This document shows, in pieces, positions 1-64,000 of a DNA stretch of 64,000 nucleotides. Position 1 is the first letter of the stretch. Each line of letters starts with the position of its first letter. This DNA is from Roseospira marina (GTDB lineage Bacteria > Pseudomonadota > Alphaproteobacteria > Rhodospirillales > Rhodospirillaceae). The notes beneath the pieces were generated by a model. That model did not search any database. It saw nothing but the letters and a program-made list of their open reading frames with translations, and had not been told where the DNA came from. A program made the translations under genes and the position numbers. The stretch spans positions 1 through 64,000 of the forward strand of contig NZ_JACIGJ010000014.1 of NCBI RefSeq assembly GCF_014197855.1. The letters are read 5' to 3'.

Positions 1-77
1 CCACGCGCTACGACAAACTCGCCGTCACTTTCACCGCTGCCGTCGCCATTGCGGCTATCGTCACTTGGTGGATCTGA
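1..77 (+). mobile_element. 3' end of an IS5-type transposase (partial)
   Basis: The window opens inside a reading frame (third forward frame) that ends with TGA at 75-77. Its last residues contain TRYDKLAVTF followed by a hydrophobic tail ending TWWI. The RYDK(L/T)xxxF block followed by 'AxxxAxxxxW' is the usual C-terminus of IS5-family DDE transposases. Only 24 codons are visible, so family and intactness cannot be judged. The IS right end probably lies in 78-94, because CTAG (91-94), a typical short target of this family, follows the AT-poor 'gagtctcaac' stretch. It converges on the gene ending at 203. Confidence 0.6.
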
Positions 78-98
78 TTGAGTCTCAACCCTAGAGCC

Positions 99-207
99 TC
101 TAGAGCAAATCCCGAGCGATCTGGAACAGATCGCGACGACGATTTGCTTCAATATCAAAAAGTTAGAGCATTTTGCGTGATCCCGATGTCACGCAAAATG
201 CTCTAGG
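99..207. repeat. 109 bp dispersed palindromic repeat, copy 1
   Basis: This 109 bp stretch recurs without a mismatch at 63175-63283 in the same orientation. It holds two hairpins. Module A spans 104-148, with outer arms AGCAAATC/GATTTGCT and an inner stem GCGATCTG-gaa-CAGATCGC (116-134). Module B spans 165-204, a perfect 16 bp stem (AGAGCATTTTGCGTGA) around an 8-base loop. An AT-rich linker separates them. The last bases (CTCTAG) supply the TAG stop codon of the minus-strand gene ending at 203. Module B could act as a bidirectional terminator or an RNA-stabilising hairpin between the convergent transposase and TPR/SHOCT genes; this role is inferred. Confidence 0.9.
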
Positions 208-1549
208 GGTTCCTTCCCGTGCCGCCGTCGGATGGCGAGCGGCCGAACGCGCGGCGGAAGATGGCCTGCCGCTGAGCCTGAAACTCCTCCTCGGTCAGGA
301 GGCCCTGGTCTCGCAAGCTCTTCAGGGTGGCGAGTTGCGCGCCGATGCTGGTCTGCGGATCGGTCGGCGGAGACGGCAAGCCGCTGCCCTCACCGCCCAG
401 CACAATGACCGAACGAGGCGGCTCGGTCTGCGTCGGACTCGGGGGCGGCCCTTGGGCCGGTGGCGGTGCCGTGTCCGCCGGGGCGATCGGCGTGCCCTCG
501 GGTTCGGTCGCTGGCGCATCGGGTTCGGTGGGGGTGGACGGGACAGCCGCGACCGCTGCGGGATCGGTGTCCGCGTCGGGGGCGTCCGGGCGCTCCCCAA
601 GTGCGGCCGGTGCTTCGGTGGCGGGTGTGTCGGGACCCGGGGCGGCGGGCGCGGTAGACGCCTCCGCCGTCCGGTCTTCCGTCTCGTCTTCCGTTACGGC
701 GGGTGCCGGTACGGCGGTGGGCGGGACGATCGCAACGTCTGTGTCGGTCTCCGTGTCCGCGCTCGGCCTCTCCGGGGCCGGCGAGTCCGCCACCTCGGGC
801 GCCTCGGCGGCGTCTGGTGTCTCGGGTGCGGTGGAACCGGGCTTCGGGCCCAAGGCGGCGTGGTCCGGCCGGGGCGGCGGACGATCCGTATCGGTCGTTG
901 CCGGAGGCGCGGCGGGTGCCGACGCGGGTGCCGGGTCGGGTGCGGCTGGGCGGGCGGCGGCCGTGCCGCTCCCGCCGCCTGTCCCCGACCCGAGCGACGC
1001 CCGAAGCTGCGCGCGGCGCGCCTGCAGGTCCGCGTCCCCGGGCGCGAGCCGCAGCGCGGTTTCGCAGGCGGTCAGAGCGCGACGGCCGCCGAGGGTATCG
1101 CACTTGATGCGCTCCACCCGAAGCCGCACGGCGCTGTCGTCGCTGGCCCGCGCTGCCGCCTGCTCCTCCTGATAGCGTTGTTCGTCCCGGTAGCTGAGGG
1201 CGAGCCGCAGGGCATGCGCGAGGTCGGCCCCGCTGGCGCCGGCCGCCTGGGCCTGCTCCAGGACCCGCACCGCCTGATCCGCGTCGCCGCCGTAGCGCAG
1301 GGCCTCGGCCAGCTTGATGGCGACCGGGCCGTTGGCGCGGTCGGTCGCGAACGCGCGCCGACACGGGTCGGCGGCCGTGGGTGCGGGCGCGGACAGACAG
1401 CGCGCGGCCGTCGCGTCATATTGCGCCAGGGCCGGCGCGCCACGGGCGATGGCGAGACTCAGGCCGAGAGCGGCGGCCCCAAGATGGCGGGCGACACGCG
1501 GGGGGGCGCGCAGCCGGCCGATGGATCGGGATCGCCGCGCCTCCGCCAT
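203..1549 (-). CDS. secreted TPR-type protein with C-terminal SHOCT domain
   Basis: 448 residues. The ATG at 1549 is chosen because AGGAGG lies 5 bases upstream. A basic N-terminus and hydrophobic stretch end in ALA-Q, a signal peptidase I-like site, so the protein is probably exported. Residues about 40-180 are helical, with TPR-like pairs ('AIKLAEALRYGGDADQAVRVLEQA' type). A 200-residue Pro/Ala/Thr/Asp-rich linker follows. The last ~50 residues (IGAQLATLKSLRDQGLLTEEEF) are a SHOCT motif, a short helical module common at C-termini and often tied to oligomerisation. It is probably co-transcribed with the lipoprotein upstream, 10 bases away. No specific function is recognised. The TAG stop lies inside the dispersed repeat. 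Confidence 0.75.
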   Translation of the reverse strand: MAEARRSRSIGRLRAPPRVARHLGAAALGLSLAIARGAPALAQYDATAARCLSAPAPTAADPCRRAFATDRANGPVAIKLAEALRYGGDADQAVRVLEQAQAAGASGADLAHALRLALSYRDEQRYQEEQAAARASDDSAVRLRVERIKCDTLGGRRALTACETALRLAPGDADLQARRAQLRASLGSGTGGGSGTAAARPAAPDPAPASAPAAPPATTDTDRPPPRPDHAALGPKPGSTAPETPDAAEAPEVADSPAPERPSADTETDTDVAIVPPTAVPAPAVTEDETEDRTAEASTAPAAPGPDTPATEAPAALGERPDAPDADTDPAAVAAVPSTPTEPDAPATEPEGTPIAPADTAPPPAQGPPPSPTQTEPPRSVIVLGGEGSGLPSPPTDPQTSIGAQLATLKSLRDQGLLTEEEFQAQRQAIFRRAFGRSPSDGGTGRNP

Positions 1550-1559
1550 GGCCGCCTCC

Positions 1560-2330
1560 TCAGTCCGTGTTGTAGGCGCCGACGGCACCGCCGCCAGCCG
1601 GATCCTTCCAGCCCCAGTCCCCCGACGGCAGACGGATCAGGTTGAACAGCCAGCGTCGTTCGACCGTCGTGTAGGGCGGGTTTTCCTGTGCGAGGGTGTT
1701 TTCCAGCGACTGGCGCATCTGACGCAGACCGGCCTCTGACACCCCGATCTGGCCATCGTGGTCGGCGTCGTCACCGGCGCGGACCGCCTCGGCCATCTGC
1801 GCCAGTTCCTGCGCCAGAGCGCGCGCCTCGCCGGTCGCGCGGGCCGCGAGCACGGCGTCGGAGAGGCCGGCCATGATGCCGACATCGGTGAGGACCGCTT
1901 CGCCCATCGCGATGAACTCCGGGCCCCCCGCGCGCAGGTTCGCGGAGGCGTCTCCCGATTCCATGGCGAAACGAACGTGGGTCACCGCGCCGTCCAGGGC
2001 GCGCCTCAACCCATAGCCCGCGCCGGGGCCGACCGGATGCAGCGTGGGGTCGATGGCGTGGCGCATGTCACGCACCCTCGCCTGAATGGTCGCAAGATCA
2101 TTGGCGGATGCGGCGGCCTCGGCGGCCTGTGCGGCGGTGGTGGCCTCCCGCTCGGCGGTGTCCAGCAAACCGGCCTGACCCGGCGTGTCGGGCCATGCCG
2201 TCATGGTGTGGCCGACGTGTGTGTGGGCGATGGTCGGTCGCTGCACCGTTACGCATCCGGAGACTAGGCCGGCCATCCCCATAACGGCGAGTCCCAAGGC
2301 CAGCGTTCGTCCCAAGCGTGGTTTTGACAT
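1560..2330 (-). CDS. lipoprotein with an EF-hand-like calcium loop
   Basis: 256 residues, starting at the ATG (MSKPRLG) that puts a basic n-region in front of a hydrophobic segment and the lipobox LVSG-C; GGGGAG lies 10 bases upstream. The mature part is mostly helical and Ala-rich. Near residue 195 is DADHDGQIGVSE, with Asp at loop positions 1, 3 and 5, Gly at 6, Ile at 8 and Glu at 12, a textbook EF-hand calcium loop. It is an outer- or inner-membrane lipoprotein facing the periplasm (the residue after Cys is Val, so outer membrane is plausible). It is followed after 10 bases by the TPR/SHOCT gene and is divergent from the T6SS phosphatase. No named family is recognised; a role linked to the T6SS is possible only by position. 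Confidence 0.7.
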   Translation of the reverse strand: MSKPRLGRTLALGLAVMGMAGLVSGCVTVQRPTIAHTHVGHTMTAWPDTPGQAGLLDTAEREATTAAQAAEAAASANDLATIQARVRDMRHAIDPTLHPVGPGAGYGLRRALDGAVTHVRFAMESGDASANLRAGGPEFIAMGEAVLTDVGIMAGLSDAVLAARATGEARALAQELAQMAEAVRAGDDADHDGQIGVSEAGLRQMRQSLENTLAQENPPYTTVERRWLFNLIRLPSGDWGWKDPAGGGAVGAYNTD

Positions 2331-2710
2331 CGTCCGTTTTCTCCCCGGATCCCAGCCCTCGTCGAGGCAACCAGTCCCGGCGGGCGCGGTCGGGCGCACA
2401 GCCGGCACCATTCATCTACTATTGCAATGATGCCGAGTCCGGACAATAGCGGAGTTGCGGAGTAGGGTTTTTAGGGGCGTCCATCGGTCGGGGCGCGCGG
2501 CGGGAGCCACACGCCCACGAACAACGCGCCGGGGTGGATGCTGGAAGCGTTCTCAGGACCGGACCAGTGTGCTAGCGTTCCCGGCGCGATGTGCCCCGTA
2601 TGGATGGGCGCGGGACGACCAAAACAGGGTCGGGCGTGGGGTCGGGCGGTGCGTGCCGCGCGGGCCGGCGGGCCCGGCCGGATCAGGAGCGGCGGGGTGG
2701 GCGGCGGTTG
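2331..2710. other. divergent intergenic region
   Basis: 380 bases between the minus-strand lipoprotein and the plus-strand phosphatase, so promoters for both directions should lie here. An inverted repeat CTATTG/CAATAG sits at 2419-2424 and 2444-2449 and could be an operator. No convincing sigma-70 or sigma-54 promoter was found. No additional gene is supported; the in-frame extension of the phosphatase to 2591 has no ribosome-binding site or homology-like sequence. Confidence 0.4.
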
Positions 2711-3532
2711 ATGAACGACGGCACGCAACGGATCGAAAGCGCCAGCGCGTCCCATGTTGGACGGGTCCGCTCGGTGAACGAAGACAGCTACCTAGAGCGC
2801 CGCGAGATCGGTCTATGGGCGGTTGCGGATGGGATGGGGGGGCACAGCCGGGGCGATCTGGCCAGCCGGACCGTGTGTCAGGCGCTGTCGGAGATCGAGC
2901 ATCCCGGCTCCGGCCTGGACCTTCTCAACGCGGTGCGCGACGCGCTGTATAACGCGCACGCTCAGCTTCTGGACCATGCGGCGGCGTTGGGTGGGGAGCA
3001 GACCGTTGGGACCACGGTTGTGGTCTTGATGATCTGCCAGGAACACTATGCCTGTGTCTGGGCTGGGGATTCGCGCTGCTACATCTTGCGGGAGGGGTCC
3101 TTGACGCGACTCACGCACGATCATAGCGTGGTGCAAGGCATGATCGACAGCGGAGTCCTGGACGAATCCCAGGCGGAAACCCATCCGTTGGCGAACGTGG
3201 TGACCCAGGCGCTGGGGGCGCCGGGAGATCTGGAACTGGCCACCGTGCATGGGCCGCTGGAGCCGGGCGATCTTCTCCTGCTCTGCTCCGACGGCCTGAC
3301 GCGCATGGTGCCGGACTCGGTCATCGCCGAACTTCTTGGGTCACGGGGCCTTGCCGGAGTGGATACGTTGATTGACGCGGCCCTCAGCGCGGGCGGACGG
3401 GACAATGTCACGGCCGTCGTGGTCGCGCCGGATGGCGCCGGGCAGGGGCGGGGGGACCACGCTCCGGCCGACGATTCCCTCGACGAGGACGACGATACGG
3501 CCATTCACTGGGGGAACAACGGCCATGGCTGA
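2711..3532 (+). CDS. pppA: PP2C-type serine/threonine phosphatase of the T6SS (PppA)
   Basis: 273 residues; the ATG at 2711 starts MNDGTQRIESASASHVG. All PP2C signatures are present: GRVRSVNEDSY, VADGMGGHSRGD, GTTVVV, WAGDSRCY, LTHDHS, SDGLTRMV and GGRDNVTAVVV. The Asp residues bind two metals that activate water to remove phosphate from Ser/Thr. In T6SS loci PppA opposes the kinase PpkA and so switches secretion off. The kinase gene follows and overlaps by 8 bases, and T6SS structural genes come next, so this role is well supported by context. The C-terminus is acidic (DEDDDTAIHW). An upstream in-frame ATG at 2591 is possible but would add a basic, low-complexity tail. Confidence 0.9.
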   Translation: MNDGTQRIESASASHVGRVRSVNEDSYLERREIGLWAVADGMGGHSRGDLASRTVCQALSEIEHPGSGLDLLNAVRDALYNAHAQLLDHAAALGGEQTVGTTVVVLMICQEHYACVWAGDSRCYILREGSLTRLTHDHSVVQGMIDSGVLDESQAETHPLANVVTQALGAPGDLELATVHGPLEPGDLLLLCSDGLTRMVPDSVIAELLGSRGLAGVDTLIDAALSAGGRDNVTAVVVAPDGAGQGRGDHAPADDSLDEDDDTAIHWGNNGHG

Positions 3533-5447
3533 GGCTGTGGGCCCGGAACGCCTGGGCAAGTATGTGCTGCGGCGTGTCTTGGGCAAAGGCGCCATGGGGA
3601 TCGTCTACGAAGGCTATGACGAGATCCTGGAGCGCACGGTCGCGATCAAAACGATTCGTTCGGATTTGTGGGATTCCGACGATGCCGCCGAGATGCGCGA
3701 GCGCTTCATTCGCGAGGCGCGCGCCGTAGCGCGGATGTCCCACCCCAACATCGTCACCCTGTACGAGTTCGACGAGAAGGACGGCACCGGCTACATCGCC
3801 CTGGAGTTCGTGGCCGGCCAGACCCTGAAGGCGCATGTGGCGGCGGCCCCGAACCGGCGGCTGGAGCCGCGCGAGGCGATCACCATCGCCGTGCGTATCC
3901 TGGAGGGGCTGGCCTACTCGCATCGCATGGAGGTCACCCACCGGGACATCAAGCCGGGCAATGTCATGCTGACCCCGGACGGTCAGGTGAAGATCCTCGA
4001 TTTCGGTGTGGCCCGTCTGGCGTCCGCCGGCATCACCGTGGCGGGCGCCATGCTCGGCACGCCCGCTTACATGGCGCCGGAACAGCTTCTCGGCAAGCCC
4101 GTGGACCATCGGGCCGACCTCTACAGCGTCGGTGTGGTCCTGTATGAGATGCTCACCGGGCGCAAACCGCACGAGGGCGACTTCAACCAGATCCACATGC
4201 AGGTGCTGCATACGGAACCGGACCCGCCGTCCGCCCTGGCGCCGGAGGTCACGCCGGAGCTTGACCGCGTCGTGCTCACGGCCCTCGCCAAGACGCCCGA
4301 GGGGCGGTACGCGGACGCCAGCGTCTTCGCGGCGGCGTTGCGCGACACTCTGGACGAGGCGCTATCGATGTCCATCGCCCAGCCGGCCCTGTCCGACTCC
4401 GAGGCCACGGTGGTGCGTCCCGGTCCGGACAGTCTAAACGGCACCGGGTTGAACGGCACCGGGCGCGGTCAGCGCGGCGCGAGCGGTACGTCGTCGGGCA
4501 CGGGGCCAGGGACGGCTAGGGGCAAGAGCACGAGCAAGGGCGCCGGACCCGGTTCGCGGAACGGCGCGGGAGCGCGATCGGGCACGGCCACGGGAACCGC
4601 CGGCCGGCGCCCCACCGCGACCCGGGATGGGACGTCGCGGACCGGAAAACCCGGGGGCGGCAAGCCGGGCGGTGGGACCGGTGCGGCGATCGCCGCCATG
4701 ATGGTCGTGGTCCTCATCGGCGGTGGCGCCGGCGGCGGCTGGTGGTGGTATACGCAGCAGCAGGGCGGATCCACCGCATCCTCGTCGATGGGTGGAGGAG
4801 GCTATGGCACGGGCGCATCTTCGGCCGCGGCCACGGATGACGCCTCTGCGGCCCGCTCGGGAGGGACCTCGGGGGCGCAATCCGGGACTGTGCCGTCGTT
4901 CAGTGGTGACGACGCTGGGGCGGATCCCGCCCTGCCGGATGCGACGCCGCCGGCGGCGGCGGACGAGGCCGCGCCTGAACCGGCTCCCACGCCGGACCCC
5001 GCGCCGCGTGCCGCGTTGAACGCAGACAGCCTCACCCTGAACAGCCCTCGTGGGACCGCGCCGTGGTATGATCCGGGCGAGACGCTGACGGTCTCGTTGC
5101 GGACGGACCAGCCCCTCTACACCTACTGCTTCTATGAAATGGGCCACGGGGACATTGTGCGCATCTTCCCCACGCAGTTTGCGCGGAACGCCCGGGTGGA
5201 GCCCGGCGAGACCCTGAACCTGCCGGGGTCGCAACCCTTCCTGATTCGGATGGATACCCCGGGTGAGGTCGAGCGCGTCGCCTGCATCGGCACCCAAGAC
5301 GATGTGACCGCTCAGGTGCGGGTGCTTCTGGGAGGCGGTGGCTTGCAGGTTCTGCCGGTGGATTCCCTCGACACCATTCTCGCCACGATTGACCGGGCCG
5401 CGAATGGCGAGGCCGCGACCGATACCCTGACGGTTCGCGTCCGCTGA
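3525..5447 (+). CDS. ppkA: transmembrane serine/threonine kinase of the T6SS (PpkA) with DUF4384
   Basis: 640 residues; the ATG at 3525 overlaps the phosphatase gene by 8 bases, implying translational coupling. The kinase domain covers about residues 12-275: Gly loop GKGAMG (20-25), Lys42 in VAIK, catalytic Asp141 in HRDIKPGN, DFG at 159-161 and an APE-like MAPEQ. A Gly/Thr/Ser/Arg-rich juxtamembrane linker follows, then one membrane helix (AAIAAMMVVVLIGGGAGGG) near residue 390. A further low-complexity Ala/Pro stretch leads to a periplasmic domain resembling DUF4384 (SLRTDQPLYTYCFYEMGHGDIVRIFPT). PpkA-type kinases sense the envelope and phosphorylate Fha or TssL to trigger T6SS firing. No Fha gene is present in the window, so the substrate is unknown. 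Confidence 0.9.
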   Translation: MAEAVGPERLGKYVLRRVLGKGAMGIVYEGYDEILERTVAIKTIRSDLWDSDDAAEMRERFIREARAVARMSHPNIVTLYEFDEKDGTGYIALEFVAGQTLKAHVAAAPNRRLEPREAITIAVRILEGLAYSHRMEVTHRDIKPGNVMLTPDGQVKILDFGVARLASAGITVAGAMLGTPAYMAPEQLLGKPVDHRADLYSVGVVLYEMLTGRKPHEGDFNQIHMQVLHTEPDPPSALAPEVTPELDRVVLTALAKTPEGRYADASVFAAALRDTLDEALSMSIAQPALSDSEATVVRPGPDSLNGTGLNGTGRGQRGASGTSSGTGPGTARGKSTSKGAGPGSRNGAGARSGTATGTAGRRPTATRDGTSRTGKPGGGKPGGGTGAAIAAMMVVVLIGGGAGGGWWWYTQQQGGSTASSSMGGGGYGTGASSAAATDDASAARSGGTSGAQSGTVPSFSGDDAGADPALPDATPPAAADEAAPEPAPTPDPAPRAALNADSLTLNSPRGTAPWYDPGETLTVSLRTDQPLYTYCFYEMGHGDIVRIFPTQFARNARVEPGETLNLPGSQPFLIRMDTPGEVERVACIGTQDDVTAQVRVLLGGGGLQVLPVDSLDTILATIDRAANGEAATDTLTVRVR

Positions 5448-5460
5448 CTCACCCCGAACC

Positions 5461-5520
5461 GTCCGACGTGACGTCCGAATGAACGTCCGACGCAAAGTCC
5501 GACGTAAAGTCCGACTGGGG
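5461..5520. repeat. five tandem 12 bp repeats (GTCCGAnnnnnn)
   Basis: Directly after the kinase stop codon are five 12-base units, each beginning GTCCGA: gtccgacgtgac, gtccgaatgaac, gtccgacgcaaa, gtccgacgtaaa and gtccgactgggg. The first six bases are invariant and the rest drift. The array lies about 200 bases upstream of tssA. It could be an operator array or a simple slippage product. Confidence 0.8.
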
Positions 5521-5718
5521 GAATCGTACGGGTGCGGGTTGAGGCCTCGCTTGGGTGGTGGGGTGGCGCCGTGAGCGCCTGAGAAAGCGGTCCCGATGGG
5601 CGGCCTTGACCGGTCACGGAAAGCCTTGCCGTAACGATGGTGCCGCTTGGCACCCCCGGTTCAAAAGGTTATCCTTTCGCTCAAATATTGCCGATACACG
5701 AAGGGGACGTGTGCCGAG

Positions 5719-6891
5719 ATGGTTGAACGGGTGTTTGATCTTGACGCTATGTTGGCGCCGATCGAGGGGGAGAGCCCGACCGGGGTCGACCTGCGGGAGG
5801 TCACGTCCGGCACAACCTCTCTTTATACCCTGCGCGACCTCCGCACGGCGGCCTCGACCGCCGAACGCAACATGGTGCTGGAGGAGGATGACGGCAGTGT
5901 TCCGGAACAGTGGGGCGATATTCTGGACTTGGCGCCCCGGGTTCTGGCGACGGAATCCAAGGACTTGCGGGTCGCCTGCCTGCTGATCGAGGCGGCCGTC
6001 CGCTATGAGGGCTTCGCGGCCGTGCGCGACGGCTTCGATCTGCTGATCGGCTTGATCGAGCAGTATTGGGACGGCCTATATCCGCCCATCGAGGATACGG
6101 TTGAGGACAAGATCATCGATCTTGTGCATCTGAACGGGGCCGGCGGCGACGGCACGCTGATCGCGCCCCTGCGCAAGGTGCCGCTGACCGACGGCATGTC
6201 CGGTGCGTTCGGCCACTGGCGCTTCGAGCAGGCCAGCGAACTGCGCAAGCTGAACGACGAGGAGAAGATCGCCGCCCGTATCGAGGCCGGGGCGATCACC
6301 TACCAGACGTTCGAACAGGCCGTCCTGGAAACACCGGCGGCGTTCTACACGAACCTGGCGCAGACGCTGAAGGACGCCCGCGAAAGCTTTGATCGCCTTG
6401 ACCGGCTGCTGACGGAAACGTGCGGGGCCGAGGCGCCGCCCACCAGCAACATCCGGAACACGCTGGAACAGGTGGCCGACACCGTCACCTACATCATGCG
6501 CACCTGGAACAAGGGCAGCCTCGACAGCGGGGATGCGACGGAGGCCGGGGATGGCGCGGAGGATGCCGTCGGCGCGGGGGGCGATGGAACGGCGGGGGCC
6601 GTGGTGGCCGGTGGAGGCACGACCAGCGGCGGTGTCTCCGTCGCGGCGGCCGGGGCGATCCAGACCCGCGAGCAGGCGTTCTCGCAGCTTCTCAAGATCG
6701 CCGAGTTCTTCCGCAAGACCGAGCCCCATTCCGTCATTCCCCATACCCTGGACGAACTGGTCCGGCGTGGTCGCCTCCCACTCAGCAACCTGCTGGCGGA
6801 GTTGATCCCGGACGAAGACGCCCGCCAGAATTTCTATATCCGGGCCGGCATCATGCCACCGGAGGACGCCAGTTCATCCGAGTACGAGTAG
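5719..6891 (+). CDS. tssA: T6SS baseplate/tail-assembly protein TssA
   Basis: 390 residues; start MVERVFDLDAMLAPI. The N-terminal ~115 residues carry the ImpA/TssA core: LDAMLAPIEGESPTGVDLRE, then YTLRDLRTAAS and a helical DLAPRVLATESKDLRVACLLIEAAVRYEGF block with QYWDGLYPPIED. A Gly/Ala-rich linker (about residues 275-315) leads to a C-terminal helical domain ending with LLAELIPDEDARQNFYIRAGI. TssA interacts with the baseplate and the sheath tip and coordinates tail polymerisation. It lies 271 bases after ppkA, a gap containing the 12 bp repeat array, so it may have its own promoter. Earlier in-frame ATGs lack a convincing ribosome site. Confidence 0.9.
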   Translation: MVERVFDLDAMLAPIEGESPTGVDLREVTSGTTSLYTLRDLRTAASTAERNMVLEEDDGSVPEQWGDILDLAPRVLATESKDLRVACLLIEAAVRYEGFAAVRDGFDLLIGLIEQYWDGLYPPIEDTVEDKIIDLVHLNGAGGDGTLIAPLRKVPLTDGMSGAFGHWRFEQASELRKLNDEEKIAARIEAGAITYQTFEQAVLETPAAFYTNLAQTLKDARESFDRLDRLLTETCGAEAPPTSNIRNTLEQVADTVTYIMRTWNKGSLDSGDATEAGDGAEDAVGAGGDGTAGAVVAGGGTTSGGVSVAAAGAIQTREQAFSQLLKIAEFFRKTEPHSVIPHTLDELVRRGRLPLSNLLAELIPDEDARQNFYIRAGIMPPEDASSSEYE

Positions 6892-7173
6892 ACCCCACCG
6901 CGGTGGGGCCCGCCGCGCGCCGGCCCGCGTGCTTCGTCAGCGCGCATGCGGGGCTGTCGCGCGAACCGATCCCGGACGCGGCTGTGCCTCGTGGTGAGGC
7001 GCGGCCTCGGCTTCGGGAAGGCATCCGGCCCGCGTCCCGGCCACCGGACGCCCGTCGACCCCAGGACGGCGGCGCGACCAAGGACCGGGCGCGGATATGG
7101 TACAGGGACCGACCCTCGCGTTTTCGGGACCCAGGCCCGTGGACGCTCTGGCGCAACATGATGGGAGGCGATG
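6892..7173. other. intergenic region tssA-tssB
   Basis: 282 bases with no supported gene. It may hold a promoter for the sheath genes. The only clear signal is a Shine-Dalgarno (GGGAGG, 7163-7168) for tssB. Confidence 0.4.
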
Positions 7174-7707
7174 ATGGCGGAAAGCGTTCACAACCGATTG
7201 AACCGGGTGCGGAAACCCCGGGTGCACATCCGGTACGACGTGGAGACGGAAGGCGCCGTGGTCGAGCGCGAACTGCCGTTCGTGGTGGGTGTGCTGGGCT
7301 CGTTGTCCGGCGATCCGACCGCTCCGCTGCAGCCGCTGCGGGACCGGAAGTTCGTGACCATCGATCGCGATAACTTCGACCAGGTCATGCAGCGGATGAC
7401 GCCGGGCCTGAACCTGCGCGTCCAGAACACGCTGAAGGGTGACGATAGCGAAATGCCCGTCAACCTGACGTTCAACTCCATGGACGACTTCGAGCCCGGC
7501 CGGGTCGCCGAGCAGGTGCCCGCGCTCAAGGCGCTGATGGAGACGCGCAACAAGCTGCGCGATCTGATGTCCAAGGCGGACCGGTCCGAGGATCTGGAGG
7601 CCCTTCTGGAAAAGGTGCTTCAGAACAAGGACGATCTGGCCGCCCTGCAACAAGCCCTGGGCGTCGAGCCCGAGAGTGAAAGCGCCGAGGGAGGGGACAA
7701 GGGATGA
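7174..7707 (+). CDS. tssB: T6SS contractile sheath small subunit TssB
   Basis: 177 residues. The second of two adjacent ATGs (7174) is preferred because GGGAGG then sits 5 bases upstream. The sequence is a textbook TssB/Vip[36 protein letters not shown], followed by [13 protein letters not shown] and [37 protein letters not shown]. TssB pairs with TssC to form the helical sheath that contracts and drives the Hcp tube outward. The C-terminal Glu/Lys/Asp-rich helix is the region that contacts ClpV in other systems. The stop overlaps the tssC start (ATGA). Confidence 0.96.
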
Positions 7708-9197
7708 GCGAGGCACAAAACCTTCAGGACTCCGCCGCCGGCACCCAAGTCGCGGAGGGTCCGAGCCTGCTGGATCAGGCCATCGCCGCCACCAAGCAGA
7801 CCGAGCCCGATCGCGCGCAGGAGCTGATCCGCACCCTGACGGAACAGGCGATGAAGGGGACCATCACCTTCTCGCGCAACCTGACGCAGACCTTCAACGA
7901 GGCCATTACGGCGATCGACCGGCAGTTGTCGGAACAGCTTGCGGCGATCATGCATCACGAGAAGTTCCGCCAGCTCGAAGGTAGCTGGCGCGGCCTGCAC
8001 TACCTCGTGATGAACACGGAGACCTCGACGAACCTGAAGATCCGCGTGCTGAACGCCACCAAGCGTGAACTGCACAAGGACCTGACCCGCGCCGTCGAGT
8101 TCGACCAGAGCGGCTTGTTCCGGAAGATCTACGAAAACGAATTCGGCACCCCGGGCGGCGAGCCCTACGGGTCGCTCATCGGCGACTTCGAGTTCACGAA
8201 CCACCCCGAAGATCTCGAACTGCTGTCCGGCCTGTCGAGTGTGGCCGCGGCCTCGTTCGCGCCGTTGATCTCAGCCGCCGCGCCCGAGCTGTTCGGCATG
8301 AACGACTTCACCGAACTGTCCAAGCCGCGCGATCTGGCGAAGATCTTCGACTCCATGGAGTACGGCAAGTGGCGCGGCTTCCGCGACAGCGAGGACAGCC
8401 GCTTCGTCACGCTCACCATGCCGCGCGTCCTGGCGCGCCTGCCCTACGGTCAGGCCACCAAGACGATCGAGGAGTTCGACTACGAGGAAGCGCCGTTCAG
8501 CGCGGATGGTTCGCCCCGGCAGATGGACCATGAGCACTATTGCTGGATGAACTCGGCCTATGCCATGGGCGTGCGCCTGACCAGCGCGTTCTCCAACTAC
8601 GGCTGGTGCACCGCGATCCGGGGCGCGGAGGGCGGCGGCAAGGTCGAGGGCCTGCCGACGCACAACTTCATCAGCGACGACGGCGACACCGACGCCCAGT
8701 GCCCGACCGAGGTCGGCATCACGGATCGGCGCGAGGCCGAGCTGTCCAAGCTGGGCTTTCTGCCGCTGTGTCACTACAAGAACTCGGACTATGCCGTGTT
8801 CTTCGGGGCGCAGACCACGCAGAAGCCGAAGAAGTACGACCGGCCGGAAGCCACGGCGAACGCTGCCATTTCTGCCCGCCTGCCGTACATCATGGCCACG
8901 TCGCGGTTCGCCCATTACCTGAAGGTCATGGCGCGCGACAAGATCGGCTCCTTCATGGAGGCGCCGGACTGCGAGGCCTGGCTGAACCGCTGGATCATGA
9001 ACTACGTCAACGCGAAGGAGGGCGCCGACCAGGAGTTGCGCGCCCAGTACCCCCTGCGCGAGGCGGCCGTTCAGGTCCGCGAGATTCCGGGGCAGCCGGG
9101 CGCATACAACGCCGTGGCCTATCTGCGGCCGTGGCTCCAGATGGAGGAACTGACCACCTCCATGCGGCTCGTGGCGCGCATTCCAAAGCAGGTCTAA
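7704..9197 (+). CDS. tssC: T6SS contractile sheath large subunit TssC
   Basis: 497 residues, normal length for TssC/VipB. Recognisable blocks are [92 protein letters not shown] (here preceded by MATS) and a C-terminal [31 protein letters not shown]. It is coupled to tssB by a 4-base overlap. It forms the sheath with TssB in the cytoplasm. Confidence 0.96.
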
Positions 9198-9345
9198 CGG
9201 CCCGTTGGGGCAAACGGGGGCGCGGCGGACCGCGCCCCCGGGGCCTCGTCAGGCTTCACGGTTCGGTGGATCGGGGTTCGGTCGTCGTGCCGCCATCACG
9301 AAAGCTGCACGACCGGAGGGAAGGCGAGCCGATGGGGAAGGCGAC

Positions 9346-10995
9346 GTGACATCCGGACCCGGTGACACCGTAACCCGGAAGGCCGCCGCCCGAACAGGGG
9401 CCGCGGCGGAGCCAGGGGCCGGGCCCGCCGTGTCCGCGCGTGTGCGGGCCGGGCTGTCCGGTGTGTTGACCGGTCCAGGACATGCCTCCGGCAGCGGCCC
9501 AAAACGCGCCTCCGGCGGCATCGCCGCCCGTCCGGGTGCTCTACATCCCGAAGCCCTTCATCCGGATGCCTTGGCCCGGTTCCTGGCGATGGACCGCTGG
9601 GAGCTCGCCCTGGTGGCCTGGATCGGCACCGACCGCACGGTCGGGCGGGAGCGGTCCCGTCTGATGGCCGCCATCGACCGCGATATCGCGCTGATCGACC
9701 GGCTGCTGTCGGCGCAGTTGGACGCGATCCTGCACCATCCCCGGTTTCAGAAGCTGGAGTCCTCCTGGCGCGGCCTGCGCTATCTGGTGGGCTCCACCGA
9801 AGGCGACGACATGGTGCGCATCCGCGTGCTGGATCTGCGCTGGACGGAGCTCTGCCGCGATCTGGAGCGTGCTCTGGAATTCGACCAGAGCCAGTTGTTC
9901 CAGAAGATCTACGAGGACGAATTCGGCACCCCCGGCGGAGAGCCCTACGGCTTGTTGTTGGGGGACTACGCCGTCCAGCACCGCATGGACAAGACCCACA
10001 GCACCGACGACGTCGCCGCGCTGAAGGCCATGTCCGGTGTCTGCGCGGCGGCGTTCGCGCCGATGGTCGTGGGCTGCACGCCCGCCCTGTTGGGGCTGGA
10101 TTCCTTCGGCGAGCTGACGGCGCCGATCCGCCTCGCCGGGTTGTTCGACAGCCCGGACTATGACCGCTGGCGCGGGTTGCGGGCGGGTGACGACAGCCGG
10201 TTCCTCGGTGTCGTCCTGCCCACCACGCTGATGCGCGACGCTCACCGCGATGACGGCAGCGGGACCCAGCCGTTCCGCTACGCCGAGGACGTCTCGGCCC
10301 CGGATGCCTCGGACTGGCTTTGGGCCTCGCCGGTGTACGCCTTCGGCCGCATGGCCATCCGCGCCTTCGTCGAAAGCCGCTGGTTCGGCACCATCCGGGG
10401 CGCGCGCCGCGACGAACTGGGCGGTGGCCTGGTCGAGGACTTGCAGGCTCCGGACTACGGTACCGATCGCCCGGGCCTCGCGCAGCGCATCCCGGTGACG
10501 GTCGCCCTGCCCGACATGCGCGAGAGCGAGCTGGCCGAGGTCGGCCTGATTCCGCTGTCGGCACACCAGCACACGCCGTTCGCGGTGTTCCGTGCGGTCG
10601 GCTCGATTCAGGCGCCCAAACGCTACGATCGGGCGGAGGCCGGCATCAACGCCCGCCTGTCCGCGATGCTGCACTACATGCTGTGCGTTTCGCGCTTCGC
10701 CCATCTGCTCAAGGTCATGGTGCGCGACAAGGTGGGGTCGTTCGCCAGCCCTGAGGAGTGTGAGTTGTACCTGCACAACAAGCTGATCCAGTATGTCCAG
10801 AGCCGCGCCACCGCCTCCTTCCTGGAAAAGGCCAAGCGGCCCCTGCGCGAAGCGTCGGTGTCCGTGCGGGAACTGCCGGGCCGGCCGGGGGTCTTCACCT
10901 GCACCTGTCATATCGTGCCGCACTTCCAGGTCGATCAGGTCCACAGCAGCTTCCGGCTGGAGCTGGACACCACGCCGCTGCGGACCGGCACCTGA
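9346..10995 (+). CDS. second TssC-family sheath protein (TssC40-like)
   Basis: About 549 residues from a GTG start at 9346, chosen for the GGAAGG a few bases upstream; the frame is open from a TTG at 9205, so the start is uncertain. Residues ~90 onward align by eye with the preceding Tss[88 protein letters not shown]. The ends and the middle have diverged strongly. Agrobacterium and Rhizobium T6SS loci also carry two adjacent TssC paralogues (TssC41 and TssC40) in this order, so a conserved auxiliary sheath or baseplate-related role is likely. A 148-base gap separates it from tssC. Confidence 0.85.
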   Translation: MTSGPGDTVTRKAAARTGAAAEPGAGPAVSARVRAGLSGVLTGPGHASGSGPKRASGGIAARPGALHPEALHPDALARFLAMDRWELALVAWIGTDRTVGRERSRLMAAIDRDIALIDRLLSAQLDAILHHPRFQKLESSWRGLRYLVGSTEGDDMVRIRVLDLRWTELCRDLERALEFDQSQLFQKIYEDEFGTPGGEPYGLLLGDYAVQHRMDKTHSTDDVAALKAMSGVCAAAFAPMVVGCTPALLGLDSFGELTAPIRLAGLFDSPDYDRWRGLRAGDDSRFLGVVLPTTLMRDAHRDDGSGTQPFRYAEDVSAPDASDWLWASPVYAFGRMAIRAFVESRWFGTIRGARRDELGGGLVEDLQAPDYGTDRPGLAQRIPVTVALPDMRESELAEVGLIPLSAHQHTPFAVFRAVGSIQAPKRYDRAEAGINARLSAMLHYMLCVSRFAHLLKVMVRDKVGSFASPEECELYLHNKLIQYVQSRATASFLEKAKRPLREASVSVRELPGRPGVFTCTCHIVPHFQVDQVHSSFRLELDTTPLRTGT

Positions 10996-11047
10996 GCGTG
11001 TCGGCGCCGCCCGTTCCATTCGTTCCGCGTCCCGGGGAGACTCACCG

Positions 11048-11878
11048 ATGAGCGCCAGCACCGCCACCGATCTGTTCCAATCCGGCGACCTCGATGGGGC
11101 CATCGCGGCCCTGACGGCCGTCGTGAAGTCCAGCCCCACCGATGTGCAGGCCCGCGCCCGACTGGCGGAGATGCTCTGTTTCACCGGGGAGATCGACCGC
11201 GCCGACAAGATGATGGAAGTGGTCGGCAAGCAGGACACCGATCATGCCGTCGGCATCGCTCTGTTCCGCCGCGTGATGCGCGGCGCCATTCAGCGCGAGC
11301 AGGTGTTCCGGGAGGGCCGCGCGCCGGAGTTCATCGGTGAGCCCAATGCGTGCCTTCAGGCGCATCTGCGGGCGCTGACGGCGCTGCGGGCGGACGACAT
11401 GGCCGGCGTGCGCGCCGCCCTGGAGGAGGCGGAGGAGGTTCGCCCTTCCGTGATCGGTACTGCCGGGGAGACGCCGTTCACCGACCTGCGCGACCTGGAC
11501 GACCTGACCGCCAACGTGCTGGAGGTCATTGCCGCCAGCGGCACGTACTATTGGGTCAGCTTCGACCGTCTGGTCAGCCTGGACTTCCACGCGCCCGAGC
11601 GGCCGCGCGACCTGATCTGGCGCCGCGCCTCCATCGAGATCGCCGAGGGGCCCGAGGGCGAGGTCTTCATCCCCGCGCTGTACATGCCGCCGCCGGGGGT
11701 GGAGACGCGGTCCGACCACAAGCTCGGCCGCGTGACGGAATGGATCGGCGACGAGGACGCCGGCCCCATCCTGGGCCTTGGCCAACGCTGCTGGCTGGTG
11801 GGCGAGACCGACCATCCGATCATGGACCTGGGGACGCTCAGCCTGCCGACCAATGCGCCGGCGGCGCCGGAGGCGTAA
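11048..11878 (+). CDS. tagJ: T6SS accessory protein TagJ (ImpE/SciE)
   Basis: 276 residues from the ATG at 11048, with GGGGAG about 8 bases upstream. The N-terminal half is a TPR-like helical repeat (ATDLFQSGDLDGAIAALTAVVKSSPTDVQARARLAEMLCFTGEIDRADKMM). The C-terminal half has the ImpE block (WVSFDRLVSLDFHAPERPRDLIWRRASIEIA; VFIPALYM). TagJ binds the TssB N-terminus and the ClpV machinery in some systems and is found with a subset of T6SS. It lies between the second tssC and tssE, as in Agrobacterium-type clusters. Confidence 0.92.
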   Translation: MSASTATDLFQSGDLDGAIAALTAVVKSSPTDVQARARLAEMLCFTGEIDRADKMMEVVGKQDTDHAVGIALFRRVMRGAIQREQVFREGRAPEFIGEPNACLQAHLRALTALRADDMAGVRAALEEAEEVRPSVIGTAGETPFTDLRDLDDLTANVLEVIAASGTYYWVSFDRLVSLDFHAPERPRDLIWRRASIEIAEGPEGEVFIPALYMPPPGVETRSDHKLGRVTEWIGDEDAGPILGLGQRCWLVGETDHPIMDLGTLSLPTNAPAAPEA

Positions 11879-11882
11879 CGCC

Positions 11883-12383
11883 ATGGCCTATGGCGCGCTG
11901 AAGCAACCGCCGCTGCCGTCCCTGCTCGACCGGTTGCGCGACGACGACGCGGTCGACGCGCTGACGGGCCCCAACGCCTCCGTCACGCGCCAGGTGGAGG
12001 CGTTGCGCCGCGCCGTGCGCCGCGACCTGGAACTGCTGCTGAACACGCGCGTCCGCTGCATCTCGCCGCCCGCCGACCTGGACGAAGTGCGGCAATCGGT
12101 GGTCGACTACGGCATTCCGGACTTCACGGGCGAGGACATGGCCGCGCCGGAGCACCGCGACGGCCTGCGCCGGGCGATTGAGGCGGCGATCCGCCGCTTC
12201 GAACCCCGCTTCCTTCAGGTGTCGGTCACCCTCTCCGGCGAAACGAACATGGAAGACCGCCGCCTTTGCTTTCGGATCGAGGCCCTGATGCGGGCCTATC
12301 CCTCACCGGAGCCGGTGGTGTTCGACAGCTTCATGGACCCCGTCACCCGCGACATGGAGGTACGACCCGGCGACCATGGTTGA
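11883..12383 (+). CDS. tssE: T6SS baseplate protein TssE (gp25-like)
   Basis: 166 residues; the ATG at 11883 is 4 bases after the tagJ stop. It contains the gp25/lysozyme-like fold motifs: SLLDRL near the start, VRRDLELLLNTRVRC, VDYGIPDF and AAIRRFEPRFLQVSVTL. TssE is a wedge component of the baseplate that initiates sheath assembly together with TssF, TssG and TssK. The stop overlaps the tssF start by 8 bases. No gene for TssK is in the window. Confidence 0.95.
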   Translation: MAYGALKQPPLPSLLDRLRDDDAVDALTGPNASVTRQVEALRRAVRRDLELLLNTRVRCISPPADLDEVRQSVVDYGIPDFTGEDMAAPEHRDGLRRAIEAAIRRFEPRFLQVSVTLSGETNMEDRRLCFRIEALMRAYPSPEPVVFDSFMDPVTRDMEVRPGDHG

Positions 12384-14202
12384 TGACCTTCTGCCGCATT
12401 ACCAGTCCGAACTGACCGCGATCCGCCGCCTCGCCGGGGCCTTCGCCGCCGCCAACCCGAAGATCGCTGGCCGTCTGCGGCTGTCGGAGACGGTGGCTGA
12501 GGACCCCCACGTCGCCCGCCTGATCGAAAGCTTCGCCTTCCTGACCGGGCGCATCCGGCTGAAGCTGGACGATACTTTCCCCGAGCTGACCGACGCCCTG
12601 CTGGGGGTGCTGTATCCCCACTTTCTGGCGCCGATCCCGTCCATGGCGGTGGTCGGGATGACCTGTCAGGCGGACCTGTCCGGCGGCTATACCGTGGCGC
12701 GCGGCACCGAGATCGACACCAGTCCGGCTCATGGGGAGCCCTGCCGCTTCCGCACCGGCTATGACACCACCCTGTGGCCCGTGCGGTTGCAGGCGGCCGC
12801 CCTGGCCTCGCGCCCGTTCCAGGCGCCCAACAACCCGCGCGCCGGGTCCGCCGTCGCCTGTTTGCGCCTGACCTTCCAATGCCTCCAACCGGAGCAGACC
12901 TTTTCAGCGTTGGGCGTGGACCGGCTCCGGCTGTTCCTGAGGGGCGCGCCGCACGAGAGCTTTCCGCTGTACGAGCTGTTGCTGAACAACACGGTGTCGG
13001 TGGCGCTGGCCGACACGCCGGAGGACCGCGCGCCGGTGATCCTGCCGCCGGATGTGGTGCGGCCGGTCGGCTTCGCCGAGGACGAGGGCCTCTTGCCCTG
13101 GTCGGCGCGCTCCGCGCCGGGCTATCGGCTGCTGAGCGAGTTCTTCGCCTTCCCGGAGAAGTTCCTGTTCGTCGATCTGGCCGGCCTCGACGCCAAGGTG
13201 ATGCTGAACGCGGGCAACACGCTGGAGGTCTTCGTCTACCTCGACCGCACGTTCGGTGACCTGGAGCGGACCGTGTCGGCGGGCAGCTTCGCGCTGGGGT
13301 GCACGCCGGTGGTGAATCTGATCCGCCAGCGGGCCGAGCCGATCGACGTTACCCAGGCCATGTCGGACTACCGGGTGATCCCGGACTCGCGCCGGCCCAA
13401 GGGGCTGGAGGTCTACCGGGTCGAGCGCGTGACGGCCACCAGTCCGGACGACGACACGGTGGAGGTGCGGCCGTTCTACGGCGTCTCCCATGGGCTGGGC
13501 GATCCAGACGACGGGCGGCCGTGGTACTGGATGACCGACCGCCGGCCCGGGGTCACGGACGACACCGGGACCGAGGTCTATCTGGGGCTCGTCGATCTGG
13601 ATTTCGAGCGTGCCAACCGCGACGGCTGGGTGCTGTCGGTGGAGACGCTGTGCATCAACCGGGACCTGCCGAACCGGCTGCCCTTCGGTGGCGGCAACCC
13701 GAAGATGGCGCTGAACCAGGCTTCGGCGGCGGTGATCGGGGTCACGGCGCTGACCGCGCCGACCCGGACGCTGCGGCCGGGCGGCGGCCCCGGTGGGCGC
13801 TGGCAACTGGTGTCCCATCTCGCGCTCAACCATCTGTCCCTGGCCGGTGGGGACGAGGCGGTGCATGCCCTGCGGGAGATCCTGGCGCTGTATGATGTGC
13901 GCGGCACGGCGGAGACGCGGGCGCTGGTCGAAAGCGTCGTGGGGATGTCCACGACCCAGGGCGTGGCGCGCACCCACGCGCGGGTCGGGGCCGCCATGGC
14001 GCGCGGCCTGGACGTCGCGCTGGAGCTGGACGAGCGGGCGACACCCGCCACCGGGACGTTCCTGTTCGCCAGCGTGCTGGATCACTTCCTCGGGCTGTAC
14101 TGTTCGATCAACTCGTTCACGCGCCTGTCGGTGTCCGTGCGGGGGCGGCCGGGTGTGCTGCGGCGGTTCGCGCCGCGCTCCGGCACGCGGGTCATGCTGT
14201 GA
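12376..14202 (+). CDS. tssF: T6SS baseplate protein TssF (VasA/ImpG)
   Basis: 608 residues, usual for TssF. Family blocks include the start DLLPHYQSELTAIRRLAGAFAAANPKIAGRLRL, VARLIESFAFLTGRIRLKLDDTFPELTDALLGVLYPHFLAPIPSM, and the C-terminal GTFLFASVLDHFLGLYCSINSFTRL. TssF forms the baseplate wedge with TssG and TssE. It overlaps tssE by 8 bases and tssG by 4, so the three proteins are probably made in fixed ratio. Confidence 0.96.
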   Translation: MVDDLLPHYQSELTAIRRLAGAFAAANPKIAGRLRLSETVAEDPHVARLIESFAFLTGRIRLKLDDTFPELTDALLGVLYPHFLAPIPSMAVVGMTCQADLSGGYTVARGTEIDTSPAHGEPCRFRTGYDTTLWPVRLQAAALASRPFQAPNNPRAGSAVACLRLTFQCLQPEQTFSALGVDRLRLFLRGAPHESFPLYELLLNNTVSVALADTPEDRAPVILPPDVVRPVGFAEDEGLLPWSARSAPGYRLLSEFFAFPEKFLFVDLAGLDAKVMLNAGNTLEVFVYLDRTFGDLERTVSAGSFALGCTPVVNLIRQRAEPIDVTQAMSDYRVIPDSRRPKGLEVYRVERVTATSPDDDTVEVRPFYGVSHGLGDPDDGRPWYWMTDRRPGVTDDTGTEVYLGLVDLDFERANRDGWVLSVETLCINRDLPNRLPFGGGNPKMALNQASAAVIGVTALTAPTRTLRPGGGPGGRWQLVSHLALNHLSLAGGDEAVHALREILALYDVRGTAETRALVESVVGMSTTQGVARTHARVGAAMARGLDVALELDERATPATGTFLFASVLDHFLGLYCSINSFTRLSVSVRGRPGVLRRFAPRSGTRVML

Positions 14203-15308
14203 CGGCCGCGCCGCCGAAGGGGGCGCCGGGACCGGCGGATCGGTCGGGCGTGATGGGGCGCTTGGCGGCCGAGCCGCACCGGTTCACGTTCTTGCAGGCG
14301 GTGCGTCTGTGGCAGCGCGAGGCGCGGCGCACCGGCACCGGGCGGCCGGTGGGGGGCGATGCGCCGCCCGACCAGGAGGCGGTGCGGCTGCTGGCGCATC
14401 AGGCGCTCAGCTTCCAGCCCGGTCAGGTCGCGCCGCCACGCCGCCGCGACACCAACGAGCACGGCATGCCGCACATCGCAGCCACGTTCATGGGCCTGAC
14501 CGGGCCGAACGGGGCACTGCCGCAGTACTACACCGAGATGGTCCTGCAGCGGTCGCGCGAGCACGATACGGCGATGCAGGCGTTTTTCGACCTGTTCAAT
14601 CACCGTCTGCTGTCGCTGTTCTGGCGCGCCTGCGCCAAGTACCGGCTCGACCTGTCCTATGAACTGCAGCCGGAGACGGGCCGGCCCGACCCGGTGACGC
14701 AGGGGCTGCTGTCGCTGGTCGGGCTGGGGCTGCCGGGGCTGACCGGGCGGCTGCCGGTCGAGGACGAGCGCATCCTGTACTACGGCGGCCATTTCAGCCG
14801 TCGCCCGCCGTCGGCCGTCGGGCTGGAGCAGATTCTGAGTGACTATTTCGGCCGCCCTGTGACCGTGGAGCAGTTCCACGGCCGCTGGCTGTACCTGCCG
14901 CCGGAGGAGCAGACCCGGCTGGGCGATCCGAAGGGCTGCCGTCTCGGCGTCGACACCGTGGCCGGCAACCGGGTGTGGGACGTGCAGGGGAGCCTGCGGC
15001 TGCGCATCGGGCCGCTGGATTGGGAGGGCTTCCGCGCCTTCCAGCCGGGCGGGCGGAATCTGGAGCGGCTGGCCGCGCTGGCGCGGCTGTACGTGGGGCC
15101 GGAGTACGCCTTCGACGTCCAGGTGGTGCTGGCGCGCGAGGCGGTGCCGCGCCTTCAGATGCCCAAAGGGGAGCCGAAGGGCGGCGACGCGCCGGAGGGC
15201 GGGCTGCGCCTGGGCTGGAACACCTGGATGGTGCACGAGACGCCGCGCCACGACGCCGAGGAGGCCGTGTTCCTGATCCGCGACCTGGAGCCCGGCCCGC
15301 TGGCGTGA
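14199..15308 (+). CDS. tssG: T6SS baseplate protein TssG (VasB/ImpH)
   Basis: 369 residues from a GTG at 14199 that overlaps the tssF stop (GTGA). Motifs are LAAEPHRFTFLQAVRLWQRE, the conserved MPHIAATFMGLTGPNGALPQYYTEMVLQR, a Phe/Asp-rich FFDLFNHRLLSLFWRA, and YYGGHFSRRPPSAVGLEQILSDYFGRPV. TssG is a core baseplate protein. It is the last T6SS gene here: two GC-rich hairpins and the convergent transketolase gene follow. The membrane complex, ATPase, Hcp and spike genes must lie elsewhere if the system works. Confidence 0.95.
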   Translation: MTAAPPKGAPGPADRSGVMGRLAAEPHRFTFLQAVRLWQREARRTGTGRPVGGDAPPDQEAVRLLAHQALSFQPGQVAPPRRRDTNEHGMPHIAATFMGLTGPNGALPQYYTEMVLQRSREHDTAMQAFFDLFNHRLLSLFWRACAKYRLDLSYELQPETGRPDPVTQGLLSLVGLGLPGLTGRLPVEDERILYYGGHFSRRPPSAVGLEQILSDYFGRPVTVEQFHGRWLYLPPEEQTRLGDPKGCRLGVDTVAGNRVWDVQGSLRLRIGPLDWEGFRAFQPGGRNLERLAALARLYVGPEYAFDVQVVLAREAVPRLQMPKGEPKGGDAPEGGLRLGWNTWMVHETPRHDAEEAVFLIRDLEPGPLA

Positions 15309-15352
15309 GGCAGGGCGTTACACACGCGCCAAAACGGCAAGCCGCTTGGACG

Positions 15353-15374
15353 CCCTCCCCTGGATAGGGGAGGG
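15353..15374. terminator. GC-rich hairpin, possible bidirectional terminator (1)
   Basis: Inverted repeat CCCTCCCC / GGGGAGGG (8 bp stem, 6-base loop) between the converging tssG and transketolase genes. There is no T-tract, so termination is inferred from position only. Confidence 0.5.
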
Positions 15375-15429
15375 CCGGGGTGGGGTTGATGCCGAGACAC
15401 GCACCCGACGGGCCGCAGCCCCCTCCCAG

Positions 15430-15450
15430 CCTCCCCCCGACGGGGGGAGG
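15430..15450. terminator. GC-rich hairpin, possible bidirectional terminator (2)
   Basis: Inverted repeat CCTCCCCCC / GGGGGGAGG (9 bp stem, GAC loop) about 20 bases past the transketolase stop. The C-rich/G-rich character resembles dispersed intergenic repeats seen in alphaproteobacteria. No T-tract. Confidence 0.5.
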
Positions 15451-15471
15451 AGGCCGGCGGCGGGTGTCGCC

Positions 15472-17475
15472 TTACAGCTTCGCCTTGGCGGCGGCGGTCA
15501 CGGCTTCGGCGGTGATGCCGAAGTGCAGGTACAGGTCCGGCGCCGGGCCGGAGGCGCCGAAGCCCTCCATGCCGATGAAGGTGCCGGCCTCGCCCAGCCA
15601 ACGCTCCCAGCCCAGGCCACCGGCGGCTTCGACCGCCACGCGGACGGTGCCGGGGCCCAGCACGCGGTCGCGGTAGCTCTGGTCCTGCTTGGCGAACAGC
15701 TCCCAGCAGGGCATGGAGACCACGGCGGTCGGGATCCCCTCGGCCTGAAGCGCGGCGCGCGCGTCCATGGCGATGGTGACTTCGGAGCCGGTGGCCAGCA
15801 GCGTGACCTTGCGGGCGCCGCCCCCGGCCTCGGCCAGGACATAGGCGCCCTTGGCGCTCGGCATGGCCTCGGTGTCGGGGCTGCGCAGGGTCGGCAGGCC
15901 CTGGCGGCTGAGGGCCAGGATGCTCGGGCCGCCCTTGTTCTGCAGCGCCAGCGCCCAGCATTCGGCGGTCTCGACCGCGTCGGCGGGGCGGAACATCAGC
16001 ACGTTCGGCATGGCGCGCAGGGATGCCAGATGCTCGACCGGCTGGTGGGTCGGGCCGTCCTCGCCTAGGCCGATGGAGTCGTGGGTCATGACGTGCACCA
16101 CCCGGATGCCCATCAGCGCCGCGAGGCGGATCGACGGCCGGCAGTAGTCCGCGAACACCAGGAAGGTGCCGCCGTAGGGGATGAACTCGCCGTGCAGGGC
16201 GAGGCCGTTCATGGCGGCGGCCATGCCGTGCTCCCGCACCCCGTAGTAGATGTAGGACCCGGCGTAGTCCGGCGGCGTCACCGGCTCCTGACCCGCGACC
16301 TTGGTGTTGTTGGAGCCGGTCAGGTCGGCCGAGCCGCCCACCAGCGTTGGCACCGCCGGCACCAGCACCTCCAGCGCCTTCTGCGACGCGACGCGGGAGG
16401 CGATTTTCGGCTTGTCGGCGATCAAGGCGGCGATGTGCGCCTTCAGCCCGGTGTCCCACCCCTCGGGCAGGTCGCCGGACAGGGCGGCGGTCATGGCGTC
16501 GCGCACGGCGGGGTCGGCGGCGGCCAGACGGCCCTCCCAGTCGGCACGGGCCTTGGCGCCGCGCGCACCGGCGGCGCGCCACGCCTTCAGGGCATCGGCC
16601 GGCAGCTCGAACGGCCCGTGGGTCCAGCCGAGGCCGGAGCGGGCGGCGGCGATCTCGTCATCGCCCAGGGGCGCGCCGTGGGTGGCAGATGTGCCCTGCT
16701 TGGTGGGCGCACCCTTGCCGATCACGGTCTTGCACGCGATCAGGCTGGGGGTGTCCGTGGCCTGCGCGGCGGCGATGGCGGCGGCGATGGCCTCCGGGTC
16801 GTGGCCGTCGATGCGGGTGGTGTCCCAGCCGCTGGCGGCGAAACGGGCCAGATGGTCATCCGAGGTCGACAGGCTGGTCGGGCCGTCGATCGAAATGCTG
16901 TTGTCGTCCCACAGCACGATCAGCTTGCCCAACTTCAGGTGACCGGCCAGCGAGATCGCCTCTTGGCTGATGCCCTCCATCAGGCAGCCGTCGCCCGCGA
17001 TCACATAGGTGTAGTGGTCGGTCAGGTCGGCGCCGAAGCGGGCGGCGGCCATGCGCTCGCCCAGCGCCATGCCGACCGAGGTCGCGATCCCCTGGCCGAG
17101 CGGGCCGGTGGTCACCTCGATGCCCGGCGCGTGGCCGTATTCGGGATGCCCCGCCGTCTTGCTGCCGAGCTGACGGAAGTTCTTCAGGTCCTCGATCTCC
17201 ATGCCCGGCATGCCGGTCAGGTAGGACAGCGCGTACAGCAGCATGGAGCCATGCCCGGCCGACAGCACGAAGCGGTCGCGGTCCGGCCAGGTCGGGTTGG
17301 CGGCGTCGAATTTCAGGACGCGCGTGAACAGCACCGTCGCCACGTCCGCCATGCCCATGGGCATGCCGGGATGGCCCGACTTGGCGGCCTGGACCGCGTC
17401 GGCGGCCAGGAAGCGGATGCAGTTGGCCATGTCCGCGTGGCTGGCGGTGGCCGCGGGGGAAGTCTGGTGCGTCAT
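15472..17475 (-). CDS. tkt: transketolase
   Basis: 667 residues, normal for transketolase. The ATG at 17475 (MTHQTSP) has GAGGAA 7 bases upstream. Visible signatures are [10 protein letters not shown] (His35), [12 protein letters not shown], the thiamine diphosphate/metal motif [22 protein letters not shown], the HGAPLG loop and the pyrimidine-domain [12 protein letters not shown]. It moves two-carbon units between sugar phosphates in the Calvin cycle and pentose phosphate pathway. It is third in a minus-strand set after glpX and phosphoribulokinase, which suggests a Calvin-cycle (CbbT) role, although RuBisCO genes are not in the window. Confidence 0.97.
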
Positions 17476-17627
17476 GGAGCGTTCCTCGTCACGCTGGTCC
17501 ACCGACCGGCCGGTGTGCCGGGGCGGCGGAATCTTGCCGAACCGATCTTCAGGCCGGCTGGCGGAGTGAAGACGGTCGGCGGCGGCATGATCGCGTTGGA
17601 CCATGCTCCGCCGCCGATCGCAAGTCT

Positions 17628-18566
17628 CTAGATCGCATGAATGCCCAGCGCCGCCTTCACCATGTGGTAGGCGATCAGAAGCTGGGTCAGCGCCAGCGGG
17701 TGGCTGACGACCTGCTCGTTCTCGGCATTGGTGAACTCGCCCACGTTGGCGCGCAGGTGGCTGGCCTCCGGGATCAGATCCCAGAGCAGGTTTTGCAGGG
17801 CGGCGGCCCGCTGGTCGGTGATCGACCCGGCGATGCCGAGCACGTCCACCGGCTTGCCGTCGTGGTCGCGCGCCAGATCGAGGCTGAGTTCGTTCTTGGC
17901 GCCGGCGTCCACCAGCGGGGCGAGGTTCGGGTGCGGCAGCGTCGGGCGCAGGATGTGGCGCACGTCCAGGCGGGCGCCGCTTTCGGCGGTCTGCCCCTCC
18001 GGCCGGCGGAACTGGATGACGATGTCCGCGAAAATGCGCTGGGGGTGGATGAAGGCGGGGCTGTCCGCCGCGCGCTTCTCCAGCGAGGCCAGGACCGCCT
18101 CCCGGGTGTAGCCGCGCTTGGCGGTGTCGCGCTGGATCTTCCAGTCGACGCGCAGATCCTCGTCCGGCTCCAGGTAGGTCTTGACGTCGTAGCAGTCGCG
18201 CATGGCGCGGGTGGTGTAGCCCAGCAGGCCCTCGACGATGATGTAGGGCTTGGGCGCGATGTACTCGGGCGCGACCAGATCCCCCGTGTCGTGGCTGTAG
18301 ACCGGCTTCAGGATCGGCTTGCCCTGGCGGAGGCGGGCGAGGTCCTGCTCCAGGATGTCGATGTAGTTGGCGCGCGGATCCAGGGCGGACAGGCCGTTCT
18401 CGGCCCGCTCGCTGCGGGAATAGCGGTGGTAGTCGTCGGTGCAGATGGTGGCGACGCGATCCTCGCCCAGGATGCGGGCCACGCCGGCCGCCAGCGTGGT
18501 CTTGCCGCTGGCCGAGTCACCGACCATGCCCAGGATGATCGGGCGATCAAAACGCTTCAGAGGCAT
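17628..18566 (-). CDS. cbbP: phosphoribulokinase
   Basis: 312 residues. It has a Walker [10 protein letters not shown] (16-24) and [12 protein letters not shown] with the tandem Asp44/Asp45 expected of phosphoribulokinase, then [39 protein letters not shown] and [12 protein letters not shown]. It phosphorylates ribulose-5-phosphate to ribulose-1,5-bisphosphate. The P-loop and '[14 protein letters not shown]' region look more like the class II (plant/cyanobacterial-type) lineage than the ~290-residue class I enzymes of many proteobacteria. It sits between glpX (44 bases) and transketolase (152 bases). Uridine kinase is excluded by the RANYIDI segment and context. Confidence 0.88.
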
Positions 18567-18610
18567 GACGGAGAGTCCCTCTCATCATCGTGGAAGGTGT
18601 GCGCGGCGCG

Positions 18611-19636
18611 TCAGGCCGCCGATCCGGTAACCGCCCCGGCGGGGCCCCCGGTGGTTCCCCCAGGTATGCCTTGGGGGCGGGGGCGCCAATTGATGAGCTT
18701 TTGCCGCTCCCCGCTTGCGCCGGAAATCAGCATGCTCTGCAAGCACTCGTGGGTGGCGGTGCGCCGCACGCCGTCCAGCAGCAGGCCGGTGGTGATGCCG
18801 GTGGCGCAGAAAAAGACGTTGTCGGAGCGGATCATGTCCTCCAACGCGTACCAGTGCGTCGCGCTCAGGCCGGCGTCGCGGACCGCCATCTGCTCGGTGG
18901 GAAGCTGCGGGTCGAGCCGCCCCATGAAATCGCCGCCCAGGGCGCGCACGGCGCAGGCCGACATGACGCCCTCGGGCGTGCCGCCGGTGCCCATCAGGCA
19001 GTCGATGCCCGAATCCGGGATCGCCGCCATCAGCGCGCCGGCCACGTCGCCGGCCGGGTACAGGGCCACGCGGGCGCCGGCGTCGTGAATGCGCTCGACC
19101 AGGCCGCGATGACGCGGCTTTTCCAGCACATAGACGGTCAGGTCGGCGACCGGCTTGCCGAGCGCCTTGCCCAGCGCGGTCAGGCGCCGTTCCACCGGCC
19201 ACGTCGGGTCGATCTTGCCCCGGGCGGCCGGCGGCACCACCAGCTTTTCCATATAGAACGCCGGCCCCGGGTCCATCATGGTCCCGCGCGGCGCCACCGC
19301 GATCACGGCCAGGGCGTTGGTCTGGCCGTTGGCGAGATAGGTCGTGCCCTCGACCGGATCCACGGCGATGTCGAGCGCCGTGTCGCCCGGCGCCGTGCCC
19401 AGGCGCTCGCCGTTGTACAGGGCGGGGGCCTCGTCCTTCTCGCCCTCGCCGATGACGACGACGCCGTCGATGGCAAGCTGGTTGAGCGCGAGGCGCATCG
19501 CGTCCACGGCGGCGCCGTCGCCATCCTCCTTGCGCCCGCGGCCGATCCAGTCATAGGCGGCGCTGGCGGCGCCCTCGGTCACGGTGCGCAGGGCATACAG
19601 GAACAGGGGCGCGCTGCCCCCGGTCATGGTCATCAT
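18611..19636 (-). CDS. glpX: class II fructose-1,6-bisphosphatase (GlpX type)
   Basis: 341 residues; the ATG at 19636 has an AGAGAGGA site upstream. Key motifs are DGDGAAVDAMR (38-48), GEGEKDEAPALYNGE (63-77) and DPVEGTTYLANGQTNALAVIA (93 on), which hold the metal and sugar phosphate in GlpX enzymes. It removes the C1 phosphate of fructose-1,6-bisphosphate (and in some species sedoheptulose-1,7-bisphosphate), serving the Calvin cycle and gluconeogenesis. It leads the glpX-cbbP-tkt set, downstream of a LuxR-type regulator on the same strand. Confidence 0.93.
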   Translation of the reverse strand: MMTMTGGSAPLFLYALRTVTEGAASAAYDWIGRGRKEDGDGAAVDAMRLALNQLAIDGVVVIGEGEKDEAPALYNGERLGTAPGDTALDIAVDPVEGTTYLANGQTNALAVIAVAPRGTMMDPGPAFYMEKLVVPPAARGKIDPTWPVERRLTALGKALGKPVADLTVYVLEKPRHRGLVERIHDAGARVALYPAGDVAGALMAAIPDSGIDCLMGTGGTPEGVMSACAVRALGGDFMGRLDPQLPTEQMAVRDAGLSATHWYALEDMIRSDNVFFCATGITTGLLLDGVRRTATHECLQSMLISGASGERQKLINWRPRPQGIPGGTTGGPAGAVTGSAA

Positions 19637-19850
19637 GGCCGGTCCTCTCTTTCCCGTCTGCGGCGGGAGCCCGGTGGAGATCCGTCGGACCGCGGCGCGG
19701 CCCCGGCCGGCGGGGGCGCCGGCCCGTGTGTATGCGCAAACGCTAATGTCGTGGGCGGGCTGGGGGAAACGCTCGGGCGGGGAGGGTCACAAACTCTTTA
19801 GGGGGATTGAGCCCTGCCCGAACGGGTAGGGGGGCGCCGACCGGACGGGA

Positions 19851-20525
19851 CTACCACGCGCGGACGTCAGGTCTCTCCGGGCGGCGGTCGCCGCTCGCCA
19901 CATAGACCGCCACCGCCCCGGCCCGGTTCGACACCGCCAGCTTGCCGAAGACGTTCTTGAGGTGGAACTTGACGGTGTGCACGGAGATGCCGAAGCGGTC
20001 GGCGATGCGGGCGTTGGACTGCCCCTCGGCGAGGCAGGCGAGCATCTCCCGCTCACGTGCGGTCAGCGCGTCCAGGGGCGAGGCCACCGGGGCGGTCCGT
20101 CGCGTGACGTCGGTGTAGGGGAAGGTCATGTGGCCGCGCGCCACGGTGTCGATAGCGGCCAGCAGGCGCTCCGGGCTTTCGGACTTGGTGCAGAACCCGG
20201 CGCCGCCCAGGTCCATCACCTCGCGCGGGATGGCGGGGTTAGGGTCGCCGGTATAGACCAGGATGCGCGGGGCCTCCGGCCGCTCCCGCAAGGCTCGCAG
20301 GACCGTGGCCCCGTCCATGTAGGGCATGATCCAGCCGATCACCCCGACCCGAAAGGTCAGGCGGTCCACCGCACGCAGGAAAAGCTCGCCGTCCTCGGCC
20401 GTGCCCAGGAGGTTGAACCGGGGATCCGCACCGAGCAGCGTCTTCATGGCCATACGGACGAGCGGACTCTTGTCGGCCACAAACACGTCGACGAGAGGAC
20501 GTTCTCGAGTCTCCATGGTCCGCAT
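19851..20525 (-). CDS. NarL/LuxR-type response regulator with a degenerate receiver
   Basis: 224 residues from the ATG at 20525 (GAGGGA about 9 bases upstream). Residues ~11-130 form a receiver domain and ~150-215 a LuxR helix-turn-helix (LTAREREMLACLAEGQSNARIADRFGISVHTVKFHLKNVFGKL). The receiver lacks its phospho-acceptor: the usual D-x-x-M-P is Gly64-W-I-M-P, read unambiguously as GGC. Only one acidic pocket residue (Asp18) is evident, while Thr92 and Lys114 remain. Phosphorylation at the normal site is therefore impossible; ligand binding, protein contact or constitutive activity are alternatives. It lies 214 bases upstream of glpX on the same strand and may regulate the Calvin-cycle genes; this is inference. 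Confidence 0.88.
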   Translation of the reverse strand: MRTMETRERPLVDVFVADKSPLVRMAMKTLLGADPRFNLLGTAEDGELFLRAVDRLTFRVGVIGWIMPYMDGATVLRALRERPEAPRILVYTGDPNPAIPREVMDLGGAGFCTKSESPERLLAAIDTVARGHMTFPYTDVTRRTAPVASPLDALTAREREMLACLAEGQSNARIADRFGISVHTVKFHLKNVFGKLAVSNRAGAVAVYVASGDRRPERPDVRAW

Positions 20526-20680
20526 TGAGCGTGGTCCCTCGTCCCGCCCGCCGGCACACCGGTGCGCGGCGGACCCGCTTGCCTTCATCCTCGCCCCGAT
20601 TGAAAGTGGAGCGCAAGTGCGCAAATCGTGGGGGGTAGGGCCGTTTGCCCGCCCATGTCTTTACAGGAGTTTCGAGTACG

Positions 20681-21100
20681 ATGAAGTATTTGCACACGAT
20701 GGTGCGCGTGACCGACCTGGATGCGTCGATGGCGTTCTGGCGCGACAAGCTGGGGCTGCGCGAAACCCGGCGCACCGAGAGTGAGAAAGGTCGGTTCACC
20801 CTGATTTATCTCGCCGCCGACGAAAACCCGGAGGCCGAGATCGAACTGACCCACAACTGGGATCCGGAGGAACTGACCGGCGGGCGCAACTTCGGCCATA
20901 TCGCGTTTGCCGTGGACGACATCTATGCCGCGTGCCAGCGTCTGATGGATGCCGGTGTCACCATCAACCGTCCGCCCCGCGACGGCCGCATGGCCTTCGT
21001 GCGCTCCCCGGACGGGATTTCGGTGGAGTTGCTTCAGGCCGGCGATGCCCTGCCCAAGGCCGAGCCCTGGGCGTCGATGGAGAACACCGGAACCTGGTAG
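20681..21100 (+). CDS. gloA: lactoylglutathione lyase (glyoxalase I)
   Basis: 139 residues from ATG 20681 with AGGAG 11 bases upstream. Metal ligands of GloA are all present: His5, Glu55, His73 and Glu116, as are KYLHTMVRVTDLDASMAFW and SPDGISVELLQ. It isomerises the methylglyoxal-glutathione hemithioacetal to S-lactoylglutathione in the cytoplasm. His at position 5 favours the nickel-type bacterial enzyme. It starts the rightward gene set after the divergent regulator. Confidence 0.95.
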   Translation: MKYLHTMVRVTDLDASMAFWRDKLGLRETRRTESEKGRFTLIYLAADENPEAEIELTHNWDPEELTGGRNFGHIAFAVDDIYAACQRLMDAGVTINRPPRDGRMAFVRSPDGISVELLQAGDALPKAEPWASMENTGTW

Positions 21101-21148
21101 GCGGTCCGCGTCCATCCGTCCGCTGGCGTGGAGGGGAGGGGTGACCGT

Positions 21149-21631
21149 ATGGATTCCGTGCTTTTCCTCGACCGGGCGGAGTGGCGCATCCTCCATTTTG
21201 CCGGCCTTGCCATCTTTCTGGGCAACGTGATCGTCACGGCGGTGTGGAAGGCCTTGGCCGACCGCACCCGCGACCCCCGGACCGTGGCGTTCGCCCAGCG
21301 GCTCGTGACCCTGACCGACTGGGTGTTCACCGTCGGCGGGGTCGCGCTGATCCTGTCGAGCGGCTTCGCCATGGCCCACCTGATGGGGTGGGGCGGGTTC
21401 GAGCCGGCATGGCTGCGCTGGGGGCTCGGCCTCTTCGTGGCCTCGGGCGTTCTGTGGGGCGCCATTCTGATCCCCATCCAGATCGTGCAGGCCCGCATGG
21501 CGCGGGACTTCTGCGACGGGGGCCCGATCCCGCATCGGTATTGGACCCTGGCGCGCATCTGGTTGTGGGTGGGGATCGTGGCCGTCCTCCTTCCAATGGT
21601 GAATTTGTATCTGATGGTGGTAAAGCCCTGA
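21149..21631 (+). CDS. DUF2269-type integral membrane protein
   Basis: 160 residues from ATG 21149 (GGGGAGGGG upstream). Four hydrophobic helices are visible: ILHFAGLAIFLGNVIVTAVW, WVFTVGGVALILSSGFAMA, WGLGLFVASGVLWGAILIPI and IWLWVGIVAVLLPMVNLYLMVV. The pattern, with R-x-x-H-F-x-G-L in helix 1 and I-P-x-Q near helix 3, matches the DUF2269 family of predicted inner-membrane proteins; their function is unknown. It lies 48 bases after gloA and is probably co-transcribed. Confidence 0.7.
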   Translation: MDSVLFLDRAEWRILHFAGLAIFLGNVIVTAVWKALADRTRDPRTVAFAQRLVTLTDWVFTVGGVALILSSGFAMAHLMGWGGFEPAWLRWGLGLFVASGVLWGAILIPIQIVQARMARDFCDGGPIPHRYWTLARIWLWVGIVAVLLPMVNLYLMVVKP

Positions 21632-21755
21632 CACCGGTCGCGCTGTTGCGCCGCGCGTCGGTCGGGGGCAGGATGACGCCGGATGCCCGGCGGGAACCGG
21701 GTGCCGGCGCTTCGTGCCGCGCGGGGATACACACAAAACGAAGGAGGGTACGGCC

Positions 21756-23012
21756 ATGACCAACACCAAGGTGCTGGTGGCCCAGGGGGGCGGTCCCACC
21801 GCCGTCATCAACCAGTCACTGGTCGGGGCCGTTCTGGAATCGCGTAAGTTTCGTAACGTGGACCGGGTGTACGGCGCGTTTCACGGGGTGCGCGGCATCG
21901 TCAACGAAGACTTCCTCGATCTGACGCAGGAGACGACGCACAACCTGGAGATGGTCGCTGAGACCCCGTCCTCGGCTCTGGGCTCGACCCGCGACAAGCC
22001 GGACCTGGAATACTGCCAGGAGATCTTCCGTGTCCTTCAGGCGCACGAGATCGGCTATTTCTTCTATGTGGGCGGCAACGATTCTTCGGACACGGTTCGC
22101 ATCGTGGCGGAGCAGGCCGAGCGGGCCAATTACGAACTGTCCTGTATCCACATCCCGAAGACGATCGACAACGATCTGGTCATCAACGATCACACCCCGG
22201 GCTTCCCATCCGCCGCGCGCTACGTCGCGCAGGCGTTCATGGGCATCAACCTGGATAACTGGGCGCTGCCCGGCGTCTACATCGGTGTCGTGATGGGCCG
22301 CCATGCCGGCTTCCTGACCGCCGCCTCCGCGCTCGGCAAGAAGTTCCACGAAGACGGGCCGCACCTGATTTACCTGCCGGAGCGTGACTTCGACGTCGAC
22401 CGCTTCGTGTCCGACGTGAAGGAGGTGCACGACCGCCTGGGCCGCTGCGTGGTCGCCGTCAGCGAGGGCATCCACGACAAGTCCGGCAACCCGATCATTG
22501 CCCAGCTCGCCAAGCAGGTCGAGCGCGACGCGCACGGCAACGTACAGCTCTCCGGCACTGGCGCGCTGGCGGATCTGTTGGTCCAGACCATCAAGGAGAA
22601 GGGCGGCATCAAGCGCGTGCGCGGTGACACCCTGGGCTACCTGCAGCGCTCGTTCGTCGGCTGCGTCTCGGACGTGGACCAGCGCGAGGCCCGCGAGGTC
22701 GGCGAAAAGGCCGTGCAGTACGGAATGTGGGGCGCCAAGACCGGTTCGGTGACCATTCACCGTACCGGGTTCTATTCGGTGGACTACCAGCTCTCCGATC
22801 TGACGGCCGTGGCCGGCAAGACTCGCACCATGCCGGACGAGTACATCGCCGACACCAACAACGACATCACCGACGCCTTCCGGCTGTACCTGCGGCCGCT
22901 GCTGGGTCGGGGGATGCCGGATGCGTACCGGTTGCGCTCCAGCAACTTCGTGGAGCGTGTGCTGCACAAGGACAAGCCCTGGACCAACGCGCCCTGGTCC
23001 ACCGCCATCTAA
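21756..23012 (+). CDS. pfp: 6-phosphofructokinase, probably pyrophosphate-dependent
   Basis: 418 residues; ATG 21756 with a strong AAGGAGGG site. PFK family motifs are GGGPTAVIN (11-19), GGNDSSD (106-112) and PKTIDNDL (134-141). An Asp in the position that is Gly in ATP-dependent enzymes (here in GGND) and the TIDND block fit pyrophosphate-using PFKs. It would interconvert fructose-6-phosphate and fructose-1,6-bisphosphate reversibly using PPi, saving ATP and working in both glycolysis and gluconeogenesis. A strong hairpin follows the stop. Phosphoryl donor choice is inferred from motif only. Confidence 0.88.
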   Translation: MTNTKVLVAQGGGPTAVINQSLVGAVLESRKFRNVDRVYGAFHGVRGIVNEDFLDLTQETTHNLEMVAETPSSALGSTRDKPDLEYCQEIFRVLQAHEIGYFFYVGGNDSSDTVRIVAEQAERANYELSCIHIPKTIDNDLVINDHTPGFPSAARYVAQAFMGINLDNWALPGVYIGVVMGRHAGFLTAASALGKKFHEDGPHLIYLPERDFDVDRFVSDVKEVHDRLGRCVVAVSEGIHDKSGNPIIAQLAKQVERDAHGNVQLSGTGALADLLVQTIKEKGGIKRVRGDTLGYLQRSFVGCVSDVDQREAREVGEKAVQYGMWGAKTGSVTIHRTGFYSVDYQLSDLTAVAGKTRTMPDEYIADTNNDITDAFRLYLRPLLGRGMPDAYRLRSSNFVERVLHKDKPWTNAPWSTAI

Positions 23013-23020
23013 GGGCGGAT

Positions 23021-23083
23021 CACGGTCCCGGATCCCGGCCGTCTCCTGCATGGAAAGGCGGCCGGGATCCGCTCGGGGCCGTG
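23021..23083 (+). terminator. long GC-rich stem-loop after pfp
   Basis: GGATCCCGGCCG (23030-23041) pairs perfectly with CGGCCGGGATCC (23059-23070), and flanking CACGG/CCGTG extend the stem. There is no T-run afterwards, so this is either a rho-independent terminator without a U-tract or an mRNA 3' stabiliser. Confidence 0.6.
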
Positions 23084-23216
23084 ACCGTTCCATGAAACCG
23101 TACGGCGGCCCCGGTGGATTCCGGTTGGCCGCCGCCCCCGCTTCGCGGTAGAGCCAGCCCGGTCAAGGGGCGCGCCGCTGGGCGGTCCCGTTCGTTGCCA
23201 AGGGAATCCTGACGTC

Positions 23217-26256
<3,040 letters not shown>

Positions 26257-26358
26257 TCGGCGCGTAGGGTATCGGGCGCGCGACCCCGTTGGCCTGCGCG
26301 CGCGGAGCGGATATGGTGCCCGGGACGGACGAGAAAAGGGCAGGGCGGGAGACCAATT

Positions 26359-27009
26359 GTGAGAATCACACCCCTTCGGACGGCGGCACTGGCCATCGGG
26401 ACGATCGCCGCCGTGAGCGTCACCACGCTCCCGACGACGCCCGCGCGGGCCGATTCCGATTTCAACATGATCGCCATCGGCGCGCTGGGCGTGATCGGCG
26501 CCGGGCTGGTGGGCGACGCCATCCGGGGCAACGACCTGTGGGCGGAAGGGCCGCCGGAGCCGGCGCGCATCGCCTTTGGTGCCGGCGCCTACAACGTCAA
26601 TCTCGACAACGAGAACGACCACGGCAACTCCACCGTCTCCATGTTTCGGGTGGAGGCGCGCCTGCCCTACAAGCTGTGGCGGTTCACGCCGATCACCGGC
26701 ATCGAGGTGTCCGACCGGGGCGCGTTCTACGGCTACGGTGGGGTCGCCCTCGACGTGTTCTTCGGCGATCATTTCGTCGTCACGCCCAACACCGCCCTGG
26801 GCTACTACAACGAGGGCAACGGCCGAGACCTGGGCTATCCGCTGGAGTTCCGCACCGGCATCGAGGCCGCGTGGCAGTTCGACAACGGCAGCCGGCTGGG
26901 CGTGGTCTATCACCACATCTCCAACGCCGAACTCGGCGACCGGAACCCGGGCATCGAGAACCTGTCGGTCAACTACGCCGTGCCCTTCGACATGATCTTC
27001 GGCGACTGA
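26359..27009 (+). CDS. pagL: PagL-like lipid A 3-O-deacylase (acyloxyacyl hydrolase family)
   Basis: 216 residues from a GTG at 26359. A signal peptide ends at about ARA-D (residue 31). The rest alternates like a small beta-barrel (ARIAFGAGAYNVN, FRVEARLPY, FTPITGIEVSD, FFGDHFVVTPNTALGYY). The catalytic triad of PagL is intact: His186-Ile-Ser188 in HHISNA, and Glu200 exactly 12 residues after the serine (GDRNPGIEN). It would remove the 3-linked acyl chain of lipid A in the outer membrane. The barrel character is judged by eye. Confidence 0.85.
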   Translation: MRITPLRTAALAIGTIAAVSVTTLPTTPARADSDFNMIAIGALGVIGAGLVGDAIRGNDLWAEGPPEPARIAFGAGAYNVNLDNENDHGNSTVSMFRVEARLPYKLWRFTPITGIEVSDRGAFYGYGGVALDVFFGDHFVVTPNTALGYYNEGNGRDLGYPLEFRTGIEAAWQFDNGSRLGVVYHHISNAELGDRNPGIENLSVNYAVPFDMIFGD

Positions 27010-27026
27010 GGGGGCCCCGTCCCGCC

Positions 27027-27896
27027 GTGACTCCGGATGAGCCGCCCCCGGCCCAGGCCCCATCGTCCCGCGTGCGCGTCGTCACCTGGAACGTCAATTC
27101 GGTCCGCCGTCGGTTGCCGCAGGTGCTCCGCCTGCTGGAAGAGACGGCGCCGGACGTCCTGTGCCTTCAGGAAACCAAGGTCCGCGACGACCTGTTCCCG
27201 GCCGAGGCCTTCGCGGAGCTGGGCTATCCGCATCAAGCCATCTACGGCATGCCGGGCTACAACGGCGTGGCGATCCTGTCGCGCTATCCCCTGGACGGGA
27301 TTCGCCGCCAGGACGGGCTGGGGCGCCCCGACGCGCGGCTGATCCTGGCGCAGGTGCCCGCTCTGGACCTCGACATTCATTGCCTGTACGTGCCGGCGGG
27401 CGGGGATGTGCCGGACCCGGAGACGAACCCGAAGTTCGCCGACAAGTTGGCGTTTCTGGATGCCGTGGCGGAGTGGTACGCGGCCTATTTCGGCCGGCTT
27501 GATCGCATCGTGCTGTGCGGTGACCTGAACGTGGCGCCGCTGGAGCGCGACGTGTGGAACCACAAGCGCCTGTCGCGCGTCGTCACCCACACCCCGGTCG
27601 AGATCGAGCGGCTGGGTCGCCTGCGCTCCAGCCTGCTGTGGGTGGACGCGGTGCGCGCCCTGGCGCCGCCCGACCAGCCGGTGTTCACCTGGTGGAGCTA
27701 CCGCGCCGGGGACTGGCGCGCGGCCAACAAGGGGCGGCGGCTGGATCACGTTTGGGTCACGCCACCGCTCGCGCCGGCGCTGACCGGGTGGGAGGTGCTG
27801 CACGAGGCGCGCGACTGGATCCCGCCCTCCGACCACGCCCCGTTGGTGGTGACTCTGGACCTGGACCGGGCGGGCGGGAACGCGCCCACACCGTGA
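27027..27896 (+). CDS. xth: exodeoxyribonuclease III / AP endonuclease
   Basis: About 289 residues from a GTG at 27027, 17 bases after the pagL stop; a later start near VRVVTWNVNS is possible. Conserved nuclease motifs are TWNVNSVRRR (Asn22), CLQETKV (Glu49), YGMPGYNGVAILSR, GDLNVAP, the Trp-rich FTWWSYR and the C-terminal PSDHAPL. It cuts DNA 5' to abasic sites and degrades 3' ends in base excision repair. The N-terminal 14 residues are Pro-rich and may not be translated. A sigma-70-like promoter for the glycine operon begins 4 bases after its stop. Confidence 0.93.
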   Translation: MTPDEPPPAQAPSSRVRVVTWNVNSVRRRLPQVLRLLEETAPDVLCLQETKVRDDLFPAEAFAELGYPHQAIYGMPGYNGVAILSRYPLDGIRRQDGLGRPDARLILAQVPALDLDIHCLYVPAGGDVPDPETNPKFADKLAFLDAVAEWYAAYFGRLDRIVLCGDLNVAPLERDVWNHKRLSRVVTHTPVEIERLGRLRSSLLWVDAVRALAPPDQPVFTWWSYRAGDWRAANKGRRLDHVWVTPPLAPALTGWEVLHEARDWIPPSDHAPLVVTLDLDRAGGNAPTP

Positions 27897-27900
27897 GCGG

Positions 27901-27928
27901 TTGACCTTGGCCCGGACATCCCTATTCT
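27901..27928 (+). promoter_or_regulatory. sigma-70-type promoter of the glycine cleavage operon
   Basis: TTGACC (27901-27906) and TATTCT (27923-27928) are separated by 16 bases, close to the vegetative consensus. Transcription would begin near 27935, about 20 bases before the riboswitch. Seen by eye only. Confidence 0.6.
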
Positions 27929-27955
27929 CTGACCCAGATACCCGGACCGTCCGCG

Positions 27956-28190
27956 TGGGAGAGACCGGCCGTCATCCGCCCTGAAGAGGGCGAGGGCGAT
28001 CGGCGCCGAAGGAGCAACCGCCCCCGGAAACTCTCAGGCAAAAGGACCGCGCGGACGCGGGACTCTGGAAAGCGGGTGCGTGCCAGCCTTGGTTGGTGCG
28101 TGCCTCACCGAAGATGTAAGCCGCCGCGCGGGCGTTCACCGCTCCACCGGTCCGGTCAATCTTTCAGGTTCCATGACAGAGGGGGGCAAG
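27956..28190 (+). ncRNA. tandem glycine riboswitch
   Basis: Two glycine aptamers in series precede gcvT. Aptamer 1 (about 27956-28078) has GGGAGAGACC, GGCGCCGAAGGAGCAA, AAACTCTCAGGCAAAAGGAC and GGACTCTGGAAAGC, the classical core. Aptamer 2 (about 28085-28190) has CACCGAAGATGTAAGCC, AATCTTTCAGGTTCC and GACAGAGGGG. Cooperative glycine binding by such pairs usually turns on glycine cleavage genes. No clear intrinsic terminator follows in the 80 bases to gcvT, so control of translation initiation or of an unseen terminator is likely. Confidence 0.92.
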
Positions 28191-28269
28191 GGATCGTCGG
28201 TCCGGAACCGCCGGTCTTTGTTGCTCTCCCAGGGCGTCCATCGCCCGCTGTGACAAGGGAACCGCCATC

Positions 28270-29394
28270 GTGTCCGAGTCCGCCGCCTCTCCGTCCGAGC
28301 CTCCGCTTCGCACCACCCCCCTCGACGCCCTGCATCGGGAGTTGGGCGGCAAGATGGTGCCGTTCGCCGGCTACGCCATGCCGGTGCAGTACCCGGCCGG
28401 GGTGCTGAAGGAGCACCTGCACACCCGCGCCAAGGCTGGGTTGTTCGACGTTTCCCACATGGGGCAGGTTCGCCTGACCGGGGACGATCCGGCCGGTGCG
28501 CTGGAACGCATCGTGCCGGGCGCCATCCGCGCGGTGAAGCCCGGCCGCCAGCGTTACACCCTGCTGCTGAACGAGACCGGCGGCATCCTCGACGACCTGA
28601 TGGTCGCCAACGCGGGCGACCACCTGTTCGCGGTGCTGAACGCCGCGTGCAAGGCCGAGGATATCGCCCACCTGCGCGCCCATCTGACGGACGTCGATCT
28701 CGTCGAGTTGACCGAGCATGCGCTGCTGGCGCTTCAGGGGCCGGCGGCGGCCGCCGTGCTGGAGACTCTGGCGCCGGAGGTCGCGACCATGCGCTTCATG
28801 GACGCCTGCGCGCTGGAGATCCGGGGCGTGCCGTGCTTCGTCACCCGCTCCGGCTACACCGGGGAGGACGGGTTCGAGATCAGCGTGCCCGCCGATGCGG
28901 CCGAGGATCTGGCCCGCACCCTGCTGGCGCACGAGGACGTGGCGCCGATCGGCCTGGGTGCTCGCGATTCGCTGCGGTTGGAGGCCGGTCTGTGCCTCTA
29001 TGGCTCCGACATCGACACCACCACCACGCCGATCGAGGCCGATCTGGCCTGGACCCTCGGCAAGGCCCGCCGGGAGGCGGGGGACTTCCCGGGCGCCGAG
29101 ATCATTCTGGAACAGCTGCGCGATGGCCCCGGCCGCAAGCGGGTGGGCATCCGGCCCGAGGGCCGGGCGCCCGCGCGGGCCGGAACGCCGATCCACGCCC
29201 CGGGTGGCGAGGCCATCGGCGTCGTCACCAGCGGCGGCTTCGGCCCGACCGTCGAGGGGCCGGTGGCCATGGGCTATGTGCCCGCCCCGCTTGCCGCGCC
29301 GGGCACCGAGCTTGATCTGATGGTGCGCGGGCGTGCCCTGCCGGCCCGCGTCGTCTCGCTGCCCTTCACGCCGCCGCGCCAGCACCGGGGCTGA
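28270..29394 (+). CDS. gcvT: glycine cleavage system T protein (aminomethyltransferase)
   Basis: 374 residues from GTG 28270. GcvT motifs: LHRELGGKMVPFAGYAMPVQY, HTRAKAGLFDVSHMGQV, GGILDDLMV, and SGYTGEDGFEISVP. It takes the aminomethyl group from lipoylated GcvH and passes the methylene carbon to tetrahydrofolate, releasing ammonia. It is the first gene downstream of the glycine riboswitch, in order T-H-PA-PB. Confidence 0.97.
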   Translation: MSESAASPSEPPLRTTPLDALHRELGGKMVPFAGYAMPVQYPAGVLKEHLHTRAKAGLFDVSHMGQVRLTGDDPAGALERIVPGAIRAVKPGRQRYTLLLNETGGILDDLMVANAGDHLFAVLNAACKAEDIAHLRAHLTDVDLVELTEHALLALQGPAAAAVLETLAPEVATMRFMDACALEIRGVPCFVTRSGYTGEDGFEISVPADAAEDLARTLLAHEDVAPIGLGARDSLRLEAGLCLYGSDIDTTTTPIEADLAWTLGKARREAGDFPGAEIILEQLRDGPGRKRVGIRPEGRAPARAGTPIHAPGGEAIGVVTSGGFGPTVEGPVAMGYVPAPLAAPGTELDLMVRGRALPARVVSLPFTPPRQHRG

Positions 29395-29460
29395 GCCGGA
29401 GCCCGCGGCGGGCTTCCCGCAGACTATACTATCGTTCGTCAACAGGGGGTTCTGGCTGCC

Positions 29461-29838
29461 ATGAGCACGCTTTACTTCACCGAGGATCATGAGTGGATCG
29501 CCGTGGACGGCGACACCGCCACCGTGGGGATTACCGATTACGCGCAGAAACAGCTCGGCGACGTGGTGTTCGTCGAGGTGCCGGAGGCCGGCAAGACGCT
29601 CGCCAAGGGCGACGAGGCCGCCGTGATCGAATCGGTCAAGGCCGCCAGCGAGGTCTATGCGCCCGTGTCCGGCGCCGTCATCGAGGGCAACGCCGATCTC
29701 GCCGACGCACCGGCGACGGTCAACGAGTCCCCGATGGACGATGGCTGGTTCTTCAAGATGACGCTGTCCGACACCAGCGAACTCGACGACCTGATGGACC
29801 AGGAGGCTTACGACTCCTTCGTCGCCGGCCTGGACTGA
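29461..29838 (+). CDS. gcvH: glycine cleavage system H protein
   Basis: 125 residues, typical. The lipoyl-lysine is Lys60 in [17 protein letters not shown]. It carries the aminomethyl intermediate between the P, T and L proteins. It lies 66 bases after gcvT; the AACAGGGGG just upstream serves as ribosome site. Confidence 0.98.
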
Positions 29839-29944
29839 ACCCGCGCGCGGGCTGTTCCCGGTCCGGGGAGCAGCCCACCCGGCCTAAGCCGCACCGATCC
29901 GGGCGGTCCGCCCGCGACCTTTCCCGATCCGAGGACCCCGCTTC

Positions 29945-31300
29945 ATGCGTTATCTGCCCCTGACCGATGACGACCGGCGCGCCATGCTGGCGCGCATCGG
30001 CGCCGCTTCGGTGGATGATCTGTTCCGCGATGTGCCGCCGGCCGCGTGGACCGGCCCCGATGGGTTCGACGGCCTGCCGCCGCACGCCACCGAAATGGCC
30101 GTGGAGCGGCAACTGTCCGCACTGGCCGCGCGCAACGTGGCGGCGGGATCGGTGCCGTCCTTCCTGGGCGCGGGCGCCTACCGCCACCATATCCCGGCGG
30201 CGGTCGATCACCTGATCCAGCGTGGCGAGTTCCTGACCGCCTACACGCCGTATCAGCCCGAGGTCAGCCAGGGCACGCTGCAATACCTGTTCGAGTTCCA
30301 GACACAGGTGGCGCTCATCACGGGGATGGAGGTGGCCAACGCCTCCATGTACGACGCCGCGACCGGTGTCGCGGAAGCGGCGGCCATGGCTTGCCGCATC
30401 ACCCGGCGCAAGCATGTCCTGCTGTCCGGCGGGGTGCATCCGCACTACCGGGCCGTGACCGAGTCCTTCCTGCGCTACACCGACATCGAGACCGAGTGCC
30501 TCGCCCCCGATCCGCTGGGCGTCGAGGATCTGATGGGCCGGGTGACGGCGCAGACGGCCTGTGTCGTGGTGCAGAACCCGGATTTCTACGGCAATCTCGC
30601 CGATCTGTCGGCCCTGGCGGCGGAATGCCACGCCGAGGGCGCGCTGCTGGTCGTGGCGGTGGCGGAACCGGTGTCACTGGGGCTCGTGACCCCGCCGGGG
30701 GCCATGGGTGCGGACATCGTGGTGGGCGAAGGCCACGCCATCGGCAGTCCGCTGAACTTCGGCGGCCCGGGCGTCGGTCTGTTCGCAACCCGGAAGAAGT
30801 ACGTCCGCCACATGCCGGGCCGCCTGGCCGGCGAGACGGTGGACGAGGAGGGCCGCCGGGGTTGGGTGCTGACCCTGTCCACGCGCGAGCAGCATATCCG
30901 CCGCGAAAAGGCGACGTCCAACATCTGCACCAACAGCGGCCTGATCGCGCTGGCCTGGACCATCCACATGACCTTGCTGGGCGAGGCCGGGTTCACGCGC
31001 CTGGCGCGCCTGAACCACATGAAGGCGGTGGAGATGGTCGAGGCCCTGGAGCGGGTGCCGGGCCTTAAGGTCGTGCCGCGCCACTTCTTCAACGAGGTCA
31101 TGGTGCGCCTGCCCGGACAGAACGCCGCCGGCGTGGTCGATGCGCTGGCCGAGCGCGGCGTGCTGGCCGGTGTGCCGCTGTCGCGCTTCTACCCGACCTA
31201 TCCGGAGCTGGCGGACGGCCTGCTGCTCTGTGCGACCGAGACCACCGACACCGCCGATATCGAGGCGCTGGTGTCCGCCCTGACGGAGGTGCTGCGATGA
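29945..31300 (+). CDS. gcvPA: glycine decarboxylase (P protein) subunit 1
   Basis: 451 residues. Signatures: [15 protein letters not shown] start, [40 protein letters not shown], and [18 protein letters not shown]. With GcvPB it decarboxylates glycine and loads the aminomethyl group onto GcvH. The P protein is split into two chains here, as in many alphaproteobacteria and Gram-positives. It overlaps gcvPB by 4 bases. Confidence 0.97.
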
Positions 31301-32811
31301 CCCTGGATTCCCCCACCGTCACCGGCAACCGGGGCCTCGTCATCGAGGAACCGTTGATTTTCGAACAGGGCAGCCCCGACAAGTGCGGCGTGGATCTGCC
31401 GGAGCCCGACGACCGCCCCGACCGCCTGGGCGGGGTGGCGCGGTCCGGTCCCATTGGCCTGCCCGGCCTGAGCGAACCCGAGGTGGTGCGCCATTACACG
31501 CGCCTGTCGCAGAAGAACTACGCCATCGACGCCGGGTTCTATCCGCTCGGCTCCTGCACCATGAAGCACAACCCGCGCCTGAACGAGCGCATGGCCCGGC
31601 TGCCCGGCTTCGCCGATCTGCACCCGTTCCAGCCGGAATCCACGGTGCAGGGTGCCCTGGCCGCCATGGGGCACCTGAGCGACTGGCTGCTCGGCCTGAC
31701 CGGCATGGAAGCGGTCGCGTTGTCCCCCGGCGCCGGGGCTCACGGCGAACTGTGCGGCATGCAGGCGATCCGCGCCGCGCTGGACGCGCGCGGCGCCGAC
31801 GAGCGGCGGGTCGTGCTGGTGCCGGACTCGGCGCACGGCACCAACCCGGCGACGGCCGCGCTGTGCGGCTTCCAGGTGCGCGGCATTCCGGGCAACGACC
31901 GGGGGCGCGTGGATGTCGACGCGTTCAAGGCCGCGTTGGACGACCGGGTGGCGGCGGTGATGCTGACCAACCCCAACACCTGCGGCCTGTTCGAGTCCGA
32001 TATCCTGGAGCTTTCGACGGCGGTGCACGAGGCCGGCGCGTACTTCTACCTCGATGGGGCGAACTTCAACGCCATCGTCGGCCGGGTGCGCATCGCCGAC
32101 CTGGGGGCCGACGCGATGCACATCAACCTGCACAAGACGTTCTCCACCCCGCACGGCGGCGGCGGGCCGGGGGCTGGTCCCACCGTGCTGAGCGGCGCGC
32201 TGGCGCCGTTCGCGCCCCTGCCGCACATCGTCGCGGACGGCGCCGGCTATCGGCTGGTGGAGCATGTGGAGGGCGACATGCAGCCGTTCGGCCGCATGAA
32301 GGGCTTCCACGGCCAGTTCGGCGTGTTCGTGCGCGCCCTGTCCTACATGATGAGCATGGGCGTGGACGGGCTGCGGCAGGCCTCCGGCGACGCGGTGCTG
32401 AACGCCAACTACGTGATGGCCCGCCTGCGCGAGACGCTGACGCCGTCGTTCGAGGGGCCGTGCATGCACGAGGCCCTGTTCGACGACCGGTTCCTGAAGG
32501 GCACGGGGGTCTCCACGCTCGACTTCGCCAAGGCGATGATCGACGAGGGCTTCCATCCCATGACCATGTACTTCCCGCTCGTCGTCCATGGCGCCATGCT
32601 GATGGAACCGACCGAGACCGAGAGCAAGGAGAGCGTCGACGCCTTCTGTGACGCGGTCCTGGCTCTGGCGGACAAGGCGAAGGCGGGCGACGCCGCGTTC
32701 TTCACCGGGGCGCCCCGGCACACGCCACGCCGCCGTCTGGACGAGACCAAGGCGGCGCGCAACCCTGTGCTGCGGTGGGAGCCGCCGGCTCCGGCCCAGG
32801 CGGCGGAGTAG
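31297..32811 (+). CDS. gcvPB: glycine decarboxylase (P protein) subunit 2, PLP-binding
   Basis: 504 residues; the ATG overlaps the gcvPA stop (ATGA). The PLP lysine is Lys280 in [18 protein letters not shown]. Other blocks are [15 protein letters not shown] and [11 protein letters not shown]. It is the catalytic half of glycine decarboxylase. The stop is followed within 5 bases by the palindrome CACGGGATCCCGTG, then by the converging hydroxylase gene. Confidence 0.97.
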
Positions 32812-32848
32812 GGCGCACGGGATCCCGTGGGCGAGACACCGTCCGGGT

Positions 32849-33682
32849 TTAGGCGGAGTCCGGCGGAGGTGTCTGCTCCGGTGCTTCGGTATGCAGCGGC
32901 TGGATCAGAAGGCGGTCGAGCCGGCCGTCGCCGGGGGCGCGGAACACCGCCAGACCCAGGGTCATGGCGGTGTGGCCGTCCGCCGGCTGGGCCGTGTAGG
33001 TGCCGAACATTCGATCCCACCAGGACAGGGCAAAGCCGTAGTTGCTGTTCGTCTCGTGGGGGTGAACGGAGTGGTGCACCCGGTGCATGTCGGGCGTCAC
33101 CACGACCCGGCGCAGGCTGCGGTCCAGGCGGGCGGGCAGGGCGACGTTGCCGTGGTTGAACAGCGCCGCGCCGTTCAGCAGCACCTCGAACACCAGCACC
33201 GCGACCGCCGGGGCACCGAGGGCGATGACCACCGCCATCTTGATGGCCATCGACAGCACGATCTCGACCGGGTGGAAGCGCAGCGCGGTGGTGACGTCCA
33301 CCGCCGTGTCGGTGTGGTGCACCCGGTGCAGCCGCCACAACACCGGCACATGGTGGAATGCGACGTGCTGGGCGTAGATCGCGAGATCGAGCGCCAGCAC
33401 GGAGACGGGCAGGGCCAGCCACAGCGGCACGTCCAGGAGGTTCAGCAGGCCCCATCCGTGGGCCTCCGCCCGTAGCGCGGCCTCGACCGCCAGGAGGGGC
33501 AGCACCAGCCGCAGGGCGACCGAGTCCACGACGATCAGCGCGATATTGTGCGGCCAGCGGCCCCGGCGGAGGGTATCGCGGCGCCGGGGGGTCCAGGCCT
33601 CCCACAGCGCCATGGCCGCGAACAGGCCGAGGAAGACGCCGGCGCGCACCGGCCCTTCAAGGGCAAGAGTCGTGTCGGGCAT
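32849..33682 (-). CDS. sterol desaturase/fatty acid hydroxylase family membrane protein
   Basis: 277 residues from the ATG at 33682 (MPDTTLAL). Histidine clusters that bind a di-iron centre are present: QHVAFHHVPVLWRLHRVHHTD, then MHRVHHSVHPHETNSNYG. Between them are hydrophobic helices typical of this integral membrane family. It oxidises a lipid or sterol-like substrate with O2. It starts 27 bases after the chrR stop on the same strand, so it may be co-transcribed with rpoE-chrR and join the lipid stress response; the substrate is unknown. Confidence 0.87.
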   Translation of the reverse strand: MPDTTLALEGPVRAGVFLGLFAAMALWEAWTPRRRDTLRRGRWPHNIALIVVDSVALRLVLPLLAVEAALRAEAHGWGLLNLLDVPLWLALPVSVLALDLAIYAQHVAFHHVPVLWRLHRVHHTDTAVDVTTALRFHPVEIVLSMAIKMAVVIALGAPAVAVLVFEVLLNGAALFNHGNVALPARLDRSLRRVVVTPDMHRVHHSVHPHETNSNYGFALSWWDRMFGTYTAQPADGHTAMTLGLAVFRAPGDGRLDRLLIQPLHTEAPEQTPPPDSA

Positions 33683-33708
33683 CGGCTCGTTCGTCCCGGC
33701 CCCCCGGA

Positions 33709-34431
33709 TTAGAACCCGAGCATCGGGGCAATCATGCGGGGCACGAAGCCGGAGAAGCGCAGGGGGGCATCGGTGCCGATCAGGCAGATGCACTCCTCGC
33801 CGGAGTCGGCGATGGGCTGGTGGTCGGCGTCCTGGTCGAGTTCCGCCAGATCACCCGCCGTGAACCGGCCCTGTTCATCGGTGAACGAGCCGTGGAGGAC
33901 CAACGTCAGCTCCAGGCCCATATGACCGTGACGGGGCAGCACGCGGCCCGGGGCGATGCGGAGAATCTTGGCGGTGTCGCGCCCGCGCGGGCGTTGGGTC
34001 ACATCGACCTGACGAATGCCGGGCGCCATCCACTGCCAGCGGACGCCGGACAGGTCGCCGACGTAGGAGCGCAGGGGGGCCGGCAGGTCAAGGGTGGCCT
34101 GATGGGCGTGGCCGCCGCGCGGTGGCGTGCTTGGCCGGGCGGGCGTGTGGGCATGGGGCGTGTGGGCGGTGGGCGCTGTCCTCGCCGGGAGGATGCCGTC
34201 GTTTCCCGACTCGAGGCGATCCAGAACGGCGGCCAGCGCTCCTTCGTTCATCGAGACCGGCAGCGCCTCTTCCAGAAGGGCGCCGCCCACGGCTTCGGCT
34301 TCGGCCACCGCCGCGCGGCAGGCCGGGCAATAGGTTAAATGGGTCGCGACCAGCAGGGACACGCCCTCGCCCACATGCCCGGCGGCATAGGCGAGGAGCA
34401 GCGCCTCACTGGGATGATGCTTGACGGTCAT
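33709..34431 (-). CDS. chrR: anti-sigma factor ChrR (zinc-binding, singlet-oxygen response)
   Basis: 240 residues. The N-terminal anti-sigma domain has the exact zinc ligand spacing of Rhodobacter ChrR: His6, His31, Cys35, Cys38. The C-terminal cupin domain keeps its metal ligands as His168, His170, Glu174 and His204. A His/Pro/Thr-rich linker (about 81-115) joins them. ChrR holds RpoE inactive until singlet oxygen or organic peroxide disrupts the complex. Its ATG overlaps the rpoE stop (ATGA), so the two proteins are made together. Confidence 0.96.
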   Translation of the reverse strand: MTVKHHPSEALLLAYAAGHVGEGVSLLVATHLTYCPACRAAVAEAEAVGGALLEEALPVSMNEGALAAVLDRLESGNDGILPARTAPTAHTPHAHTPARPSTPPRGGHAHQATLDLPAPLRSYVGDLSGVRWQWMAPGIRQVDVTQRPRGRDTAKILRIAPGRVLPRHGHMGLELTLVLHGSFTDEQGRFTAGDLAELDQDADHQPIADSGEECICLIGTDAPLRFSGFVPRMIAPMLGF

Positions 34432-34994
34432 GCCAACTCTTCTCCCACGAGCGCCTTGACCTTGCGAAAGGCCAGACGCAACCGCGATTTTACCGTTCCC
34501 AACGGAATCCCCAGGCGTTCGGCGATCTCCGAATGGGGCAAGTCCTCGTAAAACGACAGCGTCAGCACCTCGACCTGTTCCGGCGGCAACGTGGCCATGG
34601 CGTCGCGAATACGAACCTGGGCCTGGGCCGTGGACATATGGGCCTCCGCCGAGGGTTCCGGCTCGCCCACCAGCATCGGGTCGTCCGGATCGGGTTCCGG
34701 TCGGCGCTCCCGGCGCAGGACGTCGATCCGCCGGTTGCGTGCGATGGTGAAAATCCACGTACTGGCCGCCGCCTTTGCCGCGTCGAACTGGTCCGCCTTG
34801 CGCCACACCGTCAGCATGACGTCCTGGGCCAGATCATCGGCCTCGGCGTCGGTGGCGCCCTGTCGCATCAGAAACCCCTTCAGCCGGGGGCCGAAGTGGG
34901 CAAACAGGGCGGCGAACGCGCTCCGGTCGTGCGAGGTCGCGACGGATCGGATCATGCCGGCGAGAGCCTCGCCATCGACGGCAACGCGCGTCAT
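34428..34994 (-). CDS. rpoE: ECF sigma factor RpoE (ChrR partner)
   Basis: 188 residues from ATG 34994 with AGGGAGG 6 bases upstream. Sigma region 2 is SAFAALFAHFGPRLKGFLMRQGATDAEADDLAQDVMLTVWRKADQFDAAKAAASTWIFTIARNRRID; region 4 is LPPEQVEVLTLSFYEDLPHSEIAERLGIPLGTVKSRLRLAFRKVK. This is the ECF11 type that works with ChrR. A TGATCC-type promoter lies about 95 bases upstream, fitting autoregulation. The divergent lipid operon (35410 on) is its probable target. Confidence 0.95.
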   Translation of the reverse strand: MTRVAVDGEALAGMIRSVATSHDRSAFAALFAHFGPRLKGFLMRQGATDAEADDLAQDVMLTVWRKADQFDAAKAAASTWIFTIARNRRIDVLRRERRPEPDPDDPMLVGEPEPSAEAHMSTAQAQVRIRDAMATLPPEQVEVLTLSFYEDLPHSEIAERLGIPLGTVKSRLRLAFRKVKALVGEELA

Positions 34995-35087
34995 GGCTGC
35001 CTCCCTGGGCAACGCGGCCCACGTCGTGACGGCGCTGAGGCGGTCTGCGCCGGGGGCTCGAGATAAGAACGTGTCGTCATGCACGAG

Positions 35088-35116
35088 GTCCTACGGTGAG
35101 AGTGGGCCCTGGATCA
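35088..35116 (-). promoter_or_regulatory. candidate RpoE-dependent promoter of rpoE-chrR
   Basis: On the minus strand TGATCC (35116-35111) is followed after 17 bases by TAGGAC (35093-35088). TGATCC is the -35 element known for ChrR-controlled RpoE. The predicted start lies roughly 90 bases before rpoE. Confidence 0.65.
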
Positions 35117-35267
35117 CCGCGCGTTCACGAAAACACGCGACGGTCTCCCCGTCTGTTCGGACCCCTCCGTCCGATGTAGATGATTGGGCTCAGGCCCGGC
35201 CGATGCAACCCATTCCGCTTCCTTCCGGCCGGACTCTTTTCTCCTGAGAGCGGGGGAGCCCGCCCAG

Positions 35268-35297
35268 AGTGATCTGGTGCGCCAACCCTTCCGTAAT
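35268..35297 (+). promoter_or_regulatory. candidate RpoE-dependent promoter of the lipid operon
   Basis: TGATCT (35268-35273), then 18 bases, then TAATCC (35292-35297). It resembles the divergent rpoE promoter (TGATCC ... G-TA) and lies about 110 bases upstream of the FAD oxidoreductase gene. One mismatch in the -35. Confidence 0.5.
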
Positions 35298-35350
35298 CCA
35301 TGGGTGTGGGCGTGGGGACGGGATCGTCCCCGGTCCCCGGACGCGCCGAG

Positions 35351-35389
35351 CCGCTCAACGCGACCGCTAAACGATGCCGCTAAACGATA
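35351..35389. repeat. three tandem 13 bp repeats
   Basis: Three consecutive 13-base units: ccgctcaacgcga, ccgctaaacgatg, ccgctaaacgata. The array ends about 20 bases before the FAD oxidoreductase start, in its probable 5' leader. Confidence 0.7.
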
Positions 35390-35409
35390 GGGAAGGGGTG
35401 CCGCACGCC

Positions 35410-36822
35410 ATGACGACGACCACGAGAGGACCCGAAGACGGCGCCACGGGGACCGACCGGCCACGGCGGCGCATCGGCGTGGTGGGCACAGGCATTGCCG
35501 GCATGGGGGCGGCGTGGTTGCTGTCCCAGGCGCATGACGTCACCGTGTTCGAGCGCGGCGATTATATCGGCGGACACTCCAACACCGTCGACGCACCGGG
35601 GCCGGACGGCGGCCGGATTCCCGTGGACACAGGGTTCATCGTCTACAACGAACAGACCTACCCCAACCTGGTCGCGCTGTTCCAACATCTGGGTGTGCCG
35701 ACGCACGACAGCGACATGAGCTTTTCAGCTTCGCTCCGCGATGGCGGGCTGGAGTACGCCGGCACCGGGTTGGGGGGCCTTCTGGCGCGCCCCCGCAACG
35801 CCGTCAGCCTCCGCTTCTGGGCCATGCTGCGCGACCTCGTGCGGTTCTACCGCCAGGCGCCGGCCTTCCTGGAGAGCCCATGGTCGCGCCACGTTACGCT
35901 GGGGGAATACCTTACGACCCATGGCTACAGCGACGCATTCATCGAGGACCACCTTTTGCCCATGGGCGCGGCGATCTGGTCCACACCCACGGCGGACATG
36001 CGCGCCTATCCGGCGGCCGCCTTTATTCAGTTTTTCCAGAACCACGGCTTGTTGAAACTGCTGGACCGTCCGATCTGGCGCACCGTGACCGGGGGAAGCC
36101 GGGAGTACGTGCACCGCCTGACGGCGCCCTTCGCCGACCGGATCCACCTGAACGCGCGGATCAACCGTATCCGCCGGGTGCAGGGGGGCGTCGTGGTGGA
36201 GGACCGGCACGGCGACACCCACATGTTCGATGATGTCGTGCTGGCCTGTCATGCCGACGAGGCGCTGGCGCTGCTGGCCGACGCCGACGATCGGGAGCGC
36301 ACCGTGCTGACCGGGTTCCGCTATACCCGCAACCGGGCCATCCTGCACAGCGACCCGAGCCTGATGCCGCGCGCACGCCGGGCCTGGGCGAGTTGGAATG
36401 TGATCGGCACAACCGACGCCAGCGACGATACGCCGCGCGTCTGTGTGACCTATTGGATGAACCGGTTGCAGGGGATCGCGTCGCCGAAACCCCTGTTCGT
36501 CACGCTCAACCCGCCGCGCGAGCCGGCGGACGGCAGCGTGATTCGCGGGTTTCTCTACGATCACCCGGTCTTCGACGATGCCGCGCTGGCCGCGCAGGAT
36601 CAGGTCTGGCGGCTGCAAGGGCATCGGCGGACGTGGTTCTGCGGCGCCTATATGGGCGCGGGGTTCCACGAGGACGGCCTTCAGGCCGGTCTCGCCGTTG
36701 CGGAGGCGCTGGGTGGCGTCGCCCGGCCCTGGACGGTGCCGAATCCGAATGGCCGCATCCGGGTGGGCGATGTGCTAGGGGCCGATCCGATGGGAACGCG
36801 ACCCGGCGAGGCCGCCGCATGA
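35410..36822 (+). CDS. FAD-dependent oxidoreductase (amine oxidase/desaturase-like)
   Basis: 470 residues from ATG 35410 (GGGAAGGGG upstream). The dinucleotide-binding motif is RRIGVVGTGIAGMGAAWLL with the acidic end VTVFERGDYIGGHSNT. The protein resembles the NAD/FAD 'amine oxidase' members that always travel with DUF1365 and CFA-synthase genes in ChrR/RpoE regulons. In Rhodobacter a comparable gene set makes 11-methyl-12-trans and furan fatty acids (UfaM methyltransferase, UfaD desaturase). This gene is a reasonable UfaD-like candidate, but the assignment rests on context. The stop overlaps the next start (ATGA). Confidence 0.82.
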   Translation: MTTTTRGPEDGATGTDRPRRRIGVVGTGIAGMGAAWLLSQAHDVTVFERGDYIGGHSNTVDAPGPDGGRIPVDTGFIVYNEQTYPNLVALFQHLGVPTHDSDMSFSASLRDGGLEYAGTGLGGLLARPRNAVSLRFWAMLRDLVRFYRQAPAFLESPWSRHVTLGEYLTTHGYSDAFIEDHLLPMGAAIWSTPTADMRAYPAAAFIQFFQNHGLLKLLDRPIWRTVTGGSREYVHRLTAPFADRIHLNARINRIRRVQGGVVVEDRHGDTHMFDDVVLACHADEALALLADADDRERTVLTGFRYTRNRAILHSDPSLMPRARRAWASWNVIGTTDASDDTPRVCVTYWMNRLQGIASPKPLFVTLNPPREPADGSVIRGFLYDHPVFDDAALAAQDQVWRLQGHRRTWFCGAYMGAGFHEDGLQAGLAVAEALGGVARPWTVPNPNGRIRVGDVLGADPMGTRPGEAAA

Positions 36823-37655
36823 CAGAGCCCGCGTTCGCCTCCGCCCTCTACATGGGAACCGTCATCCACCGCCGGCTGAAACCGCGGCACCACCGCCTGC
36901 GCTACCGCGTGTTCTCCCTGTTGCTGGACCTGGACGAACTGCCGCGCCTGGATCGGACCCTGCCGGGCTTCGGCCATAACCGGTTCGCTCCGGTCAGCTT
37001 CCACGATCGGGACCACGGGCCGGGCGACGGCGGCTCGTTGCGCGCCTGGGTCGAGGCCGAACTGGCGGCCGGTGGTATCGACCTCGGCGGCGGGCCGATC
37101 CGGGTGCTGAGCTATCCGCGCCTCTGGGGCTATGCGTTCAATCCGCTGACGGAGTTCTTCTGCTACCGGCCGGACGGGCGGCTGGGCGCCGTGTTGCACG
37201 AGGTCAACAACACGATGGGGGAGCGGCATTGCTACCTGATCCCGGTCACCGATCCCCCGGCGAACCGCCCGGGGGCTGCGGGGGTCGTGGTGCGCCAGAC
37301 CTGCGCGAAGCGGTTCTTCGTGTCGCCCTTCATCGCCATGGAGACGACCTATCACTTCAAGATCCGCCCGCCCGATGACCGGGTCGCGGTCGCCATCGAG
37401 CAGACCGACGCCGAGGGGCCGCTGCTGCACGCCGCCTTCGCCGGCCGCCGCGTGCCCTTGAGCGGGCGAACGCTGGCCGGCGCGCTGGCCCGGCATCCCC
37501 TGATGACCCTGAAGGTGATCGTCGGCATCCATTGGGAAGCGCTGCGACTCTGGCTGAAGGGGGTGCGGCTGGTGCCCCGGGATCCGGCGCCCGCCCGTCT
37601 GGTGACCGTGGTCCCGCCCGACGGAGAGGCCCCGCCGTCCTGCGCCGGCTCCTGA
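36819..37655 (+). CDS. DUF1365 family protein
   Basis: 278 residues; ATG 36819 overlaps the preceding stop by 4 bases. DUF1365 blocks: ALYMGTVIHRRLKPRHHRLRYRVFSLLLDLDEL, RVLSYPRLWGYAFNPLTEFFCYR, VLHEVNNTMGERHCYL and KRFFVSPFIAMETTYHFK. The family has no settled biochemical role but is almost always found beside the FAD oxidoreductase and CFA-type methyltransferase, pointing to unusual fatty acid modification. Confidence 0.9.
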   Translation: MTEPAFASALYMGTVIHRRLKPRHHRLRYRVFSLLLDLDELPRLDRTLPGFGHNRFAPVSFHDRDHGPGDGGSLRAWVEAELAAGGIDLGGGPIRVLSYPRLWGYAFNPLTEFFCYRPDGRLGAVLHEVNNTMGERHCYLIPVTDPPANRPGAAGVVVRQTCAKRFFVSPFIAMETTYHFKIRPPDDRVAVAIEQTDAEGPLLHAAFAGRRVPLSGRTLAGALARHPLMTLKVIVGIHWEALRLWLKGVRLVPRDPAPARLVTVVPPDGEAPPSCAGS

Positions 37656-37691
37656 CCGGACGCCCCGCCCTCAACTCATTCTGATCCCTGC

Positions 37692-39002
37692 ATGAGGCCC
37701 GACGCCATGTCCGACCGCTCCGCCGCTGTCCGCGTTGCCGATCCGACCGCGCCGTTTCCCGGCGCACCATCCCCCCCCGCCGTGTCCGTGTCCCGGGTGA
37801 CCCAGGGCCTGCCCGGTGAGGGGGCGCTCTGGCTGTGGGCTGTGGATCGTCTGGCCCGCCAACTGCGGCGGGGCCGGCTGACCCTGGTCGGTCCGGACGG
37901 GCGGGCGCGTCGGTACGTGGGCGCAGAGCCCGGCCCGGAGGCGGAGGTTGTTCTGCGGTCGCCCGTCGCCGCGCGGCGCCTGCTGCTGGGCGGTGCGGTC
38001 GGTTTCGGCACCGGCTACGTCGACGGGTTGTGGGACACGCCGGACCGGACCGCCGTGCTGAGCCTCGCCTTGGCGAACGACGACCGGGTGTCCATCGCCG
38101 GTCTCGGCTCCGCCCTGGGGCGGCTGAGCCACCTCTTGCGGCACCGGCGGCGGGCCAACACGCGGGCGGGCAGCCGGCGCAACATCGCCTATCACTACGA
38201 TCTTGGGAATGCGTTCTACGGCGCATGGCTCGACCCCGGCATGACCTACTCGGCGGCGCTGTGGGCGCGGCCGGAGGATTCACTGGAGGAGGCCCAAGCG
38301 AACAAGTACCGCCAGATGTGTCGCGACCTGGATCTGCGGCCGGGCCGGCACGTGCTGGAGATCGGCTGCGGCTGGGGTGGCTTCGCCGAGATCGCGGCGC
38401 GGGAGTTCGGCGCGCGGGTGACCGGGATCACGCTGTCCCGCGAACAGTTGGCCTACGCCCGCGCCCGCATGGCGCGGGCTGGGCTGGCGGATCAGGTGAC
38501 CCTGGACCTGTGTGACTACCGCGACGTGACGGGCCAGTATGACGCGATCGCTTCCATCGAGATGGTGGAGGCGGTCGGGGAAGCGCATTGGCCGGCGTAT
38601 TTCGGGACCCTGGCCGCGCGCCTGAAGCCGGGCGGCCGGGTCGCGCTGCAAGCCATCACCATCGAGGACGCCCGGTTCGAGGACTACCGGCGCACGCCGG
38701 ACTTCATCCAGACCCACGTGTTTCCGGGCGGCATGCTGCCCACCAAGGGGCACCTGCGCGCCGGTCTCGCGGAGGCCGGCCTGACGGTGGCGGACGAACG
38801 CGCGTTCGGTCTGGACTATGCCCGCACGCTCGACCTGTGGCGGGCGGCGTTTGAGGCCGCGTGGCCGGATATCCTTGCCTCCGGCGCAGGGTTCGACGAT
38901 CGCTTCCGGCGCCTGTGGCTGTACTACCTGGATTACTGCAAGGCCGGCTTCGCGTTCGGAAGTATCGACGTTGTGCAGATCCGGGCCGACCGCCCGGTCT
39001 GA
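37692..39002 (+). CDS. cyclopropane-fatty-acid-synthase-like methyltransferase
   Basis: 436 residues from ATG 37692; ATG 37707 (MSDRSAA), with GAGG 9 bases upstream, is an equally good start. The N-terminal domain resembles CFA synthase lipid-binding regions (SPVAARRLLLGGAVGFGTGYVDGLWDT). The SAM site is VLEIGCGWGGFAEIAAREFGARVTGITLS, followed by SIEMVEAVGEAHW and the FIQTHVFPGGMLP block. It transfers a methyl(ene) group from SAM to the double bond of a membrane phospholipid acyl chain: either cyclopropanation (CfaS) or methylation (UfaM). Third gene of the RpoE-linked operon. Confidence 0.9.
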   Translation: MRPDAMSDRSAAVRVADPTAPFPGAPSPPAVSVSRVTQGLPGEGALWLWAVDRLARQLRRGRLTLVGPDGRARRYVGAEPGPEAEVVLRSPVAARRLLLGGAVGFGTGYVDGLWDTPDRTAVLSLALANDDRVSIAGLGSALGRLSHLLRHRRRANTRAGSRRNIAYHYDLGNAFYGAWLDPGMTYSAALWARPEDSLEEAQANKYRQMCRDLDLRPGRHVLEIGCGWGGFAEIAAREFGARVTGITLSREQLAYARARMARAGLADQVTLDLCDYRDVTGQYDAIASIEMVEAVGEAHWPAYFGTLAARLKPGGRVALQAITIEDARFEDYRRTPDFIQTHVFPGGMLPTKGHLRAGLAEAGLTVADERAFGLDYARTLDLWRAAFEAAWPDILASGAGFDDRFRRLWLYYLDYCKAGFAFGSIDVVQIRADRPV

Positions 39003-39039
39003 GACACGCGGAGCCCGGCCAAGACGGGAGGGACGCTCC

Positions 39040-39699
39040 ATGCTCAAGACACAGGTCGTATTGGGGCCCGCGTTGGGGCCCATATCGGGCGCCGGTTCGC
39101 GTTGGTCCAGAGGGCTGAGCCCGTTCCGATGGGGGCGTTTGCGCGCCCTTCTGACCGCTGGTCTCCTTTTGTCTGTTATCACAATCCTGACGGGGTGCGA
39201 CGACATGAAACCGCAAGACTTTGCCGCCGCCGAGCCCACGCTCTTCCTGGAAGAGTACTTTCCGGGCAAAACCTATGCCTGGGGCATTTTCGTCGATCGC
39301 TTCGGCACCTTGCGCCGCCAGTTGCGGGTCGAGATCGACGGCACGTGGGACGGCGAGACGCTGACCCTCGATGAGCATTTCGACTATGCGGACGGCGAGA
39401 CGGACCGCCGGGTCTGGCGCATCACCCGGACGGGATCGGATCGGTACGAGGGCCGGGCCGAGGACATCATCGGCGTGGCGTCCGGCCAGATCGCCGGCAA
39501 TGCCCTGAACTGGACCTACACCATGACGCTGCCGATCGGCTCCACACCCTGGAAGGTTCGGTTCGATGACTGGATGTGGCTCCAGCCCGGCGGAGTGCTC
39601 ATCAACCGGGCCACGGTCTCGAAATGGGGCTTCACGCTGGGGACGGTGACGCTGTTCTTTAGCAAGACGCCGCCAAACGAGGGGCGCGATCCGAAGTAA
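39040..39699 (+). CDS. DUF3833 lipoprotein
   Basis: 219 residues from ATG 39040 with GGGAGGG 8 bases upstream. An unusually long basic N-terminal segment (about 38 residues) precedes the hydrophobic stretch and the lipobox ILTGC. The mature protein is beta-rich, with FFEGY-like LFLEEYFPGKTYAWGIFVDRFG and FDDWMWLQPGGVLINRATVSKWGFTLGTVTLFF, matching DUF3833, a regular companion of DUF1365/CFA genes. It is probably a periplasm-facing lipoprotein in lipid handling. Last gene of the operon. Confidence 0.85.
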   Translation: MLKTQVVLGPALGPISGAGSRWSRGLSPFRWGRLRALLTAGLLLSVITILTGCDDMKPQDFAAAEPTLFLEEYFPGKTYAWGIFVDRFGTLRRQLRVEIDGTWDGETLTLDEHFDYADGETDRRVWRITRTGSDRYEGRAEDIIGVASGQIAGNALNWTYTMTLPIGSTPWKVRFDDWMWLQPGGVLINRATVSKWGFTLGTVTLFFSKTPPNEGRDPK

Positions 39700-39971
39700 T
39701 GGCCCCCATAAGGGTGTTGTAACGGCGTGACAGACTTATACCGTGTCACGATGTCCTCCGATCGTGTCATGGCAAGAATATCCCTATGTTTTTGAGTAGG
39801 CCTTCAGGTGATACTCCCTCCGGGGGCGGCTGAACGCCGCGGCGCGGGGCAATGGGAGCCGAACCCGTCAGAGCGGTGGCGGGGGGGCGGATTGCGCCTG
39901 CGTCGGGGGCGCCTGGACCGGGGAGCCGGACAGGGGCGCCCAGGCGTTTGGTCGGAGAGGGATGGCACGTC

Positions 39972-40391
39972 GTGACGGAAGCGCTGATCGAACACCATGC
40001 CGCATGCACGGTCGTCGTGCGGCAGCATCCCTTGCCCGATGGTCGGACGGCGCTCGCGTTCGCCATTCACGGTGAGTTTTCCTCGGGCGATTTCGCGGTG
40101 TGTCTGGAACGCTTCCTGCCCCGGATCGTGCTGCCGGGGCACAGTCTGGTCGTCATGGACCTGCGGGAGGCAATCCGCAGCACAGATGCGCACGGCCTGT
40201 TCCAGCAGGCCGAGCTCCTGACGCGGGCGCGGGTGTGGCGCCTCTCCGTCAGCTATGTTTCGACCTCGGAAACCGCGGAGGCGGTGATGCCCCTGGTCCG
40301 GGACGTTTTCGAACAGGTGAACGTCGCGATCGACACCCACATTGCCCCCACCCTCGAGGACGCCCTGGTCTGGCTGGCCACCCAGACGTAA
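39972..40391 (+). CDS. hypothetical protein, STAS/SpoIIAA-like by shape
   Basis: 139 residues from a GTG at 39972 (GGAGAGGG about 10 bases upstream); an ATG at 39852 in frame is possible but adds a low-complexity tail. The sequence alternates strand and helix (CTVVVRQH, LAFAIHGEFSSGDFAVCLERFLPRI, SLVVMDLREAIRSTDAHGLFQQAELLTRA) in a pattern reminiscent of STAS-type proteins, without a recognised active motif. It stands alone between the DUF3833 operon and converging small genes. Confidence 0.55.
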   Translation: MTEALIEHHAACTVVVRQHPLPDGRTALAFAIHGEFSSGDFAVCLERFLPRIVLPGHSLVVMDLREAIRSTDAHGLFQQAELLTRARVWRLSVSYVSTSETAEAVMPLVRDVFEQVNVAIDTHIAPTLEDALVWLATQT

Positions 40392-40470
40392 CGCCGCACC
40401 CCGTTGCCGCGTGTGGTGCGACGCGCGCGGCGGCGATGAGGCCGGCTCTTTGCCACCGGGGCCCGGCCCC

Positions 40471-40968
40471 TCAGAACGCGTGCAAGTACAACGTCCAGTG
40501 GTCCTCGATGCGCCGGAGGAACAGCGCGTCGAGTCCCTGGTCTGAGGCCTGCGCTGCGCGGGCGGCGGCAAAGGCGTCATCCAGATCCGCGACCCAGGTG
40601 CCGCCGGCCGGCTCTTCACCCGGGGCTTGGTACAGCAGGCCCTTCTCCAGGCCCGAGACGCTGATCCCGGCGCTGTAGACCGGAAACGCGACCCCGCCGA
40701 GGGTGGGGTCGTGGGCGGCCAGCGTTACGTTCGCGGCCCTGAGCCGTGGGGTCAGCGGGTCGTCCGTCGAGTCGGCCGATTCGGTGTCCAGGGTGGTTCC
40801 GGGCGGGCGCTGGAGCAGAGCCTCGCCAACCTCGGTCAGCGCGGCCCGGTGACGGTCCAAGTGCGCCAGCAGGGCGGCATCGTCGGGCCGGCTCGGGCCG
40901 CGAAACAGGGCCACGGCCAGCGCCCCCACGAGTCCCATGCCGGCCAGGACTAGGATCGATGTTCGCAT
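40471..40968 (-). CDS. membrane-anchored small protein, candidate immunity protein
   Basis: 165 residues. A single N-terminal hydrophobic helix (SILVLAGMGLVGALAVALF) anchors a soluble domain expected in the periplasm. The rest (DDAALLAHLDRHRAALTEVGEALL ... WVADLDDAFAAARAAQASDQGLDALFLRRIEDHWTLYLHAF) belongs to no family I recognise. It starts 15 bases after the toxin-44 gene on the same strand, the usual order of effector then immunity gene. Immunity is an inference from order and predicted location. Confidence 0.6.
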   Translation of the reverse strand: MRTSILVLAGMGLVGALAVALFRGPSRPDDAALLAHLDRHRAALTEVGEALLQRPPGTTLDTESADSTDDPLTPRLRAANVTLAAHDPTLGGVAFPVYSAGISVSGLEKGLLYQAPGEEPAGGTWVADLDDAFAAARAAQASDQGLDALFLRRIEDHWTLYLHAF

Positions 40969-40983
40969 GATCGAGTCTGCCGT

Positions 40984-41535
40984 CTATTTGGTGTTCAACG
41001 CGGCCGCATCGGCACGCACCGCGTCGATGAGCTGCTGAACCGTCAGTGTTTTGCCGTAGGTGTCCCACAGCCGGGCCCCCAGTTCGATCGCGGCCTGGTC
41101 CTTTGGGTCGTCGAACGCGGCCAGAAAGTCGGCATCCCCTATACGCTTGAACCGCCGCGACCAGTACCCCGGCGGCGATGTGCCGGCCTGGAGCTGGGCA
41201 TGCCCGGCCCCGGCTTTGAGGACGTACGTCCAGAACCCGGCGGCGCGACCGACGTAGCCGTAATGGACGTTGGACCAAATGTCGAAGCCGTAACTCTTTC
41301 CCGACGTGGCGTCGGTGGACCAGTCCCCGTATGTGCTTTTGATATGGCGCTTGTGATCCCAGGGCTTGCGGTTGCCAACCTGGGCCTTCCAGAGTTGGCA
41401 CGCATCGTAGAAATTCAGGGGGTACGTCAGACCACCGGAGGTCAGCAGCGTTGAGATGCTGGCCACCACCGTCGACCCGGCGTTCTTAATCATCTCGCCC
41501 CATATGTACCCCGCCACCGCGACCATTTTTGTCAT
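40984..41535 (-). CDS. polymorphic toxin type 44 domain protein (candidate effector)
   Basis: 183 residues from ATG 41535. Residues ~60-170 match the bacterial toxin 44 pattern: PWDHKRHIKSTYGDW, YGFDIWSNVHYGYVGRAAGF, the GAGHAQLQ segment and FDDPKDQAAIELGARLWDTYG. This domain is usually found at the C-terminus of large secreted toxins; here it is nearly free-standing, with only a short hydrophobic N-terminal part (residues 1-55). A small effector of this kind could be T6SS cargo. The catalytic activity of the family is not known to me. The region upstream is AT-richer than the surroundings, hinting at acquisition. Confidence 0.75.
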   Translation of the reverse strand: MTKMVAVAGYIWGEMIKNAGSTVVASISTLLTSGGLTYPLNFYDACQLWKAQVGNRKPWDHKRHIKSTYGDWSTDATSGKSYGFDIWSNVHYGYVGRAAGFWTYVLKAGAGHAQLQAGTSPPGYWSRRFKRIGDADFLAAFDDPKDQAAIELGARLWDTYGKTLTVQQLIDAVRADAAALNTK

Positions 41536-41816
41536 GGATGCCCCGCTTCAGACAGTCAATCCCGCAAAACGATGTTAGTCCGAAAATACAGCGAAATCAC
41601 GAAAACAGGCGGCGCCCTGCCGCGAAATCGACCCGGCCGGGTCCCTTTTGGGCTCGTGTGGACGGGTGGCTGCGTCCATGAAATCCCATGCCGGGGCCTG
41701 TTTTGAGTCTTTAGAACAAAAGAAGAACGATCTTCGGCGTAGTGCCAGATGGCATTGCGATTCGCATCTTATTACCAACGGCTTGTGCCGTCTCTTTCAT
41801 TTTCCTTCTCAATATC

Positions 41817-41844
41817 TTGTTGCGCCCTGTATCTGTTTTAGTAT
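41817..41844 (+). promoter_or_regulatory. candidate mraZ/dcw promoter
   Basis: TTGTTG (41817-41822) and TAGTAT (41839-41844) with a 16-base spacer; predicted start near 41851, giving a leader of about 150 bases to mraZ that includes the MraZ-box candidate. Confidence 0.5.
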
Positions 41845-41875
41845 CCCATGAGCGAAGGCCGTCGAGGCATTGACG

Positions 41876-41889
41876 CCCATGAAATCCCA
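41876..41889. promoter_or_regulatory. candidate MraZ box
   Basis: CCCATGAAATCCCA reads on the other strand as TGGG-6 bases-TGGG, a 10-base period as in the TGGGN repeats bound by MraZ in E. coli. Another CCCA lies at 41845-41848. Autoregulation of the dcw cluster by MraZ would follow. Confidence 0.5.
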
Positions 41890-42002
41890 TGCGATACCAT
41901 ATCGATCCCGTTCGGGATCGGTGGGCGTGGAGCATCCAGGACGGAGAGCGAACCAGCGGGACCCAGCCAGGCCAAAACACACGGAATGAAAGGCGAACGG
42001 CC

Positions 42003-42509
42003 ATGGGGCTGTTCCTGTCCACAATCACCAACAAAGTGGACAGCAAGGGACGGGTCTCCGTTCCGGCATCGTTTCGTGCCGCGCTCAAGGACCAGGAGTT
42101 CCAGGGCGTCGTCCTGTACCCGTCGTTCACCGCCCCCTGTATCGAGGGGTGCGGCATGGACTTCCTCAAAAGCCTGAGTGAAGGCCTCGATACCCAGCCG
42201 ACGTTCTCGCCGGACATCGACGAGCTGACCGAGCTGGTGTTCGGCTCCAGTCAGCAACTGCCTTATGATCAGACCGGACGCATCGTGTTGCCTCGCGACT
42301 TCATGGAGCACGCCGGCATTACCGATCAGGCCGCGTTCGTCGGGAAGGGACGGACGTTCCAGATCTGGGAGCCGGCGGCACAGCAGAAAAAGAAGCAGCT
42401 CTTGCTGGAACGCGCCCGCAAGGCGCCGCCGCGCGGCCCGGCCCTGGCGCCGAATGGTGATCGTGGGGGCGAGCGCAGCGTCGATCGCGGCGGGGGGGGC
42501 TCGGCATGA
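42003..42509 (+). CDS. mraZ: transcriptional regulator MraZ
   Basis: 168 residues from ATG 42003. The two SpoVT/AbrB-like motifs are DSKGRVSVPASFR and DQTGRIVLPRDF. MraZ forms rings that bind TGGG repeats upstream of its own gene and repress the division/cell-wall operon. First gene of the dcw cluster; it overlaps rsmH by 4 bases. The C-terminus has a ~25-residue Arg/Gly-rich extension. Confidence 0.96.
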   Translation: MGLFLSTITNKVDSKGRVSVPASFRAALKDQEFQGVVLYPSFTAPCIEGCGMDFLKSLSEGLDTQPTFSPDIDELTELVFGSSQQLPYDQTGRIVLPRDFMEHAGITDQAAFVGKGRTFQIWEPAAQQKKKQLLLERARKAPPRGPALAPNGDRGGERSVDRGGGGSA

Positions 42510-43504
42510 GTGTGCTCGATCCGGCGTTGTCTCATGTGCCCGTGATGGGCGCCGAGGTTGTCGATGCGCTGGCCGTCCGGGATGGCGGTGTGTACGTGGA
42601 CGGGACCTTCGGCGCGGGCGGTTACAGCCGCGCCATCCTCGCCGCTGCGCCGACCTGTGTGGTCTGGGCGGTGGACCGGGATCCGGTCGTGGCGCACTTC
42701 GCCGATGCGCTGGCGGCCGAGCATCCGGGGCGGTTCCGGCTGGTGCCGGGCTGCTTCGGGGCCATGGACCGCCTTCTCGCCGCCGAGGGCGTGGCGGGGG
42801 TGGATGGGGTCGCGCTCGACCTTGGTGTGTCGTCCTTGCAGATCGATGATGCCGCGCGCGGGTTCTCGTTCCAGCAGGACGGGCCGCTCGATATGCGTAT
42901 GGGCCGCGATGGCTCGTCGGCGGCGGATCTGGTCAACACGGCCGATGAGGCCGAGCTCGTGGACATCATCGCGAGCCTAGGGGAGGAGCGGCACGCCCGC
43001 CGTGTGGCGCGGGCCATCGCGCAGGCCCGGGCCGAGGCGCCGATTGTGCGAACCGGTAAGCTGGCCGAGGTGGTGCGCGCCGCCATTCCAGGGGCCGCGC
43101 GCCAGCAGGCCCGCGACGGCATCGATCCGGCGACCCGCACCTTCCAGGCGCTGCGGCTGCACGTGAACGACGAACTGGGCGAGTTGGACACGGGCCTTGA
43201 GGCCGCCGAACGGCTGCTTGGCCCCGGCGGACGGCTGGTCGTCGTCAGCTTCCACTCGCTGGAGGACCGCCGCGTCAAAAGCTTCATGCGGGCGCGCACC
43301 GGGGATCGGCCGGCGCCCTCGCGGCACCAGCCGGTGGCGTCTAACGACCAGCCGCGCGCGACCTTCCGGGCCGTCGGCCGCAAGGCGGTGCGACCAGGCG
43401 ACGCGGAGGTGTCGGCCAATGCTCGGGCGCGGTCCGCCCGGATGCGGGTGGCGGAGCGCACCGACGCGCCCGCGTGGGACCGGACGACGGGAGGCGAACC
43501 ATGA
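42506..43504 (+). CDS. rsmH: 16S rRNA (cytosine-1402-N4) methyltransferase RsmH
   Basis: 332 residues. Features: HVPVMGAEVVDALAV start, SAM motif YVDGTFGAGGYSRAIL, DLGVSSLQIDDAARGFSFQQDGPLDMRM, RTFQALRLHVNDELGEL and VVSFHSLEDRRVK. It methylates C1402 of 16S rRNA in the decoding centre. Overlaps mraZ and ftsL by 4 bases each. Confidence 0.97.
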   Translation: MSVLDPALSHVPVMGAEVVDALAVRDGGVYVDGTFGAGGYSRAILAAAPTCVVWAVDRDPVVAHFADALAAEHPGRFRLVPGCFGAMDRLLAAEGVAGVDGVALDLGVSSLQIDDAARGFSFQQDGPLDMRMGRDGSSAADLVNTADEAELVDIIASLGEERHARRVARAIAQARAEAPIVRTGKLAEVVRAAIPGAARQQARDGIDPATRTFQALRLHVNDELGELDTGLEAAERLLGPGGRLVVVSFHSLEDRRVKSFMRARTGDRPAPSRHQPVASNDQPRATFRAVGRKAVRPGDAEVSANARARSARMRVAERTDAPAWDRTTGGEP

Positions 43505-43917
43505 GACTGCGCGGCATCGCGGTGGTCTGGGGCGTTCTCGCGGTGGCGGCCGCGGCGGGCCTGTTCCGCCTGAAGTACGAAGTCATCGCCCTGGAGGAGC
43601 GTCTCGCCACCCTGACCCACGCCATCGAGGCCGACCGGCGCGCCATCCATGTCCTGCGGGCGGAATGGAGCTACTTCAACGACCCGGACTCGCTCGATAA
43701 GCGCGTGGGGGCGAAGCTCGACCTCGTTCCGATGGATCCCGCGCACATCATCGCGCTGGACGCCTTGCCGTTCCGGCCCAAGCCGGTGGGGGAAACCGCC
43801 GGCGGTCCCGCCCGTCCGCCGCGCGTGCTCAACCCGGGCAGTGCCGCGCCCATCCCCGTGCCGGGGCAGAAACCCGCCACTCTCGCCGAGTACACAGTCA
43901 TGAGGACGCAGCCATGA
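43501..43917 (+). CDS. ftsL: cell division protein FtsL
   Basis: 138 residues. One membrane helix (GIAVVWGVLAVAAAAGLF) is followed by a short coiled coil (LKYEVIALEERLATLTHAIEADRRAIHVLRAEWSYFNDPDSLDKRV). FtsL bridges FtsQ, FtsB and the FtsW-FtsI synthase at the septum. Identity is supported by size, topology and position between rsmH and ftsI. The C-terminal Pro-rich tail is longer than usual. Overlaps both neighbours by 4 bases. Confidence 0.9.
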   Translation: MRLRGIAVVWGVLAVAAAAGLFRLKYEVIALEERLATLTHAIEADRRAIHVLRAEWSYFNDPDSLDKRVGAKLDLVPMDPAHIIALDALPFRPKPVGETAGGPARPPRVLNPGSAAPIPVPGQKPATLAEYTVMRTQP

Positions 43918-45725
43918 TGCCCGCTCTGCTTCGGTCCCTGGTCCGGCGGTCCTCCCGGCGTGGGGCGTTCCTGTATCCGGGCGCGGAAATCCGTGACCTT
44001 CCCGGGGCGCAGGGGCGGCACCCGGCCCGGGTGCGCGTGAGCGTGGAAGGCCAGGCCAAGGCCGCCGTTGAGGTCGGGCGCAACCGGCTGGCCATCACCG
44101 CCGGCGTGTTCGCGCTGGCGTTCTGCGTCATCGCCGGGCGTCTGGTGGATCTGATGGCCCTGAACGGCGGCGAGGCGGAGGCCATGGCGGCGGCGATGGC
44201 CGCCAGCGATGGCCCGGTGGTCGGGGCCGTGGTGGCCCGCAGCGATATCGTGGACCGCAACGGGGTCATTCTGGCCACCAACCTGCCGACCGTGAACCTG
44301 TACGCGGACACGCGCGCGATCCTCGATCCGGAAGAGGCGGCCCGCCGGCTGGTGCAACTCTTCCCTGACATGGAATACGGCGAAACCCGCGACAAGCTCG
44401 CCTCGGGCGGTCACTTCGTCTACCTGCGGCGGCACCTGACGCCGGAGCAGCAGGAGGCCGTGAACCTGCTCGGCCAGCCCGGTCTGGAGTTCGAGCCGAC
44501 CGAGCGGCGCGTCTATCCGCAGGGGCCGCTCGCCGCCCATGTTCTCGGCGCCACGAGCACCGACAACCACGGCATCGCGGGCATCGAAAGCAGCTTTGAC
44601 CGGTACCTGCTGGAAAAGGCGGAGCCGCTGCAATTGTCGCTGGACGTGCGTGTGCAGCATGCCGTGCGCGACGTCCTGTTGAAAGCCGTGGACCGTTTTC
44701 ATGCCATCGCGGGCGCCGCTCTGGTCGCCGATGTCCGCACGGGTGAGATCTTGGCGCTGGTCAGCCTTCCAGACTACCAGCCGGAGGCCTTCTCCGGCGC
44801 ACCGGCGGACTCGCGCCGCAACCGTGCGACGCTGGGCGTCTACGAAATGGGGTCGACCTTCAAGCTGGTGAACACCGCGCTGGGCCTGGAGGTGGGCGGC
44901 TACCATGTCACCGACGGCTTCGACGCATCCCACCCGCTGCGCATGGCCGGGTTCACCATCCACGACGACCATGCCCAGGCCCGCTGGCTGTCGATTGAGG
45001 AGATCCTCGTGCACTCCTCCAACATCGGGTCGGCCAAGATGGCCCTGGCGATCGGCGGCGACGCCCAGAAGGCGTTCCTCGACCGCCTCGGCCTGCTGTC
45101 GCCGATCAGCCTGGAGCTGCCGGAGGTCGGCAAGCCGCTCTATCCGGACCCGTGGCGGCCCATCAATACGGTCACGATTTCCTATGGCCACGGCGTGGCC
45201 GTGACGCCGGTGCATATGGTCAACGCCGTCATGCCCCTGGTGAACGGCGGGTGGTATCGCCCGGCGACGCTGCTGCGCCAGGATCCCGAGGCGCCGCCGC
45301 CGGGTCATCAGGTGGTGTCGGCACGCACCTCCGACACGATGCGGAGCCTGATGCGGCGGGTCGTGACCGACGGCACCGGCCGCAAGGCCGACGTGGCCGG
45401 CTATCTGGTGGGCGGCAAGACCGGCACCGCCGAGAAAAACGAGCACGGGCGCTACCGTCACAAGGCGCTGTTGCCGTCGTTCGTGGCCGCCTTCCCGATG
45501 GACGACCCGCGCTATGTCGTTCTGGCGATGCTCGACGAGCCCAAGGGGATTCCGGAAACGCACGGGTTTGCGGCGGCGGGCTGGAACGCGGCGCCCACCG
45601 CCGGGGCCATGATCGCCCGCATCGCGCCGATCTTGGGGGTCCGCCCGCGCGGCCCCGAGACGCCCGTCGCCCCCGAGGTGCGGTTCGCCACGGCCTCCGG
45701 GGATGCGGGCCGTGCAGTTCACTGA
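43914..45725 (+). CDS. ftsI: septal peptidoglycan transpeptidase FtsI (PBP3)
   Basis: 603 residues. N-terminal cytoplasmic region, one membrane helix (LAITAGVFALAFCVIAGRLVDL), a PBP dimerisation domain (IVDRNGVILATNLPTVNLYAD) and the transpeptidase domain with STFK (catalytic Ser314), SSN (368-370) and KTG (502-504). It crosslinks septal peptidoglycan with FtsW. Its last 23 bases overlap the murE start. Confidence 0.97.
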   Translation: MMPALLRSLVRRSSRRGAFLYPGAEIRDLPGAQGRHPARVRVSVEGQAKAAVEVGRNRLAITAGVFALAFCVIAGRLVDLMALNGGEAEAMAAAMAASDGPVVGAVVARSDIVDRNGVILATNLPTVNLYADTRAILDPEEAARRLVQLFPDMEYGETRDKLASGGHFVYLRRHLTPEQQEAVNLLGQPGLEFEPTERRVYPQGPLAAHVLGATSTDNHGIAGIESSFDRYLLEKAEPLQLSLDVRVQHAVRDVLLKAVDRFHAIAGAALVADVRTGEILALVSLPDYQPEAFSGAPADSRRNRATLGVYEMGSTFKLVNTALGLEVGGYHVTDGFDASHPLRMAGFTIHDDHAQARWLSIEEILVHSSNIGSAKMALAIGGDAQKAFLDRLGLLSPISLELPEVGKPLYPDPWRPINTVTISYGHGVAVTPVHMVNAVMPLVNGGWYRPATLLRQDPEAPPPGHQVVSARTSDTMRSLMRRVVTDGTGRKADVAGYLVGGKTGTAEKNEHGRYRHKALLPSFVAAFPMDDPRYVVLAMLDEPKGIPETHGFAAAGWNAAPTAGAMIARIAPILGVRPRGPETPVAPEVRFATASGDAGRAVH

Positions 45726-47235
45726 CCTGCTGGCTGCGGGAGAGATAGACGACATCATGATCGGCGACGCGCCATCTTCGGCTGAGGCTCTCGCGGACGA
45801 CCGCGCGCTGGCCGCTTTCGGTCCCGAGATTCGGGGGCTGACGGCGGATTCGCGGGCGGTGGCGCCGGGCTTCCTGTTCGCGGCCCTGCCGGGCGCGCGG
45901 GCCGATGGCCGTGCCTTCATTCCAGAGGCGCTGGCGCGTGGCGCGGTGGCGGTGCTGGCGGCAGAGGGGACCCCGCCGCTGGAGGGCCCGGCCCGGCTGG
46001 TTACGTCCGCTAATCCGCGCCGGGCCTTCGCGCGCTTGGCGGCGCGCTTCCACGGCCGTCAGCCCCGGACGGTGGTGGCCGTCACCGGCACGAATGGGAA
46101 GACCTCGACGGCGCGCTTTGCCGCCGGCCTGTGGCGGGCGCTGGGGTGCGCCGGCGGAAGCCTGGGCACCCTGGGCGCCGAGGCCCCCGGGTACGCGCGC
46201 GCGGGATCGCTGACCACGCCGGACCCGGTTCTTCTGCATGAGATCCTGGCCGCGATGGCGGATGCCGGCTGCGACCGGCTGGCCATGGAGGCGTCGAGTC
46301 ACGGGCTGGACCAGTACCGGCTGGATGGGGTGCGGCTGGCGGCGGCGGCCTTCACCAACCTGACGCACGATCATCTCGACTATCACGGCTCCATGGCGGC
46401 GTATCGGGCCGCCAAGACCCGGCTGTTCACCCAGGTGATGCCCCCTAATGGGGTCGCGGTTCTCAACGCCGACTCGGCTGAGGCGGAGGATTTGGATGCC
46501 CTCTGCCGCGCCTGCGGCCATCGGGCGATTACGTACGGCCGCGCCGGGGGCGACCTGCGCCTGGAGGGCGCGCGCCCCACGCCGGACGGCCAGGACCTGC
46601 GCCTGATCGTGTATGGCCAGCGGGTCACCGCGCATCTGCCGGTGCCGGGCGAGTTCCAGGCCCTGAACGCGCTCGCCGCGCTGGGGCTGGTGATCGGCAC
46701 CGGGGCCGAGCCGCGCCGGGCTGTCGCGGCCCTGGAAACCCTGGCGGGCGTGCCGGGCCGCATGCAGAAGGTGGCGGCGCTGGCGAACGGGGCACCGGTC
46801 TATGTGGATTACGCGCACACCCCGGATGCTTTGGAGACGGTGCTGAAGGGGCTGCGCCCGCACGCCCACGGCCGGCTCGTCTGCGTGTTCGGCTGCGGTG
46901 GCGACCGCGACCGGACCAAGCGGCCGGAGATGGGCGAGGTCGTCGCACGCCTCGCCGACGTCGCGATCGTGACCGACGACAACCCGCGCACCGAGGATCC
47001 CGCCGCCATCCGCGCTGCCATCCTGGCCGCCTGTCCGGGCGGGATCGAGATCGGCGACCGGGGTGCGGCCATCCGCGCGGGCGTGGACCAACTCGGGCCG
47101 GATGATCTTTTGCTCGTCGCCGGCAAGGGGCACGAGCCCGGGCAGACCGTCGGCACCACCGTCCTGCCGTTTGACGATTCCGCGCAGTCCCGCGCCGCTG
47201 TGGCCGAGCGCGACCAGCGGAAGGCGCCCGCATGA
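45703..47235 (+). CDS. murE: UDP-MurNAc-L-Ala-D-Glu:meso-diaminopimelate ligase MurE
   Basis: 510 residues from ATG 45703, 23 bases inside ftsI. ATP loop VTGTNGKTSTARF; the DNPR motif (426-429) that selects meso-diaminopimelate is present, so the peptidoglycan is DAP-type. Cytoplasmic step of cell-wall precursor synthesis. Overlaps murF by 4 bases. Confidence 0.97.
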   Translation: MRAVQFTDLLAAGEIDDIMIGDAPSSAEALADDRALAAFGPEIRGLTADSRAVAPGFLFAALPGARADGRAFIPEALARGAVAVLAAEGTPPLEGPARLVTSANPRRAFARLAARFHGRQPRTVVAVTGTNGKTSTARFAAGLWRALGCAGGSLGTLGAEAPGYARAGSLTTPDPVLLHEILAAMADAGCDRLAMEASSHGLDQYRLDGVRLAAAAFTNLTHDHLDYHGSMAAYRAAKTRLFTQVMPPNGVAVLNADSAEAEDLDALCRACGHRAITYGRAGGDLRLEGARPTPDGQDLRLIVYGQRVTAHLPVPGEFQALNALAALGLVIGTGAEPRRAVAALETLAGVPGRMQKVAALANGAPVYVDYAHTPDALETVLKGLRPHAHGRLVCVFGCGGDRDRTKRPEMGEVVARLADVAIVTDDNPRTEDPAAIRAAILAACPGGIEIGDRGAAIRAGVDQLGPDDLLLVAGKGHEPGQTVGTTVLPFDDSAQSRAAVAERDQRKAPA

Positions 47236-48710
47236 GCCGCACCCTCACCCCCACCCCCGCATCAACGGCGTCCCTGTGGACCACGGCCGAGGCCGTGCGC
47301 GCCACGGGCGGCCGCGCGGACGGCGCCTGGGCGGCGTCCGGGGTGTCGATCGACAGCCGCAGCGTTGCGCCGGGCGACCTGTTCGTCGCATTGCAGGGGC
47401 CGACCTTCGACGGGCACGACTACGTCGCGGCGGCGCTGGCGGCGGGCGCCGTGGCGGCGGTGGTGGCGCGCGTGCCGGAGGGCGATGGGATCGATCCGGC
47501 CCGGCTGCTGGTCGTCGGCGACACCTTCCAGGCGCTGTGGGATCTGGGCCGCTTCGCCCGGTCGCGGGCGCGCGACGTGCGGGTGGTCGGCGTCACCGGC
47601 AGTGTCGGCAAGACCGGCACCAAGGAGATGCTGGCGCTGGCGCTCGGCGCCCTTGGGCCGACGCACGCCACGACCGGCAATCTCAACAATCATTGGGGTG
47701 TGCCGCTGACCCTGGCGCGCATGCCGGCCGCGACGCGGTTTGCCGTCATCGAGATGGGCATGAACCATGCGGGGGAAATTGCGCCCCTGTCGACGCTTGC
47801 CCGTCCCGACGTCGCCGTCATCACGGCGATCGCGCCCGCGCACATCGAGTTCCTGGGCAGCGAGGAGGCCATTGCCCACGCCAAGGCCGAGATCCTGACC
47901 GGTCTTGCCGAGGGCGGCACGGTCATTCTGCCCCGCGACAGCCGCCATTTCCGGCGGCTGCGGGCGGCGGCGCGCGCCGCCGGCGCCGGTCGCGTGGTCA
48001 GCTTCGGGGATCATGTGGAAGCGGACGCCCGCCTTCTCGACGTCGCGCTCGATCCGGGCAATGTGCGGGTGTTCATGGTCGCCGACGGGGCGCCGCTGGG
48101 CTACCGCCTGGGCGCCGACGGGCGGCATTGGGCCATCAACAGTCTGGCGGTGATCGCCGCCGTGCAGGCCCTGGGTGCGGATCCGGTTGCGGTGCTGGGC
48201 GCCCTCGGGCAGGTGAGCGCGCCGAAGGGGCGCGGGCAACGGCGGACCGTCGCCCTGCCGGGCGGTCGTCTGCATCTGATCGACGAAAGCTACAACGCCA
48301 GCCCGGCGGCGGTGGTGGCGGCGGTCGCAACGCTCGCCCTGGTGCGGCCGGGCGCCGGCGGGCGCCGGGTGGCGGTGCTGGGCGACATGCTCGAACTCGG
48401 CGATGCGGGGCCGGATCTCCACGCCGGGTTGGCTGCGGCCCTGATCGACCATGGGATTGACCAGGTGTTCACGGCGGGGCCGCTGATGCGCCATCTGGAT
48501 GCCGCTTTGCCGGACACACTGCGGGCCGGGCATGCGTCGGACGCCCTGACGCTGGCGCCGATGGTGGCGGACGCGCTGGGGCCGGGCGACGTGGTGATGG
48601 TCAAGGGCTCCCTGGGCAGCCGGATGAGCGCCGTGGTGCGCGCCATCCTGGCCCTGGAGGTGGGCGACCAGGGCGAGGCCCATAAAGACGAGGACGAGAC
48701 GGCCGCCTGA
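47232..48710 (+). CDS. murF: UDP-MurNAc-tripeptide:D-Ala-D-Ala ligase MurF
   Basis: 492 residues. ATP loop VTGSVGKTGTKEM, then NLNNHWGVPLTLAR and the EMGMNHAGEIAPLS block, with DESYNASP in the C-terminal domain. It adds D-Ala-D-Ala to the tripeptide precursor. A 54-base gap follows before mraY, the longest within the first half of the cluster. Confidence 0.97.
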   Translation: MSRTLTPTPASTASLWTTAEAVRATGGRADGAWAASGVSIDSRSVAPGDLFVALQGPTFDGHDYVAAALAAGAVAAVVARVPEGDGIDPARLLVVGDTFQALWDLGRFARSRARDVRVVGVTGSVGKTGTKEMLALALGALGPTHATTGNLNNHWGVPLTLARMPAATRFAVIEMGMNHAGEIAPLSTLARPDVAVITAIAPAHIEFLGSEEAIAHAKAEILTGLAEGGTVILPRDSRHFRRLRAAARAAGAGRVVSFGDHVEADARLLDVALDPGNVRVFMVADGAPLGYRLGADGRHWAINSLAVIAAVQALGADPVAVLGALGQVSAPKGRGQRRTVALPGGRLHLIDESYNASPAAVVAAVATLALVRPGAGGRRVAVLGDMLELGDAGPDLHAGLAAALIDHGIDQVFTAGPLMRHLDAALPDTLRAGHASDALTLAPMVADALGPGDVVMVKGSLGSRMSAVVRAILALEVGDQGEAHKDEDETAA

Positions 48711-48764
48711 TGGCGTCGGTCGCTCGATTCAATGGTGACGGAATGAGGTGGGGCACTCACTAAG

Positions 48765-49850
48765 ATGTTGTATTGGCTGTATCAGTTTTCGGACCAGTTC
48801 GGGGCGCTGAACGTCTTTCGCTACCTGACGTTCCGCACCGGGGGCGCCGTCATGACGGCGCTGCTGGTGGCCTTTGTGTTCGGCCCGGCGGTGATCCGTT
48901 GGCTGCGCAGCCGGCAGGGCAACGGCCAGCCGATCCGGACCGACGGTCCGGAAAGCCATGTGCTGACCAAGCAGGGGACGCCGACCATGGGCGGGGTGCT
49001 GATCCTGCTCGGCGTCGGGGTTGCCACGCTGCTATGGGCGGACCTGTCCAACGGCTATGTCTGGGCCGTCCTGCTTCTGACTCTGGGGTACGGCGGACTG
49101 GGGTTCGCCGACGACTACCTGAAGGTCTCGCGCCGGCATCACGCGGGCCTGCCGGGACGCTCCAAGCTGTTGGGTCAGGTCGTGCTGGCGGCCCTGGTCA
49201 GCGGCTGGATCATCTGGCTGGGCGATCCGGCGGACAGCACCGGGCTGGCGTTTCCGTTCCTGAAGGATCTGCTTGTCGACCTGGGGTTGTTCTACATTCT
49301 GTTCGCGGTGTTCGTGATCGTCGGCGCCTCCAACGCCGTCAACCTCACCGACGGGCTGGACGGGCTCGCCATCGTGCCGGTCATCATCGCGGCCGGGGTG
49401 TTCACGCTGATCGCCTATCTGGTCGGCAACACGGTGTTCGCCGACTACCTGCAGATCCACCACGTGCCGGGCACCGGCGAGTTGGCGGTGTTCTGCGGTG
49501 CCCTGATCGGCGCCGGCATCGGCTTTCTGTGGTTCAACGCGCCCCCCGCGATGGTGTTCATGGGCGATACCGGGTCGCTGGCCATGGGCGGCGCCTTGGG
49601 CGCGATTGCCGTGGTGACCAAGCATGAGTTCGTTCTGGCCATCGTCGGCGGCTTGTTCGTGCTGGAGACGGTGTCGGTGATCGTCCAGGTGGCGAGCTTC
49701 CGGCTGACCGGCAAGCGCGTGTTCCGCATGGCGCCGCTGCACCATCACTTCGAAAAGAAGGGGTGGGCCGAGCCCACCATCGTCATTCGCTTCTGGATCA
49801 TCGCCATGATTCTGGCGCTGGTCGGTCTGTCCACTCTCAAGCTGCGCTAA
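48765..49850 (+). CDS. mraY: phospho-MurNAc-pentapeptide transferase MraY
   Basis: 361 residues, about ten membrane helices. Signatures: [36 protein letters not shown] with the catalytic Asp pair, [13 protein letters not shown] and [11 protein letters not shown], plus the C-terminal [11 protein letters not shown]. It makes lipid I from UDP-MurNAc-pentapeptide and undecaprenyl phosphate on the inner membrane. Confidence 0.98.
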
Positions 49851-49869
49851 CCCATCGGAGGCTGCCACC

Positions 49870-51336
49870 GTGATTCCCGTCTACACCTACGCTCTGGAGC
49901 CGGTTGCCGTCATGGGCCTGGGCCGGTCCGGACTGGCCGCCGCCCGCGCGCTCATGGCGGGCGGTGCCCGGGTGATGGCGTGGGACGACAACGCCGACCG
50001 GCGGGCCGCCGCGGCGGACGCGGGTATCCCCGTGGTGGATCTCGCCGATGCTGGTACGGACTGGACCGGGGTGCGGGTGGTCGCCTGGAGCCCCGGTATT
50101 CCCCACAGCTTTCCTTCGGTCCATCCGGTGGCCGAGCGCGCCCGGGCGGCTGGGGCCGCGCTGGTGTGCGACATCGAGCTGCTGGTGGGGGCGCAGCCGT
50201 GCTCGTTCTACATCGGGGTCACCGGCACCAACGGCAAGTCGACCACCACCAGCCTGATCGGCCACATCCTGCGCGCGGCCGGGCAGGCGCCGCAAGTGGG
50301 TGGCAACCTGGGGACCTCGGCTCTGGACCTGGAGACGGTGGACGCCTTCGGGACCTACGTCCTTGAACTGTCGAGCTACCAGCTTGAACTGACACCGTCG
50401 CTGGTCTGCGATGTGGCGGTGCTGCTCAACATCACACCGGATCATCTGGACCGGCACGGCGGCATGGAGGGCTACATTGCCGCCAAGCGCCGCATCTTCG
50501 ACGGGGTCGTGCCGCCGCGCACGGTCTGTATCGGGCTCGACGACACGGTGTGCCGCAACATGCACGCGGAGATGACCCGCTACGGCAGCCGCTCGCTGAT
50601 CCCGTTCGCGACCGGCCGCGCGGTGCCCGGGGGCGTGTCCGCCAAGGATGGCGTGCTGATCGACGATACGGAGGGCAAGGGCCAGCGCGTTCTGGATCTG
50701 AACGGCCTGACGGCGCTGTCCGGGGAGCACAACTGGCAGAACGCGGCCGCCGCCTATGCCGCCTGCCGCGCCCGGGGCGTCGGCTCGGAGGTCATCGCCG
50801 AGGCGCTGAAGACCTTCCCCGGCTTGCCCCATCGCCATGAGACGGTCGCCACCATCGACGGCGTGCTGTTCATCAACGACAGCAAGGCGACCAACGCCGA
50901 GGCCGCCGAGAAGGCCATCGTGTGCCACGAGGATATCTATTGGATCGTCGGTGGTCTGCCCAAGGAGGGCGGCATCGCCAGCCTGACGCCGCACTTCGAC
51001 CGCATCGTGCACGCCTATCTGATCGGCGCGGCGGCCAAGGACTTCTCGGTGGTGCTGGACGCGGAGGAGGTGCCGTTCTCGCTGTGCGGCACGCTTGAGG
51101 CCGCCGTGGATCTGGCGTTCCAGCACGCGCTGGAGGACGAGGAGGAAGACCCGGTCATTCTGCTGTCTCCGGCCTGCGCGTCGTTCGACCAGTTCCCCAA
51201 CTTCGAGGCCCGCGGCGAGGCGTTCAAGGCGCTGGTCGCCGATCTAGCCGCCGAGGTCGCCGTTTCGGACGACGATCCCGATAGGGACGACTCCGATGCG
51301 GGCTCCGACCCGGCCGACGATGAGGTGGACTCATGA
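49870..51336 (+). CDS. murD: UDP-MurNAc-L-alanine:D-glutamate ligase MurD
   Basis: 488 residues from GTG 49870. Rossmann start VAVMGLGRSGLAAARAL, ATP loop VTGTNGKSTTTSL, and NDSKATNAEAAEKA. The acidic C-terminal tail (DDDPDRDDSDAGSDPADDEVDS) extends about 25 residues beyond the usual end. Overlaps ftsW by 4 bases. Confidence 0.97.
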   Translation: MIPVYTYALEPVAVMGLGRSGLAAARALMAGGARVMAWDDNADRRAAAADAGIPVVDLADAGTDWTGVRVVAWSPGIPHSFPSVHPVAERARAAGAALVCDIELLVGAQPCSFYIGVTGTNGKSTTTSLIGHILRAAGQAPQVGGNLGTSALDLETVDAFGTYVLELSSYQLELTPSLVCDVAVLLNITPDHLDRHGGMEGYIAAKRRIFDGVVPPRTVCIGLDDTVCRNMHAEMTRYGSRSLIPFATGRAVPGGVSAKDGVLIDDTEGKGQRVLDLNGLTALSGEHNWQNAAAAYAACRARGVGSEVIAEALKTFPGLPHRHETVATIDGVLFINDSKATNAEAAEKAIVCHEDIYWIVGGLPKEGGIASLTPHFDRIVHAYLIGAAAKDFSVVLDAEEVPFSLCGTLEAAVDLAFQHALEDEEEDPVILLSPACASFDQFPNFEARGEAFKALVADLAAEVAVSDDDPDRDDSDAGSDPADDEVDS

Positions 51337-52613
51337 ACCGACGCCGCGCCCAGGCGCTCGTCCCGCCGCCCCTCGCCGCGACCCCGCGCCCCGTGCTTGG
51401 TGGGTCCGGGCTCGGTGGGTCTGGGCTCGGTGGTCCCGGTCTGGCGCCGCCACCGGCGCCGGCGGCGGGCGCGGGCGGGCATGCGCGCCGGGTGCGGTTT
51501 CGCGCCGGGGACTCCAGCGTCATCGGCCGCTGGTGGAACTCGGTCGATCATCTGATGTTGGTCCTCATCGCCGTTCTCGTCGTGATCGGCGTGGTGCTGA
51601 TGCTGGCGGCCGGCCCTCCGGCGGCCCAGCGCATTCACGCCGATACGTTCCACTTCGTGCGCCGCCAAATGGTGTTCACTCCGGTGGGCGTGGTGTTGAT
51701 GCTCGGGGTGTCGCTGCTGTCGCCCCGCGGGGTGCGTCGGTTGGCTGTGATCGGCTTCGCGCTTATGCTGGGCCTTCTGGCGCTGACGCCGCTGATCGCC
51801 CCGGAGATCAACGGTGCCACCCGCTGGCTGATCGTGTTCGGCCTGACGGTGCAGCCTTCGGAGATTCTCAAGCCTCTGTTCGCCGTGACCGTGGCGTGGT
51901 TGCTGGCCGGCGGTCTGGAGACCGAGGAGGTCCCGGGAACCGTCATCTCGCTGGTCCTGGTGGCCATCGTCGCGGGCCTGCTGCTCAGCCAGCCCGACGT
52001 CGGCATGACCCTCGTCATCGTCGCGATCTGGTGCGCCGAGGTGTTTATGGCCGGGTTGCCGCTGGTCTGGGTCGGGGTGATCGGGGCGCTTGGCCTGGGT
52101 GGTGTGGTCGGGGCTTACTTCCTGTTCCCGCATGTGGCCTACCGCGTGGACCGGTTCCTGGATCCGAGCAGCGGCGATACCTATCAGATCATCCAGTCCA
52201 TGAAGGCGTTCGCCGAGGGCGGGTTGTTCGGGCGCGGCCCGGGCGAGGGGCGTGTGAAGGAATTTCTGCCGGACGCCCACACGGACTTCATCTTCGCCGT
52301 GGCGGGGGAGGAGTTCGGCCTGTGGCTGTGCCTGCTGGTGGTCGCCTTGTTCGCAGTGCTGATCGTGCGGGCACTGACCCGCGCCATCGGCAGCCGTGAT
52401 CTGTTCATCATGCTGGCGGTCGGCGGCCTGTCCGTGCAGCTCGCCATGCAGACGATCATCAACATGGCCTCCAGCCTGCACCTGATGCCGACCAAGGGGA
52501 TGACGCTGCCGTTCCTCAGCTACGGCGGCTCGTCGATGGTGGGGGTGGCGCTGGCGACCGGCATGATCCTGGCGCTGACGCGGCGGCGGGGACGGACGGA
52601 GGAGCGGCCATGA
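51333..52613 (+). CDS. ftsW: septal peptidoglycan polymerase FtsW
   Basis: 426 residues. A ~55-residue cytoplasmic N-terminus carries a Gly-Leu repeat (GGSGLGGSGLGGPGL) encoded by near-identical 15-base units, then about ten membrane helices of the SEDS family (ATRWLIVFGLTVQPSEILKPL, QPDVGMTLVI, YQIIQSMKAFAEGGLFGRGPGEG, DAHTDFIFAVAGEEFGL, LPFLSYGGSSM). It polymerises glycan strands with FtsI. Overlaps murD and murG by 4 bases. Confidence 0.97.
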   Translation: MNRRRAQALVPPPLAATPRPVLGGSGLGGSGLGGPGLAPPPAPAAGAGGHARRVRFRAGDSSVIGRWWNSVDHLMLVLIAVLVVIGVVLMLAAGPPAAQRIHADTFHFVRRQMVFTPVGVVLMLGVSLLSPRGVRRLAVIGFALMLGLLALTPLIAPEINGATRWLIVFGLTVQPSEILKPLFAVTVAWLLAGGLETEEVPGTVISLVLVAIVAGLLLSQPDVGMTLVIVAIWCAEVFMAGLPLVWVGVIGALGLGGVVGAYFLFPHVAYRVDRFLDPSSGDTYQIIQSMKAFAEGGLFGRGPGEGRVKEFLPDAHTDFIFAVAGEEFGLWLCLLVVALFAVLIVRALTRAIGSRDLFIMLAVGGLSVQLAMQTIINMASSLHLMPTKGMTLPFLSYGGSSMVGVALATGMILALTRRRGRTEERP

Positions 52614-53755
52614 CGGCGCCAATGACCTCCTCTCCCAAGACGCCGACACAGGCGCCCTTCATCCTGCTGGCGGCGGGCGGGACCGGCGGCCACGTCTTTC
52701 CGGCCGAGGCCCTGGCAGCGGCGCTGGAGGCGCGCGGCTGCCGGCTCGGGCTCGTGACCGACACGCGCGGCGCCGTCCATGGCGGCGCGCTGGGCCGGCT
52801 GGAGACCTGGCGGGTCGCGGCCGGCGGTCTGGCGGGCATCGGCCTGAAGGGGCGTGCGACTGGCGTGCTGCGTCTGGCGCGCGGCATGGTCCAGGCGTGG
52901 CGCCTTGTGGGCCGGCTGAAGCCCGACGGTGTGGTCGGGTTCGGGGGGTATGCGTCCGTTCCGGCCGTGCTGGCGGCCACCCTGCGCCGCACACCCAGCC
53001 TGATTCACGAGCAGAACGCGGTGCTGGGCCGCGCCAACCGGCTGCTCGCCCCGCGCGTGACCGGCATCGCCACCGCGCTGCCCGAGGTGCGGTTCCTGCC
53101 CGACGGTCGGGGGCAGCATGTGGGCAATCCGGTGCGGGCGGCCTTCCTGGAGCGGCGCGACGCGGCCTATGCGGCGCCCGAACCGGCGGGGCCGATCCAC
53201 ATTCTGGTCACCGGCGGCAGCCAGGGGGCCCGTGCCCTGACCGATCTGGTGCCGGAGGCGATGAACCGGCTGCCCGCGCCGGTGCGCGCTCGCCTGCGGA
53301 TCACCCAGCAGTGCCGGCCCGAGGATTTGGAGCGCGCTCGCGCCACCTATGCCGCCGCCGGGATCATGGCCGAGACCGCCGCCTTCTTAGACGACATGCC
53401 GGCGCGCCTGTCCGGCACGCATCTGGTGATCGCCCGCGCCGGGGCCTCCACGGTCGCGGAACTGACCTGTGTCGGCCGGCCGGCGGTGCTGATCCCGCTG
53501 CCGGGCGCCATCGACGACCACCAGACGGCCAACGCGCGCGCGCTCAGCGACGCCGGGGCCGCTTGGCTGATGCCGCAGGCGGAGCTGACGGCGGAGCGGT
53601 TGGCCGCGCGGCTGGAGCCGATCCTGTCCGACGGTGCCGGCCTGTCCGCCGCCGCCGCACAGGCCCACGCGCTGGGCCGGCCGGATGCCGCCGAGCGGCT
53701 GGCCGATCTCACCCTGTCCCTGACCACCCCTAACGCCGGAAGGGCCGCCGCATGA
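52610..53755 (+). CDS. murG: UDP-GlcNAc:lipid I GlcNAc transferase MurG
   Basis: 381 residues. [16 protein letters not shown] (lipid/phosphate loop), [44 protein letters not shown] and the donor site [33 protein letters not shown]. It makes lipid II on the cytoplasmic face of the membrane. Confidence 0.97.
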
Positions 53756-55179
53756 GAGCCCTGCCCCTTGATATCGGGCCCATTCACTTCGTCGGCATCG
53801 GCGGCATCGGCATGAGCGGCATCGCCGAGGTGCTGCACAATCTGGGCTATGCCGTCCAAGGCAGCGACATCGCCGCCAACGCCAATGTCGCGCGCCTGCG
53901 CGATTTGGGGGTGCGGGTGGCCATCGGGCACGACGCCGCCAATTTGGGCGACGCGCAGGTGGTCGTCATCTCCTCCGCCGTGAAATGCGACAACCCCGAG
54001 GTCGCGGCGGCCCGCGCCCGGCTGGTGCCGGTGGTGCGGCGGGCGGAGATGCTGGGCGAGCTGATGCGCCTGAAGTGGGCCATCGCCATCGGCGGCACCC
54101 ACGGCAAGACCACCACCACGTCGATGGTGGCCGCGATCCTGGAGGCGGCGGGGCTCGACCCCACCGTCATCAACGGCGGCATCATCAACGCGCGTGGCAC
54201 CAACGCCTATCTGGGCCACGGTGACTGGATGGTGGTGGAGGCCGACGAAAGCGACGGCACGTTCACCAAACTGCCGGCGACCATCGGCGTCGTCACCAAC
54301 ATGGATCCGGAGCACCTGGACTTCTACGGCAGCTTCGAGCGCATGCGCGATGCCTATAAGACGTTCGTACAGAACCTGCCATTCTATGGCTTCGCCACCC
54401 TGTGCATCGACCATCCGGAGGTGCAGTCGCTGATCCCGGAGGTGCTCGACCGCAAGATCGTCACCTACGGCTTCAGCCCGCAGGCCGATATCCGCGCCGT
54501 CAATCTCTCGCTCGGGCCGGACGGCGCGCGCTTCGCGGTGACGGTCACGGACCGGGTCACCGGCGGGGTGGAGACGGTCGAGGACCTGCACATGCCCATG
54601 TTCGGGCGCCACAACGTGCAGAACGCGCTCGCCGCCATCGCCATCGGGCACGAGATGGGCGTGGGGTTCGATGTGATCCGCGCGGGTCTCGCCGCCTTCG
54701 GCGGGGTGCGGCGGCGGTTCACCCGGACCGGCGAGGTCAACGGCGTGACCGTCATCGACGACTACGGCCACCACCCGGTCGAGATCGCGGCGGTGCTGCG
54801 CGCGGCCCGTGACGTGGTGCGCGACCGCCATGTCATCGCCGTGGTGCAGCCGCACCGCTACAGCCGCCTTCAGGCGCTGTTCGAGGACTTCTGCACCTGC
54901 TTCAACGACGCTGACGAGGTCGTCGTGGCGGACGTGCACCCGGCGGGCGAGAGCCCCATTCCCGGCGTGGACAAGGGCGCCCTGGTCGAGGGCCTGCGCA
55001 CCCATGGCCATCGCAATGTGACGGCCCTGCCGGACGCGGACGGCCTCGCGCCACTGGTCGCCCGGCTGGCGAGTCCCGGGGACATGGTCGTCTGCCTGGG
55101 CGCCGGCACCATCTCCGCCTGGGCGAACGCCCTGCCGGACCAGCTGCGCGCGCTCGGCACGAAGGAGGAGGTGGGATGA
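53752..55179 (+). CDS. murC: UDP-MurNAc:L-alanine ligase MurC
   Basis: 475 residues. [26 protein letters not shown] loop [24 protein letters not shown] and [14 protein letters not shown] are all present. First committed amino acid addition in precursor synthesis. Overlaps murG and murB by 4 bases. Confidence 0.98.
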
Positions 55180-56156
55180 TGGTGGCGCCCCGCATCGGCT
55201 CCTCCGAGCACCTGATCGACCGGCTGCCGTCGGTGCGCGGGCGCCTGCGTCCGGACGCGCCGCTGTCGAGCCAGACGTGGTTCCGCGTCGGTGGCCCGGC
55301 CGAGGTGCTGTTCCGGCCGGCCGACGCCGAGGATCTGGCCGCCTTCCTGGCGGAGACCCCGCCGGAGGTGCCGATCACCGTGATCGGGGTCGGCTCCAAC
55401 CTGCTGGTGCGGGACGGGGGCGTGCGCGGGGTGGTGATCCGCCTGATGGGCGGCTTCGCGGACGTTCGGATTGCGGGATCGCGGGTGCATGCCGGCGGCG
55501 CGGCGCTCGACGCCACGGTGGCCAAGGTGGCGCGGGACGCGGGGCTGGAGGGGTTGGAGTTCCTGTCCGGCATTCCCGGTTCGATCGGCGGTGGTGTGCG
55601 GATGAACGCGGGCGCCTTCGGCCGGGAGCTCAAGGACGCGCTGGTGGAGGTCCGGGTCGTGGATCGGTCTGGCCGGCTGTTCACCGTGCCGGCGGACCGC
55701 CTGGGGCTGTCCTATCGGCACGCGGACGCGCCGCCCGACTGGATTTTCGTGGAGGCGGTGTTCCAGGCCCAGCCGGGCGATCCGGCGGCGATCGCCGGGC
55801 GCATGGACGAAATTCGCGCGGCGCGTCAGGCCAGCCAGCCCGTGCGGGGCCGCACCGGCGGCTCGACCTTCGCCAACCCGCCCGGCGCCAAGGCTTGGGA
55901 GCTGATCGACCGGGCCGGGTGTCGCGGGCTGCGGTGCGGCGGGGCGCAGGTGTCGGAGCTGCATTGCAACTTCCTCATCAACACCGGTGGGGCGACGGCG
56001 GCCGATCTGGAAGACCTGGGCGAAGAGGTGCGCCGCCGCGTGCGGGACACGAGCGGGGTGGAGCTGCGGTGGGAAATCCGCCGCATCGGGGAGGCTCTGG
56101 CGCAGCCGGGCGAAGTGGAAATGAACGGGGCCGCATGGCCGGGGAGTACCGAATGA
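55176..56156 (+). CDS. murB: UDP-N-acetylenolpyruvoylglucosamine reductase MurB
   Basis: 326 residues; type I-like length. FAD domain: [32 protein letters not shown] and [20 protein letters not shown]-terminal [37 protein letters not shown]. It reduces the enolpyruvyl ether to lactyl using NADPH. Confidence 0.97.
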
Positions 56157-57079
56157 GCCGACGCGTCACGGTCCTGAAGGGCGGCTATTCCGCCGAACGC
56201 GAGGTGTCGCTGAACAGCGGCGCCGCCGCGGCCGCGGCGTTGAGCGCGCAGGGCTACGCGGTGGCCGAGATCGACGTGCCCCGCGATCCCGCCGCATTGG
56301 TCGAGGCGCTGCGCAAGACCCGGCCGGACGTCGTGTTCAACGCCCTGCACGGCCGGTTCGGCGAGGACGGACGCATTCAGGGCCTCCTCGATATCATGGG
56401 GCTGCCCTACACCCACTCCGGTGCGCTGGCGAGCGCGATGGCGATGGACAAGCCGACCGCCAAGGCCGCGTTCTCTGCCGCCGGCATTCCGGTCGCCGAG
56501 CACGTGGTGGTGGGGCCCGACGCCTTCGCCGACCCGGATGTCGAGCCGATGACGCGGCCCTATGTGGTCAAGCCGCTGAACGAAGGCTCCAGCGTCGATG
56601 TGCATGTGGTGCTGGAAGGCGTCAACGACCTGGAGCGGCTGCGCACCGCCTGGCCCTACGGGCGCCGCGCCATGGTGGAGCGGTTTATCCCGGGGCGGGA
56701 GCTGACCGTGTCCGTCATGGGGCAGGGGGACGGTGTGCGCGCCCTGGCGGTGACGGAGATCACCACGCGGCGGGGCTTCTACGACTACGACGCCAAGTAC
56801 GTCACCGGGGGTTCGGTGCATGTGCTGCCGGCGGACCTGCCGGCCGGGATCACGGCGCGGTGCCTCGATCTGGCGGTTCGGTCGCACCAGGCGCTCGGCT
56901 GCCGGGGGGTGAGCCGGGCCGACCTGCGGCTCGACGGCGACGCGCTGTATGTCCTGGAGGTCAACACGCAGCCCGGCATGACGGCCACCTCGCTGGTGCC
57001 GGAGCAGGCGGCCTACGTCGGCATTTCGTTTCCAGAGCTGTGTGCCTGGATGGTGGAGGACGCGACATGCGATGGCTAG
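56153..57079 (+). CDS. ddl: D-alanine:D-alanine ligase
   Basis: 308 residues from ATG 56153 (GGGGAG 7 bases upstream; overlaps the murB stop). ATP-grasp features: VLKGGYSAEREVSLNSG, ALHGRFGEDGRIQGLLDIMGLPYTHSG, KPLNEGSSVDV and the C-terminal EVNTQPGMTATSLVPEQA. It makes the D-Ala-D-Ala used by MurF. Its 3' end overlaps ftsQ by 13 bases. Confidence 0.97.
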   Translation: MSRRVTVLKGGYSAEREVSLNSGAAAAAALSAQGYAVAEIDVPRDPAALVEALRKTRPDVVFNALHGRFGEDGRIQGLLDIMGLPYTHSGALASAMAMDKPTAKAAFSAAGIPVAEHVVVGPDAFADPDVEPMTRPYVVKPLNEGSSVDVHVVLEGVNDLERLRTAWPYGRRAMVERFIPGRELTVSVMGQGDGVRALAVTEITTRRGFYDYDAKYVTGGSVHVLPADLPAGITARCLDLAVRSHQALGCRGVSRADLRLDGDALYVLEVNTQPGMTATSLVPEQAAYVGISFPELCAWMVEDATCDG

Positions 57080-58092
57080 GACTGGGAGGCGGCGGCCGCG
57101 CCGGCGCCTCCTCCTCCCGCCGCAAGAGCGCGGGAAAAGGGCGCGGGAAGGGGCGGGCCACCGGTCGGACGACCGGCCGGACCACGGGCCGGACGACGGG
57201 GCGCGGCACCGGGCGTGGGCGCGCGCCCGCCCGCACGCCCTGGCGTCCGACCTGGGCCGGGACCCTTCGCGCGGCGCGCCTGACGGGCGGGCTGCTGCTG
57301 CTGGTCGGGGTGACCGGCGGCGGGGCCTGGGTCTGGCAGTCGGGTGTCATCGGCCGCCAGATCGACGCCGCCGGGGCCGCTGTCGAGCGGGTGGCCGCCC
57401 GGGGCGGCTTGGTCGTGCGCTCGGTCACGGTGGAGGGCCGGGACCGGACCGACGGGACCGACCTGCTCGCGGCGCTGCGCACCGGACGCGGCGAGCCCAT
57501 CCTGGCGTTCGATCCGCAGGCCGCGCTCGTGAGGGTCGAGGCCCTGCCGTGGGTCCTGTCCGCCCGGGTGGAGCGCCGGCTGCCGGACGCCATCCATGTC
57601 GTGCTGCGCGAGCGCACGCCGCTGGCTCTGTGGCAGCGCGCGCCCGACGATTTTGCCGTGATCGACCGTCTTGGCGAGGCCCTGGACGTCGACACCCGCC
57701 CGTTCGCCGCCCTGCCGGTGATCGTGGGGCGGGACGCGCCCGCCGCCGTGCCGGCCCTCATGACCATGCTGGCGACCGAGCCCGACCTGATGGCGCGGGT
57801 GCGGGCCGCGACCCGGGTCGCCGGCCGCCGCTGGACCGTTCACCTGGACGCCCTCGCGGACGGCATCGACGTGCGCCTGCCCGAGCGCCAGCCGCAGACG
57901 GCGTGGCGCCGCCTGGCGGAGCTGCAACGCACCGACGGTCTGTTGGAGCGGAACATTTCGATGGTTGATCTCCGCCTGCCGAGCCAACTCGTGGTGCGGC
58001 CGCGCGGGCCCGTGGTGCCGGGGACCGGCACCCCCGTGACTCCCTCGGACACCCGCCGCGTGCCGGTTTCCGGCCCAGCCCAGGACACGTGA
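57067..58092 (+). CDS. ftsQ: cell division protein FtsQ
   Basis: 341 residues from ATG 57067, 13 bases inside ddl. Membrane helix at 72-91 (LTGGLLLLVGVTGGGAWVW), then a POTRA domain (VVRSVTVEGRDRTDGTDLLAALRTG...ILAFDPQAALVRVEALPWVLSARVERRLPDAIHVVLRERTPLALW) and the beta domain. The cytoplasmic tail is unusual: residues ~17-60 are almost only Gly, Arg, Lys and Thr, with a TTGR repeat. FtsQ recruits FtsB/FtsL to the divisome. Confidence 0.95.
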   Translation: MRWLGLGGGGRAGASSSRRKSAGKGRGKGRATGRTTGRTTGRTTGRGTGRGRAPARTPWRPTWAGTLRAARLTGGLLLLVGVTGGGAWVWQSGVIGRQIDAAGAAVERVAARGGLVVRSVTVEGRDRTDGTDLLAALRTGRGEPILAFDPQAALVRVEALPWVLSARVERRLPDAIHVVLRERTPLALWQRAPDDFAVIDRLGEALDVDTRPFAALPVIVGRDAPAAVPALMTMLATEPDLMARVRAATRVAGRRWTVHLDALADGIDVRLPERQPQTAWRRLAELQRTDGLLERNISMVDLRLPSQLVVRPRGPVVPGTGTPVTPSDTRRVPVSGPAQDT

Positions 58093-59402
58093 TGACCATG
58101 ATGCTGTTCAGCCGGTCCGAACGGGATACGCCGCGCGAAAGCGCCCCCTCGCCGCTGCGACGGCGCGGCGGTCTGATCGCTGCGTTGGATGTCGGCACCA
58201 CCAAGGTGGCGTGCTTCATCGCGCGCGCCGACGACGACGGGTCGGTGCCACGCCTGCTCGGGATTGGTCATCACCGGTCGCGCGGGGTGCGCGGCGGCCG
58301 CGTCGCCAGCCCGGACGAGGTTGAGGTCGCGATCCGCACCGCCCTGGAATCCGCCGAGGACATGGCGGGCGAGCGGGTCGACGGTGTCGTGGTCGCGGTG
58401 ACCGGCGGCGCGCCCGAAAGCCAGCGCATCGACGTCGAGATGGACGTCTCCGGCCATGAGGTTCGGGACGCCGACGTCCGCCGCATCCTGTCCTGCGTCG
58501 GCCAGCATCCGCTGGAGGCCGACCGCGAGCTGATCCACTGCATTCCGGTCGGCTACACCCTGGACGGCACCGACAGCATTCTCGACCCGCGCGGCATGTA
58601 CGGCGAGCGCCTGGGGGCCCGCATCCATCTGGTGGCCGCCGCCAGCGGACCGCTGCGCAACCTGACCTCGGTCATCGAGCGCTGCAAGCTGGACGTCGAT
58701 GGCCTCGTGGCCGCGCCCTACGCCGCCGGGCTGGCCAGCCTGGTGGAGGATGAGCGCGACCTGGGCGCCACCGTCATCGACATGGGCGGCGGCACCACGT
58801 CCGTCGCCGTGTTCCTGGGCGGGCACGTCATTCACGTCGGCGTCATCGGCGTGGGCGGTGGCCATGTCACCAACGACATCGCCCAGGGCCTGTCCACGCC
58901 GCTGGCCAACGCCGAGCGGCTGAAAACCATGTACGGCGGCACCCTTGCCTCGCCCGCCGACGCGCGGGAAATCCTGCGCGTGCCCCTGGTGGGCGAGGAC
59001 GAGGACCAGCCGTCGCTGGAAATTCCGCGCTCGTATCTGGTGCAGATCATCCAGCCCCGGGTCGAGGAGACCCTGGAGTTGGTGCGGGCGCATCTTGAGG
59101 CCGCCGGCGTGGATCGGATCGCCGGCCGTCGCGCCGTCCTGACCGGCGGCGCCAGCCAGTTGCCCGGCGTGCGGGAACTGGCCGAACAGATCCTGGACAA
59201 GCAGGTGCGGCCCGGACGGCCGATGCGCCTGCGCGGGCTGGCCGACAGTGTCGCCGGCCCGGCGTTCGCGACCTGCGCGGGACTGCTCAGCCACGCGGTC
59301 CAGGACCATGTCGAACGCCCGATCCTCGACGATCCCCCGCGCGCCGGCGGCGTGCTGGGGCCCGTCAGCCGGATCGGGCGCTGGCTGAAGGAGAATTTCT
59401 GA
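58092..59402 (+). CDS. ftsA: cell division protein FtsA
   Basis: 436 residues from ATG 58092 (a GTG one codon earlier is also possible); TGATG overlap with ftsQ. Actin-like ATPase: [17 protein letters not shown] domain with [22 protein letters not shown] and [10 protein letters not shown]. The C-terminal amphipathic helix [11 protein letters not shown] tethers FtsZ filaments to the membrane. Confidence 0.96.
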
Positions 59403-59674
59403 TGACCCACCGAGGCGACGATCCGTTCGAGGGTTCCGCGCCCGCGCCAGACGATGCGGACGACCGAACCCCGCCGGAGGCCCCCGCGACCCGGTGGGCT
59501 CACCCCGGCATCCCTCGGGACGATACCCGGGAGTCCGACAGAACGACGGACCCGACACCGCACCAAGACGAAGGGCCGGCCAACGGCTCCGTCTACCAAC
59601 GCGACTCATCCCACCAGCATGAGGGGCCCGCCATGGCGCGCCCGCGGAACGACGACACAAGGACGGAGGCAAAC

Positions 59675-61729
59675 ATGAGCATCAATCTGGGCGTGCCCGA
59701 CGATATCGAACCCCAAATGAAGCCCCGGATCACCGTCATCGGGGTCGGGGGCGCCGGCGGCAACGCGGTCAACAACATGATCGAGGCCCACCTGGAGGGC
59801 GTCGACTTCGTCGTGGCCAACACGGACGCGCAGGCCCTGGCGCAGGCGCGGACGGACCGGCGCATTCAACTGGGCGGCGAGACCACGCACGGTCTAGGCT
59901 CCGGCGCCCGCCCGGACATCGGCCGCGCCGCCGCCGAGGAAAGCTATGAAGCGGTGTCCGCCGAGATGAAGGGCAGCCACATGTGCTTCATCACCGCCGG
60001 TATGGGCGGTGGCACCGGCACCGGCGCGGCGCCCGTGGTGGCCCGCTGCGCCCGCGACATGGGCATCCTCACGGTCGGCGTGGTCACCAAGCCGTTCCAG
60101 TTCGAGGGCACCCACCGCATGCGTCTGGCGGAGGGCGGCATCGACGAGCTGTCGCAGTACGTCGATACGCTCATCATCATCCCGAACCAGAACCTGTTCC
60201 GGGTCGCCAACGAGAAGACGACGTTCGCCGACGCCTTCAAGATGGCCGACAACGTGCTGTACGCGGGTGTGCGTTCGGTCACCGACCTGATGATCATGCC
60301 GGGGCTGATCAACCTGGACTTCGCCGACGTCCGCACGGTCATGATGGACATGGGCCGCGCCATGATGGGCACCGGCGAGTCCGCGGGCGAGAACCGCGCC
60401 ATCGAGGCCGCCGAGGCCGCCATCGCCAACCCGCTGCTGGAGGAAACCTCCATGCGAGGCGCGCGTGGCGTGCTGATCAACATCACCGGCGGCAACGACA
60501 TGACCCTGTACGAGGTCGACGAGGCCGCCAACCGCATCCGCGAGGAGATCAAGTGCGAGGACGCCAACGTGATCTTCGGCTCCTGCCTCGACAGCTCCAT
60601 CGAGGGCACGATGCGGGTGTCGGTGGTCGCCAGCGGCATCGACGCCGTCACCCAGGCGCGGCCCCAGGAGGGTCTGGAGGCGAGCGGCAGTGGCTTCGGC
60701 CTAGGGCTGGCGGCGGGCCGCGCGGCCATCGGCGGTGCGGAGCGGACCGCTCGTCCGGGTGCGCCGGACCGCGAGTCGCGGCCGGCGGCCGCGGCGAGCC
60801 ACGCCGACGTTCAAACCCATGCCACGAGTGTCGGCGCGGCGTCGGAGCGTGAACCGCAGGTGTTGGACGACACCGCCGCCGATCTGCGCGGGAGGGAGAC
60901 CCGCGCGGGCGACGACATGGTCGATCCGGCGGCCGTTCTCGACGAACAGGGGCGGGCCAAGGCGCGGTCGTCCAACGCCGCCGAGCGGGCGCCGTCCCGG
61001 TCCGAAGGCGCGTCGTCCTCGACCGGTGGTCATGGGGGACACGGGGACGTGGCGTCCCGTCCGTCCTTCCCGCTGCAGCCCGGACAGGGCGGCGGCGGTG
61101 CCGGGGCGTTCATTCCGCAGCGCGCGGCCCAGCCGCCGGTGGCCAGCGGCGCCCGCCTGACGCCGCCGACGGCCGGCGGCGCTCCGGGGGCCGGCGGTCA
61201 GGCTGTCGGTTCGGGCAACGGTTACGCCTATGGGCACGCCGAGGGGGTTCCACCGGTCAGCGGGCAGAACGCGCTCGACCGCAACGCCCAGCCGCGCCCG
61301 ACCCTGTCCCAGCCGATGCATCCGGCGCCGCAGCCGGGGCGTCCGACCCTCCAGCCCGGCATTCAGCCCGGCCTGCGGGTGGCCTCGGAAGGGACGCCCA
61401 AGCGGGATGGCGGCGGCTACGAGGTGCGGGAGTACCATGGTCCGCGTCGCGACGCCCGGGACACGCGCGAGGAGGAGCGGCGCAGCCAGCGGCCGTCCCT
61501 GTTCCAGCGCATGACCGGCTTCGGTCGCGCCCGCGCCGAGGAGGAAGAGCGCGAGCGGGAGCGCGAGGCGGCCCTGGAGCGGGCGCGCGAGCGCGCCCGT
61601 CAGCCCCGGTCGTCCGAGGAGACCGGCGAGCCGCGTGCCATGACGGTCAATCCGGAGGACCGGCCGGTCTCCTCGCACCGCGAGGACCAGCTTGAGATCC
61701 CGGCCTTCCTGCGCCGCCAGGCGAACTGA
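59675..61729 (+). CDS. ftsZ: cell division tubulin homologue FtsZ, with very long linker
   Basis: 684 residues from ATG 59675, chosen because GGAGG lies 5 bases upstream and MSINL is the usual alphaproteobacterial start. The GTPase core is about 15-325: [25 protein letters not shown] (111-120) and [14 protein letters not shown]. Then comes an exceptionally long disordered linker (about residues 328-665) rich in Gly, Ala, Pro, Arg and Glu, with a charged [22 protein letters not shown] coil, and the conserved tail [10 protein letters not shown] that binds FtsA. The frame stays open back to an ATG at 59402 overlapping the ftsA stop, which also has an AAGGAG site; a 91-residue extension cannot be excluded. 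Confidence 0.96.
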
Positions 61730-61778
61730 TCCCCGCGTCCGGCCCCGGCATGGGGCCGGACCGGTCTGGTTCGGAATC

Positions 61779-61807
61779 CGGCGGATGGGGCGTCCCATCC
61801 GCCGTTT
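61779..61807 (+). terminator. rho-independent terminator after ftsZ
   Basis: CGGCGGATGGG / CCCATCCGCCG, a perfect 11 bp stem with a GCGT loop, followed by TTT, about 50 bases after the ftsZ stop. The loop side (GGGGCGTCCC, 61787-61796) can pair instead with GGGACGCCCC (61816-61825). Confidence 0.7.
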
Positions 61808-61956
61808 CCGTATGCGGGACGCCCCGTATTCGGGCCGCCCGGTCCGGTTCTGCCGCAAAAGGCTTTTGCCAACACGGCCGCCGCCGGGCCATTGTGGGGC
61901 CGCGCACGAGGCCCGGCGTGGGGCGGGACCCGGCGTCCAGACGACACAGGAGCATC

Positions 61957-62505
61957 ATGGGACAGGGCACGGAACACGGAACCGGAGGCGGCGTGCAGCA
62001 CCGCGATAGGGCGCCCGCGCGGCCGGTCCGTTGGGGACTGACTCTGGCGGCGGTGGTCATTCTGCTCGATCAGGCGACCAAGTATGCCGTGTTCGCCGGC
62101 CTTCAGCCCGCGCCGACCGGCGTGCCGGTGACCGGGTTCTTCTCTCTGGTCCGGGTCTGGAACCCGGGCGTGTCGTTCGGCTTGTTTGCCACCGGATCGC
62201 CCTGGACGCCGATTGTGCTGACGGGGCTTGCGCTCGCCGTGTCGGTCGGTCTCGCCTGGTGGCTGCGCCGGGCCGGCAGCCGCGTGGCGGTCGGCGGTCT
62301 GGGGCTGCTGATCGGTGGCGCGGTCGGCAACGCCATCGACCGCATGGTGCATGGGGCCGTGATGGACTTTCTGGATGTCCACGTGGCCGGATATCACTGG
62401 CCGGCGTTCAATGTGGCGGATTCGGCGATTACCGTAGGGGCGGTCCTGCTGGTGTGGGATGCCTTGTTCGCGGGCGGCAAATCGCCTAAGACCAACGGCG
62501 GATGA
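61957..62505 (+). CDS. lspA: lipoprotein signal peptidase (signal peptidase II)
   Basis: 182 residues from ATG 61957 (CAGGAG upstream). Four membrane helices (LTLAAVVILLDQATKYAVF, IVLTGLALAVSVGLAWWL, VGGLGLLIGGAVGNAIDR, SAITVGAVLLVWDALF). The catalytic aspartates are Asp128 in GNAIDR and Asp155 in FNVADS. It removes signal peptides from diacylated prolipoproteins in the inner membrane. The ~30-residue basic N-terminus is longer than usual. The 227-base leader upstream is rich in potential stem-loops. Confidence 0.95.
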   Translation: MGQGTEHGTGGGVQHRDRAPARPVRWGLTLAAVVILLDQATKYAVFAGLQPAPTGVPVTGFFSLVRVWNPGVSFGLFATGSPWTPIVLTGLALAVSVGLAWWLRRAGSRVAVGGLGLLIGGAVGNAIDRMVHGAVMDFLDVHVAGYHWPAFNVADSAITVGAVLLVWDALFAGGKSPKTNGG

Positions 62506-62612
62506 GTCGGACTCATCCGTCGAGTGGGCGGACCGCGGATGCGGACGGTCCTGGTTCGTCACCGTCGGTCCAAGATTTCGGGGCGCGGATGTCATTGGGT
62601 GGAGCGTTGACC

Positions 62613-63179
62613 ATGCGAGGCTGGATCGCCGCGGGCATTGCCGTCGGGCTGCTGGCCGGGCTGACGGGCTGCGACAATCCCAAACGGGCGCTTGGGTTGC
62701 AGAAAGAGCCGCCGGACGAGTTCGCCGTCGTGACCCGCGCGCCGCTCAGCCTGCCGCCGGACTTCAACCTCCGGCCGCCGAGCCCGGGTTCCGCCCGGCC
62801 GCAGGAAGGCACGACCCGCGATCAGGCGCGCCGGGTGATTACCGGCGCCCCCGGTGCGGGCGGCGTTACGCAGCGCGCCCTGCCGGAGGGCGCCAGCGAG
62901 GGGGAGCGCGCCCTGCTGACGCGCGCCGGAACCGACCGCGCCATTCCGGATATCCGGGCCGTGGTCGAGGAAGAGACCAGCGTTCTGGCCGAGGAGAGCC
63001 GCGGCTTCGCCGATGTGCTGCTGTTCTGGCGCGAGCCGGAGTCCTTCGGCACGCAACTGGACGCCACTGCCGAGAGCCGGCGGCTGCGGGAAAACCGCGC
63101 GCTCGGCCAGCCGCCCACCACGGGCGCCTCGCCCTCGATCGAGCGGCGCGAGAAAGGCATCCTGGAAGGGTTGTTCTAG
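62613..63179 (+). CDS. DUF3035 (BamF-like) lipoprotein
   Basis: 188 residues from ATG 62613 (GGAG 9 bases upstream); an in-frame ATG at 62589 would also work. Signal helix and lipobox GLTGC are followed by PPDEFAVVTRAPLSLPPDFNLRPPSPGSARPQE, the hallmark of DUF3035, annotated as the alphaproteobacterial BAM accessory lipoprotein BamF. It would sit in the outer membrane with the beta-barrel assembly machine. It follows lspA, as in related genomes. Its TAG stop (63177-63179) lies inside the left end of the 109 bp repeat. Confidence 0.85.
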   Translation: MRGWIAAGIAVGLLAGLTGCDNPKRALGLQKEPPDEFAVVTRAPLSLPPDFNLRPPSPGSARPQEGTTRDQARRVITGAPGAGGVTQRALPEGASEGERALLTRAGTDRAIPDIRAVVEEETSVLAEESRGFADVLLFWREPESFGTQLDATAESRRLRENRALGQPPTTGASPSIERREKGILEGLF

Positions 63180-63283
63180 AGCAAATCCCGAGCGATCTGG
63201 AACAGATCGCGACGACGATTTGCTTCAATATCAAAAAGTTAGAGCATTTTGCGTGATCCCGATGTCACGCAAAATGCTCTAGG
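63175..63283. repeat. 109 bp dispersed palindromic repeat, copy 2
   Basis: Identical to 99-207 and in the same orientation. Module A spans 63180-63224, module B (16 bp stem) 63241-63280. The left-end TCTAGA supplies the TAG stop of the BamF-like gene. The hairpins may end transcription or protect the mRNA 3' end before the next gene. Confidence 0.92.
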
Positions 63284-63384
63284 CCCCTTCCCGATTCATC
63301 GGACCCGATGCGCCACGGGCTGCGGCGGCCGGATGGTCAGGCTCGCTGACGCGCCCTTTCCTCCGCCTGACAGGACCCACGCCC

Positions 63385-63726
63385 ATGCCGCCGAAGGCCA
63401 ACCCGAAGAAACTTAATACGCTTCAGCTCAAGACCCTGACCCTGATCCAGGAACTGGCCCAGGATCCCTCGGTGGCGACCAAGGACCCGGCCACCGGGAA
63501 CATCACCATCGGCCGGCTGCCCCATCCGCACGGCAATCACTTTCACCTGGGCCGCTACGTGGTGATGAAGGCCGACGCGAACGGCCTGGAGAACCAGGGC
63601 GTGTGGATGGCGCTGATTCGTAAAGGTCTGGTGGTGCCGGGCGAGGGCGGCATGGCCCTAACGCCGGAGGGCCAAGCGTACGAGACCGGCCTGCGCGAGG
63701 CCATCCTGCACGGATCGGATCACTAA
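63385..63726 (+). CDS. small conserved hypothetical protein
   Basis: 113 residues from ATG 63385. Helical start (NPKKLNTLQLKTLTLIQELAQDP), then GRLPHPHGNHFHLGRYVVMKADANGLENQGVWMALIRKGLVV and LTPEGQAYE. The His-rich segment and the winged-helix-like end (a basic ALIRKGLVVPGEGG wing followed by LTPEGQAYE) suggest a small nucleic-acid-binding fold, but no family is recognised. The TAA stop is followed immediately by the diverged repeat element. Confidence 0.7.
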   Translation: MPPKANPKKLNTLQLKTLTLIQELAQDPSVATKDPATGNITIGRLPHPHGNHFHLGRYVVMKADANGLENQGVWMALIRKGLVVPGEGGMALTPEGQAYETGLREAILHGSDH

Positions 63727-63812
63727 AGCGGGTTTGTGTGAGCCGGATGTCCCGCACGATGCTCTAAACAAAACGCCCGGCGCGATCCGGAGCGGATCGC
63801 GCGGACGGCGTT
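63727..63812. repeat. diverged, rearranged relative of the 109 bp repeat
   Basis: Module B-like hairpin 63727-63763 (tttgtgtga...tcccgcacgatgct) comes first, then module A-like hairpin 63772-63812 with inner stem GCGATCCG-gag-CGGATCGC and outer arms AACGCC/GGCGTT. Order is B-A instead of A-B. The inner stem differs from copies 1 and 2 by a T-A to C-G pair swap. It fills exactly the gap between two convergent stop codons. Confidence 0.8.
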
Positions 63813-64000
63813 CAAAACAGCAGGTCCGAGATATCCGGCTCGCCGGGGGCGGCCGGTGCCGGTGCCGGAGCGGGCGCGGATGTCGGCCGCGAGCGCGGCC
63901 GGGAGGGCCCGGGCGATCGCATCGGCTGGGCGCCCTCCTGAAACAGCGCCTCGTGGATCTCGCGCTCGTCCGCCATTGTGTAATGCGTGCTCAGGAACGC
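63812..64000 (-). CDS. 3' end of a CheZ-like chemotaxis phosphatase gene (partial)
   Basis: The minus strand is open from the window end to TGA at 63814-63812. The visible 62 residues are HYTMADEREIHEALFQEG, a Pro/Ala/Arg-rich linker and the terminal DISDLLF. The 'YTM-x-(S/D)ER-x-(I/V)HEA' block and a short acidic-hydrophobic tail resemble the C-terminus of alphaproteobacterial CheZ-type CheY-P phosphatases. Most of the gene is outside the window. Confidence 0.5.
   Translation of the reverse strand, partial: AFLSTHYTMADEREIHEALFQEGAQPMRSPGPSRPRSRPTSAPAPAPAPAAPGEPDISDLLF

Follow-up and report, generated by a model that had tools for sequence, protein, structure and literature searches.

Two identical copies of a two-hairpin element form stop codons

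The 64,000-nucleotide stretch of Roseospira marina DNA analyzed here (the window) raises the question of why two identical repeats, one close to each end, should each supply the stop codon of a neighboring gene. As an initial annotation had noticed, positions 99 to 207 and 63175 to 63283 agree at 109 of 109 bases, and the first base outside differs on each side. The pair was the sole long exact repeat among the best 20 of the 46 direct-repeat families listed, which, together with its recurrence across the genome (see below), excludes chance as the source of the identity. The position of the copies, one near each end of the window, is incidental, and contig C14 itself starts at base 1 of the window.

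The true unit was found to be 101 bp (GAGC...GCTC; 103 to 203 for copy 1 and 63179 to 63279 for copy 2, both on the plus strand) lying between duplicated TA dinucleotides at 101 to 102 and 204 to 205 (copy 1) and at 63177 to 63178 and 63280 to 63281 (copy 2). The outer TC and GG of the 109-bp match are target context outside this unit. The GC content of the element is 46%, compared with 70% for the window. Both strands of each copy are predicted to fold into two hairpins (-52.5 and -51.0 kcal/mol with RNA parameters). Hairpin 1, the arm with the more conserved bases, occupies 103 to 149 and 63179 to 63225, and hairpin 2, which includes the right TA, occupies 164 to 205 and 63240 to 63281. The two hairpins had thus been correctly annotated, but the long stem, that of hairpin 2, has 17 perfect pairs rather than the 16 given. 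On the minus strand of copy 2, hairpin 2 is followed by ACTTTTTGAT.

The two stop codons are made at the element edge, as had also been proposed. At copy 2, the plus-strand DUF3035 gene (62502 to 63179) ends with TAG at 63177 to 63179, and at copy 1, the minus-strand SHOCT-domain gene (203 to 1588) ends with TAG, read as CTA at 203 to 205 on the plus strand, where C203 of the element meets the right TA. A probable degenerate relative on the minus strand (63727 to 63820, extent and orientation judged by eye) begins next to the TAA stop codon of the gene at 63385 to 63726; the blastn match was 82% over 34 nt (63733 to 63766; E value of 7.6e-4). An extra TAGAGC at 92 to 97, directly left of copy 1, is perhaps the remnant of an earlier end. 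The element had no match in Rfam at gathering thresholds, where the only two window matches were a tandem pair of glycine riboswitch aptamers at 27946 to 28181, upstream of the gene at 28270, nor did it match the plasmid and phage collections.

The element belongs to a family present in related genomes

In the window's own genome (G000; 57 contigs, 4.6 Mb), a covariance model located the element at 43 places (E value of 0.01), so the genome-wide search that the initial annotation had called for showed that it is not unique to the two sites. With blastn there were 48 matching rows, some of them a palindromic arm matched on the opposite strand. Among 40 genomes, G000 included, 10 matched at an E value of 1e-4, comprising all six of genus g1, two from the family (G012 and G020), and two from the order (G035 and G038). 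At an E value of 1e-10, the model found between 2 and 101 copies per genome in six relatives: 22 in G001, 40 in G002, 101 in G005, 4 in G004, 2 in G012, and 23 in G020. Hairpin 1 was the better conserved arm, with a mean commonest-base frequency of 0.929 versus 0.758 for hairpin 2 (across 109 copies, each 109 bp long).

The element inserts at TA and duplicates it

Copies share the layout Y-TA-[GAGC...two hairpins...GCTC]-TA-R. The base left of the first TA was Y in 78/85 copies and that right of the second TA was R in 79/84, while the GAGC and GCTC termini were nearly fixed (85 copies). The left and right 4-mers did not covary: where both TAs were intact, the left one was TTAN in 19/69 copies, and just 2 of these 19 also had TTAN on the right. 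The duplication is therefore TA and not YTAR.

Empty sites were found in congeners. In G004, the closest congener by the DUF3035 protein (82% identity), the orthologue ends TTC-TAA-GGCC with no element, where the window has TTC-TA-element-TA-GGCC; the orthologues of G001, G002, and G003, also free of the element, end TTC-TGA. Orthologues of seven further genes with copies flush against the stop were examined (eight joined gene ends minus L031, which gave no orthologue hit; three clipped loci fall outside this set). At the L017 site, G003 has AAAGTC-TAG-GGC, and at the L056 site, G004 has TTTCTC-TAG-GGC, in each case without the element and with the stop at the same codon; the G000 copy at L056 is preceded by G-TA and has a degenerate right end. 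The stop was unchanged at three sites. At L034 congeners retain the stop position, as TGA or TAG, and at L038, L040, L047, and L048 the C termini of the orthologues differ and are uninformative on empty sites. Together with the Y-TA-R flanks, the empty sites indicate insertion at the TA of a YTAR site, with duplication of that TA, bearing out the earlier suggestion of insertion at CTAG-like sites, and the lack of copy 2 at the orthologous stop of G004 agrees with the recent spread that had been proposed.

G005 also has a copy at the DUF3035 stop, with a similarity of 0.90 to other G005 copies and 0.81 to the window copy. By these similarities it fits an independent insertion; alternatively, it could be ancestral, with losses elsewhere and homogenization among copies. 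Adjoining copies were seen in G005 at L199 and L209, joined through CTC-TA-GAGC or CCC-TA-GAGC (GCTC-TA-GAGC at L199) as if one had inserted at the other's TA.

The ends of the element resemble those of IS630-family elements

IS630-family elements in 5 of 478 matching plasmid records (from Azospirillum, Sphingobium, Sphingomonas, Mesorhizobium, and Roseomonas) all had Y-TA-GAGC...GCTC-TA-R ends. A profile was built from 12 IS630 ends, ten from these plasmid elements, one from G000, and one from G002. It scored the two ends of the element above composition-matched shuffles (p of 2.5e-4 for the left end and 1e-3 for the right), its best offset being the exact TA boundary on either strand, with p values of 5e-4 to 8e-3 against genomic background; for the right-end consensus of three congeners, p ranged from 0.0018 to 0.0096. 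Past GAGC the likeness is moderate, the element ends scoring 8.9 and 6.3 and the IS ends, each left out in turn, 2.7 to 20.0.

G000 itself has a single full-length IS630 copy, which carries a C-TA-GAGC end together with HTH and DDE_3 domains. Its transposase is split over two frames, and its right end is degenerate and was omitted from the profile. As DNA, this copy was not found in G001 or G005, though both are rich in copies of the short element. A screen of DDE_3 and DUF4096 transposases for TA-GAGC ends also yielded an IS630 pair in G002 (L132/L136), which was dropped as a partner owing to its apparently CCG-type ends. Within the IS630 family, ISY100 is an established case of transposition into TA with duplication of the target (PMC2170065), and the same paper cites a work whose title gives IS630 a preference for CTAG.

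Copies lie flush with stop codons more often than site availability predicts

Placement was examined for 125 copies (25/43 of G000, 20/22 of G001, 35/40 of G002, and 45/101 of G005); the copies of G004 (4), G012 (2), and G020 (23) and partial or weak matches lie outside these counts. Stops were taken from a gene caller, a codon-score cutoff having been dropped as too loose. With 2 nt of slack, 60/125 copies were flush with a called stop, in keeping with the bias to gene ends anticipated in the initial annotation, and 0/125 lay inside a called gene. By comparison, 259 background YTAR sites in 424 kb of G000, G001, and G002 comprised 111 within genes, 110 between genes, and 38 at stops. In these three genomes, flush copies (46/80) exceeded the background share of nongenic sites (38/148; p of 3e-6), also when sites between divergent (5'-5') genes were dropped (46/77 versus 38/107; p of 0.0016). 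With stratification by target (64 copies with intact YTAR in four genomes) the odds ratio was 3.4, with p values of 0.004 for CTAA, 0.05 for TTAA, and 0.19 (not significant) for CTAG. Availability of sites alone therefore does not explain placement at stops. In divergent gaps, nonflush copies were rarer than background, at 7/65 versus 36/110 intergenic sites. Where neighboring genes converge, some copies lying between them supply the called stop to both, namely, L176 and L193 in G002 and L354 and L356 in the more distant G177.

The initial annotation had offered, as one of two readings of the flush fit, a 3'-end function such as termination or mRNA protection. Such a fit follows from insertion of the element at TA within TAA or TAG, and it was no commoner in copies with less similar nearest neighbors: from least to most similar nearest copy, taken as a proxy for age, the flush fraction was 22/41, 15/38, and 23/46, showing no change. 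This flat fraction fits target choice with quick loss of harmful insertions. Since copies that appear older by this proxy are no more often flush, the stops are better explained by target choice than by a termination function.

A probable mobile element that rebuilds the stop codon

We conclude that the element is very probably a nonautonomous IS630-type MITE with a two-arm layout like that of CIR, the CcrM-associated intergenic repeats of Caulobacter. It is short, with 101 bp between the TA pair, has no transposase of its own, is flanked by a duplicated TA with empty sites elsewhere, and shares terminal repeats with IS630 elements, moderately so past GAGC. Judging from these ends, an IS630-family transposase is the likely mover; acting in trans, it would recognize TA-GAGC...GCTC-TA, and the unit would move to a TA inside YTAR, duplicating the TA. 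In this GC-rich genome, many tolerable TA sites would be the stop codons TAA and TAG. As both ends start TA-G, insertion into such a stop in either orientation would leave an in-frame TAG and the protein unaltered, and the stops appear to be donated because TA plus the G of the element rebuilds TAG. Insertions inside genes would be lost, presumably through selection, and those at stops or in 3' intergenic space would persist.

Other origins were weighed against this one. Movement of a REP- or BIME-like palindrome by a RAYT (Y1_Tnp) transposase would suit short, palindromic, intergenic repeats close to gene ends, but when a REP-type or TnpA-like mobilizer was sought, as had been proposed, no Y1_Tnp match was found in G000, nor in G001, G003, G005, G012, or G020, and matches were present in just two of the eight genomes searched (G002 and G004). 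To our knowledge, RAYT chemistry would not be expected to produce a 2-bp TA duplication, and we regard this origin as extremely improbable. Derivation from an IS5-family element, with duplication of a 4-bp YTAR, is improbable to a lesser degree. The YTAR target would suit it, and so would the GAGCC ends of L144, a copy of a DUF4096 transposase found in G002; however, left and right 4-mers that do not covary are at odds with a 4-bp duplication, and the ends of L144 are GAGCCTGAC, with an apparent TTA duplication, on account of which it was dropped as a partner in the screen for TA-GAGC ends. The corresponding known case, MITEPsy1 of Pseudomonas syringae, is similar in its 100-nt length and its CTAG or YTAA targets but has a 4-nt duplication and ends thought to be derived from the IS5 family (PMC3189936).

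A further reading, which we consider unlikely, is that of a selected RNA element (a terminator, stabilizer, or attenuator) kept at the 3' ends of genes, its mobility being incidental. Besides the excess of flush sites over availability, copies show a bias in orientation: hairpin 1 faced the stop in 46 cases and hairpin 2 in 17 (3 copies being at stops on both sides; p of 3e-4), in the same direction in all four genomes (10:5, 9:2, 15:8, and 12:2), and co-directional gaps, flush and nonflush together, gave 48 to 18, the nonflush ones showing a weaker bias (21:10; p of 0.07). Hairpins are retained at some pairs (8/23) through compensatory changes, and the minus strand has a terminator-like hairpin 2 followed by a T-rich stretch, present by a loose rule in 79/125 copies. 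The consensus covariation term is nevertheless about zero, and the hairpin-then-T-tract arrangement was seen on the minus strand only; on the plus strand, the favored orientation, hairpin 1 runs into a T-rich stretch in 1/125 copies. Apparently older copies are not more often flush. A nucleotide comparison of 300-bp flanks, which can miss flanks that have diverged, found a single insertion site common to genomes (that at DUF3035), and at L196 and L246 the flanks are homologous but the copies lie in opposite orientations. Insertion of an IS630-type MITE leaves the orientation bias unaccounted for; one possible cause is selection against the terminator-like minus orientation. Given this bias and the minus-strand hairpin, the element may also have a role at 3' ends.

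Relation to CIR and other known repeats

A close known parallel is RUP of Streptococcus pneumoniae, a 107-bp intergenic repeat with a TA target, whose ends resemble the IS630-family element IS630-Spn1 and which is thought to move in trans (PMC2229807). The RUP ends are described as highly similar to those of its partner, whereas those of the window element are moderately so past GAGC, and rebuilding of host stop codons does not figure in the available RUP description in that review. CIR, from the Alphaproteobacteria, are intergenic repeats of about 110 bp whose two arms are joined by a linker and which have TA termini and GANTC at one loop; according to the available text, more information is needed on how they move (PMC2229807). 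By this description, rather than by the CIR1-4 sequences, the element resembles CIR in its size of about 110 bp, in its pair of linked arms, and in its terminal TA. GANTC was found in the hairpin 2 loop region of 83/125 copies. The share was 79/100 in congeners (18/20, 21/35, and 40/45) but 4/25 in G000, with neither window copy among these; at 179 to 183, copy 1 reads GATCC in place of the GANTC of most congener copies. Conservation at the main position is 92 to 96% for G, A, and C and 71% for T, and the middle N is variable. Most G000 copies have lost this site (element position 81), which most congener copies keep. QMITE2 of Coxiella burnetii, by description, is another bacterial MITE that lies mostly in 3' untranslated regions of genes (PMC10969869). 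Among the literature matches listed, nothing was recognized on stop-codon rebuilding or on an IS630 origin of CIR.

A class-wide census of the TAGAGC...GCTCTA pattern gave matches in 83/144 genomes, a count that is not evidence because the reversed pattern, used as a control, gave more matches in G000 (22 versus 12) and in many other genomes. Nineteen distant copies, chosen as looking repetitive or two armed, were fetched from G177 (7/7), G080 (11/11), and G103 (1/4), with L362 and L364 looking like one place present twice. All 19 had the Y and R flanks; 8/19 were flush with a called stop, a count that may be low since the gene caller was trained on the window, and 0/19 lay inside a called gene. 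GANTC was present in 13/19 (1/7 in G177), and not all folded as two clean arms. By eye, a hairpin 1 core was common to 6/7 of the G177 copies, mostly as AAATCCCGAGCG. We tentatively suggest, as a possibility short of an even chance, that a class-wide alphaproteobacterial MITE lineage that includes CIR is moved by IS630 transposases and enters stops seamlessly through its TA-G ends, with oriented GANTC-loop copies drawn into 3'-end or CcrM-linked functions.

With the IS630-type reading, the movement of two-arm, CIR-like repeats, which the review left open, has an explanation that can be tested. It also shows how an element that targets TA and has TA-G ends can colonize stop codons with proteins unchanged, and for hairpins flush with stops, a terminator reading should not be the default.
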